From positions 4,340,001 to 4,404,000 of the forward strand of contig NZ_CP040128.1 in NCBI RefSeq assembly GCF_007874125.1: a stretch of DNA of 64,000 nt, given 5' to 3'. How positions within the stretch are numbered: position 1 is the first letter of the stretch; each line of letters begins with the position of its first letter. Under the pieces are notes generated by a model that did no database searches, was not told the DNA's origin, and saw nothing but the letters and a program-made list of their open reading frames with translations. Of the stretch, positions 1 to 64,000 are shown in pieces. The position numbers were made by a program, and so were the translations under genes. This stretch comes from Noviherbaspirillum sp. UKPF54. Its GTDB lineage: Bacteria; Pseudomonadota; Gammaproteobacteria; Burkholderiales; Burkholderiaceae_D.

Positions 1-212
1 CAGTTCTCTTGCAGCGTGCGCAGCTCGCGGAAATCGGCGACGGGCAGAAAGGGCGTGGACGGCACCTTCGAGAACAGGTGCATGAACATGTTGATCGGCG
101 CGACAAAGGAGGAGTGATCGAACAATTGGCGCAATGGCGGCAGCCGCACCTTGCCGCGGAAATGCACATGAAAGATCGACAGCAGATACAGAGACACGAC
201 AGCCCACTTCAT
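1..212 (-). CDS. LpxO-type aspartyl/asparaginyl beta-hydroxylase family protein (partial)
   Basis: Only the first 70 codons are inside the window; the gene runs off the left edge. The start at 212 opens with MKWAVVSLYLLSIFHVHFRG, a short hydrophobic N-terminal segment. This is followed by KVRLPPLRQLFDHSSFVAP and a stretch ending KVPSTPFLPVADF. This arrangement (N-terminal membrane anchor, RGKVR, RQLFDHS, APINxFM, KVPxTP) is how LpxO-like lipid A 2-hydroxylases / aspartyl-asparaginyl beta-hydroxylase domain proteins begin. These are Fe(II)/2-oxoglutarate enzymes acting at the inner membrane. The catalytic HxD...H residues lie outside the window, so activity cannot be judged. The family call rests on N-terminal resemblance alone. 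Confidence 0.6.
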   Translation of the reverse strand, partial: MKWAVVSLYLLSIFHVHFRGKVRLPPLRQLFDHSSFVAPINMFMHLFSKVPSTPFLPVADFRELRTLQEN

Positions 213-366
213 GACGATACCGACCTCGCGAGAATGGCTGCGCCGCCGCAGCCGAAATAGCGATCAATACCGCAGTTTGCCGAACACTGATTTAAGCGGA
301 CGCAAGCCCGAGTGGTTTTCCGGATGACATGTTGTGAAAATGAAATCGAGTAAGCTGGTTTGCCGG

Positions 367-660
367 TTAGCGCCGAAGAGGCTGCCGGGGGGCGGCCAGC
401 CGTGCATTCACCCCATAAAACAGCACCACCGTCTGGGCGGCCACGTTCAGCCCGGCTACCGCCGCAATCAGGTAATTCTTGACGACGACGATCGCGTAAA
501 GAATGGCGATCATGGCAATGGCAATCCAGCCGCTCCACGAGGTCAGCGAGATCGAGCGGCGCGCGTCGAGGTCACGGTGATATTTGAGAATTTGCGGCAA
601 GTACAAGGCAGAGGCGACGATGCCCGATGCGCCGTACATTACGCTCAATAGTTGTTCCAT
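367..660 (-). CDS. PQ-loop repeat / SemiSWEET-like small membrane protein
   Basis: 97 codons starting at ATG 660 (MEQLLSVMYGASGIV). Three hydrophobic segments are predicted by eye at about residues 5-22, 40-58 and 64-84. The first carries the PQ-loop signature LYLPQILKYHRD and the second begins after SISLTSWSGW. A single three-helix PQ-loop unit of about 90-100 residues is the size of bacterial SemiSWEETs, which dimerise to make a small-solute (typically sugar) transporter in the inner membrane. The substrate cannot be told from sequence. It is a stand-alone gene between the LpxO-type gene and the EF-G paralogue, all on the same strand but with gaps over 100 nt. Confidence 0.65.
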   Translation of the reverse strand: MEQLLSVMYGASGIVASALYLPQILKYHRDLDARRSISLTSWSGWIAIAMIAILYAIVVVKNYLIAAVAGLNVAAQTVVLFYGVNARLAAPRQPLRR

Positions 661-773
661 GACTCCGTGACAATGTTTCGTTTCTAGTCGAAAACATTGG
701 AGTATGGAAAGATTGAGAAGTTGCATCTCCCTGCGCCATGCCGAATGCACCGCACGGCGCGCCAAAACCGGTA

Positions 774-2846
774 CTACTCTTCCGGTTCCACCTTGTGCTG
801 GCTCACCATGCGCTGCTGCGTCGGCGGCGGTACCGGATCGTAGTGGCTGAACTCGATGGTGTAGCTGCCGCGCCCGCCGGTGACCGAGTTCAGGCGCGAC
901 TGGTAGTCGTTCAGTTCGGCCAGCGGCGCCTGTCCGGAGATCACGACGGTATTGCCTTGCACCGTCTGCATGCCGAGCACCTGCCCGCGCTTGGACGACA
1001 GGTCGCCGGTGATATCGCCCATGGTCTGTTCCGGCACGACGATTTCGATATTGACGATCGGCTCCAGGATGGCGGGCCGCGCCTTCAGCACCGCGTCGAT
1101 GAAGGCCTTGCGCCCTGCGGTGGCGAACGCGACCTCCTTCGAATCGACCGGATGGCTCTTGCCGTCGTACACGACCACGCGCACATCCTGCATCGGGAAA
1201 CCCGCCAGCGGGCCGGCTTCCAGCGCTTGCCTTATCCCTTTTTCCACGGCCGGAATGAACTGGCCGGGAATGGCGCCGCCCTTGACCTCGTCGACGAACT
1301 CGAAGCCGGCGCCGCGCGGCAGGGATTCCACCCGCAGGAACACTTCGCCGAACTGGCCGGCGCCGCCGCTTTGCTTCTTGTGCCGGTGATGCCCCTCGGC
1401 GTGCCCGGCGATCGTCTCGCGATACGCGATCTTCGGCGGCCGAGTCGCGATGTCGATCTTGTAGAACTCCATCATGCGCTCCAGCGCGCAACGCAGATGC
1501 AACTCGCCCAGTCCCAGCATCACGGTTTCGTTGGTATGGATCTGGTGCTCGACCTTCAGGCACGGGTCTTCGGCGGTCATCTTTTGCAGGATTTCCCACA
1601 GGCGCTGTTCATCGCCGCGCTTTTTCGGCTCGATCGCCAGCGCATAGATCGGTGTCGGGAACGGCAATGGCTTCAGGTGGATGTGCTCGTCTTCGGCGGC
1701 ATCGTGCAGCACAGCGTCGAAGGCGATGTCTTCCACCTTGGCGACGGCGCAGATATCGCCCGGCACGCCCTGCGGCACCTCGATCTGTTCCTTGCCCTGC
1801 AACAGATAGAGATGCGCGACCTTGAACGGCTTCCTGGCGTCGCCGATGTAGAGCATGCTGTCGCGCCGGACCGTGCCCTGGTGAATGCGGAAGATGCCGA
1901 GCTTGCCCACGTAGGGATCGACCATCAGCTTGAATACATGCGCCAGCACATGCTGCGACGGGTCCGGCACCGACCGGATTTCGCGCTGCCGGTCTTCCGT
2001 GCTCGATGCGCTCAGGTCTTCGCGGTAGAACAGCGGCGGATTGCCCTCGGTCGGGTTGGGCAACAGCTTCACGAATACGTCGAGCAGTTCCTGGATGCCG
2101 GCGCCGTTCTGCGCCGACACGAAGCAGATCGGCACCAGGTGGCCTTCGCGCAGCGCCTGCTCGAACGGCGCGTGCAACTGCTCCGGCTCGATCTCTCCCT
2201 GTTCCAGGTAGAGCGCCATCAGGTCGGCATCGACTTCCACCACCTGGTCGACCAGTGTGCGGTGGGCCTGCTCCACGGATGAAAAATCGGTTCGCCCGGC
2301 GTCCCGGTCTCCGGACGGATTGAAAAAGCAGTCGACCACCCTGGTGCCGCCCGCCGCCGGCAGGTTGATCGGCAGGCATTCCTTGCCGAAGGTTTCCTGG
2401 ATACTGGCCAAGAGTCCCGGCAGGTCGATATTGTCCGCGTCGATCTGGTTGATGATGATCATGCGACACAGCTTGCGCTGCTGCGCCAATGCCATCATGC
2501 GGCCGGCGATCATCTCGATGCCGTTTTGCGCATTGATCACGATGGCGGCCGTCTCCACCGCCGACAACGCGCTGACGGCCTGACCGATGAAATCGGGATA
2601 GCCGGGCGTGTCGATCAGATGGATGCGGGTGTCGTGATAGTCGAGATGGATCAGCGCGGAATACAGCGAATGCCGGTATTTGCGTTCGAGCGGATCGGAA
2701 TCGGCGACGGTACCGCCGCGCTCCAGGCTGCCCGGCGCGGAGATCATGCCGCTGCCGTGCAGCAGCGCCTCGGTCAGGCTGGTCTTGCCGCTGGCGGTGT
2801 GCCCCAGCAGCGCAATGGTGCGGATGGCTTCTGTACTGTAAAGCAT
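774..2846 (-). CDS. Elongation factor G-like translational GTPase (EF-G paralogue)
   Basis: 690 residues with the EF-G layout. The G domain has P-loop GHTASGKT (15-22) and G3 motif DTPGYPDF (79-86). Domain II follows (VDPYVGKLGIFRIHQGTV) and then the domain III-V region, including the GxGELHL motif (LGLGELHLRCALER) and the MGDITGDLSSKRG segment of domain V. The G4 motif reads NQID (133-136) rather than the usual NKxD, a notable change at the guanine-specificity loop. A GGAGGAG ribosome-binding site lies 9 nt before the ATG. It is not embedded in an str operon (no rpsL/rpsG/tuf), so it is probably the EF-G-like paralogue common in Burkholderiales rather than the main FusA. Its exact role is unknown. 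Confidence 0.85.
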   Translation of the reverse strand: MLYSTEAIRTIALLGHTASGKTSLTEALLHGSGMISAPGSLERGGTVADSDPLERKYRHSLYSALIHLDYHDTRIHLIDTPGYPDFIGQAVSALSAVETAAIVINAQNGIEMIAGRMMALAQQRKLCRMIIINQIDADNIDLPGLLASIQETFGKECLPINLPAAGGTRVVDCFFNPSGDRDAGRTDFSSVEQAHRTLVDQVVEVDADLMALYLEQGEIEPEQLHAPFEQALREGHLVPICFVSAQNGAGIQELLDVFVKLLPNPTEGNPPLFYREDLSASSTEDRQREIRSVPDPSQHVLAHVFKLMVDPYVGKLGIFRIHQGTVRRDSMLYIGDARKPFKVAHLYLLQGKEQIEVPQGVPGDICAVAKVEDIAFDAVLHDAAEDEHIHLKPLPFPTPIYALAIEPKKRGDEQRLWEILQKMTAEDPCLKVEHQIHTNETVMLGLGELHLRCALERMMEFYKIDIATRPPKIAYRETIAGHAEGHHRHKKQSGGAGQFGEVFLRVESLPRGAGFEFVDEVKGGAIPGQFIPAVEKGIRQALEAGPLAGFPMQDVRVVVYDGKSHPVDSKEVAFATAGRKAFIDAVLKARPAILEPIVNIEIVVPEQTMGDITGDLSSKRGQVLGMQTVQGNTVVISGQAPLAELNDYQSRLNSVTGGRGSYTIEFSHYDPVPPPTQQRMVSQHKVEPEE

Positions 2847-3030
2847 CGGTTGATCTCCTCCCGCGTGGTCAGACCCCGATTACGCCGGCGCCGCATACCT
2901 TGCCAGCCGCCGGCCGACGGAGCACAAGTGCACAACAGTGTCGAGCCATTGTATTTCAATTGCGCCGGCGGACCGCGCTTGCAGGCGTGGGCGATGGCTT
3001 TTGCTTGAGCTGAAACAAGCCGTTTCCCGG

Positions 3031-3267
3031 CTAGCGGTTCGCCTGCTCGACCATCGCATGCGCCACCCGGCGCGCTTCCGCCTCCGCTTCGGCTTCGCTG
3101 GCAAAGACGCTCTCCAGCGATACACGTTGTGTCGGAAAAATACTGTTCCTGTGCATCGGGTTGGTCGATGGTCCGTAGACCGTCACGTAGGCGGCCCAGC
3201 CTTCTTGCTCGACGAGATGAACGCCGGCGTACTCAATTTCATATTCGCCGATGGTTTCCATTCCCAT
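3031..3267 (-). CDS. Small hypothetical protein, 78 aa
   Basis: Start at ATG 3267 is chosen because AAGGAGG lies 5 nt upstream; an in-frame ATG further upstream (3336) has no comparable site. The protein begins MGMETIGEYEIEYAGVHL and ends with an acidic, alanine-rich helix (ASEAEAEAEARRVAHAMVEQ). It has no signal peptide or membrane segment, and I do not recognise the family. The sequence suggests a small soluble alpha/beta protein with a mostly beta N-terminal half and a C-terminal helix. It sits divergently to the 71-residue gene at 3425. Confidence 0.6.
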   Translation of the reverse strand: MGMETIGEYEIEYAGVHLVEQEGWAAYVTVYGPSTNPMHRNSIFPTQRVSLESVFASEAEAEAEARRVAHAMVEQANR

Positions 3268-3424
3268 TGCCGCCTCCTTGGTCGCGCTTGCGCATCGCCG
3301 GTTTGACGAAACGCGCATTGATGTCGGGCGCGCCATAGTAATGTAAATGTGCCGGCAAGCTAGTGAGACTACGCATGGGATGCAGTTTCACCGGCGCGGT
3401 ACTACCAGCGAAGATGGGGAAAAC

Positions 3425-3640
3425 ATGCCTATTTATGAATATACGCGTCGCACCGGAAAGCGCCTGACTTACACGATTGAGTACGATCAAGGGGAATACT
3501 TTATTCAGCGCGACGGCCAGATGAAAAAGGCTTTTCCGGATGCCATGGCCACCGGCATGTCGCCCAACGAAGCCACCGCCGACCTGATGCTGCGCATGGC
3601 GATCGCCGACATCGAGGCGCTCAACGGCATGGACGAGTAG
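3425..3640 (+). CDS. Small hypothetical protein, 71 aa
   Basis: Start at ATG 3425 (MPIYEYTRRTGKRLTYTIEY), preceded by GATGGGGAAAAC. Longer in-frame starts exist upstream but add a sequence of unlikely composition. The protein has a beta-rich N-terminal half (TYTIEYDQGEYFIQRDGQMKK) and a helical acidic C-terminus (LRMAIADIEALNGMDE). It has no membrane segment, no cysteines and no family that I recognise. It lies between two minus-strand small genes, so it is monocistronic. Confidence 0.6.
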   Translation: MPIYEYTRRTGKRLTYTIEYDQGEYFIQRDGQMKKAFPDAMATGMSPNEATADLMLRMAIADIEALNGMDE

Positions 3641-3649
3641 TGTGCGGCA

Positions 3650-4072
3650 TCAATTTCTGCGCTCGAACAGGCGGATATCGCTTTCCATCGACGCGAAGCA
3701 ATCGAACGCCATGTCGAGCACGTTGATCGACGCCTCCACCGGGTTGTCCCACGCATCCCGGCAGGCGACCGCCGCATTGTACTGCTGCAGCGCGCGCTGC
3801 AATTCGATCGTTCGCTCCGTCAGCCCGCCAGCCTGACCGGGGCGCATACAGGCGCGAAACGCTGCCGCCAGGGCATCGATTTTTCGGGCGACGATCCGCA
3901 GGTTAAAGGCCAGCACCGTGGCATGCACGTCGGGATCGTAATACTGCGGATGGAAGGACTTCAGCGCCATCTGCTGCTCGTGCATCTTCTTGGCGAAATC
4001 CAGTGCCTCCTCGGCGCCGCGATAGTGGCCGTACAGGCGGCCAGGCGGGTAAAGCAGGGTCAGCCGCATCAT
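3650..4072 (-). CDS. Hypothetical protein, about 140 aa
   Basis: The preferred start is one of two adjacent ATGs at 4072/4069 (MMRLTLLYPPG), because GGAGG sits immediately upstream. A longer form starting at 4126 (MKMQRPFRLAAC) is possible but has a weak ribosome-binding site. The protein is largely helical and soluble: an alignment-like stretch EEALDFAKKMHEQQMALKSF, then a region of probable amphipathic helices to the C-terminus (LERRN). I do not recognise it. Its end faces the end of the 71-aa gene at 3640, so the two are convergent with a 9-nt gap. Confidence 0.55.
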   Translation of the reverse strand: MMRLTLLYPPGRLYGHYRGAEEALDFAKKMHEQQMALKSFHPQYYDPDVHATVLAFNLRIVARKIDALAAAFRACMRPGQAGGLTERTIELQRALQQYNAAVACRDAWDNPVEASINVLDMAFDCFASMESDIRLFERRN

Positions 4073-4350
4073 GCCTCCGCTTGTCTTGTCGCATGCAGCC
4101 AGTCGGAAAGGCCGCTGCATCTTCATCCGATTGTAAAACGATTCAGGATGGCACAGGCGGACCGCGCAGCACTGGGCTACGCAATTTCCCTTCCGAAAAG
4201 CAAGACATTTCCAGTCGAAATAAGCGCTTAAGCAAAGTCAAAAAGCAATGCGGCGATGAATGATTCAATGAGGCAGTAATGAATCTTATAAACATTGCTG
4301 AACGCAATTTCTTCTTTGAAGAAAATGGCGTGGGCGCACAGGGGGAAGAC

Positions 4351-5241
4351 ATGCTTCGTTCGGTACGGAATATCTTATCGGTCATGTTTGCCGCAAGCCT
4401 GCTGCTGGCAGGATGCGGCGGTGGAGGCAGCGTCTCGACCAATACGACAGACACCACGCTGACCGATACCGGCGGCAGCACAATCGCGCCCTCGCAATCC
4501 AATTCCGGCAGTACCGGCAACACGGGTAACACTAGCAATAGCGGCACGCAGGCCAACCCGGTAGTCGCGTTTCCAACCACGGTCATCGCCAGCGTATTCG
4601 GCGGCACCAACAGTGCCGATCGGCCGCTCACCATCCTGCTGCAGGATGACGGATCCTACTTCATCGTTTATTCGGACCCGTCCACCGGCAAGCCGATTGG
4701 CGTCATACTCGGCACCGGCACGCTGAACAATGGCAGCTTCGCCTCGACGAACGGCCTTGACCTGACCCTGATCGGCATCGGCGGACAGATAACGAATGCC
4801 GTCAACCTGTCGGCAAGCTATACCGAGAAAAGTGTTTTCAACGGCAATGTGACCTATACCGCAGACAACAGGGCGGCAAGTTTTACCAGCAGCTACAACA
4901 ACGCGTATGAAACGCTGCCGCCGTTGAGCCAATTGGCCGGCGTCTACACGGGCAGCATCGCCAACAAGAGCCTGCGCGAAGATAACATCGTGCTGGACAT
5001 TGGCGCAGACGGCCAGGTGACCGGGCACTTGACTTGTGGATGCGCCATCACCGCGCAACTGCAGGTGCAGGGCGGCACCGCCTATGGCGCGACGCTGGAC
5101 TTCAAGAGCGGCACCCATCCGCTGTCAGGGAAATCGTTTGGCGGCAACGTGTACCTGGATAGCGCGGCCAAGCGTCTTTACATCGTCGGGAAAATGACCG
5201 GTACCGACGACCGCGTGGTGTTCGTCGGTACCAAGTCCTGA
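4351..5241 (+). CDS. Putative lipoprotein with Ser/Thr/Gly-rich linker
   Basis: 296 residues from ATG 4351, chosen because the signal peptide begins directly there and GGGGGAAG precedes it by 3-8 nt. A clear type II signal ends in lipobox LLAGC with the lipidated Cys at 22. The Cys is followed by a glycine run and a low-complexity Ser/Thr/Asn/Gly linker to about residue 75. The mature part (from about PVVAFPTTVIASVFGG) looks beta-rich, with repeated YxxSYT-like strands and a CGCAI pair. It is probably anchored to the outer membrane. The function is unknown; the linker style matches the lipoprotein at 28428-29621. Confidence 0.75.
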   Translation: MLRSVRNILSVMFAASLLLAGCGGGGSVSTNTTDTTLTDTGGSTIAPSQSNSGSTGNTGNTSNSGTQANPVVAFPTTVIASVFGGTNSADRPLTILLQDDGSYFIVYSDPSTGKPIGVILGTGTLNNGSFASTNGLDLTLIGIGGQITNAVNLSASYTEKSVFNGNVTYTADNRAASFTSSYNNAYETLPPLSQLAGVYTGSIANKSLREDNIVLDIGADGQVTGHLTCGCAITAQLQVQGGTAYGATLDFKSGTHPLSGKSFGGNVYLDSAAKRLYIVGKMTGTDDRVVFVGTKS

Positions 5242-5248
5242 GCGGCCC

Positions 5249-5800
5249 CTATCGCCCATACATTCCGGTAAGCGACGCTGTCGCCAGCCGGTTCGAGTTC
5301 AGCATGAAGCCGATCATGGCCGGCGAGGCATCGGCCGGGACGCCGAGCTTGTCGGTCTTGAGCGCATACACCGTCACGACATAGCGGTGCGGCTTGTCGC
5401 CGGCGGGCGGGCAGGCACCGCCGAAATCCATGCTGCCGAAATCGTTGCGGCCGTGCCTGGCGCCATCGGGCAGCTTGCCGGGATGGCCGGCGCCGCCGGC
5501 GAGCATGTGGACCGACGCCGGAATGTCGTACGCCACCCAGTGCCACCAGCCGCTGCCGGTGGGCGCGTCCGGGTCGTACATGGTGACGGCAAAGCTCTTG
5601 GTGGCGGCCGGCGCCCCCGACCACTCCAGCTGCGGCGACTGGTTGTCACCGCTGCAGCCGAAGCCTTGATAGACCTGGCTGGCATGCAGCTGCCGGTTGT
5701 TCTGGATATCCGCGCTCTTGAGCTGGAATGCCTGTTCGGCAGAAGCCGTGCCGGCCCCTAGGCACAGGCTGAGGATGAGAACAGAACGCAGGTTTCGCAT
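5249..5800 (-). CDS. YbhB/YbcL family (PEBP, Raf-kinase-inhibitor-like) exported protein
   Basis: 183 residues from ATG 5800, where a Sec signal peptide begins (MRNLRSVLILSLCLGAGTASA, cut predicted after residue 21). The mature domain has the PEBP hallmarks: FGCSGDNQSPQLEWSGAP, then VTMYDPDAPTGSGWWHWV (the DPDAP and HW elements lining the anion pocket), then GGACPPAGDKPHRYVVTVYAL. Bacterial YbhB/YbcL proteins bind small anions and their physiological ligand is mostly unknown. AAAGGAG lies 8 nt upstream. The AraC-type gene ends 97 nt upstream on the same strand, so it may regulate or be co-transcribed with this gene. Confidence 0.85.
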   Translation of the reverse strand: MRNLRSVLILSLCLGAGTASAEQAFQLKSADIQNNRQLHASQVYQGFGCSGDNQSPQLEWSGAPAATKSFAVTMYDPDAPTGSGWWHWVAYDIPASVHMLAGGAGHPGKLPDGARHGRNDFGSMDFGGACPPAGDKPHRYVVTVYALKTDKLGVPADASPAMIGFMLNSNRLATASLTGMYGR

Positions 5801-5897
5801 GGCATCGCTCCTTTCGATGTGATGAACAGTAAGGCCCATCATCGCGCAGCATGTCGCTGCCGGGCGCTCAACTCGGTGCGCCAATCGCTCAGCGTGC

Positions 5898-6755
5898 TCA
5901 GGGGTTGGCGACGGCGGCCGGTTCGATGCCGAAATGCGCAACGAAGTTGCGCGTGAAACTGGGCACCGACCGGTAACCGCAGGCTTGCGCCACCGACTTG
6001 ACCGGCTTGCGCGTGGTCTGCAGCAAGGCCAGGCCGTGGTGCAGCCTTGCTTCGCGCAGCAACAGGCGCAGCGAAGTGTTTTCTTCGGCCAGGCGCCGGC
6101 GCAGCGTCGCGCCGCTCACATGCAGGCGCGCTTCGAAGTCGGCCGAACTCCAGTCGCGTTCGGGAGCGGCGCCAATCAGCAGGCGGATGCGCGCACTCAA
6201 TGATGGATCGTCGGCATGCAGGAAATGGCCGTGGCCATTGCGCGCCAGCGCCAGCGCGACGCCGAGCAAGGCGTGCTCCAGCAGCACCGCGTCCGGCGTC
6301 GCCGGCGCACTCAGCACGGCCAGCAAGTGTTGCAGCAAGGGCAGCAGGGGCGTCACGGGACCGGTCGAAAAGGAAACGGCGGCGCGCCGTTCCGCGGGGG
6401 CGGCATGGGCATGGAGCAGGCTGCGCGCCAGCTCCACCACGCGCCATGGCAAGGCGATCGCCCACGCCCGATAACTTTCTCCGTCGATGCTCGGAGGCAG
6501 GTTTTCCACCTGCAAGGAAGTCGCATGGTGAATCATCACGAATTGCCCGGGCACCACCTCGTCCTTCTGGGCGCCGAGTTCCAGCCGCTTGGTGCCCGCC
6601 AGCGGCAGGAGCAGCAGGGGCAGGTCGACGCGTACCGCGCTTAACCGGTACGCCTGGCGTGCCACGACCATGACCTGGCTTCCCGCACGAGAGATGCCTG
6701 TCTGTAGCCACTCCGGAAGCGGGGCGGCCGCCATCCGATTGCTCATCTGCTGCAC
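5898..6755 (-). CDS. AraC family transcriptional regulator
   Basis: 285 residues from a GTG at 6755 (GGGGA 6 nt upstream); an ATG at 6746 is an alternative. The N-terminal ~190 residues form a sensor region resembling the AraC_N type (PGQFVMIHHATSLQVENLPPS). The C-terminal ~95 residues carry the two helix-turn-helix motifs: FEARLHVSGATLRRRLAEE, then SVAQACGYRSVPSFTRNFVAHFG. The ligand is unknown. It is followed on the same strand by the YbhB-type gene, its most likely local target. Confidence 0.85.
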   Translation of the reverse strand: MQQMSNRMAAAPLPEWLQTGISRAGSQVMVVARQAYRLSAVRVDLPLLLLPLAGTKRLELGAQKDEVVPGQFVMIHHATSLQVENLPPSIDGESYRAWAIALPWRVVELARSLLHAHAAPAERRAAVSFSTGPVTPLLPLLQHLLAVLSAPATPDAVLLEHALLGVALALARNGHGHFLHADDPSLSARIRLLIGAAPERDWSSADFEARLHVSGATLRRRLAEENTSLRLLLREARLHHGLALLQTTRKPVKSVAQACGYRSVPSFTRNFVAHFGIEPAAVANP

Positions 6756-6862
6756 TGCGCGTCCCCATGGAGGCGAGAAAGGTGCCCGTATTATTCCACA
6801 AGGTCTAAAGTGATAGGAGCCGTCCGCGTCGGGCGGCCGTCATGGATATCAGGAGGATGGGC

Positions 6863-7093
6863 ATGCAATCGACATTCCGCGGATCCGAATCGGGACAAGC
6901 CGTTTTCCAGAACACCACCGCCACCGGGACCGAGCAACTGCTGGTGACCTTGCATCCCGGCAGCGACTCGACGGCACATATCCAGATCAAGGAAGATGTG
7001 TCGGGAGGACTGGTGTCGACCTCGATCTCGATTAATCAATCGAACCTGCAAAAACTGGTCGAATGGCTGCGCGACCAGGGGGCGGTGCAATAG
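6863..7093 (+). CDS. Small hypothetical protein, 76 aa
   Basis: Start at ATG 6863 (MQSTFRGSESG) because AGGAGG lies 6 nt upstream; the ATG at 6842 is too far upstream of that site. The sequence ends SINQSNLQKLVEWLRDQGAVQ, an amphipathic helix. The middle is beta-like (TEQLLVTLHPGSDSTAHIQIKED). There is no signal peptide or membrane segment and no known family that I can name. It lies divergently to the AraC-type gene and 224 nt before the FadL-like gene on the same strand. Confidence 0.55.
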   Translation: MQSTFRGSESGQAVFQNTTATGTEQLLVTLHPGSDSTAHIQIKEDVSGGLVSTSISINQSNLQKLVEWLRDQGAVQ

Positions 7094-7317
7094 CGCGAAC
7101 GACGGGACAGCGATGCCGCCACGCGGCAAGCGGGCAGGAGTGACACCCGGCATGTATATGCATGCTTGATTTGCGTCAGACCTCGTGCGGGTGAAATACC
7201 GAACACTGGTGAGCGGTTGACTGCGCAACGCCATGAATGCATTCAGGATAACAATCCTGCCGCTTCCGCTCGCGCGATGTGTACCTTGCGGGAGTGCCGG
7301 GAAAAAAGGAGAACCGC

Positions 7318-8646
7318 ATGAAATTCGTTCGCTTCGCTTTGGCCGCCTCCACCGTCGCACTGATGCTTCCCGCCCCGGCCAGCGCCGGCGGCTTCGCCCT
7401 GAGTGAAATGGGGGCCGCCAGCGTCGGCAATGCGCACGCCGGTGGTGCCGCCGCCGCTGAAGACTTAAGCACAATCTATTTCAACCCGGCCGGCCTGACG
7501 CGGCTCTCCGGGCGCCAGTTCATGGTTTCCGGCTCCGGAATCCGGCCATCGGCCACCTTCGAGAATCGTGGTTCGTTTTCCGCGGCCGGTCCGCTTTCCG
7601 GCGGCAATGGCGGTGATGCCGGAAGCTGGGCCGTGGTGCCGGCCTTGTATTACGCGATGGATATCTCGCCTGATCTGCGTTTCGGGCTCGGCGTGCAAGT
7701 TCCGTTCGGCCTGACTACCGAATATGACGCGGGCTGGGTCGGGCGTTACCAGGCATTGAAGTCTGATCTCATTACGGTCGACATCAATCCCGCGCTCGCC
7801 TACCGGCTCAGCGACACCGTTTCCATCGGCGGCGGCGTGAGCGCGCAGTACATCAACGTCGAACTGTCGCGCGCGATCGACTTTGGCAGCATCTGCGTCG
7901 GCAGCGCCGGCCTGCCCACCTGCAGCGCCATCGGTTTCCTGCCCCAGGCCAAGGACGGCAGCGCGACGGTCAAGGGCAACGACTGGGGCTATGGCTTCAA
8001 TCTCGGTGCGCTGTTCTCGCCCGATGCGCGCATGCGATTCGGCATCGCCTATCGCTCCAAGGTCACCCACGAATTGTCCGGCAGCGCCAATTTCACCAAA
8101 CCTGCCGGCTTGCCGGCGCCGATTGCGGCATCCCCCACGTTTGCCAATACCGGCGCCCGGGCCGACCTCGACTTGCCCGATTCGCTCTCCGTGAGCGGCT
8201 ACGCCGACCTCGACGCGAAATGGTCGGTGATGGCCGATGTGACCTGGATGCACTGGAGCCGCTTCAAGGAATTGCGCATCCGCTTCGACAGTGGCGCGCC
8301 CGACAGCGTGACGCCGGAAGAATGGCGCAATACCTACCGGGTCGCGGCGGCGGTGAATTACCGCTATAACGACATGTGGAAGCTGCGCGCGGGCCTGGCC
8401 TACGATCAGTCGCCGGTCGAGGGGCAATTCCGCACGCCGCGCATCCCCGACAACAACCGCCGCTGGCTGGCGTTGGGCGCGCAGTACAAGCCGTCGCGCC
8501 AAGATACCTGGGACTTTGGCTATGCCCACCTGTTCGTGAGCGACTCGTCGATCAACAAGTCCGAACCGCCCGTCGGCGGCACGCTGGTCGGCGATTACAA
8601 CAATGACGTCAACATCCTCAGTGTGCAGTACAGCCGCGCATTCTGA
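7318..8646 (+). CDS. FadL/OmpP1/TodX family outer membrane transporter
   Basis: 442 residues from ATG 7318 (AAAAGGAG 6 nt upstream). A signal peptide ends near PAPASA at about residue 22. The mature N-terminus GGFALSEMGAASVGNAHAGGAAAAEDLSTIYFNPAGL contains the conserved NPAGL hatch motif of the FadL family. Alternating beta strands continue to the C-terminal ILSVQYSRAF, whose terminal Phe is the outer-membrane assembly signal. FadL proteins admit long-chain fatty acids or aromatic hydrocarbons across the outer membrane by diffusion. The substrate here cannot be assigned. Confidence 0.9.
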   Translation: MKFVRFALAASTVALMLPAPASAGGFALSEMGAASVGNAHAGGAAAAEDLSTIYFNPAGLTRLSGRQFMVSGSGIRPSATFENRGSFSAAGPLSGGNGGDAGSWAVVPALYYAMDISPDLRFGLGVQVPFGLTTEYDAGWVGRYQALKSDLITVDINPALAYRLSDTVSIGGGVSAQYINVELSRAIDFGSICVGSAGLPTCSAIGFLPQAKDGSATVKGNDWGYGFNLGALFSPDARMRFGIAYRSKVTHELSGSANFTKPAGLPAPIAASPTFANTGARADLDLPDSLSVSGYADLDAKWSVMADVTWMHWSRFKELRIRFDSGAPDSVTPEEWRNTYRVAAAVNYRYNDMWKLRAGLAYDQSPVEGQFRTPRIPDNNRRWLALGAQYKPSRQDTWDFGYAHLFVSDSSINKSEPPVGGTLVGDYNNDVNILSVQYSRAF

Positions 8647-8727
8647 AGTTCGCCTTGATGCTGTCCACCGCCTGGACCATACTGATCCGGATGGTGGATT
8701 CCCGTATTGTTGTTGCAGGAGGCGAGC

Positions 8728-8952
8728 ATGGCTGCCGCGACTTACCACAAGGGCAATTGGAAGGCGGAGGTGGATTTCGAGGAACTGGCGAGCGGAAAAT
8801 TCCAAGGCATTGTCCAGCTATTCCACGAAGGAAGTTCTTCCGTCGAACGGCAACAGATCCTGCACAGAGCCTTCAATGTTTCGGACACGGTGGATGGCGC
8901 GCTGGAAGAAGGGAAGAACCTGGCGCACCACCTGCTCGGCGACATGGAGTGA
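8728..8952 (+). CDS. Small hypothetical protein, 74 aa
   Basis: Start at ATG 8728 (MAAATYHKGNWKAEVDFEEL), with AGGAGG 5 nt upstream. Compact soluble protein: a short beta pair (GKFQGIVQLFHEG) followed by an acidic helical C-terminus (VDGALEEGKNLAHHLLGDME). No cysteines, no membrane segments. I do not recognise the family. It lies 81 nt downstream of the FadL-like gene in the same direction, so it may be co-transcribed with it. Confidence 0.6.
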   Translation: MAAATYHKGNWKAEVDFEELASGKFQGIVQLFHEGSSSVERQQILHRAFNVSDTVDGALEEGKNLAHHLLGDME

Positions 8953-9045
8953 CGCGGTCTTGCAGGCGGGCGCGAGACGGCTCGCTTTGATGAATGTCCC
9001 GGGGGGCGGACGTTTGTCTGCCTCAAATTTCACATAGAGGCGCAA

Positions 9046-9081
9046 TAAAAAAACGCCGCATCCGGTGTGGAGTGCGGCGTT
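9046..9081 (-). terminator. Rho-independent terminator of the 9102-9779 barrel gene
   Basis: On the minus strand a 9-bp perfect stem (AACGCCGCA / TGCGGCGTT, arms 9073-9081 and 9052-9060) with a 12-nt loop is followed by seven T residues. It starts 21 nt after the stop of the outer-membrane gene. Confidence 0.85.
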
Positions 9082-9101
9082 CGACGTGCATTACAAGACG
9101 C

Positions 9102-9779
9102 TCAGAACTTATAGCTGACGCCCACGCGCACCACAGGATAGGCATTGAACGAACTCGCCTTGTCGGCCAGCTTGCTCTGTTCCGCGGCGACGTCGGTTGC
9201 GAGCTGATCGCACTGCGCAGCGGGAGCGGTACAGCCGGTATTGGTCAGCGTCGTATTGGGCGAGCCCTGGAACAGCACGCCCAGGTCGGCGGAGAAACCC
9301 CAGCCCTTGTCTTTTGCCAGGGCATTGCCCCAGCCGATGCCGAGATAGGGCGCGACCTTGCGGAAGTCGATCTTGCCATTGATGACGCCGGCATTGGCAG
9401 CCGTATAGGTATTGCCGTTGATGGTATAGCTACCGATTGCGTTCGGCATGCCGACCGCATCGATCTTGTTGCCGTTGTAGACCACGCCACCGGAGATGCG
9501 GAACTGGGTGTCGCCAGGGAACCAATCCAACAGCGCGTCGAAAGTCTGCAGCTTGAGCTTGAAATCGTAATCGACGTTGTTGGCGTTGGTGCTGTAGTTA
9601 TAGTTCAGCGCGTTGATGCCGAAGCGGGCATTGAGTTTCGGTTGCACGGGCACGCTGATGTGCGCGCCGATGCCGGTGCTGCCGAGGTCGGCGGTTACAC
9701 CGACTTCGGCGGATGCTGTGCTTGCTGCAAAAAGGCTGGCAAGGCCTGCAAGGCCGAGCGCGAGGGCGATGTTTTTCAT
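9102..9779 (-). CDS. Small outer membrane beta-barrel protein (OmpW/OmpX-like fold)
   Basis: 225 residues from ATG 9779, placed at a good signal peptide (MKNIALALGLAGLASLFAAS, cut after ASA at about 24). Alternating amphipathic strands follow (GAHISVPVQPKLNARFGINALNY, TFDALLDWFPGDTQFRISGGVVY), and the protein ends VVRVGVSYKF with a terminal Phe. A cysteine pair and an AAEQSKLADKASSF helix-like insert sit in a loop near the C-terminus. The size suggests an 8-strand barrel. The ligand is unknown. A promoter candidate lies upstream and a terminator follows. Confidence 0.75.
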   Translation of the reverse strand: MKNIALALGLAGLASLFAASTASAEVGVTADLGSTGIGAHISVPVQPKLNARFGINALNYNYSTNANNVDYDFKLKLQTFDALLDWFPGDTQFRISGGVVYNGNKIDAVGMPNAIGSYTINGNTYTAANAGVINGKIDFRKVAPYLGIGWGNALAKDKGWGFSADLGVLFQGSPNTTLTNTGCTAPAAQCDQLATDVAAEQSKLADKASSFNAYPVVRVGVSYKF

Positions 9780-9837
9780 TGATGGCAATTTGGAAAAGGA
9801 CGATGGAACAGGCGTGTGGTGTGCCACAGCCAAAACG

Positions 9838-9867
9838 ATCCTATGCGACCAAATTGCCGTACGTCAA
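9838..9867 (-). promoter_or_regulatory. Sigma70-like promoter candidate for the 9102-9779 gene
   Basis: Reading the minus strand, TTGACG (9867-9862) is separated by 18 nt from TAGGAT (9843-9838). This predicts a start near 9831 and a 5' leader of about 50 nt. The -35 matches 5/6 and the -10 matches 4/6. TTGACG also lies in an inverted repeat CGTCA...TGACG (9862-9879). Confidence 0.4.
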
Positions 9868-9959
9868 TTAAATCTGACGGCGATGTTGCACGATTGCGCC
9901 TGCGATATCAGAACTGCAATCGGGCGCGGCAGGGAATCGAGTCTGTTGCCGGCACGCAC

Positions 9960-9994
9960 AAAAAAGCCCGCAAAAGCTTCTCGCTTCTGCGGGC
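9960..9994 (-). terminator. Distal rho-independent terminator after ettA
   Basis: Minus strand: stem GCCCGCA / TGCGGGC (9994-9988 with 9972-9966), a 15-nt loop, then six T residues. It is a second structure downstream of the one adjoining the ettA stop. Confidence 0.75.
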
Positions 9995-10005
9995 CGTCGA
10001 TCGGC

Positions 10006-10025
10006 AAAAAAGCGCCGCGGCGCTT
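10006..10025 (-). terminator. Proximal terminator-like hairpin after ettA
   Basis: Minus strand: the palindrome AAGCGCCGCGGCGCTT (10025-10010) begins 7 nt after the ettA stop and runs into six T residues. The loop is very small (the central GC), so the stem may open at its tip. It forms a tandem pair with the hairpin at 9960-9994. Confidence 0.6.
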
Positions 10026-10031
10026 CTTGAC

Positions 10032-11699
<1,668 letters not shown>

Positions 11700-11860
11700 T
11701 AGAAATACCGAATGATGAATAGGGGGGAACGGAAGAGTGCAAGGATACCCCATCGGACTGGCCAGCGGTGCCATCGGCACGGCATAGGGCGGCGCTTACC
11801 ATAACTTTGCAAAATCTCTATTGATGCAAAATAAAACCATGTTATGAGTATGGTTATTTA

Positions 11861-11902
11861 TTGATATGGATCAACGATTTTGATGCGGCGCATCACTACA
11901 GT
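11861..11902 (+). promoter_or_regulatory. FNR/ANR box and -10 element upstream of ompW
   Basis: TTGATATGGATCAA (11861-11874) is a perfect match to the FNR/ANR consensus TTGAT-N4-ATCAA. TACAGT at 11897-11902 is a 4/6 match to a -10 box and is centred exactly 32 nt from the box centre. That is the geometry of a class II FNR-activated promoter (site centred at -41.5, start near 11909). The ATG of ompW is 39 nt further on. Confidence 0.75.
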
Positions 11903-11947
11903 GGGCGGCAGTTTTATCGCAGAGTGACTTTTAATAAGGAAAGCATC

Positions 11948-12565
11948 ATGAAGAAAACTGCTGTAGCTCTCGTCGTTGCCGCACTGGGAATGATCGCCGG
12001 GGAAGCGATGGCCCAACAACAAAGCCCGTGGCTGGTACGCGTACGCGCGGTCAATATCGATCCGGCCAACAAGTCCGACGCAGTAGGCGGCACGGGCGCT
12101 GCCGACCGCATTACGGTCAGCAGCAAGGTCATTCCGGAAGTGGATATCTCTTACTTCTTCACGCCGAACATCGCGGCTGAGTTGATCCTGACTTATCCGC
12201 AAAAACACACTGTTTATTTGGATGGCAATGATATCGGCACCTTCAAGCACCTGCCGCCGACCCTGACCGTGCAGTACCACTTCACGCCGGAAGCGAAGTT
12301 CAGCCCGTACGTCGGCGCCGGTGTCAACTACACCCGCATCTCGAACGTGAACCTGTTGAATGGTAATGGAGACCTCGACCGCAACAGCTTCGGCCTCGCG
12401 CTGCAAGCTGGCGTGGATTTCAAGATCGACAAAAATTGGTCGATCAACCTCGACGTCAAGAAAGTGCAGATCCGCAGCGACGTGACGGTATCTGGCGCTG
12501 GAAAGATCAGCAACGTGCAAGTCGACCCGCTGCTGGTCGGCGTGGGTGTCGGCTACCGCTTCTGA
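11948..12565 (+). CDS. ompW: OmpW family outer membrane protein
   Basis: 205 residues from ATG 11948 (AAGGA 7 nt upstream). Signal peptide MKKTAVALVVAALGMIAGEA with cut after AMA near residue 23. The mature protein starts QQQSPWLVRVRAVNIDPANKS, the typical OmpW N-terminus, and continues with IPEVDISYFFTPNIAAELILTYPQKH and FSPYVGAGVNYTRI. It ends LVGVGVGYRF with terminal Phe. OmpW forms an 8-strand barrel for small hydrophobic compounds. In enterobacteria ompW is FNR-controlled, which fits the perfect FNR box directly upstream. Confidence 0.92.
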   Translation: MKKTAVALVVAALGMIAGEAMAQQQSPWLVRVRAVNIDPANKSDAVGGTGAADRITVSSKVIPEVDISYFFTPNIAAELILTYPQKHTVYLDGNDIGTFKHLPPTLTVQYHFTPEAKFSPYVGAGVNYTRISNVNLLNGNGDLDRNSFGLALQAGVDFKIDKNWSINLDVKKVQIRSDVTVSGAGKISNVQVDPLLVGVGVGYRF

Positions 12566-12586
12566 TCGGCAGGCTACGCCCCAACG

Positions 12587-12616
12587 AAAAAGCCGGTCGT
12601 TCGACCGGCTTTTTTT
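12587..12616. terminator. Bidirectional terminator between ompW and rarD
   Basis: Perfect 9-bp stem AGCCGGTCG / CGACCGGCT (12591-12599 and 12602-12610) with a 2-nt TT loop. It is flanked by four A on the left and six T on the right, so it can end both the plus-strand ompW transcript and the convergent rarD transcript. Confidence 0.9.
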
Positions 12617-12628
12617 CTGCAAGCGGCA

Positions 12629-13513
12629 TCATGCCGCGCGCTGTTTTCCTCTCCACACGCGCCACACGCCCTCGAGGGAATATACGGCCAGCGCGCCCCA
12701 GATCAGCGCGAAGCCGAACATCCGGCCACCGCCGAACGGTTCGTGATACAGCCATACGCCCAGCAGCAATTGCAGTGTCGGGCCGATGTATTGCAGCAGG
12801 CCGAGCACCGACAGCGGGATGCGGCGCGCGCCGGCGGCGAACAGCAGCAGCGGGATGGCCGTGATCGGCCCGGCCGCCGCCAGCAAGAGCTGCAGCGACA
12901 GCGGCGCACTCGCAAAGCCGTTTTTGCCCTGCAGGGTCAGCACGGCCAGGTAAGCCAGCGCCAGCGGAAACAGCAGCAGCGTTTCCAGCGCCAATCCTTC
13001 CAGCGCGCCCAGCGCAGCCGTCTTGCGCAGCAAGCCGTACAGCCCGAAGGTGACGGCCAGCGTCAGCGCCACCCACGGCAGCTGCCCGCCTTGCCAGGTC
13101 AGCCATGCCACGCCGGCCGCCGCCAGTGCCACTGCCGTCCATTGCACCGGGCGCAGCCGTTCGCGCAGGATCAGAAAACCGAGCAGCACGTTGAACAGCG
13201 GATTGATGAAGTAGCCGAGGCTGGCATCGACTACGCGGTCATTGTTGACCGCCCAGATGTAGATGAACCAGTTGCTCGACAATAGGACCGCGCTCGCGGC
13301 AAAGCCGGCCAGCACTTTCGGGCGGCGCACGACATCGCCCAGCCAGGCCCATTGCCGGCGCCATGCGATCACCATGGCGAGGAACAGCAGCGACCACAGC
13401 ATGCGGTGCATCAGGATTTCGGTCGGTGCGATCGATTGCAGCGCCTTGAAATAAACGGGAAACAAGCCCCACGCTGCGTAGGCGGCAGCGGCGTACAGCA
13501 TTCCAATATTCAT
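12629..13513 (-). CDS. rarD: RarD-type EamA family transporter
   Basis: 294 residues from ATG 13513 (MNIGMLYAAAAYAAWGLFPV). About ten hydrophobic segments are arranged as two EamA halves, with the RarD-typical text FPVYFKALQSIAPTEILMHR, SSNWFIYIWAVNNDRVVDASLGYFINPLFNVLLG and VLGLLQYIGPTLQLLLGVWLYHEPF. RarD is an inner-membrane drug/metabolite-family permease, annotated for chloramphenicol sensitivity. Its natural substrate is unclear. It is monocistronic, convergent with ompW and shares its terminator. Confidence 0.9.
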   Translation of the reverse strand: MNIGMLYAAAAYAAWGLFPVYFKALQSIAPTEILMHRMLWSLLFLAMVIAWRRQWAWLGDVVRRPKVLAGFAASAVLLSSNWFIYIWAVNNDRVVDASLGYFINPLFNVLLGFLILRERLRPVQWTAVALAAAGVAWLTWQGGQLPWVALTLAVTFGLYGLLRKTAALGALEGLALETLLLFPLALAYLAVLTLQGKNGFASAPLSLQLLLAAAGPITAIPLLLFAAGARRIPLSVLGLLQYIGPTLQLLLGVWLYHEPFGGGRMFGFALIWGALAVYSLEGVWRVWRGKQRAA

Positions 13514-13629
13514 GTCGGATCGATCAGGAGAAGGGCGAAATATGCCGGCAGCGCGGCGCAGCATAGGTATTGCTGCACGTTAATTATCTCAGCAATCGAT
13601 CGATCGGGTCGGCGGCCCGGGCGGCATGC

Positions 13630-14316
13630 TTACGCGGCGCCCAGCTTCTGGAAAAAATAGGTGGCCGGCGTCAGCGGCGCTTCGGCGCGGCAGCTCCATT
13701 TTTCGAGGCGGCGAAAGGAAACCGGATGCGCAAACGCCGGGCCGTCGTACACGAAGGTGTGGAACTCGCCGTTCTCGCCGCAGGCGTCGACGTGCGCCGG
13801 CAGGTCGGCGAGGAAGTCTTCGTCGAATTCGCGGCCGACGAATTCCTCGCCGAGATAGTTGCCGTTGACGCAGACGACCACGGCCTTAAAACCGAGCGAC
13901 AGGAATTCGTCGACCAGCGCGCGGCGCGGCTCGTCCCACAGCGGCAGGATGGGCGTGATGCCGGCCCGGGCACATACCTTTTCTTCCCATTCGCGGTGCG
14001 GCACCAGGTCGATGTCGCCGAATACGGCTTGCGTGATGCCGTCGTGCCGCGCATCGCCCAGCGTGGCGATGAATTTTTCTTCGTAATTGCTCCATGAGGT
14101 TGCGTAGAAACGCATCTCGGCGCCGATCGCATCGGCTTGCGCCTGCAGCAGTTGCGGCGGAACGCCGTGCGAGCGCGAGTCGCCGCCGGCCTCGTCCATC
14201 GCCGTGATCAGGCGGCGGATCGTCATGCCCGACTGGCGCGCGCGCCACATCGCCAGGCAGGAGTCCTTGCCGCCGCTCCAGGAAACCAGTGCATCGGGCA
14301 TCGTCGTGTGATTCAT
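13630..14316 (-). CDS. Dph6-like ATP-pyrophosphatase (PP-loop) family protein
   Basis: 228 residues from ATG 14316; a second in-frame ATG lies at 14301. The PP-loop ATP-binding motif SWSGGKDSCLAMW is near the N-terminus. It is followed by the family's GIxxAVFGDIDLxxHREWEExVCxxxGI block (GITQAVFGDIDLVPHREWEE) and by CGENGEFHTFVYDGPAF, the diphthine-ammonia-ligase-like C-terminal motif. In eukaryotes and archaea Dph6 amidates diphthine on EF2; bacteria have no diphthamide, so the bacterial substrate is unknown. The gene stands alone. Confidence 0.85.
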   Translation of the reverse strand: MNHTTMPDALVSWSGGKDSCLAMWRARQSGMTIRRLITAMDEAGGDSRSHGVPPQLLQAQADAIGAEMRFYATSWSNYEEKFIATLGDARHDGITQAVFGDIDLVPHREWEEKVCARAGITPILPLWDEPRRALVDEFLSLGFKAVVVCVNGNYLGEEFVGREFDEDFLADLPAHVDACGENGEFHTFVYDGPAFAHPVSFRRLEKWSCRAEAPLTPATYFFQKLGAA

Positions 14317-14753
14317 GGGAATAAATATCCTTTTCGTAACTTGCAATTTACGCCGCGGCACGCGGGCGTTATCGGTGTGAAGCGGGCATGATGAACAGGT
14401 GTAACAAGTAAAGCAACCTTCATTTCACTGTTGGTTCCCATGAACATGGGAGAATTTTGAGCATCACGAGTTATAACGAATTGTTCGATTTTTAAAAATA
14501 TTATTTGTGATCAAAAATTGACACACTCCGGGAAAAATCGCTATTGGGAAGCGCGCAACGCTGCTAATATTGTTTCCACTCGGAAACGAAGAAAAATTAC
14601 ATCCGGTTACAAGAACGCTAAAGTTGCCTGCAACAAAAAACCGAACAACGGTTGCAGAGTTTTAGGTGACATGAAGCATTAAGGAAGTGCTTGTTTGCGT
14701 CGTTGCAGGATTGCGGCGGCGGCGAGAGCGTTTGATAACAGGAGGGCAGGGCA
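14317..14753. other. 437-nt intergenic region upstream of the chemotaxis operon
   Basis: No coding sequence can be supported. It is AT-rich compared with its surroundings, especially 14450-14640. It holds a consensus -35 hexamer TTGACA at 14518-14523 with a poor -10 (TATTGG, 18-nt spacer). It also has TAAAGTT at 14619-14625, which resembles the -35 half of a flagellar sigma28 promoter, but no convincing GCCGATAA follows at the right distance. A short inverted repeat GTTGC-CT-GCAAC lies at 14623-14634. The operon promoter is presumably here but I cannot place it firmly. Confidence 0.4.
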
Positions 14754-15905
14754 ATGAGTCGCCCTGATCATATACACGGTCATGCGATCGCTCCGGTCGC
14801 CCTCGGAATTGCGGGCAGCGTCGCGGTACTTGGGTTCGGCGGGCTGTCTTGGGGCAGCGCGCTGTGCGCAGCAGCGCTGGCCGGCAGCGGCATCGTCCTC
14901 GGACTGCGCGCGGTCGCCGCCCGTGCGCATGTGCGCAATACCATCGAAAACTACATCGCCGGCCGCCAGCAGTTCGGCGAAGCGCTGGCGCCGGTGTGGA
15001 GCGGCCACATCGAGTCGTCCATGTCGCAGATGGAAAGCGCCATCGCGTCGCTGGCCCAGCGTTTTTCCGGCATCGTCGACAAGCTCGACCAGGCGGTGCG
15101 CGCCTCCAGCAGCGCCACTGAATCGGTGGAAGACCGCCATTCCGGCCTGGTCGCGGTATTCGCGTCGGGCGAGAAGGAACTGGGCGAGGTGATCGCGTCG
15201 CTCAAGGCGGTCACCACCAGCAAGGCCGCGATGCTGGAAAAAATCCACGGCCTCGAACAATTCATTTCCGAACTCAAGGGCATGGCGGCGGAAGTCGCGC
15301 AGATCGCTGCGCAAACCAACCTGCTCGCGCTGAATGCCGCCATCGAAGCGTCACGCGCCGGCGAGATGGGACGCGGCTTTGCGGTGGTCGCCAAGGAAGT
15401 GCGCATGCTGTCCAACCAGTCCGGCGAAACCGGACGGCGCATCACCGAAAAGGTCGGCCTGGTCAGCGACGCCATCATCGCCACCTGCGAAGCGGCCGAG
15501 CAATCGATGCGGCAGGAAGAAACGTCGATGGCTGCCTCCGAGGCCACCATCGACGCGGTGCTGGCCGAGTTCCGCAAAGTGACCGACGCACTGGTGCATT
15601 CCTCCAACCTGCTCAAGGAAGAAAGCATCGGCATCAAGTCGGAAGTGGGCGAGGCGCTGGTCCAGCTGCAATTCCAGGACCGTGTCTGCCAGATCATGAG
15701 CCACGTCAAGCACAACATCGAGCGCCTGCCCGAATTCCTGCGGCAAAACAGCCGCAAGTTCGAACAGGAGTCCGTGCTGCAGCCTCTCGATTCGAAAGAG
15801 CTGCTGGAGGAATTGGCCAGCACCTATGCGATGGCCGAGGAGCGCGCCGTCCATGGCGGCCATCAGACAGTGAAAACACAAGACAGCGAAATCACGTTCT
15901 TTTAG
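14754..15905 (+). CDS. Short methyl-accepting chemotaxis protein, no periplasmic sensor or HAMP
   Basis: 383 residues from ATG 14754 (AGGAGGGCAGGGCA upstream). Two closely spaced hydrophobic segments at about 10-28 and 33-52 leave almost no periplasmic loop, and no HAMP follows. The cytoplasmic part is a receptor coiled coil with the conserved hairpin tip [21 protein letters not shown]. After the tip the sequence diverges from its neighbours and includes [22 protein letters not shown]; it ends DSEITFF. It is the first gene of the chemotaxis operon, 8 nt before cheY. It may sense an intracellular or membrane cue, or act as a scaffold receptor. Confidence 0.85.
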
Positions 15906-15913
15906 AGGGAATC

Positions 15914-16282
15914 ATGGCAAAGACAATCATGATCGTCGACGATTCCGCGTCGCTACGGCAAGTGGTCGGCATCGCGCTGAAAGGCGCGGGCTACGACGTG
16001 CTGGAAGGCTGCGACGGCGCCGACGCGCTCGCCAAGCTCACCGGACAGAAAGTCCACCTGATCATCAGCGATGTCAACATGCCGAGGATGGACGGCATCA
16101 CCTTCGTCAGCGAGGTCAAGAAGATGCCGGCCTACAAGTTCACGCCGGTCATCATGCTCACGACCGAATCCGAGGAATCAAAAAAACGCCAGGGCCAGGC
16201 AGCCGGCGCCAAAGCCTGGGTGGTCAAGCCATTCAAGCCGGAGCTGCTGCTGAACGCGGTGCAGAAGCTGGTACTGCCCTAA
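15914..16282 (+). CDS. cheY: CheY-like single-domain response regulator
   Basis: 122 residues: a receiver domain only. The acidic pocket is D9/D10, the phospho-acceptor is D53 (LIISDVNMPRMDG), with conserved T83 (MLTTES) and K105 (VVKPFKPE). Autophosphorylated CheA passes its phosphate to this protein, which then binds the flagellar switch. No cheZ-type phosphatase was found in the window. It is translated from an AGAGGGAATC leader 8 nt after the short MCP. Confidence 0.9.
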   Translation: MAKTIMIVDDSASLRQVVGIALKGAGYDVLEGCDGADALAKLTGQKVHLIISDVNMPRMDGITFVSEVKKMPAYKFTPVIMLTTESEESKKRQGQAAGAKAWVVKPFKPELLLNAVQKLVLP

Positions 16283-16318
16283 CGCTCCTCTCATTCCCCC
16301 TTTTTCGCGGAGTACACC

Positions 16319-16666
16319 ATGAACGCTGGAACAGAGCGTAAGGACGGCGCACGTCCTTCGCATCCGTTACGTATCGAAGGCGAGATGACGATTTACCAGG
16401 CTGCCGAACTCAAGCCGATGCTGGCGGCGGCGCTGCAGCAGAGCGAGGCGCTGGAGATCGACCTGTCCGCGGTCGGCGAGATCGATACCGCCGGCGTGCA
16501 GCTGCTGATCGCCGCCAAGAAGTCGGCGCATGCCGCCGGCAAGGAATTGCACCTGGTGGCGCACAGCGACGCCGTGGTCGAGGCCTTCGAGCTGCTCGAT
16601 CTGGGCGGCTACTTCGGCGATCCGCTGGTGATGGCGCCGCAGGCTGCGGCATCCAGTTCCAATTGA
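16319..16666 (+). CDS. STAS-domain protein of the chemotaxis operon
   Basis: 115 residues with one STAS domain (residues about 15-105): LRIEGEMTIYQAAELKPML, ALEIDLSAVGEIDTAGVQLL, GKELHLVAHSDAVVEAFELLDLGGYFG. In anti-sigma-factor antagonists the phosphorylated residue in the DSSG-type loop is Ser. Here the loop reads IDTAG, so Thr may take the phosphate, or there is no switch. It lies between cheY and cheA, with gaps of 36 and 12 nt. STAS proteins are found in che operons of several proteobacteria, where their role is not settled. Confidence 0.85.
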   Translation: MNAGTERKDGARPSHPLRIEGEMTIYQAAELKPMLAAALQQSEALEIDLSAVGEIDTAGVQLLIAAKKSAHAAGKELHLVAHSDAVVEAFELLDLGGYFGDPLVMAPQAAASSSN

Positions 16667-16678
16667 AGGGAGCGGAAA

Positions 16679-18847
16679 ATGAATCTTGACGACGCACTGC
16701 AGACCTTCATCGCCGAAAGCCGCGAACTGCTGGAAGACATGGAAAGCGCGCTGCTCGCCGTGGAGGCGGCGGCGGAGAAGGGCGAAATGATCCACGCCAT
16801 CTTCCGTGCCGCGCATACCATCAAGGGTTCGTCCGGCCTGTTCAGCCTGGACCATATCGTCGAATTCACGCACGTGCTGGAAAGCGTGCTGGACCGCCTG
16901 CGCGACGGCAAGCTCGGCATCGACGACAAGCTGGTCGCGCTGCTGCTTGCTTGCTGTGACCACATCGGCGGCTTGATCGGCGAGGTGGAAGCGGGGCGGC
17001 TGGACGCGAACGAGGCGATGGCGCAGCGCGGCGCGCCGCTGGCCGAGCAGCTGCGCGGGTACCTGGCCGGCGCCAAGCCGAAGAACGTATTGCCGGCCAC
17101 CGTGCCGGAACCGGACGCCGCCACCGTCGAGCGCATCGAGAGCCTGGGCGGCAGCAACGACCACTGGCACATCTCGCTGCGCTTCGGCACCGACGTGCTG
17201 AAGAACGGCATGGACCCGCTGTCCTTCCTGCGCTACCTCAACAAGCTCGGCAGGATCGTCGGCATCGTCACGCTGCCCGACGCGGTGCCGGTGCTGGACG
17301 CGATCGACCCGGAATCCTGCTATCTCGGCTTCGAGATCGCGTTCGAGAGCGACGCCGACAAGGCCGCCATCGACAGCGTGTTCGAGTTCGTGCGTGACGA
17401 CTGCCGCATCAGCATTCTGGCGCCCAACAGCCGCATCTCCGAATACGTGCAGCTGATCCAGGCGCTGCCCGAGGAAAAGGCGCGCCTCGGCGAAATCCTG
17501 GTGCAATGCGGCAGCGTGACCGCGCACGAGCTGGACGCCGCCCTGAATGCGCAATCCGAGGCAGCCTTGGGTTCTCCGGACAAGGCACCGCCGATCGGAA
17601 CGATCCTGGTCGAGCAGCGTGCGGTGCAGCCGGGCGTGGTGGAAGCGGCACTCGTCAAGCAGAAACAGGTGAGCGACTCGAAGGCGCAGGAAAACCGCTC
17701 GATTCGGGTCGATGCCGACAAGCTCGACCACCTGATCAACCTGATCGGCGAGCTGATCATCGCCGGCGCCTCGACCAACCTGATCGCGCGCCGCGCCCAG
17801 ATCGCCGAGCTGCAGGAAGCGACGTCGACCCTGTCGAGCCTGGTGGAGGAAGTGCGCGACTCCGCGCTGCAGCTGCGCATGGTCAAGATCGGCGCCACCT
17901 TCAATCGCTTCCAGCGCGTGGTGCACGACGTGTCGCGCGAGATCGGCAAGGACATCGGCCTGGTCGTGTCCGGCGAAGATACCGAGCTCGACAAGACGGT
18001 GGTGGAAAAGATCGCCGATCCGCTCACGCACCTGGTGCGCAACGCGATCGACCACGGCATCGAGCCGGCCGACGTGCGCACCGCGCGCGGCAAGCCGGCC
18101 AAAGGTACGGTCAAGCTCAACGCTTACCATGACTCCGGCAGCATCGTGATCGAGGTCAGCGACGACGGCGGCGGGCTGAAACGCGACAAGATCATGGCCA
18201 AGGCGGTCGAGCGCGGGCTGATCGAGCTGGGCCGCGTGCTGACCGACAGCGAAATCTATGCACTGATCTTCGAGCCCGGCTTTTCCACCGCCGAGCAAGT
18301 CACCAACCTGTCCGGGCGCGGCGTCGGCATGGACGTGGTCAAGCGCAACATCGTCGCGCTACGCGGCAGCGTGCAGATCAGGAGCGAGGAAGGCATCGGC
18401 ACCACGGTGATGGTGCGACTGCCGCTGACGCTGGCAATCATCGACGGCTTCATGGTCGGTCTCGGCAAGAGCACCTTCGTGGTGCCGCTGGACATGATCG
18501 AGGAGTGCGTCGAATTCTCTTGCGAACCCGGCCACGACTACACCAACCTGCGCGGCGAGGTGCTGCCGTTCATCCGCCTGCGCGAGCTGTTCGACGTCGA
18601 AGGCCCGGCCGGACGGCGCGAGAGCATCGTGGTGGTCAAGTATGCGGGCCAAAAGGCCGGCCTGGTGGTCGACAACCTGCTCGGTGAATTCCAGACCGTC
18701 ATCAAGCCGCTCGGGAAGATGTTCAACCAGGTCAAGTGCATCAGCGGGTCGAGCATCCTCGGCAGCGGCGAAGTGGCGCTCATCCTCGACGTGGCGGCGC
18801 TGTTTGCGGAAATCGACGGCAGGGAGCGAAGGCAGCTGGCGGCTTGA
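16679..18847 (+). CDS. cheA: Chemotaxis histidine kinase CheA with extra middle domains
   Basis: 722 residues. HPt domain with phospho-His 46 (RAAHTIKGSSG). In place of an ordinary P2 there is a domain at about 145-250 (HISLRFGTDVLKNGMDPLSFLRYL). Next come two copies of a short motif at 268-293 (LGEILVQCG...LDAALNAQ) and 304-328 (IGTILVEQ...VEAALVKQK) that recall MshEN / type II secretion ATPase N-domains. Then dimerisation P3 (about 343-410) and the ATPase P4 with N box HLVRNAIDHGIE (451-462), G1 SDDGGGL and G2 GRGVGM (547-552 region). A CheW-like P5 lies at the C-terminus. It phosphorylates CheY and CheB. Confidence 0.93.
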   Translation: MNLDDALQTFIAESRELLEDMESALLAVEAAAEKGEMIHAIFRAAHTIKGSSGLFSLDHIVEFTHVLESVLDRLRDGKLGIDDKLVALLLACCDHIGGLIGEVEAGRLDANEAMAQRGAPLAEQLRGYLAGAKPKNVLPATVPEPDAATVERIESLGGSNDHWHISLRFGTDVLKNGMDPLSFLRYLNKLGRIVGIVTLPDAVPVLDAIDPESCYLGFEIAFESDADKAAIDSVFEFVRDDCRISILAPNSRISEYVQLIQALPEEKARLGEILVQCGSVTAHELDAALNAQSEAALGSPDKAPPIGTILVEQRAVQPGVVEAALVKQKQVSDSKAQENRSIRVDADKLDHLINLIGELIIAGASTNLIARRAQIAELQEATSTLSSLVEEVRDSALQLRMVKIGATFNRFQRVVHDVSREIGKDIGLVVSGEDTELDKTVVEKIADPLTHLVRNAIDHGIEPADVRTARGKPAKGTVKLNAYHDSGSIVIEVSDDGGGLKRDKIMAKAVERGLIELGRVLTDSEIYALIFEPGFSTAEQVTNLSGRGVGMDVVKRNIVALRGSVQIRSEEGIGTTVMVRLPLTLAIIDGFMVGLGKSTFVVPLDMIEECVEFSCEPGHDYTNLRGEVLPFIRLRELFDVEGPAGRRESIVVVKYAGQKAGLVVDNLLGEFQTVIKPLGKMFNQVKCISGSSILGSGEVALILDVAALFAEIDGRERRQLAA

Positions 18848-18915
18848 GCATGTAACGGCAGAGATCGTTCAACAAGAATATGTCAACAAAGACAGGTCAA
18901 TAAAAAGGGAGCGGT

Positions 18916-20562
18916 ATGTTAAAAAATATGAAAATCGGTGTGCGCTTGGGCTTGTGTTTCAGCGTCGTCATTCTGCTATTGCTCGGCATTGCCGGGCTCG
19001 GGATCTCGCGTCTGGAAAAACTGGATGAGGGTGTCAAAAAGATTGTCGACGACCGCTATCCGAAGGTGGTGTTGAGCTACGAGCTGATCGGCGATATCAA
19101 CCAAATCGCGCGTTCGATGCGCAATGTTGTCATCTTCTCGGACCCGGAAGCAGTCAAGAAAGAGCTCGCGAAGATCGACACCGCGAAGTCGGATATCAAA
19201 GAGAGCATCGACAAGCTGGAAAAATCCATCACCTCTGCCAAGGGCAAAGAACTGCTCAAGGCGATGCTCGATGCGCGCAGCAAATACCGGGTACATCAGG
19301 AGGAATTCATTTCCCTGGCTGTAAGCGGCAAAAAGGACGAAGCGAAAAACCTGCTGCTGACCGAGTTGCGGCCGGCCCAGCTCGCTTACATGGAGGCAGT
19401 GGGCACGTTAATTCGCTATCAGGGCGAATTGATGCAGGAATCCGGTAAGGATTCTGATGAGCTCTATCACGATGCACGCAACTCGATCCTCATGATGTCG
19501 GGCGCCGCCGCCTTGATGGCAGTCGTGCTGTCGACCTGGATCGTGATTAATCTGCTGCGCCAGCTGGGCGGCGAGCCGGCGTACGCCACCGAAATCGCGC
19601 GCGAGGTCGCCGCCGGCAACCTCGCGCTGGATATTCGCATCAAGGCGAAGGATGAATCCAGCCTGTTGCATGCCATGAAGAGCATGGTGACCAAGCTGTC
19701 GCACGTGGTTACCGAAGTCAATGGCGGCGCGCAGGCGCTGGCGAGCGCCTCGGAAGAGGTGAGCGCCACCGCGCAATCGCTGTCGCAGGCATCGAGCGAG
19801 CAGGCCGCGGGCGTGGAAGAAACCAGCGCCTCGATCGAGCAGATGACGGCATCGATCTCCCAGAACACCGAGAACGCCAGAGTCACCGACGGCATGGCGG
19901 CCAAGGCAGCCAAGGAAGCGATGGAAGGCGGCGAGGCGGTGATGGCCACGGTGGAAGCGATGAACCAGATCGCCAAGAAGATCGGCATCATCGACGACAT
20001 CGCATACCAGACCAACCTGCTGGCGCTGAATGCGGCGATCGAAGCGGCGCGTGCCGGCGAACACGGCAAGGGGTTCGCGGTGGTGGCGGCGGAAGTGCGC
20101 AAGCTGGCCGAGCGCAGCCAGGTGGCGGCGCAGGAAATCGGTGAAGTGGCTTGCAACAGCGTCGGGCTGGCGGAAAAGGCTGGCAAGCTGCTCGACGAGA
20201 TGGTCCCGAACATCAAGAAGACTTCGGACCTGGTGCAGGAGATCACGGCTGCGTCGGAAGAGCAATCGTCCGGGGTGGGCCAGATCAATGCGGCGGTGGG
20301 ACAATTGAGCCAGGCCACGCAACAGAATGCATCGAGCTCGGAAGAGCTGGCGGCGACTGCCGAGGAAATGAGCAGCCAGGCTGAACAGCTGCAGCAGCTG
20401 ATGTCCTTCTTCAAGCTCGACAATTCGGAGCGCGTCGTCGCGGTACAGTCGAAGCACAAGCCGAACGAAGCCTCGTCATTTCGCAAGGCCGTCGGCAAGG
20501 GAACGCCAGGTAACGCCGCGCTTGCACCCGCAATAGATGAGGCGAATTTCACCAGGTTCTGA
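18916..20562 (+). CDS. Methyl-accepting chemotaxis protein, one HAMP (receptor 1 of 3)
   Basis: 548 residues from ATG 18916 (AAAAGGGAGCGGT upstream). TM1 is at about 11-31. The periplasmic part is a four-helix-bundle (4HB_MCP-like) sensor with the characteristic start [27 protein letters not shown]2 (about 196-213) is followed by one HAMP ([24 protein letters not shown]). The 225-residue signalling domain encoded at 19741-20415 has hairpin tip [22 protein letters not shown] variable linker ends in the tail DEANFTRF, shared with the next two receptors. The ligand is unknown. Confidence 0.93.
19741..20415 (+). repeat. Receptor signalling-domain repeat, copy 1
   Basis: 675-nt coding repeat from the [12 protein letters not shown] segment to the FFK before the linker. 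It aligns without gaps to 21257-21931 and 23854-24528, with long identical runs around the hairpin tip. Confidence 0.85.
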
Positions 20563-20587
20563 CCATTCATCAACACAGGGAGGCAAC

Positions 20588-22081
20588 ATGTTGAAGCAAA
20601 TGAAACTGGAAACACGCCTGCAACTCGGGTTCGGCATTCTGGTGATGTTGGCGATCATGCTTGGTGTGGTTGCCTTCATCAACCTATCCGCGATGAATGT
20701 GCAATGGAAGGCGGTCGAGTCGGTCACGATGGCGAAAAAGGATGCGGTGCTGGCCGGCGAAACAGCGCTTGGCAATACCATCCATAATTTCAAGAACTAT
20801 CTGATCCGCGGCGGCGAGTACAACAAGAAGTTCGCCGCCGAGCTGGAGGCGATCGACAAGGCTGCCGACGACTATCGTGCAATCGGCAACCTGCAGCAAG
20901 AAGAGCTGGCGCTGCTGAGCGAAATCCACAATTCCACCAAGCTCTACATCGACAGCATGGGGCAGCTGGTCGCGATGCGCGAGAAGGGCTCCACCGTTGC
21001 CGAGATGGATGCGGCCATCAAGGGCGCCGACAAGCCGATCTACGCCGCCTTGCAGCGTTTGCTGGCGCTTAACGCCAGCGAAACGAAGGCGCAGTCTGAG
21101 CGCATGACGGCAGCCGCCGAAACGGCCAAGCGCTGGGTCCTGTCATTCGGCGCGGCCATCGTGGTGATCGGTCTGCTCATGGCGTTCTGGATGTCGCGCA
21201 GCCTAGTGCAGATTTCGCAGATTGCACGCGAGGTGCGCGCCGTCGTCGATTCTCTGGCCAGTGCGTCCGACGAGGTGAGCGCGACCGCGCAGTCGCTGTC
21301 GCAGGCATCGAGCGAACAGGCCGCCGGCGTGGAAGAAACCAGCGCGTCGATCGAACAGATGACGGCGTCGATCTCGCAGAATACCGAAAACGCGAAAGTC
21401 ACCGACGGCATGGCAACCAAGGCGGCGCGGGAAGCGATGGAGGGCGGCGAGGCGGTGAAGGCGACCGCCGCGGCGATGAACCAGATTGCGAAGAAGATTT
21501 CCATCATCGACGACATCGCGTACCAGACCAACCTGCTGGCGCTGAATGCGGCGATCGAGGCGGCGCGTGCCGGCGAACACGGCAAGGGCTTCGCAGTGGT
21601 GGCGGCGGAAGTGCGCAAGCTGGCCGAGCGCAGCCAGGTGGCGGCGCAGGAAATCGGCGAGGTGGCGACCAATAGCGTGGAACTGGCGGAAAAGGCTGGC
21701 AAGCTGCTCGACGAGATGGTTCCGAGCATTAAGAAGACTTCCGACCTGGTGCAGGAAATCGCGGCGGCTTCCGAAGAGCAGGCGTCCGGCGTGGGCCAGA
21801 TCAACGGCGCGGTCGGCCAGTTGAGCCAGACCGCGCAACAGAATGCGTCGAGCTCGGAAGAGCTGGCGGCAACTGCCGAGGAAATGAGCAGTCAGGCAGA
21901 ACAGTTGCGCCAACTGATGGCCTTCTTCAAGACCGAGGGCGGCAAGGCTGCGGAGCCGGTTGCGCAAATGCCGGCTGGCAGAACCAATCCGGCAGCGGCC
22001 AGGAGCGGCGCCCGGACGGCGCGCAATCCCGGGTTGCCGCTGCAGGCCGGACCGGACGAGACGAATTTTTCCAGATTCTAA
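20588..22081 (+). CDS. Methyl-accepting chemotaxis protein lacking a complete HAMP (receptor 2 of 3)
   Basis: 497 residues from ATG 20588 (GGGAGG 5 nt upstream; 25 nt after receptor 1). TM1 about 13-33, four-helix-type periplasmic domain ([21 protein letters not shown]), TM2 about 183-203. TM2 is followed by only about 18 residues ([20 protein letters not shown]) before the signalling domain. Relative to receptor 1, about 37 residues covering most of the HAMP are missing between the REV and the LASAS segments. The signalling domain (21257-21931) is otherwise intact, and the tail is [10 protein letters not shown]2 must therefore couple almost directly to the coiled coil. cheW follows 11 nt downstream. 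Confidence 0.9.
21257..21931 (+). repeat. Receptor signalling-domain repeat, copy 2
   Basis: 675 nt, gapless with copies 1 and 3. Long exact matches cover the hairpin and the methylation-helix coding regions. Confidence 0.85.
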
Positions 22082-22092
22082 AGAGGAAAGAC

Positions 22093-22620
22093 ATGGGCGA
22101 GTTGATTCAGACTGGCAGCAGGCAGGCGGGCGTGGCGAGCGCGGCGGCGGACGACCACGCGCAATACCTGACCTTCATGCTGGGCGGGGAAGTGTTCGCG
22201 ATCGGCATCCTGGCGGTGAAGGAAATCATCGAGTACGGCGGCGTGACGACGGTGCCGATGATGCCTGACTGTATACGCGGGGTGATCAACCTGCGCGGTG
22301 CGGTGGTGCCGGTGATGGACTTGTCGTCGCGCTTCGGGCGGCGGGCCACGGAAGTCGGCAAGCGCACCTGCATCGTGATCGTGGAGATCGAGGCGGGCGG
22401 CGAGCAGCAGGTGGTGGGGGTGATGGTCGATGCGGTCAACGCGGTGCTGGAGATTCCGGCGTCGCAGATCGAACCGGCGCCAAGCTTTGGCGCGCAGATC
22501 CGCACCGACTTCATCGCCGGCATGGGCAAGGTGGGCGGCAAGTTCGTCATCCTGCTCAACGTCGACAACGTGCTGTCGGCGCAAGAAGTGGGGGCGCTGG
22601 CGGAATTGGCGGTGGATTAA
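22093..22620 (+). CDS. cheW: CheW coupling protein, copy 1
   Basis: 175 residues with the standard CheW fold: QYLTFMLGGEVFAIGILAVKEII, then MMPDCIRGVINLRGAVVPVMDLSSRFG (the conserved RGxxxPVxDL core), then VGVMVDAVNAVLEIPASQIEP and GKFVILLNVDNVLS. It links receptors to CheA. It is encoded right behind receptor 2 (AGAGGAAAGAC leader). Its first 483 nt after codon 2 differ from the second cheW at only five positions by my reading; the C-terminal tail (AQEVGALAELAVD) differs more. Confidence 0.95.
   Translation: MGELIQTGSRQAGVASAAADDHAQYLTFMLGGEVFAIGILAVKEIIEYGGVTTVPMMPDCIRGVINLRGAVVPVMDLSSRFGRRATEVGKRTCIVIVEIEAGGEQQVVGVMVDAVNAVLEIPASQIEPAPSFGAQIRTDFIAGMGKVGGKFVILLNVDNVLSAQEVGALAELAVD
22099..22581 (+). 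repeat. cheW duplication, copy 1
   Basis: 483-nt direct repeat of 24693-25175 with five base differences and no gaps (about 99 % identity by eye). It stops abruptly near the end of the cheW gene. Confidence 0.9.
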
Positions 22621-22764
22621 GGAAGCCCGATTTCGCGTCGGCCGAAGAGGAGGGAATAAGGGCGAGAAAACAAGGCAACAAGACAATAATGGATGTGAAC
22701 CCGCAGTGTCGTGGAAATGACGCGCGGTCATGGTGGCGGATTGGAAGTTGGGATTGGAGACAAT

Positions 22765-24675
22765 ATGTTTAAAAGTATGAAAATCGGCACCCGTCTGGGT
22801 GCCGGATTTGGCGCGCTGGTTGTCTTGATGATGATGATGACGACTATCGGCATGCTCAAGCTGAGCAGCATGAATGACTCGCTGCATGACATCGTCAGCG
22901 ACAAATGGCCCAAGACGGTAACGGCCAACGAGCTGAGCAAAAGCGCCGACGGCATCGCCATCGCAATACGCAACATGCTGCTCACGCCAAACAAGGATGA
23001 CCAGAAAAAGCAGGTCGAGCACATCCTGGAACTCCGTAAAACCGGCGCGGAAAAGTTCGGGGAGCTGGCCAGGCTCATCGCCCTGCCGCGTGGCGAGGAG
23101 CTCCTGAAAATAGTCAAGACAGAGCGCGAGCGCTATGTTGCTGGACAGGAAAAGATCGTCAAGCTGGCCGAGGAGGGAAAGTTCGATGAGGCCAAGCTTT
23201 TCCTCGTCAATGAACTGCGCCCGATTCTGGCGGCATACCAGGCAAGCATTAATGAGATGATCAAGTTCCAGAGCGGCCTGGTCGATGCGGCTGGCAAGAC
23301 GGCCGCAGAGCAATATAGCTCCACGCGCACATTAATGTTTGCGCTCTCGGCCATTTCCCTTCTGCTGGCGCTTGTCACGGCCTGGTGGATTACACGCGGC
23401 ATTACCCAGCCCTTGGGCCAGGCGGTGCAGGCCGCCAACAAGCTTGAAGCCGGCGACCTGTCTATCACGATTGCGTCGACGTCCGGCGATGAAACCGGCC
23501 AGCTCTTGCGTGCCATGCGGAATATGGTGGGAAAGCTCACACAAGTGATCGATGGACAAAAGCGCGTAGTGGAAGCTGCCAACCGCGGCAACTTCGATGC
23601 GCGCATCGAGCTGAATGGATTGCAGGGGTTCCAGAAAGAGATGGGTGAGGGCCTGAACCAGCTGGTGACGACCACCGGTGCGAGCATCGAGGATGTGGTG
23701 CGGGTGATGGGCGCCATGTCCGAGGGGGACCTGACCAAGCGCATCGACAAGTCATACGAAGGCGAGTTCGGCAAGTTGAAGGAATACGCCAACAACACGG
23801 TCGACAAGCTGTCGCAGGTGGTGGCAGATGTCAACGGTGCGGCTGACGCGCTGGCCAGCGCTTCGGAAGAAGTTAGCGCAACGGCGCAGTCGCTGTCGCA
23901 GTCGGCAAGCGAACAGGCGGCCGGGGTGGAGGAAACCAGCGCCTCGATCGAGCAGATGACGTCATCGATTGCGCAAAACACCGAGAACGCGAAAGTCACC
24001 GATGGCATGGCGGCGAAGGCGGCCCAGGAAGCGGCAGAAGGCGGCGAGGCAGTCAAGGAAACGGTATCGGCGATGAATCAGATTGCCAAGAAGATCGGCA
24101 TCATCGACGACATCGCCTATCAGACCAACCTGCTGGCCTTGAATGCGGCGATCGAGGCGGCGCGCGCCGGCGAGCATGGCAAGGGGTTCGCGGTGGTGGC
24201 GGCGGAAGTGAGGAAGCTGGCCGAGCGCAGCCAGGTGGCGGCGCAGGAAATCGGCGAAGTGGCGACCAACAGCGTGGCCCTGGCGGAAAAGGCGGGCAAG
24301 CTGCTTGACGAGATGGTGCCGAGTATCAAGAAGACGTCGGACCTGGTGCAGGAAATCACGGCGGCATCCGAAGAGCAGTCTTCCGGAGTGGGGCAGATCA
24401 ACGCGGCGGTGAATCAGCTCAGTCAGACCACGCAGCAGAATGCATCGAGCTCGGAAGAGCTGGCGGCGACCGCCGAAGAGATGAGCGGGCAAGCCGAGCA
24501 GCTGCAGCAGACAATGGCGTTTTTCAAGCTGCAGGGTGGACAAAGCATGCGGGCGACCGCCGAGGGGAAAGCATTCAAGGCCGCAGCGATGAAGCCGGGC
24601 ACTGCGAAAAAAATCATCGGCCAGACGGTTTCCGCCGTCGGCATGCCGGATGAAACCCACTTCACCCGTTTTTAA
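22765..24675 (+). CDS. Methyl-accepting chemotaxis protein with tandem HAMP modules (receptor 3 of 3)
   Basis: 636 residues from ATG 22765 (TTGGAGACAAT upstream), where TM1 begins ([21 protein letters not shown]). The periplasmic domain is a four-helix type starting [22 protein letters not shown]2 (about 190-210) is followed by a canonical HAMP ([21 protein letters not shown]). Two more HAMP-like units follow: one around [16 protein letters not shown], and one around [23 protein letters not shown]. The signalling domain at 23854-24528 is gapless with the other receptors, and the tail is DETHFTRF. A second cheW follows 11 nt downstream. Confidence 0.92.
23854..24528 (+). repeat. Receptor signalling-domain repeat, copy 3
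   Basis: 675 nt, gapless with copies at 19741 and 21257. Confidence 0.85.
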
Positions 24676-24686
24676 GAGGTGAAACC

Positions 24687-25229
24687 ATGGCCGAGTTGAT
24701 TCAGACTGGCAGCAGGCAGGCGGGCGTGGCGAGCGCGGCGGCGGACGACCACGCGCAATACCTGACCTTCATGCTGGGCGGGGAAGTGTTCGCGATCGGC
24801 ATCCTGGCGGTGAAGGAAATCATCGAGTACGGCGGCGTGACGGCGGTGCCGATGATGCCTGACTGTATACGCGGGGTGATCAACCTGCGCGGCGCGGTGG
24901 TGCCGGTGATGGACTTGTCGTCGCGCTTCGGGCGGCGGGCCACGGAAGTCGGCAAGCGCACCTGCATCGTGATCGTGGAGATCGAGGCGGGCGGCGAGCA
25001 GCAGGTGGTGGGGGTGATGGTCGATGCGGTCAACGCGGTGCTGGAGATTCCGGCGTCGCAGATCGAACCGGCGCCGAGCTTTGGCGCGAAGATCCGCACT
25101 GACTTCATCGCCGGCATGGGCAAGGTGGGCGGCAAGTTCGTCATCCTGCTCAACGTCGACAACGTGCTGTCGGCGGAGGAGGTAGGTGCGCTGGTTGAGC
25201 TTGCCGCGGACGCGCCAAGCGTCGCATAA
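24687..25229 (+). CDS. cheW: CheW coupling protein, copy 2
   Basis: 180 residues. Protein differences from copy 1 are G2A, a Thr-to-Ala change in GGVTAVP, a Gln-to-Lys change in SFGAKIRTD, and a new C-terminal tail (AEEVGALVELAADAPSVA). All core CheW motifs are the same. It sits 11 nt behind receptor 3, so each of receptors 2 and 3 is followed by its own cheW, as if the receptor-cheW unit had been copied. The near-identity suggests a recent duplication or gene conversion. Confidence 0.95.
   Translation: MAELIQTGSRQAGVASAAADDHAQYLTFMLGGEVFAIGILAVKEIIEYGGVTAVPMMPDCIRGVINLRGAVVPVMDLSSRFGRRATEVGKRTCIVIVEIEAGGEQQVVGVMVDAVNAVLEIPASQIEPAPSFGAKIRTDFIAGMGKVGGKFVILLNVDNVLSAEEVGALVELAADAPSVA
24693..25175 (+). 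repeat. cheW duplication, copy 2
   Basis: 483-nt direct repeat of 22099-22581; five differences, of which two change the protein. Confidence 0.9.
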
Positions 25230-25280
25230 GGAAGGCCCCGCTCCCGCAGACGGGAGCAGGGCGAAGAAACAGAGGTAGCA

Positions 25281-26090
25281 GTGTCAAACATCGTCGCAAT
25301 CACCGATCAGGAATTCACCCAGTTCCAGCGTTTCATCTACGATGCAGCCGGCATCAGCCTGTCGCCGGCCAAGAAGGCGCTGGTCAGCGGAAGGCTGGCC
25401 AAGCGCGTGCAGCACTGTCATCTGAACAGTTACGGCGATTACTTCCGCCTGCTCGCGAGTGGCAAGGCCGATGCCGAGGTGCAGATGGCAGTCGACCTGC
25501 TGACCACCAACGAGACTTATTTTTTCCGCGAGCCGAAGCATTTCGACCTGCTGCGCGAGCAGGCGCGTGCCATGCGCATGCGCGGCCAGCCGCTGCGCGT
25601 GTGGAGCGCGGCCTGCTCCAGCGGCGAGGAGGTGTACAGCATCGCGATGGTGCTGGCGGATGTGATGGAAGAAGGGCAGTGGGACGTGATCGGCTCGGAC
25701 ATCAGCACGCGCGTGCTGACACGGGCGCGTACCGGCCACTATCCATTGGAGCGCACCACGCATGTCCCGATGAGCTACCTGCGGCGCTTCTGCCTGAAGG
25801 GAACCGGCAGCGAGCAGGGAACGCTGCTGGTCGAGCGTGGCCTGCGCAGCCGCGTGCAGTTCCTGCAGGTGAACCTGAACGCGCCGCTGCCGCAGCTCGG
25901 CACCTTCGACGTGATCTTCCTGCGTAATGTGATGATCTACTTTAACGGCGCCACGAAACAGCAGGTCGTGGCGCGCGTGCTGTCGCTGCTCAGGCCGGGC
26001 GGGCTCTTCTTCATCGGCCATTCGGAAAGCCTGCATGGCGTCACCGACCTGGTGCAGCCGGTGATGCCGTCCGTCTACCGCAAGTCCTGA
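25281..26090 (+). CDS. cheR: Chemotaxis protein methyltransferase CheR
   Basis: 269 residues from a GTG at 25281 (AGAGGTAGCA upstream). The helical N-domain (QEFTQFQRFIYDAAGISLSP) is followed by the S-adenosylmethionine domain: LLTTNETYFFREPKHFDLL, VWSAACSSGEEVYSIAM (the AdoMet loop), DISTRVLTRARTGHY, and FDVIFLRNVMIYF. It methylates receptor glutamates for adaptation. Adjacent cheD and cheB complete the adaptation module. How it is recruited is unclear, since no NWETF-type pentapeptide ends the local receptors, but they do share an FxRF tail. Confidence 0.95.
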   Translation: MSNIVAITDQEFTQFQRFIYDAAGISLSPAKKALVSGRLAKRVQHCHLNSYGDYFRLLASGKADAEVQMAVDLLTTNETYFFREPKHFDLLREQARAMRMRGQPLRVWSAACSSGEEVYSIAMVLADVMEEGQWDVIGSDISTRVLTRARTGHYPLERTTHVPMSYLRRFCLKGTGSEQGTLLVERGLRSRVQFLQVNLNAPLPQLGTFDVIFLRNVMIYFNGATKQQVVARVLSLLRPGGLFFIGHSESLHGVTDLVQPVMPSVYRKS

Positions 26091-26094
26091 ACAC

Positions 26095-26577
26095 ATGACG
26101 AAGAAAGCGGTGATCGACGTCTTCCTGCAGCCGGGCGAGTATTTCGTCGGCGATGCCGATTACCGCATCCGCACGCTGCTCGGCTCCTGCGTTTCGATCA
26201 CGCTCTGGCATCCGGTCGCCAAGGTGGGCGCGATGTCCCACTTTTTGCTGGCGCGGCGCCCGGCACGGCCGGCAGTCGAGCTCGACGCGCGTTACGGCGA
26301 GGAAGCGATGTGGTTGATGCTGCGCGAACTGGACCGTGCCGGCGTGGCGCCGTCGGAATGCCAGGGCAAGGTCTTCGGCGGCGGCGACATGTTCCCGGGG
26401 AATATGCGGACCGCCGGGATCAACGTGGGTAAGAAAAACGGCGTAATGGCGCGCGACCTGTTGTATTCGCACGGCATTTCCATCGTGTCCGAAAGCCTGT
26501 TCGGCGTCGGTCACCGCCAAATCATTTTCGATGTAAGCAGCGGCAACGTCTGGTCGCGCCAGATCAAGCCTGCCTGA
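26095..26577 (+). CDS. cheD: Chemoreceptor glutamine deamidase CheD
   Basis: 160 residues. The CheD catalytic pair is present: Cys32 in [13 protein letters not shown] and His49 in GAMSHFLL, 17 residues apart as in the characterised family. The C-terminal GGGDMF motif is also present ([12 protein letters not shown]). CheD deamidates receptor Gln to Glu and in some species also docks to CheC/CheY. No cheC is present here. The start is 4 nt after the cheR stop, suggesting translational coupling. Confidence 0.93.
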
Positions 26578-26603
26578 AGCAACCTGTAGAAGAGATACTG
26601 CGC

Positions 26604-27689
26604 ATGGACAGCATCAAAGTATTGGTCGTGGACGATTCCGCCGTGGTGCGCCAGGTAATGACCGCCTTGCTCGATGCCGCGCCCGGCATCAAGGTTATCC
26701 ACGCGGTGGCCGACCCGCTTTTGGCGATGGAACGCATGAAGATGCAGTGGCCGGACGTGATCGTGCTGGACGTGGAAATGCCGCGCATGGACGGCATCAC
26801 CTTCCTGAAGAAGATCATGAGCGAGCGCCCCACGCCGGTGGTGATCTGCTCGACGCTCACCGAAAAGGGGGCGCAAACGACGATGGAGGCGCTGGCCGCC
26901 GGGGCGGTGGCGATCATCACCAAGCCCAGGCTCGGGCTCAAGCAGTTCCTGAACGACAGCACCGATGAGTTGATCGGCGCCGTGCGCGCCGCCGCCCGCG
27001 CCAATGTGAAACGGTTGGTCTCGCGCCAGCATGCGCCATTGCCGGTGGTGGCCAAGCACAGCGCCGACGTGATCCTGGCGCCCGCCGACGGCAACGCGAT
27101 GACGCAGACCACCGAGCGGGTGGTGGCGATAGGCACTTCCACCGGCGGCACCCAGGCGCTGGAAGAAGTGCTGACTGCGCTGCCGCGCGTGTCGCCGGGG
27201 ATCGTGATCGTGCAGCACATGCCGGAAAAATTCACCGCCGCCTTTGCTGACCGCCTCAACAGCATCTGCCAGATCGAGGTCAGGGAAGCGCAGAACAACG
27301 ACCGAGTGCTGCCGGGCCGCGCGCTGATCGCCCCCGGCGGCAAGCACATGCTGATGCGCCGCAACGGCGCGCAGTACTACGTCGAAGTGGTCGACGGCCC
27401 GCTGGTCAACCGGCACCGGCCCTCGGTCGATGTGCTGTTCCGCTCGGTGGCGAAAGCGGCCGGCGCCAACGCGCTGGGCGTCATCATGACCGGCATGGGC
27501 GACGACGGCGCGGCCGGCCTCCTGGAGATGAAAAAGGCCGGCGCGCGCACCGTGGCGCAGGATGAGCAGAGTTGCGTGGTGTATGGCATGCCGAAGGAAG
27601 CGGTCAAGCGCGGCGCGGTGGAAAAGACCGTGCCCCTGAACGCGATCGACAAGGAAATTCTTCAGCAGCTGGCGAAGTTCGCCGGGTGA
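26604..27689 (+). CDS. cheB: Protein-glutamate methylesterase/glutaminase CheB
   Basis: 361 residues: receiver domain (acidic D10/D11, phospho-acceptor D56 in [13 protein letters not shown], later K in IITKPRLG), a linker of about 45 residues, and the methylesterase domain. The catalytic triad motifs are GTSTGG (Ser), QHMPEKF (His) and TGMGDDGA (Asp). Phosphorylation by CheA activates removal of receptor methyl groups. It is the last gene of the operon; no obvious rho-independent terminator lies in the 29 nt before the convergent hemerythrin gene. Confidence 0.95.
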
Positions 27690-27718
27690 CGGCGGCCGGG
27701 GGTTGCGCCGGCCTGGGC

Positions 27719-28123
27719 TTACGCCGCAGCCTGTTTGAGGGCGGAGGCAAGCAGCTTGTCCGTCTTCATGATGTGGTTGATCAGCCAGTTGCGCAGGAAG
27801 CCGGATACCTGAACGGACAGCATGCCGTTGCCGGCATTGAATTTCGCCTGTAAATCGACCACCTCCTTGATCAGCTTGTCGTGTTCCTGCTTGTGCGCGG
27901 CGAAGTCGGCATAGCGGATTTTTTGCATGTGGTCTTCTTCACGCTTGAAGTGTTCGCGCGTATAGCGGATCAGTTCGTCGAGGATTTTTCCCAGGATATT
28001 CTTGCCCTGGCCTTGCGCCATGGCTTCGTGAAGCTGATTTAACAGGCTGATGAGCTTTTGATGGTCGCTATCGATAAATGAATTTCCGACCTGTAATTCA
28101 TCAGTCCATGCAAAGTACGCCAT
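27719..28123 (-). CDS. Bacteriohemerythrin (O2-binding, non-heme diiron)
   Basis: 134 residues from ATG 28123 (MAYFAWTDELQVGNSFIDSD, GGAG 6-7 nt upstream; longer starts at 28135 and 28159 have no better site). All diiron ligand motifs are present: DSDHQKL, HFKREEDHM, HKQEHDKLI and the C-terminal HIMKTD. It is soluble and single-domain, the type used for oxygen storage, delivery or sensing, or for scavenging NO. Its gene is convergent with cheB. Upstream lie two FNR-like palindromes, suggesting control by oxygen or NO. Confidence 0.92.
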   Translation of the reverse strand: MAYFAWTDELQVGNSFIDSDHQKLISLLNQLHEAMAQGQGKNILGKILDELIRYTREHFKREEDHMQKIRYADFAAHKQEHDKLIKEVVDLQAKFNAGNGMLSVQVSGFLRNWLINHIMKTDKLLASALKQAAA

Positions 28124-28182
28124 ATCTTTCTCCATGTTGAGCGATTTCACACCCGGCATCGGATCAAGAATCCGGGCTTTTC

Positions 28183-28196
28183 TTGACTAAAATCAA
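28183..28196 (-). promoter_or_regulatory. FNR-like site upstream of the hemerythrin gene
   Basis: TTGACTAAAATCAA matches TTGAT-N4-ATCAA at 9 of 10 defined positions. Its centre is 66 nt upstream of the hemerythrin ATG. No clear -10 is seen at class II spacing, so the promoter geometry is uncertain. Confidence 0.55.
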
Positions 28197-28263
28197 GCGG
28201 AAGTGACAGTACGCGACCTTGGAAGAGGGAAAAACCCCCTGTTTATGGGATATCCGGAAATGC

Positions 28264-28277
28264 TTGACTCATGTCAA
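28264..28277 (-). promoter_or_regulatory. Second FNR-like palindrome upstream of the hemerythrin gene
   Basis: TTGACTCATGTCAA is a perfect palindrome in its arms (TTGAC / GTCAA) and matches the FNR consensus at 8 of 10 positions. It lies 81 nt from the first site. Confidence 0.4.
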
Positions 28278-28427
28278 GACGCTTGATGCGGGAGCCAAGG
28301 GCATGCGCTTTCAAGGGCGCGGTCCAAGAGGGAGGAAGTGAGCACACCCCTGACTGGCTGCATCGAACAGGCAAGCCAGGGATTGAATGCGCGCTTGCCG
28401 GCGCTTGTGATAAACGCGTGCCAAGCC

Positions 28428-29621
28428 TTAATCGGCGTTGCCCGCCTCGCCGGGCTTGCCGGCGATCAGGATCGGCGCACCGGAGGCAGTCAGCCGATAG
28501 ATCGCCTGGTCGAATGGATCGGCGAGGTACAGGTTGCTATTCTTGTCCGCCGCAATGCCGGGATTGACGGCAAAATCGGCCGCAATCTGGCGCGGCGTGT
28601 CATCCCCGTTGGGAAAGCCGTTCAAGACGGTGGTCACCGTTCCATCCGCTGCCAGCTTGCCGACCTTCATCGCGGTCGCGAGCAGGCTGCCAGCCGTGGT
28701 TGCCGTGCCATAGCGGGCGCCTGTCAGAAAGAGGTTTCCTGTCGCATCGAAGGCCATTTTCCCGGATACGTAAATGTCGTCGACCGGCCGGTGCACGACG
28801 CCTGGCGACGGTGCGTTCGCCTCCGATTGTGCCGACAGCGGTACGAGGTCGACATGGCTCACGTTGATGCCGCTGCCGTCGGCGGAAACCGCCGGGCCGC
28901 CCGCGGCAGAAACGCCGACGGCCAGGTTCCCCGCGGCGTCGCTGGCGATATGGGTGACGCTGCCGAAAGAGTTGACGTAGTACACGCCGGTTTCCGAATT
29001 GTCTGCGTTGAGGCGGCTGATCCGGAAGATATTCCTGTACTCCAGCAGCACATAAACGCGTTCCTGGCCATCGATGGCAATGTCGAGCGGAGCATAGCTT
29101 CCCGGCGATTGTGGGTAGCTTTTTACCAGCGTCTTGCCGCCATCGGCCCCGACCTTGTAAATATCGGTGCCGGTCAGAATGAATAATTGCCCGGAGGGGC
29201 TGATGGCCAGCGTGGTCCTGGCGGCATAGCTGCCGGGAAGCGTGCTGACATCGCCATTGGCGGCGATCTTGCGCACAGCCTGGTTGCCGCGGTCCATCAC
29301 GAACAGGTTGCCTGCATTGTCGGCCACGATATCGCTCGGCAAGTTGAACCGCGCCGTGGCATCCAGCTGAAACGCGGTATTCTCGGTGGCGGAACCGCTG
29401 TTGCCGGCGGGCGTCGATCCGGCTTGCGGGCTCGACGGCTGGGTGCCGGTGGTGTCGCCCCCACTTCCGCTGGGTGTCGAACCCGGCGCGGCAGGCGTGT
29501 TGCCGCTGCTGCTGGTGCCGCCGCCGAATGGTCCGGCCGGTGTTGAATCGCCACCGCCGCCGCACGCGGCCAGTAGGAGGGCAAGGGAGATGGATATCGC
29601 TTTTCTGGCGTGAAGCGGCAT
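28428..29621 (-). CDS. Lipoprotein with NHL-like beta-propeller repeats
   Basis: 397 residues from ATG 29621 (GAGG about 5 nt upstream). Lipobox LLAAC puts the lipidated Cys at 20. A Gly/Ser/Thr/Pro-rich linker follows to about residue 82. The rest carries repeated propeller-type blades: LPSDIVADNAGNLFVMDRGNQAVRKI, LAISPSGQLFILTGTDIYKV, IAIDGQERVYVLLEYRNIFRI, MAFDATGNLFLTGARYG, and PGIAADKNSNLYLADPFDQAIYRLT. NHL-type propellers usually mediate binding. Partner and role are unknown. It is probably exposed in the periplasm or at the outer membrane. Confidence 0.8.
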   Translation of the reverse strand: MPLHARKAISISLALLLAACGGGGDSTPAGPFGGGTSSSGNTPAAPGSTPSGSGGDTTGTQPSSPQAGSTPAGNSGSATENTAFQLDATARFNLPSDIVADNAGNLFVMDRGNQAVRKIAANGDVSTLPGSYAARTTLAISPSGQLFILTGTDIYKVGADGGKTLVKSYPQSPGSYAPLDIAIDGQERVYVLLEYRNIFRISRLNADNSETGVYYVNSFGSVTHIASDAAGNLAVGVSAAGGPAVSADGSGINVSHVDLVPLSAQSEANAPSPGVVHRPVDDIYVSGKMAFDATGNLFLTGARYGTATTAGSLLATAMKVGKLAADGTVTTVLNGFPNGDDTPRQIAADFAVNPGIAADKNSNLYLADPFDQAIYRLTASGAPILIAGKPGEAGNAD

Positions 29622-29815
29622 GGGGACCTCGCTGGCTGGAAGCTTGCTGGTAATGGCAGCGCATTGCAGGTAACTGCAGCCCGGCAGGAAAACGAGTTCG
29701 CATCCCCGAGCATCAGTTCAGACGATGAACAGGCTTCGGTGTTCGCGGACTATTCCCGCTGCATGACTCCGCGTTGGGATAAATCAATCCAATTTCCCGG
29801 AAACTTTTTCGTGCG

Positions 29816-30367
29816 ATGGACAACCTGAACAAGCAAGCCCATCTCTCCGACAAAGACTCCATGAAAGCGCTCATACGCCTGTCTGTGGTCATCTACACCG
29901 TCATCACCGTCTTCTTCGTCGGCGCCGCCCTGGTGCTAATCGTCATCAGCGCCAACACCGGGTGGCATGCCTTGCAGCAGGACGGCCTGAGCCCGCAAGG
30001 CGCGATGGGGGTGATCGAGGCGGTCGGCCTGCTGGCGGTGGCCGTGGTGGCGGTCCAGATCGCGCAGACCATCGGCGAGGAGGAAGTCATCCGCTCCGCG
30101 CACGTCAGCGCGCCGACGCGGGTGCGGCGCTATCTATCGCGCTTCATGGTGGTCATCGTGGTTGCGCTGGCCGTCGAGGGGATGGTGGCGGCTTTCAAGG
30201 CGGTGCATGAAAGCATTGCCTTGCTGCCGCATGCGGCCAGCATCCTGGGCGCGGTCGGCGTGCTTCTGGCTGGCTGGGGCGTATTCGTGCGGCTGAACCG
30301 CTTCGCCGAAGAACTGGAGCCGGAGGCGATGCGGGATGCCAAACAGGAAGACAGCAAGCTGCAGTAG
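29816..30367 (+). CDS. Four-TM inner membrane protein of unknown function
   Basis: 183 residues from ATG 29816; the ribosome-binding site is weak and an ATG at 29861 is an alternative. Four hydrophobic segments lie at about 19-46, 64-84, 106-128 and 140-159, with a charged C-terminal tail (RLNRFAEELEPEAMRDAKQED). No catalytic motif is seen. The loop SAPTRVRRYLSRF precedes the third segment. It is convergent with the heme-type MCP gene at 30385. I do not recognise the family. Confidence 0.65.
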   Translation: MDNLNKQAHLSDKDSMKALIRLSVVIYTVITVFFVGAALVLIVISANTGWHALQQDGLSPQGAMGVIEAVGLLAVAVVAVQIAQTIGEEEVIRSAHVSAPTRVRRYLSRFMVVIVVALAVEGMVAAFKAVHESIALLPHAASILGAVGVLLAGWGVFVRLNRFAEELEPEAMRDAKQEDSKLQ

Positions 30368-30384
30368 CGGCGCGTGCCCGTCGC

Positions 30385-32010
30385 TCAGGCACGCCTGGTC
30401 GCGACGAGCTTCAGTTCCTGCCGCCGGGCGGGGCCGGACGCCGGCGCGCTTGTTGCGGTGGATGCGGGCGCTGCGGCCAGCTTGAACACGCCGACCAGCC
30501 GCTCCAGCTGCCCTGCCTGGTCCTGCAGCGATTCGGAGGCGGCCGCCGCCTGCTCCACCAGCGCCGCGTTCTGCTGGGTCACGGCGTCCATCTCGATGAG
30601 CGCTTGGTTGACCTGCTCGATGCCGGCGGTCTGCTCGGTGCCGGCTGCGGCGATTTCGCCCATGATGTCGGTCACGTGCTTGATGCTGACGACGACTTCC
30701 TGCATGGTGGCGCCTGCCCGGTGCACCAGTGTGGTGCCATCCCGGACCTGCTCGACCGAGCCGCCGATCAGCGCCTTGATTTCCTTGGCAGCGGCCGCCG
30801 AGCGTTGCGCCAGGTTGCGCACTTCGGACGCCACCACCGCGAAGCCGCGCCCCTGCTCGCCGGCGCGGGCCGCTTCCACCGCCGCGTTCAACGCCAGGAT
30901 ATTGGTCTGGAAGGCGATGCCGTCGATCACGCCGATGATGTCGAAGATCTTGCGCGAGGACTCGCTGATCCGGTCCATGGTTTCCACCACGCGCGCTACC
31001 GCAGCGCCCCCCTTGGCCGCCACTTCCGACGCGGACTCGGCCAGCTGGTTGGCTTGCCGCGCGTGCTCGGCATTTTGCCTGACCGCGCCGGTCAGGCGTT
31101 CCATCGAGGCGGCGGTCTTGTCGAGCGAGCCGGCCTGCAGCTCGGTGCGCGATGCCAAGTCCGCGTTGCCGCTGGCAATGTCGCGCGATGCGCCGTAAAT
31201 CGCGTCGCTGCCTTCGCGTACCTGGCGCACGATGCCCACCAGGCTGTCGTTCATGTCCTTTAGCGCCTGCAGCAGGGTGCCGATTTCATCGTGCGAATCG
31301 ATCGTGATGTCCTGGGTCAGGTCGCCGGTGGCGATGCCGCGCGCCACCTGCACGCCTTTTTCCAGCGGCTTGGTGACGACGCGGTGAATGAAGGGATAGA
31401 TCAGCAGCAGCACCGGAATGCAGGTGATGACGGCGGCCAGGATCGATTTCAGGCGCTGCTGCGCGAGGCCGGCGTTGACGTGGTCGAGCGAGAGCTTCAT
31501 GCTGACCGCGCCCAATACCGTGTTTTCCGGCACCTGGTGGCAGGCGGTGCAGTCCTTGCCGAGCGAGTTCTTCTTCGCCAGCGCGGGGCGCACCGCGCGC
31601 AGGTATTCGCCGCGGCTGTCGGACTCGATTTGCACGACTTCCCTGCCGCTTTGCAATACCTTGAGTTCGGCCTCGTCCGGTGTGAACTGATCCTTGGCAT
31701 TGCCCGCGCCAAACACCTTGCTGACCGCGTCGCCGCGGATCACGCGCAGGTCGCGGATGGTGCCCAGCTGCTTGACCTGGTCGAGGAACACGTCGCGCTG
31801 CTGCACGGTGCCGGTCACCATCATGCCGGTCAGCCCGGCCATGGTGGCGTCGTGCATGCTGAGGGAAAAGTCGTTCGCTTGTTCGATCGCGGCCTTGCGA
31901 TAGACATGGTCCTGCCAGACGATCACCCCGGACCAGACCACCAGCAGCGCGACACCGATGGTCAGCAGCAGCTGCACCCAGATATTCCTGTTGGAGATGC
32001 GCGATTTCAT
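30385..32010 (-). CDS. Methyl-accepting chemotaxis protein with periplasmic c-type heme motif
   Basis: 541 residues from ATG 32010. TM1 about 11-32; periplasmic domain 33-186; TM2 about 187-208; HAMP 209-262; then a signalling domain of the other local receptor class (NADLASRTELQAGSLDKTAASM, hairpin FQTNILALNAAVEAARAGEQG). The periplasmic domain contains CTACH (Cys154, Cys157, His158), a covalent heme c attachment motif, followed by VLGAVSMKL before TM2. Receptors with c-type heme sensor domains are known in Geobacter. The likely cue is redox, O2 or NO, but that is inference. It has no FxRF tail. It lies downstream of, and on the same strand as, a heme-type GGDEF-EAL gene. Confidence 0.9.
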   Translation of the reverse strand: MKSRISNRNIWVQLLLTIGVALLVVWSGVIVWQDHVYRKAAIEQANDFSLSMHDATMAGLTGMMVTGTVQQRDVFLDQVKQLGTIRDLRVIRGDAVSKVFGAGNAKDQFTPDEAELKVLQSGREVVQIESDSRGEYLRAVRPALAKKNSLGKDCTACHQVPENTVLGAVSMKLSLDHVNAGLAQQRLKSILAAVITCIPVLLLIYPFIHRVVTKPLEKGVQVARGIATGDLTQDITIDSHDEIGTLLQALKDMNDSLVGIVRQVREGSDAIYGASRDIASGNADLASRTELQAGSLDKTAASMERLTGAVRQNAEHARQANQLAESASEVAAKGGAAVARVVETMDRISESSRKIFDIIGVIDGIAFQTNILALNAAVEAARAGEQGRGFAVVASEVRNLAQRSAAAAKEIKALIGGSVEQVRDGTTLVHRAGATMQEVVVSIKHVTDIMGEIAAAGTEQTAGIEQVNQALIEMDAVTQQNAALVEQAAAASESLQDQAGQLERLVGVFKLAAAPASTATSAPASGPARRQELKLVATRRA

Positions 32011-32178
32011 GGCGCCCCCATGGTTGCGTTAGGTCTTCGCCGGACGCCGCCGGCGCCTCTTGTCTCCGCAACTCATGGAGCCGCCATGCATGCCGCAATG
32101 GGGCGCGCTTATTTTATGTGTATCCAGTCACCGAATCTGGCGGCTGATGAGGCCAGCATAGGCCGTGCTCGCCTTCAA

Positions 32179-32198
32179 TTCCTTGATTCAGGATAATT
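32179..32198 (-). promoter_or_regulatory. Shared upstream element of the two heme-sensor genes, copy A
   Basis: Plus-strand reading TTCCTTGATTCAGGATAATT. It matches the site at 34982-35001 at 18 of 20 positions. It starts 169 nt upstream of the MCP start codon and overlaps the stop codon of the preceding GGDEF-EAL gene. It includes TTGATTCAGGATAA, which resembles an FNR-family site with a weak right half. Confidence 0.5.
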
Positions 32199-34815
32199 TA
32201 TTTCCGACTTGCAATATCGGTTGGGCGCTGCCTGGCGTGCCGCGAACGTGCATCTGCGGCGAGGGCCGGCTGATATGGTAGCCCTGGGCATAATCGATTC
32301 CCAGGCGGCCGACCGCGGCCAGCACGTCGGCATCTTCCACGAATTCGGCGACGGTCTTGATCTTCAGTTCCTTGGCCAGGGTCACGATACTCTTGATGAA
32401 GGCGAGGTAGACCTCGTCATGCAGCATGTTGCGGATGAACTCGCCCTCGATCTTGATGTAGTCGACCGGGAAGCGCTTGATGTACTGGAACGAGGAGAAG
32501 CCGGAACCGAAGTCGTCGATCGCGAAGGAAAAGCCCTGCATCTTCACGTCGAGCACGAACTTTTCGAGCAGGGTCAGGTTGCGCACCGTTTCCCGCTCGG
32601 TGATCTCGAACACGATGCGGCTCGGTTCGATCTCGAACTGCTCGGCCAGCCGGCTTACGCGCGCGGCGAATTCGCCGACGATCAAGGCCTTGGGCGACAG
32701 GTTCACGAACAGCATGCCCTGGTAGCCCTGCTCCTTGACCTGGGTGAACGCCTTTTCGATCAGCTGGTAATCCATCTTGTGGGCGATGCCCATGCTCTCG
32801 GCCTGTTCGATGAAATCGTTGGCGGTCACGATCTCGTCGTCGAGCTGGATGCGCATGAGCAGCTCGTGGATCACGATCTCGCCGGTCGCGGTGTCGCAGA
32901 TCGGCTGGAAGAACGGCACGATGCGGTGTTCGTCGAGCGCGTTCTGGATCATCAGCGACTTTTCGCCGGCTTTCCGGAACACTTCGGCCATCTCGTCCTC
33001 GTTCGGGATGGCGATGGCGTTCTTGCCGGCGCTCTTCGCCTTGTACATCATGTTGTCCGCGACCAGGAACAAGTCCTTGGGATTCTCGCCGTGGTCGGGG
33101 CTGATGGCGATGCCGATCGAGGTGGTGGCCTTGAGCTTGATGCCGTCGGGCGTGTCCATCGAAAATTCCTCGAGCATCTCGCCGATGCGCTGCGCCACCA
33201 CGTACGCCTGGGTCTCGGACGCTTCCGGCAGGATGATGCAGAATTCGTCGCCGCCGTAGCGCGCCAGCAGGTCGCCGTTGCGTACTGCCTTTTGCAGCAG
33301 CTTGGCGAAGGATTGCAGGAAGGCGTCGCCGAAATGATGGCCGAAGCGGTCGTTGATGGTCTTGAAGTTGTCCATGTCGAGCATCATCACGGCGAACTTC
33401 TGCTCGTGTCGCCGGGCGCGCCCGACCTCGTAGCCCAGCAGTTCCCAGAACATGCGCTGGTTGTACAGGTCGGTGAGCGGGTCGCGCGTGGCGTAATGCT
33501 CCAGGTCCTTGGTGTACTTGTAGATCGCCTTGACCGAGCCGACCAGGTTCAGGAGCGTGGTCAGGATGCTGCCGATGACCATGTGCCGCACGTTGTCCTG
33601 CGCCATGGTCGACTGCACGCCGATGCCGACGATGCCGCCGATCTTGGGCGTGTCCAGCAGCAGCGTCTTGGTCTGCAGCTCGATGTCGCGCAGGCTCAGT
33701 TCGGGCAGGGTGTGCTTGTCGTCGGCGATGTTGTGCACGATGTTGAGCAGGCTGGCGCCGTGCAGCAGCGAGTACTCGCGAATCTGCTGGCGCAGGATGC
33801 GTTCCAGCAGCCGCACCGTGTTGTCGCTGGGCCGGTTGCGCCAGAACACTTCGCATTCGTAGGCTTCTTCCTCCACCCGGAAAATCGTCACCAGCGCGTA
33901 GGCCTCGATGATCGGATTGATTTCCAGTAGCAGGTTCTGGATGAATTCGCGCCAGTCGCGTACCACGTTGGAGGTGATGATGAATTTTTCCAGCAGCCGG
34001 ATCTCGAATTCGAGCACGCCCTTGTCGACCGCGACGCTCTTGATCTTGTCCACCAGTAGCGCCACGTGCTCGAAGGCCTGGTTGAATTCGCTGAAGCCGA
34101 ACTCGACCTTGCCGATATCGAAGTGCTCGAAATCCTTGATCGTGTTGAACGACTCGACCTCGCGCTTGAACAGGTAGGCCGAGCGCTCCAGCCGGTGCGC
34201 GACCCACGAGGTCAAGGCGCCGGCCGCCACCAGCACCAGCGTGCCCAGGGCCAGAAACAGCGCGACGTAATAGCCGCGCACGGTGCCCGCCACCGGCTCG
34301 AGCTTGTGGCGGATATCGATCACGCCGAGCACGTCTTCGGCCTTGGCATTGGCGTGGCAACCCAGGCACTCGCCCTCGGCACGCACCGGATACAGGTAGC
34401 GGATCTGGTCGCCGGTCGTCGCGACGGCGTTCCTGCCGTCGTGCAGCACCTGCTGCGCCAGGTCCGGCGGCAGCGGCGTGCCGGCTCGGCCGTAGAGGGC
34501 GGCCACGTCATCGCTGCGGTAGACGTCGATGCGTTCGACGAAGCTGGGAAAGGCGTAACGGCTGGCCGCGGCTGCTTCGTCGATCTGGCTGCGCAGGCCG
34601 CCGCTGCGCAGCACCTGGTAGATCGCGTTGCGGTTTTGCGCCGCGACTTCTTCCGAGGTGGCGCGCGAGCGTTCCTCCAGCAGCTTTTCGTAAAGAATCG
34701 ACGACGCGAAGGTCGCGCCCAGGAATACCAGCAGCGCGACGCTGACGGTGGACAGGAACACAAATCCCCGCAGGCTGCCGAGCACCCTGGAAATCGTTTT
34801 ATATATACCTCGCAT
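32188..34815 (-). CDS. GGDEF-EAL protein with periplasmic c-type heme motif and GAF-like domain
   Basis: 875 residues. TM1 about 17-42; periplasmic domain with CLGCH (Cys150, Cys153, His154), a heme c motif, followed by VLGVIDIRHKL; TM2 about 182-205. A cytoplasmic GAF-like region follows (about 260-420). The cyclase domain has intact GGDEF (RYGGDEF) and an I-site RNGD five residues before it. The EAL domain reads ELLMR for the EAL motif and keeps NLSPKAL, ITER, DDFGSG, KIE and Q in DYAQGY. EGVE reads EFVE. Both activities look possible. It probably turns a periplasmic redox or gas signal into c-di-GMP changes. It is adjacent to the heme-type MCP. Confidence 0.9.
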   Translation of the reverse strand: MRGIYKTISRVLGSLRGFVFLSTVSVALLVFLGATFASSILYEKLLEERSRATSEEVAAQNRNAIYQVLRSGGLRSQIDEAAAASRYAFPSFVERIDVYRSDDVAALYGRAGTPLPPDLAQQVLHDGRNAVATTGDQIRYLYPVRAEGECLGCHANAKAEDVLGVIDIRHKLEPVAGTVRGYYVALFLALGTLVLVAAGALTSWVAHRLERSAYLFKREVESFNTIKDFEHFDIGKVEFGFSEFNQAFEHVALLVDKIKSVAVDKGVLEFEIRLLEKFIITSNVVRDWREFIQNLLLEINPIIEAYALVTIFRVEEEAYECEVFWRNRPSDNTVRLLERILRQQIREYSLLHGASLLNIVHNIADDKHTLPELSLRDIELQTKTLLLDTPKIGGIVGIGVQSTMAQDNVRHMVIGSILTTLLNLVGSVKAIYKYTKDLEHYATRDPLTDLYNQRMFWELLGYEVGRARRHEQKFAVMMLDMDNFKTINDRFGHHFGDAFLQSFAKLLQKAVRNGDLLARYGGDEFCIILPEASETQAYVVAQRIGEMLEEFSMDTPDGIKLKATTSIGIAISPDHGENPKDLFLVADNMMYKAKSAGKNAIAIPNEDEMAEVFRKAGEKSLMIQNALDEHRIVPFFQPICDTATGEIVIHELLMRIQLDDEIVTANDFIEQAESMGIAHKMDYQLIEKAFTQVKEQGYQGMLFVNLSPKALIVGEFAARVSRLAEQFEIEPSRIVFEITERETVRNLTLLEKFVLDVKMQGFSFAIDDFGSGFSSFQYIKRFPVDYIKIEGEFIRNMLHDEVYLAFIKSIVTLAKELKIKTVAEFVEDADVLAAVGRLGIDYAQGYHISRPSPQMHVRGTPGSAQPILQVGNKLS

Positions 34816-34981
34816 GGTGCGAGTCCTCTATATCAGTGTGAATCTATGTGCGGCGGGCGCGGCGTAGGGGAGCCGCGCCAGAAAACTGTCCGAAAAAGCA
34901 GGGGAGGCGGGCGGATGGGCGGCAAGGCGGCCGCTGGAGCCGGGCACAGCGTACCCAAGCATAGGCGTCAGTCCCGGGTAT

Positions 34982-35001
34982 TTCCTTGATCCAGGACAAT
35001 T
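34982..35001 (-). promoter_or_regulatory. Shared upstream element of the two heme-sensor genes, copy B
   Basis: Plus-strand reading TTCCTTGATCCAGGACAATT. It starts 167 nt upstream of the GGDEF-EAL start codon, almost the same distance as copy A from the MCP start. It contains the near-palindrome TCCTTGATCCAGGA and the FNR-family-like TTGATCCAGGACAA. Fully intergenic. Confidence 0.55.
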
Positions 35002-35038
35002 AATTGCTTTTCAGAAAATGTGTGGGAAGTGCGGAATT

Positions 35039-35605
35039 CTAGCGCATTGCATCGGCGATTTCGGCGCTCATGCGGGCCAGGGCACGGGCGTAGGCCGCGG
35101 CCAGCGCCTCGTAGCCGTCCGCCTGCACTGCTTCTCGCAGCGCCGAACGGCCTTTGCACAGCGTTGCGCCGGCATGCCGCACGCTCCACGCCCCCCGCAC
35201 CGTCACGTCTTGCCCCGGCACGGCGTCGAACTGCTCGATATCGACCGCAACCCGGTAGTCGGCGCCTTCGCCCCGGCCGGCGGCGGAAACGGCACGTGCG
35301 CCGCCCAGCCGGCTTGACAGGTCGGCCGCCAGCACGCGCGCGATTTCGGCACCCAGCGGCTGCGCCCAGCGATGGTGTTCCAGCACGTCGACCCGGTTGG
35401 GGCTGCGCCGCACCACCAGTTGCGGGCGGTCGACCATTTCCGGCACGGCGACCGGCCCCACCGTCACGCTGAAGCGGGCGCGGCCGCCGCTTTCGGTCGG
35501 CTCGGGCACCGGGTTGAGGGTATAGAAGGTTTCCTGCGGCGGCGTGCGGCATGCGGCCAGGGCGAGGATCGCCGCCGGAAGGATGAGACGGGCACGGGGC
35601 GGCAT
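35039..35605 (-). CDS. pqiC: PqiC-type ABC transport auxiliary lipoprotein
   Basis: 188 residues. Lipobox ALAAC gives lipidated Cys 19. The mature part has the DUF330/ABC-type-transport-auxiliary pattern: FYTLNPVPEPT, VTVGPVAVPEMVDRPQLVVRRSPNRVDVLEHHRWAQPL, and a C-terminal helix ARALARMSAEIADAM. In E. coli PqiC is an outer-membrane lipoprotein that caps the PqiB needle for lipid transfer between membranes. Its start is 3 nt after the pqiB stop, the last step of the pqiA-pqiA-pqiB-pqiC operon. Confidence 0.88.
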   Translation of the reverse strand: MPPRARLILPAAILALAACRTPPQETFYTLNPVPEPTESGGRARFSVTVGPVAVPEMVDRPQLVVRRSPNRVDVLEHHRWAQPLGAEIARVLAADLSSRLGGARAVSAAGRGEGADYRVAVDIEQFDAVPGQDVTVRGAWSVRHAGATLCKGRSALREAVQADGYEALAAAYARALARMSAEIADAMR

Positions 35606-35608
35606 GCG

Positions 35609-37231
35609 CTACTCCTTTCCGCGGATGAGCGCCTCGGGGTGGCGGCTCAGGTAGTCGGCCAGCACCCGCAGCGCGCGCGCGGCCCGGTTCACCTCCTGCA
35701 GGGTCGAGCGCAGGTCTTCCTGCACCGGCGCGTCCGACGACAGGGCGCGCTCGGCATTGCCCAGCGCCTTGTGCGCCTGCTCCAGCGTTCCCTTCAGTTC
35801 CGGCAGCACGGAGGCGTCCAGCTGGCGCAGCACGGTGTCGGCGCTGCGCAGCGTGGCGTCGAGGCTCTTGAGCGAGCGGTCCAGGTCGCGCCCGATTGTG
35901 TCGAACGGCACGCGGTCGAGCTTGCGCGCGATGCCGGCCAGGGTGTCCTGGAGATCGGCGAAGCCGCCGGCGACGGTCGGCAGCTCGGGGGGCGCATGGC
36001 GCCAGTCGATCCTGGCGCCGGGCGCGTGCGGGAAGAAGTCGAGCGCCACGAACTGCTGTCCGGTCAACAGATTGCCGCTCTTGAGCTGGGCGCGCAGGCC
36101 GCGTGCCACCAGCTTGTCGAGGAAGGCCTGCGGGTTGCGCTCCAGCGGCGAAGGGGACGGCACGCCGCCGCGTACGCGCAGGCGTTCGGGGAACAGGCTG
36201 ATTTCAACCGGGAAGCGGATCGCGCCGGAATCGTCCGGGTATTCCACGCCGATCGACTTGACCTCGCCGATCTCGATGCCGCGCAGGTCGATGGCGGCGC
36301 CCGGCGCCAGGCCGCGCAGGGATTCGCCGAAATAGAGCACGTAGGGCTGCGCCAGCCGGCTTTGCGGCTTCAAGGCGCTGTCGCGGTCGCGGTACAGGGC
36401 AAAGCGGGTATCGGCCGGCGCCGGCGCGCCGCCCTCGGCGCCGGGCGCCGCCTGGAAGGAAATGCCGCCGACCACGACCGAGGTCAGCGATTCGGTATTG
36501 AGCTTGATGCCGCCGCTGCCGACTGCCAGGTCCAGGCCGCTGGCTTGCCAGAAGCGCGCGTCGGCGGTGACGAAGCGGTCGTTGGGGGCGTCGATGAAAA
36601 TGTCGAGCGTCACGCCGCGCCCGTCGTCGTCGATCCGGTAGCCGGTGACTCGGCCGACGGCCACGCGCCGGAAATAGACTGGCGCGCCGAGATATAGCGA
36701 GTCCATGCTGTCGGCATGCAGCATGAACTGGCGGCCCTGGGCGTCGGACAGCACCGGCGGGGGCGTGTCGAGGCCGACGAACTGCCGCCGTTCCTGGGCC
36801 GAGGTGCCGGCGTCGGTGCCGATGTAGGCGCCGGAAAACAATGTGCCCAGCCCGGTGATGCTGCCCAGCGTGATGCGCGGACGCTCCACCCAGAAGCGCG
36901 TATCGCTCACCAGCAATTGCTCGGCCTGCTTGGCGATCTCGGCGGTGACGATCACGTGCGAGCGGTCCTCGGCGATCGCGACCGCCGACACCGTGCCGAT
37001 GTCGACTTCCTTGTAGCGCACCTTGGTCTTGCCGGCTTCCAGCCCTTCCGCATTCTTGAAGGCGATGGTGATGACCGGTCCCTGCGAAAACAGGTAGTGC
37101 GCGGCCAGCCAGATCCCGAGCAGGGCGGCGACGATCGGAATGATCCAGACCAGCGGCACCGTCCAGTGCCGCTTGGGCACAGCCACCGCGTCGGGGATGG
37201 AGGATTGGTCCGGCGGCGGCGTGTCAGGCAT
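35609..37231 (-). CDS. pqiB: PqiB, MCE-domain lipid transport protein
   Basis: 540 residues. One N-terminal membrane anchor (WTVPLVWIIPIVAALLGIWLA, about 23-43) is followed by three MCE domains starting near VITIAFKNAEGLEAGKTKVRY, LHADSMDSLYLGAPVYFRRV and LYFGESLRGLAPGAAIDLRG. The C-terminal helical region (PFDTIGRDLDRSLKSLDATL) corresponds to the needle/coil of E. coli PqiB. It spans the periplasm for phospholipid transport. Length and domain count agree with the family. It overlaps neither neighbour but is tightly packed with both. Confidence 0.92.
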   Translation of the reverse strand: MPDTPPPDQSSIPDAVAVPKRHWTVPLVWIIPIVAALLGIWLAAHYLFSQGPVITIAFKNAEGLEAGKTKVRYKEVDIGTVSAVAIAEDRSHVIVTAEIAKQAEQLLVSDTRFWVERPRITLGSITGLGTLFSGAYIGTDAGTSAQERRQFVGLDTPPPVLSDAQGRQFMLHADSMDSLYLGAPVYFRRVAVGRVTGYRIDDDGRGVTLDIFIDAPNDRFVTADARFWQASGLDLAVGSGGIKLNTESLTSVVVGGISFQAAPGAEGGAPAPADTRFALYRDRDSALKPQSRLAQPYVLYFGESLRGLAPGAAIDLRGIEIGEVKSIGVEYPDDSGAIRFPVEISLFPERLRVRGGVPSPSPLERNPQAFLDKLVARGLRAQLKSGNLLTGQQFVALDFFPHAPGARIDWRHAPPELPTVAGGFADLQDTLAGIARKLDRVPFDTIGRDLDRSLKSLDATLRSADTVLRQLDASVLPELKGTLEQAHKALGNAERALSSDAPVQEDLRSTLQEVNRAARALRVLADYLSRHPEALIRGKE

Positions 37232-37249
37232 CGCGCTCCCCGATCCGGC

Positions 37250-37882
37250 TCATGACCCTCTCTCGTCCCAGATCAGCCGCGGGTCGAAGCTGTGCGCGGC
37301 CAGCATCGTCAACACCACGACCGCGCCGAATGCGGCCGCACCCAGCCCGGCGCGCATCGAGGCGAACGATTCGACCTGCACCAGCGCCACCGACAGGGCC
37401 GCCACGTAAATGTCGAGCATCGACCAGCGCCCGATGGCGTCGACCAGGCGGTACAGCCGGGTGCGCTGGCGCGGCTGCCAGTCCATGCGGCGCTGCACCG
37501 ACACCAGCAGCAGGGTCAGCGCAATGAGCTTGGTGAGCGGCACCACGATGCTGGCGAAGAAGATCAGCGCCGCCACGAACCACGAGCCGCTGTTCCAGAA
37601 CAGGATCACGCCGCTCATGATCGTATTGCTGTGCACGTCGAACAGCGAGCGCGTTTCCAGGATCGGCAGGGTATTGGCCGGGATGTAGAGGATGTAGGCG
37701 GCGATCACGAAGGCCCAGGTACGCGACACGCTGTTAGGCTTGCGCGCATGCAGGCGGGCGCGGCAGCGCGGGCAACACAGCGTGTCCGGTGTGCCGCGGC
37801 AGCGGCATAGCAGGCCGCACGCCTGGCAGGTGACCAGACCGCGCAGGGTGGCGCAGCCGCCATCTGCTGACGTCGCGCTCAT
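37250..37882 (-). CDS. pqiA: PqiA half-protein, second copy
   Basis: 210 residues from ATG 37882, overlapping the stop of the upstream PqiA half by 4 nt (ATGA). The N-terminal zinc-ribbon-like cysteines (CQACGLLCRC, CCPRCRARL) are followed by four hydrophobic segments, with NTLPILETRSLFDVHSNTIMSG after the first and RLVDAIGRWSMLDIYVAAL further on. This is one of the two repeats that make up full-length PqiA (about 417 aa in E. coli). It forms the inner-membrane part of the Pqi transport system. Confidence 0.88.
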   Translation of the reverse strand: MSATSADGGCATLRGLVTCQACGLLCRCRGTPDTLCCPRCRARLHARKPNSVSRTWAFVIAAYILYIPANTLPILETRSLFDVHSNTIMSGVILFWNSGSWFVAALIFFASIVVPLTKLIALTLLLVSVQRRMDWQPRQRTRLYRLVDAIGRWSMLDIYVAALSVALVQVESFASMRAGLGAAAFGAVVVLTMLAAHSFDPRLIWDERGS

Positions 37883-38511
37883 GGCCGGCCCTCCGCGCCG
37901 ATTGCATCCACCCAGCCCCAGAAATCGCGCGCGCTGAACGAGGCGGCAACCGCCGAAAAGGAGGCGATCAGGCCGGCGAAGGCCCACAGCGCAATGCCCG
38001 GCACGATGGTGGCAAGATCCGACAGCTTGGCCAGCGTGACCAACAGGGCGAGCAGGAACACTTCCATCATGCTCCAGCGGTGGATCGCCAGCACGAAGCG
38101 AAAGACATACGCCAGCCCCGGCGCGATGCGGCAGGCACGCAGCGGCAGCAGCATGTACAGCAGCGCGCACAACTCCAGCGCCGGCACCAGGATCGCCGTG
38201 CCCAGCACCAGCGCGGCCACCAGCGGCCGGTCCTGGTAGTACAGGGTCAGCACGGTGCCGGCCAGCGTCGTGGCATGGTAGGTGCCGTACTTTTCGAGCG
38301 CGGCGATCGGGAACAGGTTCGATACGAGAAGCAGGATGGCCGACGCCAGCACCAGCGCAATCATCCAGTCCAGCCGCGCGCGCGTGCCCCGGTACAGCAG
38401 CGCGCCGCAGCGCACGCAATGCGCGTCGTGGTGCCGGTGCAGCACGACCTCATGCTGAAGCAGGTCGCAATGCCGGCAGGCAAGCAGTTTTTGTGGCGAG
38501 GACGTTTCCAT
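37879..38511 (-). CDS. pqiA: PqiA half-protein, first copy
   Basis: 210 residues. Cysteine pairs CRHC and CVRC, then four hydrophobic segments with the PqiA hallmarks NLFPIAALEKYGTYHATTLAG and AIHRWSMMEVFLLALLV. It is the first gene of the Pqi operon and is followed by the second half with an ATGA stop-start overlap, which suggests 1:1 translation. Together the two open frames equal one E. coli PqiA. Upstream (38512-38734) is non-coding and is also the 3' side of icmF. Confidence 0.88.
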   Translation of the reverse strand: METSSPQKLLACRHCDLLQHEVVLHRHHDAHCVRCGALLYRGTRARLDWMIALVLASAILLLVSNLFPIAALEKYGTYHATTLAGTVLTLYYQDRPLVAALVLGTAILVPALELCALLYMLLPLRACRIAPGLAYVFRFVLAIHRWSMMEVFLLALLVTLAKLSDLATIVPGIALWAFAGLIASFSAVAASFSARDFWGWVDAIGAEGRP

Positions 38512-38734
38512 ACATGTTGCGGCCTGCCGGTGCCGGGCACTCCACCGGAAATGCGGGCCGCGCTATTCGATTGCACAGTAGACAACAGAATTGCGAGGAG
38601 GTTGCGTCGGGGGTGACGACAAGAATCAAGGATGGAAGATCAGGCCGGCACAAGCAGCCGGCTGCGCAGTGGATGCGGGGAGCGAAAGGCGGCGTCCCTT
38701 TCCCGTTGGGTGCCGGGAAAGGGGCTTGGGCCTG

Positions 38735-41700
38735 CTACATGTTGCGGCGGTACTGGCCGCCGACTTCGAACAAGGCGTTGCTGATCTGGCCGAGCGAGCA
38801 GGCGCGCACCGCGTCCATCAGTGCCGCGAACACGTTGTCGTTGTCGATCACCGCCTGCTGCAGCCGCTGCAGCAGGGCCGGCGCCTGCTGTGCGTGGCGC
38901 TGCTGGAAGTCGGTCAGGCGCCGCAGCTGCGACTGCTTTTCCTCTTCCGTCGAGCGCGCCAGTTCCAGCTGCTGCGGCGTGGCGTCGCCCTTCGGGTTGC
39001 GGAAGGTGTTGACGCCGATGATGGGCAGTGTGCCGTCGTGCTTCAGGTGCTCGTAATGCATCGACTCTTCCTGGATCTTGCCGCGCTGGTAGCCAGTCTC
39101 CATCGCACCCAGCACGCCGCCGCGTTCGGCGATGCGCTCGAACTCCCGCAGCACCGCTTCTTCCACCAGGTCGGTCAGCTCCTCGATGATGAACGAGCCC
39201 TGGTTCGGATTCTCGTTCTTCGCCAGGCCCCATTCGCGGTTGATGATCAGCTGGATCGCCAGCGCCCGGCGCACCGATTCGTCGGTCGGCGTGGTGATCG
39301 CCTCGTCGTAGGCGTTGGTATGCAGCGAGTTGCAGTTGTCGTAGATCGCGATGAGCGCCTGCAGCGTGGTGCGGATATCGTTGAAGTCGATTTCCTGCGC
39401 ATGCAGCGAGCGGCCGGAAGTCTGGATATGGTATTTCAGCTTTTGGCTGCGCTCGTTGGCGCCGTACTTGTCGCGCATGGCCACCGCCCAGATGCGGCGC
39501 GCCACGCGCCCCAGCACCGTGTACTCCGGGTCCATGCCGTTACTGAAGAAGAACGACAGGTTGGGTGCGAAGTCGTCGATGCGCATGCCGCGCGCCAGGT
39601 AAGCTTCGACGAAGGTGAAACCGTTGGACAAGGTGAACGCGAGCTGCGAGATCGGGTTCGCGCCCGCTTCGGCGATGTGGTAGCCCGAGATCGACACCGA
39701 GTAAAAATTGCGCACCTGGTGCTGCACGAAGTATTCCTGGATGTCGCCCATCACCTTCAGGCTGAACTCGGTGGAGAAGATGCAGGTGTTCTGGCCCTGG
39801 TCTTCCTTCAGGATGTCGGCCTGCACCGTGCCGCGCACGTTTTGCAGCACCCAGGCGCGCAATTGCGCCGCTTCCTCGGCGCTCGGCTCGCGCCCGTGCT
39901 CGGCGCGGAATTTGTCCATGCGCTGGTCGATCGCGGTATTCATGAACATCGCCAAGATCGTCGGCGCCGGGCCGTTGATCGTCATCGACACCGAGGTGGC
40001 CGGATCGCACAAATCAAAGCCGTCGTACAGCACCTTCATGTCGTCCAGCGTCGCCACCGATACGCCGGAATTGCCGATCTTGCCGTAGATGTCGGGGCGC
40101 AGCGCCGGGTCGGCGCCATACAGCGTGACCGAGTCGAACGCGGTCGACAGGCGCTTGGCGTCCATGCCGGCAGAAACCAGCTTGAAGCGGCGGTTGGTGC
40201 GGAACGGGTCGCCTTCACCGGCGAACATGCGGGTCGGGTCTTCGTTTTCGCGCTTGAACGGGAACACGCCGGCGGTGTATGGGAAGGAGCCGGGCAGGTT
40301 TTCCGCCATCAGCCAGCGCAGGATCTCGCCGTGGTCCTCGAACTTCGGCAGAGATACTTTGCGGATGATATTGCCGGACAGTGTCTTGTAGGTCAGGCGG
40401 GTGCGCAGCTCCTTGTCACGGATTTTCGTGACGAAGTCGTCGCCGGCATAGGCCGCTTTCATTTCCGGCCAGCAGGCCAGCAGCGTCTTCGCACGCGCAT
40501 CGAGCAGGTTGTCGCGCTCGGCGATCAGCTCATCCAGGTCCGCGCTCTTGCCGCAGGCGGCGAGCATCCGCTTCGATTCCTGCAACTGCTGGCGCTCGCG
40601 CGCGAGCTTCACCTGCTTCGCCGTTTGCTTGTGATAGCCGCGCACGGTGTCGGCGATCTCGGCCAGATAGCGGGTCCGTGCCGGCGGCACGATCGCGTTC
40701 TTGCCCGAGGAGTGGCGCACATGCACCGGCGCCAGCTTGCCCGGCCGCGCCTTCAGGCCGAGTTCGGCCAGTTTCGGCAGCAAGCCCTGGTACAGGGCGG
40801 TGACGCCATCGTCATTGAAGCGCGAGGCTTGCGTGCCGTACACCGGCATCTCTTCCGGCTTTTTACTGAACAGTTCCCTGTTGCGCTGGTATTGCTTGGC
40901 CACATCGCGCAGCGCATCCTGCGCGCCCTTGCGGTCGAACTTGTTGATCGCGACGAAATCGGCGAAATCCAGCATGTCGATCTTTTCCAGCTGCGAGGCG
41001 GCGCCGAACTCGGGTGTCATCACGTACATCGACAAGTCCACGTGCGGCACGATGGCGGCATCCCCCTGGCCGATGCCCGAGGTTTCCACGATCACCAGAT
41101 CGAAGCCGGCTACCTTGCACGCGGCGACCACGTCCGGCAGCGCCTGCGAAATCTCGGAACCGGCTTCGCGCGTGGCGAGCGAGCGCATGAATACGCGAGA
41201 TTGCGCCTGGCCATTCCAGGGATTGATCGCATTCATGCGGATGCGGTCGCCCAGGAGCGCGCCGCCCGACTTGCGGCGCGACGGATCGATCGAGATCACC
41301 GCGATATTGAGCGCGTCATCCTGGTCGAGCCGGATGCGGCGGATCAGCTCGTCGGTCAGCGAGGACTTGCCCGCGCCGCCGGTGCCGGTGATGCCGAGCA
41401 CTGGCGTGGTGATGGTGTCGGCCGCCTGGTGCAAAGCATTCTTCAGCGCCGGGTCGGCCTTGCCGTTTTCCAGTGCCGTGATCAGCTGCGCCAATGGGCG
41501 CTGGCGGTCGGCGATGTCGCCGCCGGTGAGCGCATCGAGACTGGCCGGTGCATAGGTGGAGAGGTCGACGTCGCAGGCTTCGACCATCGATCCGATCATC
41601 CCCGCCAGCCCCATGCGCTGGCCGTCTTCCGGGCTGAAGATGCGCGCCACGCCGTAGGCATGCAGCTCGGCGATCTCGGACGGAACGATCACGCCGCCGC

Positions 41701-42019
41701 CGCCGCCGAACACCTTGATGTGCGCGCCGCCGCGCTGCTTCAAGAGGTCGATCATGTACTTGAAGTATTCGACATGGCCGCCCTGGTAGCTCGACACGGC
41801 GATGCCCTGCGCGTCTTCCTGCAATGCGGCGGTGACGATCTCGTCGACCGAGCGGTTGTGCCCGAGGTGGATGACTTCCGCGCCGTGCGACATCAGGATG
41901 CGGCGCATGATGTTGATCGACGCATCGTGGCCGTCGAACAGCGAAGCGGCGGTGACGAAGCGGACCTTGTTGGCGGGTTTGTATTCGGCGAGTTTTTTGG
42001 CTACGGAAAGATCAGTCAT
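38735..42019 (-). CDS. icmF: Fused isobutyryl-CoA mutase IcmF (methylmalonyl-CoA mutase family)
   Basis: 1094 residues in the IcmF order. N-terminal B12-binding domain with [15 protein letters not shown] (His ligand). MeaI-type G-protein chaperone with Walker [10 protein letters not shown] and NKFD. A linker, then the CoA mutase TIM-barrel ([41 protein letters not shown]). It interconverts isobutyryl-CoA and n-butyryl-CoA with adenosylcobalamin (some members also isovaleryl/pivalyl-CoA), with built-in GTPase quality control. The fusion distinguishes it from ordinary methylmalonyl-CoA mutase. A palindromic operator-like site lies 52 nt upstream. Confidence 0.93.
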
Positions 42020-42070
42020 GGCGCGGGTGTCTCTTCCTTTTGGTATGAATAATCGGCGCTGTTAATTACG

Positions 42071-42086
42071 TTTACGTTAACGTCAA
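42071..42086 (-). promoter_or_regulatory. Palindromic operator-like site upstream of icmF
   Basis: Minus-strand reading TTGACGTTAACGTAAA, a 16-bp palindrome with one asymmetric pair (arms TTNACGTT / AACGTNAA). TTGACG could be the -35 of the icmF promoter. The ACGT-N2-ACGT pattern recalls sites of MerR-family regulators of branched-chain amino-acid and acyl-CoA catabolism (LiuR type); that comparison is from memory. Confidence 0.5.
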
Positions 42087-42148
42087 TAGAGAGTGCCGTC
42101 AAATGGGGGAAATTTCATTGGCTATAGGAAATTTATGTGCATGCGGAT

Positions 42149-42176
42149 TCTCCTCTCCCTGCGCCGGGAGAGGAGA
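42149..42176. repeat. 11-bp perfect inverted repeat between icmF and the oxidoreductase gene
   Basis: Arms TCTCCTCTCCC (42149-42159) and GGGAGAGGAGA (42166-42176) with loop TGCGCC. There is no T tract on either strand, so it is either a rho-dependent/processing hairpin or one copy of a dispersed repeat. It is 9 nt past the oxidoreductase stop. Confidence 0.6.
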
Positions 42177-42184
42177 GTGGGCGC

Positions 42185-45100
42185 TTACGCGGCGTGCGGC
42201 AATCCCGATTGCTGCACGTATTTCTTCAGAAGAGCTTCCTGCTCGATGCGGAACTGCGAGATCGCCTTTGCCTTCACATGGCCAAAGCCCCGGATCTTTT
42301 CCGGCAGGGCGGCAATCTCCGCCGCCAGCGCCAGGTTGTCCGTGCGCAGACCATCGAGCAGCGACAACACCGTCGCCCGGTATTCGTCGATCAGGCGCCG
42401 CTCCATCCTGCGCTCGGCCGTATAGCCGAACAGGTCGAACGCGCCGCCGCGCAGCGTCTTCAGCTTCGCCAGCATCCTGAAGCCATGCCACATCCACGAG
42501 CCGTACCGCGTCTTGAGCGGAACGCCGTTCGCATCCTTCTTGGCGAACAAGGGCGGCGCGAGATTGAATGCCAGCGTGAACTCGCCGTCGAACTGCTGCT
42601 TGAGCTTGTCCATGAACTGGCCATCGGTGTAGAGCCGGGCCACTTCGTATTCGTCCTTGTACGCCATCAGCTTGAAGTAGGACTGCGCCACCGCGCGCGT
42701 GAGGCGATCGCCCGCGCCCAGCGCGCTTTCCGCCTGGCGCACCGTATTGACCAGCGCCTCGTAGCGCCCGGCATAGGCCGCATCCTGGTAGCCGGTGAGG
42801 AAGGCGACGCGGCGCGCGATCAGGCTATTCAAGGTTTGCGGCATCTGCAGCACGACCGGTTGCGCGGGAACCGCGATGCGTTCCACGCGCGCCAGGTCGA
42901 CCGCCGCGCGCCGGCCCCACAGGAAGCTCTTCTTGTTCGATTCGATCGCCACGCCGTTCAGTTCGATCGCGCGCAGCAGGGCCGCTTCCGATACCGGCAG
43001 CGCGCCCTTCTGGTAGGCGAAGCCGAGCATGAACAGATTGGTCGCGATCGCGTCGCCCATGAGCGCCGTGGCCAGGCGGGTGGCGTCGATGTAGTCGGCG
43101 CGCTCGGCTACCGATTCATTGATCAGCTCCTTGACCTGCTCGAACGGGAATTGCCAGTCGGGGTTCTTCGTGAAATGCCCGGTCGGCTGCCGGTGAGTGT
43201 TGACCACAGCGCGGGTGCGGCCGGCGCGCATCTTGGAGATCGCATCCTGCGCGCCGGCGGTCAGCATGTCGCCGCCTAGCACCAGGTCCGCCTCGCCGGT
43301 GGCGATGCGTTGCGCCCGGATTGCGCCCGGCACGCGCGCGATGCGGATGTGCGAGGTGACCGAGCCGTTCTTCTGCGACATGCCGGTCATGTCGAGCACC
43401 GACACTCCCTTGCCTTCGAGATGGGCAGCCATGCCGATCAGCGCGCCGATGGTGATCACGCCGGTGCCGCCGATGCCGTTCAACAGAATGTTGTACGGCG
43501 CGTCGCAGGCCGGCAGCAAGGGGTCGGGCAGGGGACCGAAATCGTCCTGCCGTGCGACGCCCGTCTTCGACTTGCGCAGCGTACCACCCTCGACCGTGAC
43601 AAAACTCGGGCAGAACCCCTTCACGCACGAGTAATCCTTGTTGCAGGACGACTGGTCGATGGCGCGCTTGCGGCCGAACTCGGTTTCCAGCGGCAGGATC
43701 GAGGTGCAGTTCGACTGCGCGCCGCAGTCGCCGCAGCCTTCGCATACCGCGTCATTAATGAATAAGCGTTTGGCCGGATCGGGGTATTCGCCCTTCTTGC
43801 GGCGGCGCCTCTTTTCGGCGGCGCAGGTCTGATCGTAGATCAGCACCGATACGCCTTGTACTTCGCGCAACTCGCGCTGCACCGCGTCCATCTCCTTGCG
43901 GTCGTGCAGGGTGACGATGTTGGGCAACGCCGAGCGGTCGGCGTAGCGATCTGGGTCTTCGGTCACCAGCGCGATGCGCTTGACGCCCTCGGCCGCCATC
44001 TGCTGCGCGATCATCGGCACCGAGGTGATGCCGTCGACCGGCTGGCCGCCCGTCATCGCCACCGCGTCGTTGTACAGGATTTTATAGGTGATGTTGACGC
44101 TGGCCGCGACCGCGGCGCGGATCGCGAGATAGCCGGAGTGGAAATAGGTGCCGTCGCCCAGGTTCTGGAACACGTGCGGCACCTGGGAAAACGCCGCCTG
44201 CCCGATCCACGGCGCGCCTTCGCCGCCCATGTGGGTGGTGAGCTTGTTGTGTTCCGGGTAGATCGCTGTGGCCATCACATGGCAACCGATGCCGGCCAGC
44301 GCGAAAGAGCCTTCCGGGACCTTGGTCGAGGTGTTGTGCGGGCAGCCCGAGCAGTACCAGGCCGGGCGCGGCGGCGTGTTGACCGCCTTGGTCAGCACCT
44401 TGTCCTTCGCTTCCAGGAAGGCCAGGCGCGCCTTGATCAGGTCGCTGGTAGGACAATGGGAAATGAGGCGCGCGATGCGTGCGGCGATCACGCGCGCGAT
44501 CTGGGCAATCGAGAAATCGGCCTTTGGCGCCAGCAGCCAGTCGCCGCGCGGATGCACCCATTCGCCCTTTTCGTCGAACTTGCCGATCACGCGCGGGCGC
44601 ACGTCGTCGCGCCAGTTGTACAGCTGTTCCTTCAACTGGTATTCGACGATCTGGCGCTTTTCCTCCACCACCAGGATTTCGTCGAGACCCTGCGCGAACT
44701 CGCGCACGCCGTCCGGCTCCAGCGGCCAGGGCATCGCCACTTTATAGACGCGTATCCCGATCTCGGCCGCCATCTTTTCGTCGATGCCGAGCTCCTCCAG
44801 CGCCTCCAGCACGTCGAGGTAGGACTTGCCGGAAGCGATGATGCCGAGCTTGGCCTGCGGGCTGTCGATGGTGGTGCGGTTGAGCTTGTTGGCGCGCGCG
44901 TAGGCCAGCGCGGCGTAGATCTTGTAATCCTGCATCAGCGCTTCCTGCTTGCGCGCCTGGATGCCGAGCGTGTCGGTCGATAGCCGCGTGTTCAGGCCGC
45001 CTTCCGGCATCACGAAGTCGGTCGGATAGACGATCTTGAGGCGGAACGGATCGGCGTCGACCGAGGCGGTCGATTCGACCGTGTCGGCCAGCGCCTTGAA

Positions 45101-45760
45101 ACCGACCGCGCAGCCGGAATAGCGCGACATCGCCCAGGCGTGCAGCCCGAGGTCGAGGTATTCCTGCACATTGCACGGATACAGCACGGGAATCATGCAG
45201 GCAGCGAAGATATGGTCCGACTGGTGCGGCAGCGTCGAGGAATACGCGCCGTGGTCGTCGCCGGCCACCAGCAGCACGCCGCCGTGCTTGGCGGTGCCGG
45301 CATGGTTCATGTGCTTGAACACGTCGCCGCAGCGGTCCACGCCTGGTCCCTTGCCGTACCACATGGCGAACACGCCGTCGTACCTGGCCGGTCCGATCAG
45401 GTCGACCGTCTGTGTGCCCCAGACCGCGGTCGCCGCCAGGTCTTCGTTTACGCCGGGCACGAACTTGACGTGGTTTTGCTCCAGCAGCTTTTGCGCCTTC
45501 CACAGGTTTTCGTCGAGGCCGCCCAGGGGCGAGCCGCGATAGCCGGAAATGAAGCCGGCGGTGTTCAGTCCGGCGGCCAGGTCGCGCTGGCGCTGCATCA
45601 GCGGCAGGCGTACCAGCGCCTGGATGCCGGAAATGAAGATCAGGCCCGAGGTGGAGGTGTATTTGTCGTCGAGAGAAACCTGGGCGAGGGGGGCGAGGGA
45701 TGTTGCGCCGGGTGCGGCGGCAGACAGCCCAGCAGGGGTAGCTGCTGTGTCGGCTTGCAT
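42185..45760 (-). CDS. Indolepyruvate ferredoxin oxidoreductase family protein (fused subunits)
   Basis: 1191 residues from ATG 45760 (GGAGACATC before it; a longer frame upstream lacks support). A fused 2-oxoacid:ferredoxin oxidoreductase. N-terminal pyrimidine domain (FISGYRGSPLGGLDENLWKA). TPP-binding core with CSGCPHNTSTKVPEGS and GIGCHVMA. A 4Fe-4S ligand cluster (VCEGCGDCG, CNKDYSCVKGFCPSF). C-terminal gamma-type domain (NILLNGIGGTGVITIGALIG). It would oxidatively decarboxylate aryl or branched-chain 2-oxoacids to acyl-CoA with ferredoxin as acceptor. Acyl-CoA products of this kind would feed the adjacent IcmF. Substrate is not fixed by sequence. Confidence 0.9.
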   Translation of the reverse strand: MQADTAATPAGLSAAAPGATSLAPLAQVSLDDKYTSTSGLIFISGIQALVRLPLMQRQRDLAAGLNTAGFISGYRGSPLGGLDENLWKAQKLLEQNHVKFVPGVNEDLAATAVWGTQTVDLIGPARYDGVFAMWYGKGPGVDRCGDVFKHMNHAGTAKHGGVLLVAGDDHGAYSSTLPHQSDHIFAACMIPVLYPCNVQEYLDLGLHAWAMSRYSGCAVGFKALADTVESTASVDADPFRLKIVYPTDFVMPEGGLNTRLSTDTLGIQARKQEALMQDYKIYAALAYARANKLNRTTIDSPQAKLGIIASGKSYLDVLEALEELGIDEKMAAEIGIRVYKVAMPWPLEPDGVREFAQGLDEILVVEEKRQIVEYQLKEQLYNWRDDVRPRVIGKFDEKGEWVHPRGDWLLAPKADFSIAQIARVIAARIARLISHCPTSDLIKARLAFLEAKDKVLTKAVNTPPRPAWYCSGCPHNTSTKVPEGSFALAGIGCHVMATAIYPEHNKLTTHMGGEGAPWIGQAAFSQVPHVFQNLGDGTYFHSGYLAIRAAVAASVNITYKILYNDAVAMTGGQPVDGITSVPMIAQQMAAEGVKRIALVTEDPDRYADRSALPNIVTLHDRKEMDAVQRELREVQGVSVLIYDQTCAAEKRRRRKKGEYPDPAKRLFINDAVCEGCGDCGAQSNCTSILPLETEFGRKRAIDQSSCNKDYSCVKGFCPSFVTVEGGTLRKSKTGVARQDDFGPLPDPLLPACDAPYNILLNGIGGTGVITIGALIGMAAHLEGKGVSVLDMTGMSQKNGSVTSHIRIARVPGAIRAQRIATGEADLVLGGDMLTAGAQDAISKMRAGRTRAVVNTHRQPTGHFTKNPDWQFPFEQVKELINESVAERADYIDATRLATALMGDAIATNLFMLGFAYQKGALPVSEAALLRAIELNGVAIESNKKSFLWGRRAAVDLARVERIAVPAQPVVLQMPQTLNSLIARRVAFLTGYQDAAYAGRYEALVNTVRQAESALGAGDRLTRAVAQSYFKLMAYKDEYEVARLYTDGQFMDKLKQQFDGEFTLAFNLAPPLFAKKDANGVPLKTRYGSWMWHGFRMLAKLKTLRGGAFDLFGYTAERRMERRLIDEYRATVLSLLDGLRTDNLALAAEIAALPEKIRGFGHVKAKAISQFRIEQEALLKKYVQQSGLPHAA

Positions 45761-45932
45761 GATGTCTCCAAAATTGTTGTTCGGATTGCGGCTTGGCTTG
45801 AAGCGCCGGGTAAGGCGGGGTGGAGCCAAGCAGCGGGACCGGGGGTATCGGTCGTTACGGCGACACCGGATAACGATATCGCCATAAATGCAAGTTTAGA
45901 ACGGAACCGGGGCGATCCGCAAATCGGAAGGG

Positions 45933-45963
45933 AAAAATGCAGCGCCCGGGAGACCGGGCGCTG
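45933..45963 (-). terminator. Rho-independent terminator of the MCP at 45974
   Basis: Minus strand: 10-bp perfect stem CAGCGCCCGG / CCGGGCGCTG with a 4-nt loop, followed after a short CA by five T residues. It begins 11 nt past the MCP stop and ends the porin/binding-protein/MCP transcript. Confidence 0.85.
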
Positions 45964-45973
45964 CTGCATTACC

Positions 45974-47542
45974 TCAGGACACGAGTTTCAGGCGCTCGGG
46001 CACGACACGCAGCTCGACCGCCTTGCTGCCCGCGACGACCTCGAGGTGCCGGCCATTGAGCTGTGCCGCCGTTCCGTCCAGCTTAAATTTGCCGACGGCA
46101 TTTGACAGCCGCTCGGTCTGTTCGCGCACCGCTTCGGCGGCGGCCGCGGCCTGTTGCACCAGTGCCGCGTTTTGCTGCGTCATCTGGTCCATCTGCTGCA
46201 TTGCCTGGCTGACCTGCTCGATGCCGTCGCGCTGCTCGGCCGATTCGGACTGGATGTCGGTCATCATCCCATTCACGCGCGCGATCGCCGTGACAATATC
46301 CTGCATGGTCTTGCCCGCCTGTTCCACCAGCCTGGTGCCGTCGTTGACCTTGTCGACCGAGTTGCCGATCATGTCCTTGATTTCCTTGGCTGCCGCCGCC
46401 GAACGCTGTGCCAGGTTGCGCACTTCGGATGCCACCACGGCAAAGCCACGTCCCTGTTCGCCGGCGCGCGCCGCCTCCACCGCCGCGTTGAGCGCCAGGA
46501 TATTGGTCTGGAACGCGATGCCTTCGATGACGCCGATGATGTCGACCACCTTGCGCGAGCTGTCGTTGATCGAGCCCATGGTCCGTACCACCTGTTCGAC
46601 CACTTCGCCGCCCTTGAGCGCTACTTCCGAGGCGTTCTGCGCCAGTGCGTTGGCCTGGCGCGAATTGTCGGCGTTATGGCCGACCGCGGCCGCCAGCTGT
46701 GCGACGCTCGACGTGGTCTTGTCCAGGCTGGCCGCCTGCTGCTCGGTGCGGCGCGACAGGTCGTTGTTGCCGTTGGCAATCTCGCCGGTGCCATGCGCGA
46801 TTTCCTGCGATGCGGCGCGCACTTCACCAACGATCGCCACCAGCGCATTATTCATTTCGGCCAGCGCCTGCTGCAGCGCGCCGATCTCATTGTGGCTGGT
46901 GACTTCTATACGGTTGGACAGGTCGCCCTGCGCGACGCGCCGCGCCGTTTCCACCGCCTGCGCCAGCGGCCGGGTGACCGCGTTGACCATCTGGTGAATG
47001 ACGACAGCCAGCAGCAGCAGGGTCACGCAGGCGACCGCCAGCAGGATGCGCCCCTTGCTGCGCGCCGACTTGTCGTCATCGCCCACCAGCGTCGATAGCC
47101 TGGCCTTGACTTCCCCGACCGCCGCAGTCAGCGACGAGTCGATGCCGTGGATCTCGGCCTTGAGCGGCGTGATCGACTCGATCGAATTGTTCGCCGCCAG
47201 CGCGGCATGCACCTTGTCGAGCGCGGCGACGGCGGCCGCGGCGTTCGCGCCCGGCGCCAGTTTAGCCAGCTCGCCGGCCTTCGCACGGGCGTCGTCGAGC
47301 GCTTTCAGCGCCTTGACGCCGAACTTGCCGGAGTCGACCGCGTCGTTGACGCCATTGAGGAAATCCTTGTACTGCGAGGAAGCCTGCAGGCCCACGTCAT
47401 ATATGGCAAGCGTCTGGTCGACGCGTTGCTGCAGGTTGGTGTTGGAGAAGATCTGAAAGAAGAGCACCAGCACCAGCGGCATGACGGCGACGAAAACACC
47501 CATGTACATGCCAAATTTCAGAGAGATTTTTTTTAGCATCAT
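45974..47542 (-). CDS. Methyl-accepting chemotaxis protein of the porin/binding-protein cassette
   Basis: 522 residues from paired ATGs at 47542/47539 (AAGGAACA upstream). TM1 about 14-34 (FVAVMPLVLVLFFQIF). A mostly helical periplasmic domain has a long Ala-rich stretch (AKAGELAKLAPGANAAAA). TM2 about 169-190, one HAMP (VTRPLAQAVETARRVAQGDLS), and a signalling domain of the same class as the heme-type MCP (NGNNDLSRRTEQQAASLDKT, hairpin FQTNILALNAAVEAARAGEQG). The C-terminus (VPERLKLVS) lacks a docking-type tail. The neighbouring periplasmic binding protein suggests it may sense a protein-bound ligand. Confidence 0.9.
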   Translation of the reverse strand: MMLKKISLKFGMYMGVFVAVMPLVLVLFFQIFSNTNLQQRVDQTLAIYDVGLQASSQYKDFLNGVNDAVDSGKFGVKALKALDDARAKAGELAKLAPGANAAAAVAALDKVHAALAANNSIESITPLKAEIHGIDSSLTAAVGEVKARLSTLVGDDDKSARSKGRILLAVACVTLLLLAVVIHQMVNAVTRPLAQAVETARRVAQGDLSNRIEVTSHNEIGALQQALAEMNNALVAIVGEVRAASQEIAHGTGEIANGNNDLSRRTEQQAASLDKTTSSVAQLAAAVGHNADNSRQANALAQNASEVALKGGEVVEQVVRTMGSINDSSRKVVDIIGVIEGIAFQTNILALNAAVEAARAGEQGRGFAVVASEVRNLAQRSAAAAKEIKDMIGNSVDKVNDGTRLVEQAGKTMQDIVTAIARVNGMMTDIQSESAEQRDGIEQVSQAMQQMDQMTQQNAALVQQAAAAAEAVREQTERLSNAVGKFKLDGTAAQLNGRHLEVVAGSKAVELRVVPERLKLVS

Positions 47543-47635
47543 TGTTCCTTTTGCGGGCCTCCGCCGCAATGCTGTGCTTCTTATGGAATGATGAGCGGCC
47601 GGGAAGGGCCGCCCGCCGGTGCTCCGTCCCTGCTC

Positions 47636-48040
47636 CTAGTACTTCTGCACGACCTTCACGCCCGCCGGTGCGCTCGAGACGTAGCCGACCGCTCCTGGCG
47701 TCGACTTCACCGCCGCGATCACTTCCGCATCGCCGGACTTGACCGGCGGCGGATTCAGGCCGTCGCGGAATCCCTTCTTGGTCCAGATTGCGCCATACTT
47801 GGTCGCATCCAGCTTGATGGCTTTTTCCAGGAAGGCTTTCTGCAGGCCGGCATTGTCCAGAGGGACAATCTTCGCGCTGCCGGCAACCTGCTTTTCGCCG
47901 ATGAAGACGTCTCTGATGTCGTCCGCGGACAGTTCCAGTCCGCTGTTGGCGATCACGTACACGTCGGCGGCCAGCGCGGGCGCGCCGGCCAGCATGCCGC
48001 CCGCGAGGGCGGACAGGGCGATCATTCGAGTGATTTTCAT
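47636..48040 (-). CDS. Small PstS-like periplasmic substrate-binding protein
   Basis: 134 residues. Signal peptide MKITRMIALSALAGGMLAGA, cut after ALA at about 24. The mature part resembles one lobe of a phosphate-type binding protein: VYVIANSGLELSADDIRDVFIGEKQVAGSAKIVPLDN, KYGAIWTKKGF and STPGAVGYVSSAPAGVKVV (the PGAIGY-type loop). It is only about half the length of a full PstS. No ABC permease or ATPase is nearby, so a sensing role with the downstream MCP is more likely than uptake. It lies 12 nt from the porin stop. Confidence 0.75.
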   Translation of the reverse strand: MKITRMIALSALAGGMLAGAPALAADVYVIANSGLELSADDIRDVFIGEKQVAGSAKIVPLDNAGLQKAFLEKAIKLDATKYGAIWTKKGFRDGLNPPPVKSGDAEVIAAVKSTPGAVGYVSSAPAGVKVVQKY

Positions 48041-48052
48041 GACGGATATCCC

Positions 48053-49381
48053 TTAAAAGCGCACCGCGAACTGCACACGTGCTTCATTCGATTTCTGATC
48101 CGAGACCGTCTGCTGCTCGGTGGTCTGGTTCAGCTCCAGCTTGAGCGCGGCCTGCGGATTCACGTCGTAGCGCACGCCAAGCGCGTTACGCTTGTAGGAA
48201 CGTCCGCTGTCGAGGGAGGCAAAATAGTTGTCGCCCTGGTCAAGCACGGCTTTTTCGAAGCGGTAATACGGCGTCCAGCGCCCGCCGAGCAGTCGTCCGA
48301 CCTGGGCGAAGCCGGCCCAGCTGGCGTGCGTGCCGCTGTTGCCGGACAGGTCGTCGTTGCGGAAGCGGTAGTACTCGCTGATGACTTCCCAGTCGTCCTT
48401 GTCGAGGAAGGCGAAGCCGCCGTACACATTGAGCTTGGTATTGCTGAGCCTGACGTTGTTGGCATCGAACGCGGCGACCTGTTCCGACAGGCCGTGCAGG
48501 CCCAGCATCAGGCCTTCCAGCGCGCCGCCGAACGCGTAGCGCACGTTGCCGCCCACCGCCTTGTTGGCGTTGTCGTCCTTGAAGGCGTTGAAGTCGAGCT
48601 CGCGTTCGACGATGCGGCTGCCATTGCCGTAATAGGCGTCGTATTGCAGCTTGCCGGAGCCGAGACGCACGCCGCCGGACGCCAGCAGGCCGACCGTATG
48701 CGCCGGCAGGATGCCGCCCTGGTCCTCGAATGCGATGAAGCGCGGTCGCAGCAGCGAAGTCTGGATCTGCGCACCGTGGTGGAAGGCGGTGTTCCAGTAG
48801 CCGTACGGCGTGTGGAAGCGGCCGGCCCAGGCAGTCAGCGCATCGCTGAAGGTGTAGCCGAGCTGCAGCCGTTCCAGGTCGGTATTGAGCACGCCGTTTT
48901 CACCCATTTCGAAGACCAGCTCGGCGATTCCCTTGACGCGGTCGCCCAGGTCGGGGGTCATGTACAGATCGAGGTTCCCGAGCGCAAATCCGCCCTTGCG
49001 GCCGTTCGGATCGTTCGACGAGTGCGCATAGCCGACGTCGGCAAAGCCGTGCAGCGGCAGGCCGGTGCTGCCGCGTTTGGCCGAAGTCTCGGAAACCTGC
49101 ACGATATTCTTTTCCAGCTGGTCGATGCGCTCGGACTGCGCTGCTACCGCATCGGCGGTTGCAGCAGGGGCCGCCGGGGCTGCGCCCTTGCCAGCCTCGA
49201 GCTGGTTGACGCGTGCTGACAGCTGCTGGATCAGCTCAAGGCTTTTTTCCAGCTTTTTCTCCAGTTCCGCGATACGTGCCGCTTCGGGTTGCGCCGCGCC
49301 GGCCGGGATTGAAAACAGCTGGCTGACCGCTAGTGCAACGACGCTTATCCGCAATGCTCGCGGCCTGAAGTGAAGGTTCAT
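48053..49381 (-). CDS. Outer membrane porin with N-terminal coiled coil
   Basis: 442 residues. Signal peptide to about residue 30 (SIPAGAA). A heptad coiled coil follows (ARIAELEKKLEKSLELIQQLSARVNQLEAG), then an Ala/Pro linker and a second short helix (AQSERIDQLEKNIVQV). The rest is a beta-barrel (LHGFADVGYAHSSNDPNGRKGGFALGNLDLYMTPDLGDRV) ending EARVQFAVRF with terminal Phe. The coiled coil probably trimerises or binds the cell wall. It is the first gene of the cassette with the binding protein and MCP. Specificity is unknown. Confidence 0.8.
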   Translation of the reverse strand: MNLHFRPRALRISVVALAVSQLFSIPAGAAQPEAARIAELEKKLEKSLELIQQLSARVNQLEAGKGAAPAAPAATADAVAAQSERIDQLEKNIVQVSETSAKRGSTGLPLHGFADVGYAHSSNDPNGRKGGFALGNLDLYMTPDLGDRVKGIAELVFEMGENGVLNTDLERLQLGYTFSDALTAWAGRFHTPYGYWNTAFHHGAQIQTSLLRPRFIAFEDQGGILPAHTVGLLASGGVRLGSGKLQYDAYYGNGSRIVERELDFNAFKDDNANKAVGGNVRYAFGGALEGLMLGLHGLSEQVAAFDANNVRLSNTKLNVYGGFAFLDKDDWEVISEYYRFRNDDLSGNSGTHASWAGFAQVGRLLGGRWTPYYRFEKAVLDQGDNYFASLDSGRSYKRNALGVRYDVNPQAALKLELNQTTEQQTVSDQKSNEARVQFAVRF

Positions 49382-49642
49382 GTAATTTCCGCCTCGGTGA
49401 ATTGGTAATGAATTGCAAAGCGGAAATTAGTCGTATTTAAATGAATTTTTGTTGCGTTAAGTCAAACAGCCAAGATTCCGATCTAGTAGGCCCACTCGGG
49501 CTAGGGATATGCCGGACAAAGAATACATTTTTGCGCAATTTTGGTGCAAAAAAGTTTCTTTTGGAAAATATTTGCGGGAATTTCGACGCTTTTATGCGTT
49601 TTGCCGAAATGGCCTAGGGGCATGAGCGCGGAACGGCAGCGC

Positions 49643-50089
49643 TCAGTTGGCCGGCCTGATCGCCTTGCGTTCGATGCAGGACGACAGGATCAGCGAGGTG
49701 GAGGTGACGCCGCAGCGCGTCAGTTCGAGGATCACCTTTTCCAGTTCCGACACCGAGGAAGCGACCACCTTGACGATGCTGCAGTCGTCGCCGGTGATCG
49801 AATGGCACTCGATAATCTGCGGCACCTGCGCGGCCACCACCTCGACCGGCGTTTCGTGGCTGCGCTTGGACACGCGGATGAAGGCGGTCATGCCGTAGCC
49901 GAGCGCGGCCGGGTTGACCCGCGCGTGATAGCCCTCGATCACGCCGGCCGCTTCCATGCGCTTGACGCGCTCGGCGACTGCCGGCTGGCTCATGTGGATG
50001 CGCCGGCCGATTTCGGCCAGCGTGGTGCGGGCGTCGGCCTGCAGGATGTCGAGGATTTTCGCGTCCATCGCGTCGAATTCTATTTTCAC
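49643..50089 (-). CDS. Lrp/AsnC family transcriptional regulator
   Basis: 148 residues from a GTG at 50089 (GGAG 8 nt upstream); a TTG at 50119 is a weaker alternative. The N-terminal HTH (MDAKILDILQADARTTLAEIGRRIHMSQPAVAERVKRMEAAGVI) is followed by the RAM/AsnC_trans ligand domain (VVAAQVPQIIECHSITGDDCSIVKVVASSVSELEKVI). It probably senses an amino acid. It is divergent from a LysE/RhtB exporter gene starting 120 nt away, the common arrangement where the regulator controls the exporter. Confidence 0.92.
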   Translation of the reverse strand: MKIEFDAMDAKILDILQADARTTLAEIGRRIHMSQPAVAERVKRMEAAGVIEGYHARVNPAALGYGMTAFIRVSKRSHETPVEVVAAQVPQIIECHSITGDDCSIVKVVASSVSELEKVILELTRCGVTSTSLILSSCIERKAIRPAN

Positions 50090-50208
50090 GGCGTGTGCTC
50101 CATTTTTCGATGAAAACAAAAGTTATCAGGGGATTTTTCCTTTGATTATCCCTTCAATGCGCGCTTTATGGTGCATACACTATGGGTAAATCAACAAGGG
50201 AGCTCGCC

Positions 50209-50841
50209 ATGAACTGGCACACGTATCTGATCTTTTTCGTCACCACCGCCGTGGTTTGCCTGACGCCGGGACCTGCGGCGCTGCTGATCGTCACGCAGGG
50301 CATCTCCAACGGCTACCGGCGCTCGTACTGGGCGATCGCCGGCATCGCGCTGGCCAACGCGGTCTACTTCGCGTTGTCGGCCACCGGCGTGGCGGCCCTG
50401 ATCGTGGCCAGCGGCACCCTGTTTTCCGCCATCAAATGGGCCGGCGTCGCCTACCTGTTCTACCTCGGCATCGCCGCCATGCGCAGCAAGGCCAGCGCGC
50501 TGACAGTGAGCGCCAACCCCGGCCATGCGGTCAGCGGCCCGCGCGCGTTCTGGCAAGCGGTCGTGGTCGAGCTGTCCAATCCGAAGGCGCTGCTGTACTT
50601 CGTGGCCCTGCTGCCGCAGTTCGTCGATCCCGGCCAATCCGTGGGCCTGCAGATGCTGGTGTTCGGCGCGACCACCATCGCGCTCGACCTGATGTCCTAC
50701 AGCCTGTACGCCTGGCTGGGCAGCACCACGCAGCGCTTTACCGCGAACGCGCGCTTCGTCAAGACGAGCAACCGCGCCTCGGGCGGTCTGCTGATGATTG
50801 CGGGGGCGATGATGGCGACGGTCAAGCGCACCATCCATTGA
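50209..50841 (+). CDS. LysE/RhtB family amino-acid exporter
   Basis: 210 residues from ATG 50209 (AGGGAG 6-8 nt upstream). Six hydrophobic segments with the LysE signature near the N-terminus: TPGPAALLIVTQGISNGYRRSYWAIAGIALAN. The later VVVELSNPKALLYFVALLPQFVDP motif is also typical. It exports amino acids or derivatives through the inner membrane. The substrate is not predictable. Likely controlled by the divergent Lrp-type regulator. Confidence 0.92.
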   Translation: MNWHTYLIFFVTTAVVCLTPGPAALLIVTQGISNGYRRSYWAIAGIALANAVYFALSATGVAALIVASGTLFSAIKWAGVAYLFYLGIAAMRSKASALTVSANPGHAVSGPRAFWQAVVVELSNPKALLYFVALLPQFVDPGQSVGLQMLVFGATTIALDLMSYSLYAWLGSTTQRFTANARFVKTSNRASGGLLMIAGAMMATVKRTIH

Positions 50842-50913
50842 CGGCGTAGGGCGGATCAAGATCCGCCAAACAACGTAGATGTGCTTTATTGGCGGGTCTC
50901 GGCCCGCCCTGCG

Positions 50914-51951
50914 TCAGAAGAACTCGACTTCGTCGTTCGACACTTCCGAATGCAGCAGGCCGCTGCTGACGAGTTCGTCGTAGTGGCACACGCGGTTGCG
51001 GCCGTTTTCCTTGGCGTAGTACAGCGCCTGGTCGGCGTGCCCGAGGATGACCACCGGCGACTCGGTCGAAATGCTGGCGAAGCCCAGGCTGACGGTCACC
51101 TTGCCCACTTGCGGGAATTCATGCTTTTCGACATTGGTGCGAAAGCGTTCGAAGATATGGTGTGCCTGCTCCAGGGTGGTCGAGCGCAACAGCACCACGA
51201 ATTCCTCGCCGCCGAAACGGAACACCCGGTCTTGCGCGCGGAATGAGGAACGCAGCAGGTTGGCGACCAAAATTAGCACTTCGTCGCCGTACAAGTGGCC
51301 GAACTGGTCGTTGACGCGTTTGAAATGGTCGATGTCGACCACGGCCAGCCACTGGCCGATGCCGTCGGTGTGGTGGTGGCGGCGGTCTTCCTGGTTCTCC
51401 GGCGTGGCGTCGGAGCTGCTGCTGGCCAGCAGCCTGGAAAACTTTTCGTCGAAAGTTTTGCGGTTGAGCAGGCCGGTGAGCGAGTCGCGCTCGCTGTAAT
51501 CGAGGATGTTCTGGTAATTGCGGTACACGCACATGATCCCTTCGATCATGTGCAGCGTGTCGCCGCTGTACGGCGTCGGGTTGATCACCTCGATGCAGGT
51601 GCTGACCTTGTCGTTCAGCCAGACCGGCAGCCACAGGACCCGGTCGCCGTCCGCAGTGATCTCTTCCCTGCAGGTCGCGCGGTCCTTGATGCTGTCGACC
51701 AGCGCCGGATACTTGCTGATCGCTTCGCCGGAATGATCGGCCGTCAGGCTGTCCTCGCACGACACCACCTCGCCGTCCTGGATCCAGACTCGCGGGCGGA
51801 CAAACAGTTCGTCACGAAAGCGGAACAGTTCGTGCACCCGCACCTGCTTGGCGCCGACCAGTTCATGCAGCGCCGACGCCACCGAGCTGTCCAGCAGCGC
51901 GTGGTCGCGCTGGCAGGTGATGTCGATCAGGTGCTTGAGCAGCGCTTCCAT
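50914..51951 (-). CDS. Diguanylate cyclase with GAF-like N-terminal domain
   Basis: 345 residues from ATG 51951. The N-terminal ~170 residues look like a GAF-type sensor (LVGAKQVRVHELFRFRDELFVRPRVW, VLWLPVWLNDKVSTCIEVINPTPYSG), with no membrane segment, so it is cytosolic. The cyclase domain has a GGEEF active site (FRFGGEEFVVLL) and an I-site RAQD five residues upstream, so both synthesis and product inhibition look intact. A His/Asp-rich insert (EDRRHHHTDG) lies just before the metal-binding VVDIDHFK. It is monocistronic. Confidence 0.9.
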   Translation of the reverse strand: MEALLKHLIDITCQRDHALLDSSVASALHELVGAKQVRVHELFRFRDELFVRPRVWIQDGEVVSCEDSLTADHSGEAISKYPALVDSIKDRATCREEITADGDRVLWLPVWLNDKVSTCIEVINPTPYSGDTLHMIEGIMCVYRNYQNILDYSERDSLTGLLNRKTFDEKFSRLLASSSSDATPENQEDRRHHHTDGIGQWLAVVDIDHFKRVNDQFGHLYGDEVLILVANLLRSSFRAQDRVFRFGGEEFVVLLRSTTLEQAHHIFERFRTNVEKHEFPQVGKVTVSLGFASISTESPVVILGHADQALYYAKENGRNRVCHYDELVSSGLLHSEVSNDEVEFF

Positions 51952-52234
51952 GGCGGTCACGCTCCCCGTCTGCGCGGCAGCAGGACGCCGGCCGCGCGCG
52001 GCCGGAAGAGGGTACTGGACGGGTTCTGCATGGAAGGGCTTTATCGAATCCGTATGAGCGAGGGGCTTTGTCTCAGTCCTGTTTTTGTTGTGCCGCACAA
52101 TGACGGCCGGACAGGTACTATTTTTTATTTCATTTAGGCTATTTTTCTATTCTATCCCGAATCGGCTGAATTTTTGCAGGCTGTCTCGTTTACGCCATGC
52201 GCGGCGCCGGCCGGGCCGAGGGCCGGCCGGCGTC

Positions 52235-54046
52235 TTACCGCTCCAGCACGTAACTGCCGGGCGCGGCCATCAGCGGTGCATATCCCCTGTGCGGCGCGCC
52301 CATGGTTGGCGGCGCACTCTGGCCGCTGGCATGCCGCTCCAGCCAGTCGGCCCAGGCCGGCCACCACGAGCCCTCGATCTGCTGGTTGGACAGGAACCAG
52401 GTTTCCGGGTCGATGTAGTTGGTGCCGGACGGGCGGTGCGCCAGCCGGTAGTGCCGGCCCTTGTGGCCGGGCTGGCTGACGATGCCGGCGTTGTGCCCGC
52501 CGTTGGTCAGCAGGAAGGTCACGTCCGGGTCGGCGATCAGGTTGATCTTGTAGACCGATTTCCACGGCGCGACATGGTCGGTTTCGGTCGCCACTGCGAA
52601 TATCGGTGCGCTGATGTCGCCCAGCGAAATCGTCCGGCCGTTGATCTTGTAGCGACCCGCGACCAGGTCGTTGCGCAAGAAGAGCCGGTGCAGGTATTCG
52701 CTGTGCATGCGGTAGGGCATGCGCGTGGCGTCGGCATTCCAGGCCATCAGGTCGGTCAGGGTCTGGCGCCCGCCGAGCAGGTACTGCTGCACCACCAGCG
52801 ACCACACCAGGTCGTGCGAGCGCAGCAGCTGGAAGGCGCCGGCCATCTGGCGGTTGTCCAGATAGCCTTGCTTCCACATGATGTCTTCCAGGTAGTTCAG
52901 CTGGCTGTCGTCGATGAACAGCATCAGTTCGCCGGCCTCGGTGAAGTCGGTTTGCGCAGCCAGCAGCGTGATCGTGTTCAGGCGCTCATCGCCCACCTGC
53001 GCCATGTAAGCGGCGGCCATCGACAGCAGGGTGCCGCCGATGCAATAGCCGACGGTGTTGATCTTCTTGCCGGGCACGATCGCCTGCACCGCGTTGAGCG
53101 CTTCCAGCACGCCCAGGCGCAAGTAGTCTTCCATGTCGAGGTCGCGGTCGTTCTCGGTCGGGTTGTGCCAGGAAATCATGAACACGGTATGGCCGCGCTC
53201 GACCAGGTATTTCACCAGCGAGTTGTGCGGCGACAGGTCGAGGATGTAGTACTTCATGATCCAGGCAGGCACGATCAGGACCGGTTCCGCATGCACTTCG
53301 GGCGTGGCGGCGGAATACTGGATCAGCTCGATCAGGCGGTTGCTGTACACCACCTGTCCCGGCGTGATTGCGACCTGCTTGCCCGGCTGGAAATCCTCGG
53401 TGCCCTGCGGCGGCTTGTCGCCCATATTGCGTTCCAGGTCTTCGATGAAATTCATGAAGCCGCGCAGCAGGTTGCGTCCGCCTTCGCGCGCGGTCGCGTC
53501 GAGCACTTCCGGATTGGTCGCGATGTAGTTTACCGGCGACACCATGTCCAGCAACTGGCGCGCCACGAACGACACGACCTGCTCATGGTGCGGCGACACG
53601 CCGCCCAGGCCGGTGGTGACGTTGTGCCACCATTGCTGGTGCAACAAAAAGCCCTGGTAGATCAGGTTGAATGGCCAGCGCCGCCAAGCATCGTTGCGAA
53701 AGCGCCGGTCCTGCGGCAAGGGCTCGATGCAGGGCTCGGTCTGGGCGTTGTTCAGCACGTGGGCCGCGTAGATGTTGAAGCGCGCCGCCTTGCGCACCGC
53801 CTTTTCCGCCAGCCGCTGCCACTTTCCGGGTGACTCCGCCAAGTGCAGCGCCCAGTCCGCGTAGGCGAGCGCCAGGCTGACCGGCGACAGGCCGCCGCTC
53901 AGGCGCCCGCTCGCGGCATGCAGCAGACGGTCGATGGTGGCCGGGGGTTCGATGTCGGGTACGCTCCACGGCAAATGCGTGAAGTGCGACGCGGCATGCT
54001 GGCCGGCCGGGCTAGCGGCGTTGAAGTCGGGACGGACTCTGTCCAT
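52235..54046 (-). CDS. phaC: Poly(3-hydroxyalkanoate) synthase PhaC, class I
   Basis: 603 residues from ATG 54046 (GGAGAAAAGC upstream). Class I PHA synthase with the modified lipase box GYCIGG (nucleophile Cys335), Asp490 (ATETDHVAPW) and His518 (TNGGHNAGI). The 28-residue Asp-His spacing agrees with Ralstonia PhaC. Family motifs RRWPFNLIYQGFLL and PAWIMKYYILDLSPHNSLVKYL are present. It polymerises 3-hydroxyacyl-CoA into storage granules. No phaA, phaB or phasin gene is adjacent, so this may be an additional copy. Confidence 0.95.
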   Translation of the reverse strand: MDRVRPDFNAASPAGQHAASHFTHLPWSVPDIEPPATIDRLLHAASGRLSGGLSPVSLALAYADWALHLAESPGKWQRLAEKAVRKAARFNIYAAHVLNNAQTEPCIEPLPQDRRFRNDAWRRWPFNLIYQGFLLHQQWWHNVTTGLGGVSPHHEQVVSFVARQLLDMVSPVNYIATNPEVLDATAREGGRNLLRGFMNFIEDLERNMGDKPPQGTEDFQPGKQVAITPGQVVYSNRLIELIQYSAATPEVHAEPVLIVPAWIMKYYILDLSPHNSLVKYLVERGHTVFMISWHNPTENDRDLDMEDYLRLGVLEALNAVQAIVPGKKINTVGYCIGGTLLSMAAAYMAQVGDERLNTITLLAAQTDFTEAGELMLFIDDSQLNYLEDIMWKQGYLDNRQMAGAFQLLRSHDLVWSLVVQQYLLGGRQTLTDLMAWNADATRMPYRMHSEYLHRLFLRNDLVAGRYKINGRTISLGDISAPIFAVATETDHVAPWKSVYKINLIADPDVTFLLTNGGHNAGIVSQPGHKGRHYRLAHRPSGTNYIDPETWFLSNQQIEGSWWPAWADWLERHASGQSAPPTMGAPHRGYAPLMAAPGSYVLER

Positions 54047-54106
54047 GCTTTTCTCCAGGCAGGGGTGCCGGACCGCCGGCGGCGAACTCCCCGAACGTCG
54101 TGATGA

Positions 54107-54126
54107 CACGGTGCGGCGGCACCGTG
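54107..54126. repeat. 8-bp perfect inverted repeat upstream of phaC
   Basis: CACGGTGC-GGCG-GCACCGTG in the 98-nt gap between the GGDEF-EAL stop and the phaC start. There is no T tract, so it may be an operator or a processing hairpin. Confidence 0.5.
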
Positions 54127-54144
54127 GGGCGGCTGGACAGCCTG

Positions 54145-56268
54145 TCAATGCAATCCGGCATGGCTGTACCATTCCGCGAACTGGGGGCCGGGCATCGGCC
54201 TGGCCAAATAAAATCCTTGCGCGTAATGGCAATCGCGCTCCTGCAGAAACTGGAGCGCCTGCTGCGACTCCAGTCCTTCGGCGACCACTTCGATGCCGAG
54301 CGAATTGCCGAACGAAATGGCGGCTTCGGTCACCGCCGCGCAGGCCTTGTCATGTGGCAGCGCCGTGATCAGGGTGCGGTCGATCTTGACCCGGTCGAAC
54401 GGCAGCCGGCTCAGCTGTTCCAGCGTCAGGTAACCGGCTCCGAAGTCGTCCAGCGCGATACGCACGCCCAATGCCTTGAGCCGGTCGAGCGCGGCCAGCG
54501 CGTATTGCGTGCCGCCGTTCAAGGCGCGGTCGCTGATTTCGATCCAGAGGTGATCCGGTTCGATCGGGCAGCGCGCGATCTGCTGCAGGATGGCGTCCGG
54601 CAGCCCGGCTTCGCGCAGCTGGGACGGCGACAGGTTGATGCCGATGTCGATCGCCGGCAATCCTTGCCGCTTCCACTCGTCATGCTGGGCGCAGGCCGCC
54701 TGCAGCACCCAGTTGCTCAGCTCGTCGATGAAGCCGCTTTGCTCGGCGATCGCCACGAACATGTCGGGTGACATCGCCACGCCTTGCGGCGTTGGCCAGC
54801 GCAGCAGCGCCTCGGCCGCGATCACCTGCCGCGTGGACAGGTTCACCATCGGCTGGAAATACAGCTGCAGGCTCTGGTGCGCCATGCTTTCGCGCAGGCG
54901 GTGCTGCAGCTGCATCGCGTCCGGCTGCATGGTGCCGCTGTCGGCGTAGAAGCGGTAACCCGCCTTGCCATGCTGCTTGACCTCGTACATGGCGGCGTCG
55001 GCATGCCGCACCAGCGTTTCGATATCGGTGCCGTCTTGCGGATACATGCTGATGCCGATGCTGGGCGACGAGCGCAGCACCAGGTCGCCGATGTGATACG
55101 GCAGGCTGAGATGATGCAGCACGTGGGTGGCGGCATGCACCGCGCCCGGCGCCGCATCGACCTGGGTAAGCACGACCAGGAATTCGTCGCCGCCGATGCG
55201 TCCCACCGTGTCCTGCGCGCGGAACGCGCCCTTCAGTCGCTGCGCGACCTCCTTCAGCACTTCGTCGCCGATATGGTGACCGTAGGTATCGTTGATCGGC
55301 TTGAAGCCGTCCAGGTCGAGGAACAGCGCGGCGCACATTTTCCCGCTGCGGTGCGCGGCCGACAGCGACTGTTCGGCCAGTTCGAACGTCAGGGCGCGGT
55401 TGGGCAGGCCGGTCAGGCGGTCGTGCTGCGCCGTCAGCCGCACCTGTTCCTCGCGCTCCTTGTGGTCGGAAATGTCGATGTGGGTGCCGACCATGCGCAG
55501 CGGCTGCCCCTGCGCGTCGCGCTGAACCTGCGCCCTGGCTTCGATCCAGCGGTAGGAACCGTCGCGGTGCTGCATCCGGAATTGCACCTGGTAGTCGCTG
55601 GCGCCGCTCCGCAACTCGCTTTCCAGGCCGGCGAGTACGCGTGCGCGGTCGGCTGGATGCACGCGCGATTCCCATTCCTCGTAGCGGTTCGGCAGTTCGT
55701 CGTCGCGGTAGCCAAGATGGCGCTTCCATTGCGGCGAGAAATACGTTTCGTTGTTGCGGACGTCCCACTCCCAGAAGCCGAGCCCGGCGATCTCGGCGGC
55801 CAGGCGCAGCTTGGTTTCCAAGTCGGCCAAGTGGGCCTGCGTGCGTTGCTGCCGCGCCTGCCACTCGCGCGATACGTCGCATAGCGTTTCGATCACCCTG
55901 GTCGTGCGGCCCTGCTCGTCCCTGACGGGCGAGGCGGTGACTTGCAGACAGCCGCGGCGGCCGTCGCCGCGCACATACAACATTTCTTCCGGATATACCG
56001 TCTCGCCCTTCAAGGCCCGAACTAGTGGATATTCCTCGTCCGTATAGGGCGAACCATCCTCATGAATCGCCCGAAAATGCGTCGCGTAGTCCTCGGCGCG
56101 GCCGGGGGAAGGCGGATGCTCCAGCAGTTCGGCTCCGGCCCGGTTCAGGAGAAGCAATTCTCCCGAGCCGCTGCCTGCGACCAGGATGCCTATAGGTATC
56201 CGATCCAGGATGTCCACCAGCTCCCGGTAGCGGTCCTGGATGTCGCCTGCGGATTTGTCGAGGAACAT
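54145..56268 (-). CDS. PAS-PAS-GGDEF-EAL c-di-GMP protein
   Basis: 707 residues, cytosolic. PAS 1 at about 14-130 (IPIGILVAGSGSGELLLLNRAGAELL). PAS 2 with PAC at about 155-275 (GLGFWEWDVRNNETYFSPQWKRHLGY). Intact GGDEF (RIGGDEFLVVL) with I-site RAQD upstream. EAL domain with AEALLRW, GINLSPSQL, EISD in place of EITE, DDFGAGYLTL, VKIDRT and AEGLES. Both activities are plausible, the EISD change being the only doubt. The start at 56268 has a weak ribosome-binding site. It is divergent from the 56446 gene. Confidence 0.92.
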   Translation of the reverse strand: MFLDKSAGDIQDRYRELVDILDRIPIGILVAGSGSGELLLLNRAGAELLEHPPSPGRAEDYATHFRAIHEDGSPYTDEEYPLVRALKGETVYPEEMLYVRGDGRRGCLQVTASPVRDEQGRTTRVIETLCDVSREWQARQQRTQAHLADLETKLRLAAEIAGLGFWEWDVRNNETYFSPQWKRHLGYRDDELPNRYEEWESRVHPADRARVLAGLESELRSGASDYQVQFRMQHRDGSYRWIEARAQVQRDAQGQPLRMVGTHIDISDHKEREEQVRLTAQHDRLTGLPNRALTFELAEQSLSAAHRSGKMCAALFLDLDGFKPINDTYGHHIGDEVLKEVAQRLKGAFRAQDTVGRIGGDEFLVVLTQVDAAPGAVHAATHVLHHLSLPYHIGDLVLRSSPSIGISMYPQDGTDIETLVRHADAAMYEVKQHGKAGYRFYADSGTMQPDAMQLQHRLRESMAHQSLQLYFQPMVNLSTRQVIAAEALLRWPTPQGVAMSPDMFVAIAEQSGFIDELSNWVLQAACAQHDEWKRQGLPAIDIGINLSPSQLREAGLPDAILQQIARCPIEPDHLWIEISDRALNGGTQYALAALDRLKALGVRIALDDFGAGYLTLEQLSRLPFDRVKIDRTLITALPHDKACAAVTEAAISFGNSLGIEVVAEGLESQQALQFLQERDCHYAQGFYLARPMPGPQFAEWYSHAGLH

Positions 56269-56445
56269 GGCGTGTCACGTCCAGTGGAGTGTTTGTCAAT
56301 AAGACCCGAAAAACGTGGTGCGGTTTCGCCGCGTCGCAGCAAATGCAGGGCGGTATGCGTTATGTCAGATGGTTAACCTGAATGGGTGATTGGCGGTTGC
56401 AAGAAGGGTGCCGGGATTTCCCCGCGAAACTTGGCGGAAGCAACG

Positions 56446-59412
56446 ATGTCAGATCGCTATCAGTGCGTACGCGGCCACGAAAACCCATTCATGAAACTTC
56501 TGTTCCAAGAAGCACAACAGGCTGAAAACCTCTATCGCCTGATCATCGACAATGCGCTCGACGCATTCATTGCCATCGATCAGCAAAGCAACATTCTCGA
56601 CTGGAGCGTGCAGGCGGAAAATACCTTCGGCTGGAGCAAGCAGGAAGTGCTCGGCCGCCCTCTGGTCGATACCATCATCCCGCAGCGTTACCGCGCCGCC
56701 CACCTGGAAGGCATGCGGCGCTATCTGGCCGACGGCAGCGGGCGCTTCCTGAGCCGCCGCGTCGAGATTATCGCCTGCCATCGGGACCAGCGCGAAATTC
56801 CGATCGAGCTGACGGTGACGCCGATCCGCTCGTCCGAGCGGGTGATTTTCTTCGCTTCGCTGCGCGACATTTCGGAGCGGCGCGCGCTGGAGGATGAAGT
56901 GCGCCGTCAAGCCAACATCACCCGCTCGATCATCGACAGCATGGCCGCCGCCGTCACCGTCGCCGATCCGTCCGGACAACTCGTTCTGGTGAATCCGGCC
57001 GCGCAGCGCCTGCTTAACCTCCGTTCGGCCGACCACGCACCGGAACATTCCTATCTTTCCTTCCAGCTGCTGCAGCCGGACGGAAAGAGCGAATACCCGG
57101 AGAGCGAGCGGCCGATGGCGCGCGCGCTGCGCGGCGAAGCGGTCGACGGCCTGCTTGCGCTCGTGCGCCACGCCGCCGCGTCCGACGGCATCTGGGTCAA
57201 CTGCAATGCGCGCCCGCTGGCCGATGAGCATGGCGCGCCCGCCGGCGGCGTGGTGGTGTTCCACGACGTTACCGAGCTGCGCCGCAATGGGGAAGCGGCT
57301 GCGTTGCAGGCGCGCCGCCTGCAGGAACAGGCCAGCCTGCTCGACCTGGCGCATGACGCGATCATGGTGCGCACCATGGATGACGTCGTCACGTACTGGA
57401 ACCGCAGCGCGGAAAAGCTGTACGGCTACAGCAGGGAAGAGGCGACCGGCACCGTCAGCCATGTCCTGCTCCGGACGCAATTTTTCACGCCGCTCGAGCG
57501 CATCCGTGCCATCGTGCGCGAGCAGCAGTACTGGGAAGGTGAACTGATCCACGTCAGCAAGGCCGGCAAGGAAATCACCGTGTTCAGCCAGTGGGCGCTG
57601 GAAGTCAACGAATCGGGGCCGTCGCGTTACCTGGAAATCAACACCGACGTCACGCAAGCGCGCCAGACCGAGCGCGCGCTGCGCGCGTCGCAGCAGGATT
57701 TCCGCGCCCTGGTGGAGGCGTCGACCGACTACGCCATCGTGATGCTGGATCCGGACGGCGGCATCCTGAGCTGGAATTCCGGCGCGCAGATCATGTTCGG
57801 CTTCTCGGCGCAGGAAGCCATCGGCCAGAATATCGCGCGCCTGTTTACGCCGGAAGACCGCGAGTGCGGCGAGTCCGAGCGCGAGCTGGACGAAGCGCGG
57901 AACGCCGGCCGTGCCGACAACGAGCGCTGGCACCTGCGGCGCGACGGCACGCGCTTCTGGGCCGCCGGCGTGGTCGCGCCGCTATGGCACGAGGGCGGCC
58001 CGCTGCGCGGCTTCGTGAAGATCATGCGCGACCACACCCGGCGCCACCTGGACGAGGAGCAGACGCAGTTCCTGGCCAATCACGACGGATTGACCGGCCT
58101 GCCCAACCGCGTGTACTTCAGCAACCAGCTGCACAAGTCGATCGCGCTGTCGGAGCGCAATGACGTGCCGCTGGCGGTGCTGCTGCTCGACCTGGACCGC
58201 TTCAAGCAGGTCAACGACACGCTCGGCCACCACGCCGGCGACCTGCTGTTGAAGGAAGTGGCCTTGCGCATCCTGTCGTCGGTGCGCGAAACCGACTTTG
58301 TCGCGCGCCTGGGCGGCGACGAATTCGTGATCATCCAGAAGGATGTCACGCAGCCGGATGCATCCGAAACCCTCGCCAGGAAGCTGATCCTCGAAATGGG
58401 CCGGCCGTACCTGATCGAGTCGCATGAAGTCATCAGCGGCACCAGCATCGGCATCAGCCTGTATCCGGATGACGCGCGCAACTCGGTCGACTTGATCAAG
58501 CGCGCCGACCTGGCGCTGTACCGCGCGAAAAACGCGGGCCGCCACACCTATCAGTTCTACACGCCGGACCTGTTTGCCGAGCAGGCCTGGAAGAAGGACC
58601 GCGAGGCGGCCCTGCGCAGCGCGCTGCTGCACGAGCAGTTCGAGCTGCACTACCTGCCGCAGGTCGAACTCGACAGCTGGAAGATATCGACGGTGGAGGC
58701 GCTCTTGCGCTGGAAGGCGACCGAGATGGAGCTGGTGCTGCCGCAGGACTTTTTGGACATCGCCGAAGACAGCGGCCTGATCGTCGAGATCGGCGAATGG
58801 GTGCTGCGGCGCTCCTGCCGGCAATTGCGAGAATGGCAACTGCACGGCCTGAGCGAGCTGAGCCTGTCGATCAACTGTTCGGCGCGCCAGTTCCGCGATC
58901 CGAAGTTCGTCACCAAGATACCGGCCATCGCCGACGAAGCCGGTGTCGCCTATTCCAGCCTGGAGCTGGAAGTGCCGGAAGCGCTGCTGGCGCGGCACCC
59001 GGAAATCAAGGCGCAGCTGAGCGAGCTGCGCGCGCTCGGCATGCGCGTGACGATCGATAATTTCGGCACTGGCGCCACCGCGCTGGTGGACCTGAAGGAT
59101 TTCCGGATCGATGCGCTGAAAATCGACAAGGCTTTCGTGCAGCACCTGCCGCACCGGCGCGAGGATTCTGCCATCGCCTCGGCCATCATCAGCCTGGCCC
59201 ACAACCTTGGCATCAAGGTCGCCGCCGGCGGCGTGGAAACGGCCGAGCAGCTGGCCTACCTGAAGGCGCGCGACTGTACCAGCGCGCAAGGCTTCATCTT
59301 CAGCCCTCCGCTGCCGGCGGACAAGATCGAGGAGCTGATGCTCTCGGGGAGCTGGGCACGCATCAACCGCTGGGGCGGCGCCGATGCGGCGGGAGCACTG
59401 GAGCTGCATTAA
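56446..59412 (+). CDS. Multi-PAS GGDEF protein with degenerate EAL domain
   Basis: 988 residues from ATG 56446 (CGGAAG upstream; an earlier ATG at 56386 is less likely). Four PAS units: about 25-145 (NALDAFIAIDQQSNILDWS), 150-275, 280-405 (AHDAIMVRTMDDVVTYWN) and 410-540 (DYAIVMLDPDGGILSWNSG). GGDEF is intact (RLGGDEFVII near 622) with I-site RETD. In the EAL domain the motif VEALLRW is kept (about 751). However, the catalytic DD pair reads DN (Asn872) and EGVE reads GGVE (Gly928). It is therefore probably a cyclase whose EAL is a binding or regulatory domain. Confidence 0.9.
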   Translation: MSDRYQCVRGHENPFMKLLFQEAQQAENLYRLIIDNALDAFIAIDQQSNILDWSVQAENTFGWSKQEVLGRPLVDTIIPQRYRAAHLEGMRRYLADGSGRFLSRRVEIIACHRDQREIPIELTVTPIRSSERVIFFASLRDISERRALEDEVRRQANITRSIIDSMAAAVTVADPSGQLVLVNPAAQRLLNLRSADHAPEHSYLSFQLLQPDGKSEYPESERPMARALRGEAVDGLLALVRHAAASDGIWVNCNARPLADEHGAPAGGVVVFHDVTELRRNGEAAALQARRLQEQASLLDLAHDAIMVRTMDDVVTYWNRSAEKLYGYSREEATGTVSHVLLRTQFFTPLERIRAIVREQQYWEGELIHVSKAGKEITVFSQWALEVNESGPSRYLEINTDVTQARQTERALRASQQDFRALVEASTDYAIVMLDPDGGILSWNSGAQIMFGFSAQEAIGQNIARLFTPEDRECGESERELDEARNAGRADNERWHLRRDGTRFWAAGVVAPLWHEGGPLRGFVKIMRDHTRRHLDEEQTQFLANHDGLTGLPNRVYFSNQLHKSIALSERNDVPLAVLLLDLDRFKQVNDTLGHHAGDLLLKEVALRILSSVRETDFVARLGGDEFVIIQKDVTQPDASETLARKLILEMGRPYLIESHEVISGTSIGISLYPDDARNSVDLIKRADLALYRAKNAGRHTYQFYTPDLFAEQAWKKDREAALRSALLHEQFELHYLPQVELDSWKISTVEALLRWKATEMELVLPQDFLDIAEDSGLIVEIGEWVLRRSCRQLREWQLHGLSELSLSINCSARQFRDPKFVTKIPAIADEAGVAYSSLELEVPEALLARHPEIKAQLSELRALGMRVTIDNFGTGATALVDLKDFRIDALKIDKAFVQHLPHRREDSAIASAIISLAHNLGIKVAAGGVETAEQLAYLKARDCTSAQGFIFSPPLPADKIEELMLSGSWARINRWGGADAAGALELH

Positions 59413-59619
59413 CCGCGCAAAAAGTATGACTCGGAAATGTCCTACGTCGTTCGTTGATTCGCTGACGCTGATTTTCAGCCACATGCGGATGGTGGAACGG
59501 GCGCGGGATTGCGATACTGCCGCATCGGCTTGCCGCTGCTGTGCTTCGCCACCGATGCGCGTGGCCGACAAGCCGCATTCCCCTCCCGCTCCACCCAACC
59601 ACACCATCAGGAGACCGCC

Positions 59620-60453
59620 TTGCACAATCACATCGCCGATTTTTCCTCCGTATCGGTCAATCCGGCGCTTCTTGCCGACACCGGATTACAGCGTACCTCC
59701 CGGCTGTGGTCGACGCTCAAGGAAGTGTGCAGCCTGCTGCGCATTCCCGACGACGCCGCCTACGGGCAGCACGACACGCTCTTCCAGCATGTGCAGTTCA
59801 AGGCCGGCCAGCGCATCCATACCATCGGGCAGCCGTTCGACATGCTGTACATCGTCAATTCCGGTTTCCTCAAGACGGTGGCCATCGATGTGTTCGGCAA
59901 CGAGCAGGTATTGAGCTTCCCGATGAAAGGCGACCTGTTCGGCGTGGACGGCATCCACGGCAAGCGCTACGAATCGGAAGCGGTCGCGCTCTCCAACTGC
60001 GACATCATCCTAGTGCCGTTCAAGAAATTCACGTCGATCGGCAAGCTCCACCCGGAACTGGAAACGGCGATCTATTCCGTCATGAGTCGCGAACTGATCC
60101 GTGAACAGGCCATGGTGAGCATGCTCGGCTCGCTGTCGGCCGAGGCGCGCGTGGCCCGCTTCCTGGTGAGTCTGTCGGAGCGGTTTACCGAGATGGGCTA
60201 TTCGGGGCGGCAGTTCAACCTGCGCATGACGCGCCACGAAATCGGCAGCTATCTCGGCCTGACGCTGGAGACGGTCAGCCGCACGCTGTCGGCCTTCAAT
60301 GAAATGGGCCTGATCACGGTCGACCAGCGGGCCATCGAAATCAAGGATTGTGCGGCATTGCGCACGCTGCGCCGCCTGCCGCCATCGCGCGGACGCACCA
60401 AGCAGGCCGCTGCGCTCGCCACCCAGGGGCCGGACCAGCTCGCCGCCATCTAA
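59620..60453 (+). CDS. Crp/Fnr family regulator without N-terminal cysteine cluster
   Basis: 277 residues from a TTG at 59620, chosen for AGGAGACCGCC just upstream; an ATG at 59509 would add 37 residues of poor character. Cyclic-nucleotide-type sensor domain (FKAGQRIHTIGQPFDMLYIVNSGFLKT). FNR-type winged helix (MTRHEIGSYLGLTLETVSRTLSAFN) whose E-T-V-S-R recognition segment is that of proteins binding TTGAT-type boxes. Residues 1-36 contain no Cys, so the FNR 4Fe-4S triad is absent. Single Cys occur at 37 and 127 (NCDIILVPF, near FNR Cys122). Its signal is unknown. It could bind the FNR-like sites in this window. Confidence 0.85.
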   Translation: MHNHIADFSSVSVNPALLADTGLQRTSRLWSTLKEVCSLLRIPDDAAYGQHDTLFQHVQFKAGQRIHTIGQPFDMLYIVNSGFLKTVAIDVFGNEQVLSFPMKGDLFGVDGIHGKRYESEAVALSNCDIILVPFKKFTSIGKLHPELETAIYSVMSRELIREQAMVSMLGSLSAEARVARFLVSLSERFTEMGYSGRQFNLRMTRHEIGSYLGLTLETVSRTLSAFNEMGLITVDQRAIEIKDCAALRTLRRLPPSRGRTKQAAALATQGPDQLAAI

Positions 60454-60587
60454 GAACCCGCGCGGCTCGCGCAAACCTTTGCCGTCGACATGCGGCGGCA
60501 ACGTCTCGGGGTAACGATTCAGCGGCGCTTCAGTAGACGCTCAGCGGCCCGGCGCGGCTGCCCGCAGGCGGCCCCGCCGGCAAGCAG

Positions 60588-61073
60588 TCACAGCGCCCGG
60601 ATCTCCGCCGGGTTGACCGGTTCCGCAAACGGCATACGGGTTTCCAGCCGCTCCTCGAATTCCTTGTCGAGCTGCCCGCGCCGCTGCAGGAACTCGCGCA
60701 CCTCGCGCAGCCACAGCCGCTTGTCGCTCAGGCCGGAGTCGTCGCCGAGGGAATAGGTTTCCCGGTTGCCAAACAGATAGTCGGCCTCGGTCGGCTGCAG
60801 GCTGAAAATGCGCGCCATGATCTGCGCCTCTGCGCCGCTTGGCACCGATTCGTCTTGGTAGCGCAGGCGCATGCCGTCGTTCGAGAGCGACAACCCGAGC
60901 GCGGTAAAGCGTGGATGTTGGGCAAGCCAGCCGGCGGGCGAGCAGATAGTGCCTTGCGCCAACGATTCACCCTTGGCCGTTTGCAGGCTGCCGAGCGCGA
61001 TCGCGGTTTCGGGAATGCCATCGATAATGGCATAGGCGTCCTTGAGCAGTTCATAGTCGGGGCTGGTGTTCAT
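60588..61073 (-). CDS. Hypothetical protein, 161 aa
   Basis: Starts at ATG 61073 with AAAGGA about 7 nt upstream. N-terminal half: DYELLKDAYAIIDGIPETAIALGSLQTAKGESL, then GTICSPAGWLAQHPRFTALGL. C-terminal half, acidic and helical: IMARIFSLQPTEADYLFGNRETYS ending VREFLQRRGQLDKEFEERL. It is soluble, with one Cys. I do not recognise the family with confidence; the SPAGWLAxHPxF pattern looks like a conserved small-protein motif. It stands alone, downstream of the GGDEF-EAL gene at 61304 on the same strand. Confidence 0.6.
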   Translation of the reverse strand: MNTSPDYELLKDAYAIIDGIPETAIALGSLQTAKGESLAQGTICSPAGWLAQHPRFTALGLSLSNDGMRLRYQDESVPSGAEAQIMARIFSLQPTEADYLFGNRETYSLGDDSGLSDKRLWLREVREFLQRRGQLDKEFEERLETRMPFAEPVNPAEIRAL

Positions 61074-61303
61074 CGCGGATCCTTTCGGTGTGGATTGCAG
61101 TGGGCAAGTTTGACGCGGAAACGTATGTGCGTTTCACGAAGTTTTTCTGCAATAGACAAAAAAGCCCGCAGAGCGTTTGCCCTCCGCATTAGATTTACCG
61201 CAATCATCATGTCTGCTTCTTGGAAAACGGCATGCCGTGGCGCACAGCCGACGATATGCGTTCGAATGACACGGCGCGAGATCGAGATGGCGCGCGCCCG
61301 GCA

Positions 61304-64000
61304 TCATGCCGTCGACGGGAAGAACCAGCGCGGGAGGATCGGCTGCGTGTCGGACGGCGGCAGCGGATGCGAGATGAAGAAGCCTTGCACCTCGTCGCAA
61401 CGCAAGCGCTTGAGCGCGATGATTTGCTCGATCGATTCGACGCCTTCGGCCACCACCCGCATGCCCAGTGCGTGCGCCATGGTGATGATGGCGGTGATGA
61501 GGGCGGTGCCGCCGGTGGAGTTTGCCATGTCTTTCGTGAATGCGCGGTCGACCTTGATCACGTCGAAGTCGAGCCGCTGCAGTTGCGACAGCGACGAGTA
61601 ACCGGTGCCGAAATCATCGACCAGCAGCTTCATGCCCATCTGCTGGATCGCCTTCAGGGTTTCCACCACGTTCTGGCCTTCCTCGATCATTGACGATTCG
61701 GTCAGTTCGATTTCGATTAGCGCAGGATCGATGCGATAGCGGGACAGGCAGGCGGAAAGGGTCTTCACGACGTTCGATTCGCGGAATTGCTTGGCAGAGA
61801 CATTAATCGACACCGGCACCAATTCCTGGCCTTGCTTTGCCCAGCTGGCGACCTGGGCAAAGACTTTTTCGATCACCTGTTCGCCAAGCGATATGATGAG
61901 TCCGGTTTCTTCCGCCAGCGGAATGAATTCGTTCGGGCCGACGATGCCGCGCGTCGGATGCGCCCAGCGCACCAGCGCTTCCATGCTGGACGTGATGCCG
62001 GTGGAAACGTCCACGCGCGGCTGGAAGTACATCACGAACTGGTCGTATTCCAGCGCATGGCGGAGTTCCGCCTCGTTGCGATGGCGCTGGAGGATGGCTT
62101 CCGAGTATTGCTGGTCGAAGAAGCGGTAGGTGCCTTTGCCAGTGGTCTTGACTGAATACATCGCGATGTCGGCATTGTTGAGCAGCGTGTTGGCGTCCGT
62201 GCCGTTGATCGGATACAGGCTGATCCCGATTGACGCGCCGATCGAGCGCGTGCCCTGGGTGATGCGAAACTCGGTGCGGAAGGCGTCCAAGATGCGGTCG
62301 GCTACGTGTGCGGCATCCAATGCGTGACCGATGCGTTCGAGAATGACGAGAAACTCGTCGCCGCCGATGCGCACCACGTGGTCGTGCGGCCGGGTCGCGT
62401 CGCGCAGCCGCTGCGCCGCGTTGCGCAGGATGTCGTCGCCGGCGCTGTGCCCCATCGTGTCGTTGACCGCCTTGAATCCGTCGAGGTCAATGAACAGCAG
62501 CGCGATCATGCGGCGTGCGATGGCGGCCTGGTCGACAGCACGCGGCAGGTAGGAATTGAGCCAGTGCCGGTTGGGCAGCCCGGTCAGCGCATCCTCATTG
62601 CCGCGGCGTTCCAGCTCGGCCACATGGGTTTTTAACTGACTAATGTCGCGCAGGGTGATTGCCAGATCGTCGTTCGGGCGGGAGATGCGGATATGCAGCC
62701 ATTTGGGACCGTTCTCCACCCCGAGGGCAGCCATTTCGGATTCGCCCTCGTAGAAGCGTGTTTTCATCGCCCGGCACAGCATGCGCATGGCGCGCTCGGC
62801 AGCCACGCCTTGGTACATCAGGGAAATCTTTTGGCCGATAAGTTCTTCCCGGCGATAACGCAAGAGGTTCGCGCCGCGTTCGTTGCAGTCGATGATTTCA
62901 AAGTCGTCGATTCTCTCGTTGGTGCCATAGACCGGATGCGCAATGAGGAAACCGTCGTTGCCGACTTCCGTTGCTATTCGGTAAGTGGATTGCATCACCA
63001 GCAACTCATGCCGCCGCCACATAATGTGCAGCGTCACGAGCATTGCAATCAACGTCACCAGCGCTAGCAAGGCCGTTGCCCACCAGCCTTGCCTGAGCGA
63101 CTCTTTCCGGTCCGCCCAATATGGCGCAAGGGCGGTTTCCTCATCGATACCTGCGACGGTGATCATTTTGTAACCGGAAGTAGCGTGCCAGCCAACAAAA
63201 CGCGTGCGTTGGTCGGCAAACCACTCTTTTCCGTTCAGAACTGTGCTGCCGGCAGAGGCGGAGAATGGCAGTGAATGCAGCACGGCGGCCTTGTCGCTAT
63301 GGGGAAGAAACACCTCGTCGCCGATCCGGGCCAGGCGCATCACCTTGTCGGCGCTGAGGATGCCGATGAAGCCGGTATCCTTCAGCACCACTTTGTCGTA
63401 CCCGGAAATAAAATACTCAGGCGCCACCGACACCAGGACAATGCCACGGAAATTGCCGTTTTTATCTTCGAGGCGGCGGGTAAAGGGAACCACCGGGGTT
63501 TTCGAAAAATTGCCGAGGCGCGCGGTGCCAATGTAGAACAAGTCATGCGCGTCGAGTTGGGCCCTGAAATAGGGTTCCTGCGCAATATTGACGCGGCTGG
63601 CGGACGGAATCGTACTGGTACGCAGGTTGCCGGCGGCATCGATGATGCTTACGTAAAAGCCCGCCTGCGCCGTGAACAGCCCGCTACCGCCCATCGATTC
63701 CAGCGGAAAGTTGCCCTCCGTGAGCTCATAGCCATTCTTCACGTACAAGGTGATCTGATCGACCGCTTCCAGTGCGCGGTACAAGTGCTGCGCATAGGCG
63801 CGGCTCAAGGTTTCGGCCTCGCGCAACGCGGCGCGTTCTGTCGCCAATTTTTCCTGCTCCAGTTGTCCCAACAGCAGGTGCCAGCCGATCAGGCACAGGA
63901 CGACGGACTTGAGTGGCCAGAGCAGCAGCAGGCCAAGCTTTTTTCTGAGGAAGGGCCAGTCGCCGAAATTAGATTTCAGCTTGGAGCGCCTGCCGATGCC
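61304..64000 (-). CDS. Membrane-anchored dCache-PAS-GGDEF-EAL protein (5' end outside window)
   Basis: The frame is open to the right edge, so the start is missing. The earliest residues seen are cytoplasmic and basic (GRRSKLKSNFGDWPFLRKK), then TM1 (LGLLLLWPLKSVVLCLIGW). A periplasmic Cache-type sensor follows (YEVLTEGNFPLE-like region, FYVSIIDAAGNLRTSTIP, LFYIGTARLGNFSKTPVVPFTRRL). Then TM2 (WWATALLALVTLIAMLVTLH), a PAS domain, GGDEF (RIGGDEFLVIL, I-site RPHD), and EAL with MEALVRW, NVSAKQF, ELTES, DDFGTGYSSL, KVDRAF and EGVES. All catalytic residues for both activities are present. It would report extracellular small molecules. Confidence 0.9.
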   Translation of the reverse strand, partial: GIGRRSKLKSNFGDWPFLRKKLGLLLLWPLKSVVLCLIGWHLLLGQLEQEKLATERAALREAETLSRAYAQHLYRALEAVDQITLYVKNGYELTEGNFPLESMGGSGLFTAQAGFYVSIIDAAGNLRTSTIPSASRVNIAQEPYFRAQLDAHDLFYIGTARLGNFSKTPVVPFTRRLEDKNGNFRGIVLVSVAPEYFISGYDKVVLKDTGFIGILSADKVMRLARIGDEVFLPHSDKAAVLHSLPFSASAGSTVLNGKEWFADQRTRFVGWHATSGYKMITVAGIDEETALAPYWADRKESLRQGWWATALLALVTLIAMLVTLHIMWRRHELLVMQSTYRIATEVGNDGFLIAHPVYGTNERIDDFEIIDCNERGANLLRYRREELIGQKISLMYQGVAAERAMRMLCRAMKTRFYEGESEMAALGVENGPKWLHIRISRPNDDLAITLRDISQLKTHVAELERRGNEDALTGLPNRHWLNSYLPRAVDQAAIARRMIALLFIDLDGFKAVNDTMGHSAGDDILRNAAQRLRDATRPHDHVVRIGGDEFLVILERIGHALDAAHVADRILDAFRTEFRITQGTRSIGASIGISLYPINGTDANTLLNNADIAMYSVKTTGKGTYRFFDQQYSEAILQRHRNEAELRHALEYDQFVMYFQPRVDVSTGITSSMEALVRWAHPTRGIVGPNEFIPLAEETGLIISLGEQVIEKVFAQVASWAKQGQELVPVSINVSAKQFRESNVVKTLSACLSRYRIDPALIEIELTESSMIEEGQNVVETLKAIQQMGMKLLVDDFGTGYSSLSQLQRLDFDVIKVDRAFTKDMANSTGGTALITAIITMAHALGMRVVAEGVESIEQIIALKRLRCDEVQGFFISHPLPPSDTQPILPRWFFPSTA

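Follow-up and report, generated by a model that had tools for sequence, protein, structure and literature searches.

Neighboring genes for a chemoreceptor and a GGDEF-EAL protein with divergent, putatively heme-c-binding single-Cache sensors in Noviherbaspirillum sp. UKPF54

In the genome of Noviherbaspirillum sp. UKPF54, the genes of a chemoreceptor and of a GGDEF-EAL protein stand side by side, and both products carry a c-type heme motif between two membrane helices. The locus raises the question of whether chemotaxis and c-di-GMP turnover are coupled here to one and the same heme-borne signal, as a sequence-only reading of the DNA had suggested. The window (the whole stretch analyzed, 64,000 nucleotides) is a portion of a single-contig 4.72-Mb genome; when GGDEF-EAL proteins are compared, Noviherbaspirillum autotrophicum is the closest named relative (94%). 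Both ORFs are intact and lie on the minus strand, with 177 nt between 32188-34815 (875 aa) and 30385-32010 (541 aa). They encode the following features:

30385..32010, minus strand: chemoreceptor of 541 aa, built as TM1, heme-type single Cache, TM2, HAMP and MCP signaling domain
31465..31905, minus strand: periplasmic Cache-type sensor of the chemoreceptor, about residues 36-182
31537..31551, minus strand: CTACH of the chemoreceptor, residues 154-158, in the model on a short helix between strands 3 and 4
31243..31392, minus strand: HAMP domain of the chemoreceptor, residues 207-256 (Pfam)
30577..31047, minus strand: MCPsignal domain of the chemoreceptor, residues 322-478 (Pfam, E 2.9e-53)
32188..34815, minus strand: GGDEF-EAL protein of 875 aa, built as TM1, heme-type single Cache, TM2, GAF-like region, GGDEF and EAL
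34282..34692, minus strand: periplasmic Cache-type sensor of the GGDEF-EAL protein, about residues 42-178
34354..34368, minus strand: CLGCH of the GGDEF-EAL protein, residues 150-154
33499..34023, minus strand: cytoplasmic GAF-like region of the GGDEF-EAL protein, about residues 265-439, assigned with low to moderate confidence
33019..33492, minus strand: GGDEF domain with the GGDEF motif and RxxD (RNGD) present (Pfam and residue check)
32263..32952, minus strand: EAL domain with all nine checked catalytic positions present (Pfam and residue check)

The proposed placement of both motifs between two membrane helices was confirmed. CTACH and CLGCH are the only CxxCH motifs in their proteins (chance expectations 0.0003 and 0.0007, from each protein's own composition) and are bracketed by hydrophobic 19-residue windows, which start at residues 7-18 and 185-195 in the chemoreceptor and at residues 11-28 and 178-189 in the GGDEF-EAL protein. 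VLG does precede TM2 (VLGAV in the chemoreceptor, VLGVI in the GGDEF-EAL protein), but not after the 8-residue gap described earlier, as six (159-164) and seven residues (155-161), respectively, separate it from the His. The two outputs, chemotaxis and c-di-GMP, were assigned correctly: HAMP and MCPsignal characterize the first protein as a methyl-accepting chemotaxis protein, and the GGDEF motif and EAL catalytic residues characterize the second as a GGDEF-EAL c-di-GMP enzyme. GGDEF residues serve the synthesis of c-di-GMP and EAL residues its breakdown, and RxxD is the usual inhibitory site. Judged by its RxxD, both activities may be live in the GGDEF-EAL protein. Among orthologues, the GGDEF residues are present in 83/83 and the nine EAL positions each in at least 82/83. 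The closest solved GGDEF-EAL structure by sequence is 5XGB (E 2.1e-65), which we take to be RbdA (PA0861), in a comparison that covers the catalytic tandem alone. The GAF-like region was assigned from an unseparated model of 427 residues with a pTM of 0.47.

Profile comparison, predicted models and fold search point to a single-Cache domain in each periplasmic part, related to the heme-c sensors GSU0582/GSU0935 and Tll0287. The corresponding family was named sCache_heme in a 2026 preprint, which describes an NO sensor, places CxxCH on a short helical insertion that separates strands 3 and 4, and reports a broad family whose outputs are of MCP, kinase and c-di-GMP type (PMC12889525). That such sensors are known for some receptors (Geobacter) is therefore an understatement, and the pair is ordinary in kind, as published heme-c Cache sensors already cover both outputs. 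In both proteins the CxxCH lies in an extracytoplasmic domain, and in both models it sits on a short helix in the interval between the third and fourth strands, which agrees with the sCache_heme description. The two sensor profiles are homologous (hhalign 99.2%, E 2.3e-19), and in the fold search the AF2 models of both sensors match GSU0935 (3B42) and GSU0582 (3B47) from Geobacter sulfurreducens; the suggested check for a shared fold thus turned out positive. By sequence profile, however, the sensors of the chemoreceptor and the enzyme are homologous but far-apart subfamilies, and the chemoreceptor-sensor profile misses E 1e-4 on the window's enzyme while reaching it on some enzyme orthologues. 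A recent duplication of one sensor into both proteins was rejected, as the profiles are homologous yet far apart.

Both proteins stay under the Pfam cut-offs. PF11845 (Tll0287-like) scores 17.6 and 13.1 bits against a cut-off of 24.1, and PF21563 (Mcp40H-20_sensor) scores 18.3 bits against a cut-off of 27 on chemoreceptor residues 60-176, with no match listed for the GGDEF-EAL protein. A PF11845 search over the whole genome at E 1 returned nothing. The sensors are therefore called divergent relatives and not PF11845 members, which sets them apart from sCache_heme as defined by DUF3365/Tll0287 (PF11845; Tll0287 = 5B82). The enzyme-sensor profile also matches solved heme-c sensors; the chemoreceptor-sensor profile gives only a chance match against solved structures. 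The link of the chemoreceptor to GSU0935 is suggested by its predicted fold and, via hhalign, by the profile of the enzyme. The match to 3b42 in Foldseek has an rmsd of 13.3 over 137 columns, and the 3b42 crystal is a swapped dimer according to excerpts of PMC8396549. In VIA-align, heme-less WalK matches both models equally well or better, so the fold alone cannot single out a heme domain; many Cache domains are tied in the lists for both models.

The heme motif itself is widely kept. Poor conservation of CxxCH in close homologues had been named as grounds for abandoning the heme idea, but 81/84 GGDEF-EAL proteins carry the motif, a set that counts the window's own and spans Nitrospirota, beta- and gammaproteobacteria and a contig with the label Epsilonproteobacteria, and so do 120/120 chemoreceptor-family homologues listed, of 901 matches. 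The measure of conservation is 81/84 and not the 60/60 of alignment A1, which holds 60 of the 84 proteins after 24 rows (near-duplicates, fragments and the three without CxxCH) were dropped by choice. These three are Billgrantia orthologues (L066, L067 and L073) with CLACE, CLACQ and no aligned motif, respectively, and probably represent natural versions without heme.

The most important difference between the two sensors lies at the distal heme ligand position. According to excerpts of PMC8396549, one heme of the GSU0935 dimer has Met60 as its distal ligand, and water takes this place at the other heme and at the hemes of GSU0582. The excerpts also report NO and CO binding and the proposal of a redox-linked ligand switch (Met60 switch) for GSU0582/GSU0935 (PMC8396549). 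The Met60 register was obtained by counting back from His144 in the profile alignment and lies three residues ahead of a conserved Gly. The equivalent positions in the window are:

31819..31821, minus strand: Met64 of the chemoreceptor, aligned to the GSU0935 distal ligand Met60 (Met in 33/33 rows)
34609..34611, minus strand: Leu69 of the GGDEF-EAL protein, at the GSU0935 Met60 position (alignment)

The chemoreceptor thus shares with GSU0935 and GSU0582 the periplasmic PAS/Cache-type fold, the CxxCH and the MCP output, and with GSU0935 the aligned Met, at about 20% identity only; the window's enzyme differs from them by its GGDEF-EAL output and its Leu. Residue 69 of the GGDEF-EAL family is Met in 45/60 rows and Leu in 15/60, and the Leu rows form a single clade with 100/100 support in a tree that includes the Met/Leu column. 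Where records go beyond Pseudomonadota/Proteobacteria, this clade consists of betaproteobacteria, other betaproteobacteria being found in the Met group. It has also lost Met65, Trp73 and Phe81, each present in 45/45 rows of the Met group, and carries His170 in 13/15 rows vs 5/45. The sensor part of the window's enzyme contains no Met at all. Both types of GGDEF-EAL heme protein, Leu and Met, occur on one Sulfuricella contig (L036 and L082), about 35 kb apart.

Judged from the alignments, a Met kept in the chemoreceptor and a Leu in the window's enzyme and one betaproteobacterial clade appear to be new, and the two neighbors probably share neither the same heme ligation nor the same response to ligand or redox. 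With Met in the distal helix of the chemoreceptor and Leu in the enzyme, it is doubtful that the sensors read the same signal in a strict sense, and their placement in far-apart subfamilies weakens this claim as well. What seems new is the variant: a tandem that has both outputs, scores under the Pfam thresholds and carries a change at the distal ligand site that is specific to one clade. The main text of PMC12889525 contains none of the whole words operon, methionine and Met, so operon pairing and the Met position are seemingly not treated there.

Homologues standing next to each other in other genomes, a further point raised by the sequence-only reading, are rare, but their co-occurrence within genomes is strong. 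A heme-type MCP directly follows the enzyme on the same strand in 3/80 enzyme loci in addition to the window, namely L060 (N. autotrophicum), L083 (a MAG of Chromatiales) and L091 (a contig probably of Nitrospirota), which lie on separate tree branches; this count is a lower bound, since the flanks are often short. In L091 the MCP runs off the end of the contig, and the MCPsignal score stays under the cut-off. In L092 a heme-type MCP stands upstream of the enzyme with about 1.8 kb between them, and in L099 a heme-type GGDEF protein lies 4 kb from the enzyme. Some loci apparently represent one genome twice (L060 and L002; L037 and L004), and L001 is the window. Across 399 genomes of the order, at cut-offs chosen for this analysis, the enzyme occurs in 20, the chemoreceptor-type sensor in 65 and both in 15, vs 3.3 expected (Fisher p 2.8e-9, kinship uncorrected). 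Close sensor matches alone are found in 13/20 enzyme genomes, vs 32/399 genomes that have such matches. By coordinates, the window's pair is the only adjacent one among the matches listed in this sample. Side-by-side linkage as a rule was rejected on account of this rarity, and conserved neighbors were rejected as a guide to function, as the genes flanking the enzyme are common only to close kin.

The chemoreceptor search in the order sample used the sensor part alone, so the outputs of the matches vary. Among the best 29 sensor loci outside the window's genome, 25 have an MCP-type C-terminal part and four (L121, L123, L131 and L139) fuse the chemoreceptor-type heme sensor to C-terminal sequence that looks EAL-like by eye. 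These fusions suggest that the chemoreceptor-type subfamily itself swapped between chemotaxis and c-di-GMP outputs.

The genome harbors markers of both heme-c maturation systems (CcmE and ResB), a full-length match to a cd1-type nitrite reductase and a Cu nitrite reductase over the cut-off. In a sample of the genus, 5/15 genomes carry such sensors: the enzyme is found in G000, G006, G013 and G014, and the chemoreceptor-type sensor in G000, G001, G006, G013 and G014 (only distantly in G006). In all five, CcmE is present along with a strong match of NirS or NirK type. CcmE and a NirS-/NirK-type match are also present in G003 and G004, where the sensor is absent, and G007 and G012 have NirK and lack both CcmE and the sensor. 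The five sensor genomes (5/5) thus all fall among the 7/15 with CcmE (Fisher p 0.007, kinship uncorrected). A dependence on Ccm (System I) beyond the genus was rejected, as 7/20 enzyme-carrying genomes of the order have no CcmE match; CcmE is hardly commoner among them (13/20) than overall (241/399). A ResB match is present in 7/7 of those without CcmE, but with CcmE in 241/399 and ResB in 181/399 genomes, the possession of one of the two says little.

The same genome encodes a third sensor of this type:

L141:5292-7154 (genome 1858291-1860153): third heme-type sensor of the genome, with CLQCH, HAMP and GGDEF

It resembles the N-terminal part of the chemoreceptor (28% identity, E 1.4e-17) and has Met at the ligand position, but differs in its HAMP-GGDEF output without EAL and in its nitrate reductase context. 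As L141 is a row of alignment A2, its profile match holds by construction. The gene adjoins that of a MASE8-GGDEF protein, and close by are the genes of the beta and gamma chains of nitrate reductase and of a NarX-like kinase, together with a MoaA-like ORF; the names NarG, NarJ, PpiC and MoaA in this region were assigned by eye.

Upstream of the enzyme, a putative regulatory site was found. The FNR/ANR/DNR consensus is TTGATN4ATCAA, and class II promoters follow a spacing rule between such a box and the -10 hexamer.

34986..34999, minus strand: putative FNR/ANR/DNR-type box TTGTCCTGGATCAA, 8/10 consensus positions, 184 nt before the enzyme start codon
34958-34963, minus strand: -10-like TATGCT at class II spacing from the putative box

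A box with at least 9/10 positions occurs upstream of enzyme orthologues in 19/82 regions, which come from related species and hence are not independent, vs 10/520 regions of other genes from the same loci. Dinucleotide shuffles of the 82 upstreams gave a mean of 0.7 and a maximum of 4 in 200, and nine control patterns were found in 0-2 of 82. The 8/10 level of the window is reached by 12% of shuffled upstreams and by 97/520 control regions; its box recurs at the aligned place in N. autotrophicum, together with a -10-like hexamer. No such box was found upstream of the enzyme in several close relatives, L003, L004 and L031-L034 among them, and no clear one ahead of chemoreceptor homologues (at least 9 positions in 2/35, 8 in 11/35). 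An FNR-type box is thus enriched upstream of enzyme orthologues and weak in the window, and it may serve regulation.

The explanation we favor, and hold to be somewhat probable, is a two-output NO/redox sensor set for denitrifying conditions, in which divergent heme-c single-Cache domains steer taxis and c-di-GMP. The analysis itself establishes the sequence, the homology, the predicted fold, the conservation, the altered pocket throughout the clade and the co-occurrence in genomes, whereas heme attachment, the ligand, the direction of each output and their joint action are the parts that we infer. Each periplasmic domain would bind one heme c covalently, and the Cache domain and TM2 would shift when this heme binds a ligand or changes its redox state, the signal most likely being NO, or the redox state, in denitrifying, low-oxygen conditions. 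In the chemoreceptor, the shift would pass through HAMP to the CheA-controlling tip and alter the swimming direction. In the enzyme, it would pass through the GAF-like region to the GGDEF-EAL tandem and alter c-di-GMP synthesis or breakdown. The chemoreceptor heme would probably be ligated by His158/Met64, as in one GSU0935 heme. The enzyme heme in the betaproteobacterial clade, without the Met and three residues invariant elsewhere in the aligned family, should be five-coordinate or water-ligated and differ in affinity or potential. The two sensors would then be parallel, differently tuned read-outs and not copies of one sensor. A more specific version, tentative and fairly unlikely in its entirety, combines a Met-ligated, redox-gated sensor for chemotaxis with a Met-less, open-pocket one for c-di-GMP; a denitrifier would compare both to swim or settle, and the Met-less pocket would have arisen once, in betaproteobacteria. 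If the two-output set holds, a single heme-c scaffold feeds motility and biofilm decisions within one cell, and the natural difference between the two pockets at the distal ligand position offers a direct test of NO vs redox discrimination. The change from Met to Leu in the clade, with the loss of three other invariant residues, would be a natural experiment for the Geobacter ligand-switch model.

Of the candidate signals redox, O2 and NO, oxygen is the least likely by analogy (PMC12889525), and NO and redox are retained. Sensors of the redox state of the periplasm or of the quinone/cytochrome pool, acting through heme oxidation and Met on/off with NO binding incidental, are an unlikely though respectable alternative: Met64 is conserved in 33/33 aligned chemoreceptor-type sensors, and the switch proposed for GSU0582/GSU0935 in the excerpts of PMC8396549 would provide the mechanism. 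Yet the same Met switch cannot serve both proteins, since the Leu clade enzyme has no Met, and the signaling-type relative that was tested acted as an NO sensor (PMC12889525). That relative binds NO with slow release, autoxidizes fast and forms no stable oxy complex (PMC12889525), which argues against oxygen (aerotaxis) sensing and makes it improbable, even though the FNR-type control suggested for enzyme orthologues fits low-oxygen physiology and excerpts of PMC8396549 describe the heme-c chemoreceptor DcrA as a sensor of redox potential and oxygen.

A different objection concerns the pair itself, whose adjacency may be due to chance or a recent rearrangement, with each protein working alone in its own network. 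We give this a real but minor chance. The order sample contains no other adjacent pair among the matches listed, though 15 genomes have both genes, and G013 of the same genus has them on different contigs; against this stand the identical order and strand on the separate branches of L060, L083 and L091, and the co-occurrence statistic, uncorrected for kinship. Finally, the CxxCH motifs might bind a metal or form a disulfide with no heme attached, as the three natural losses and the match of heme-less WalK-like Cache domains to the models would allow. This is very improbable, since crystal structures that carry heme c on this very motif are matched by fold and by profile, and CxxCH is conserved across phyla.

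Around the pair, a 183-aa ORF without a Pfam family and with hydrophobic segments (by eye) lies at window positions 29816-30367 on the plus strand, convergent with the chemoreceptor gene. A chemotaxis cluster with CheW-, CheR-, CheD- and CheB-like ORFs (names by eye) spans 24687-27689, and a bacteriohemerythrin (PF01814) is encoded at its end, at 27719-28159 on the minus strand, near the heme chemoreceptor.
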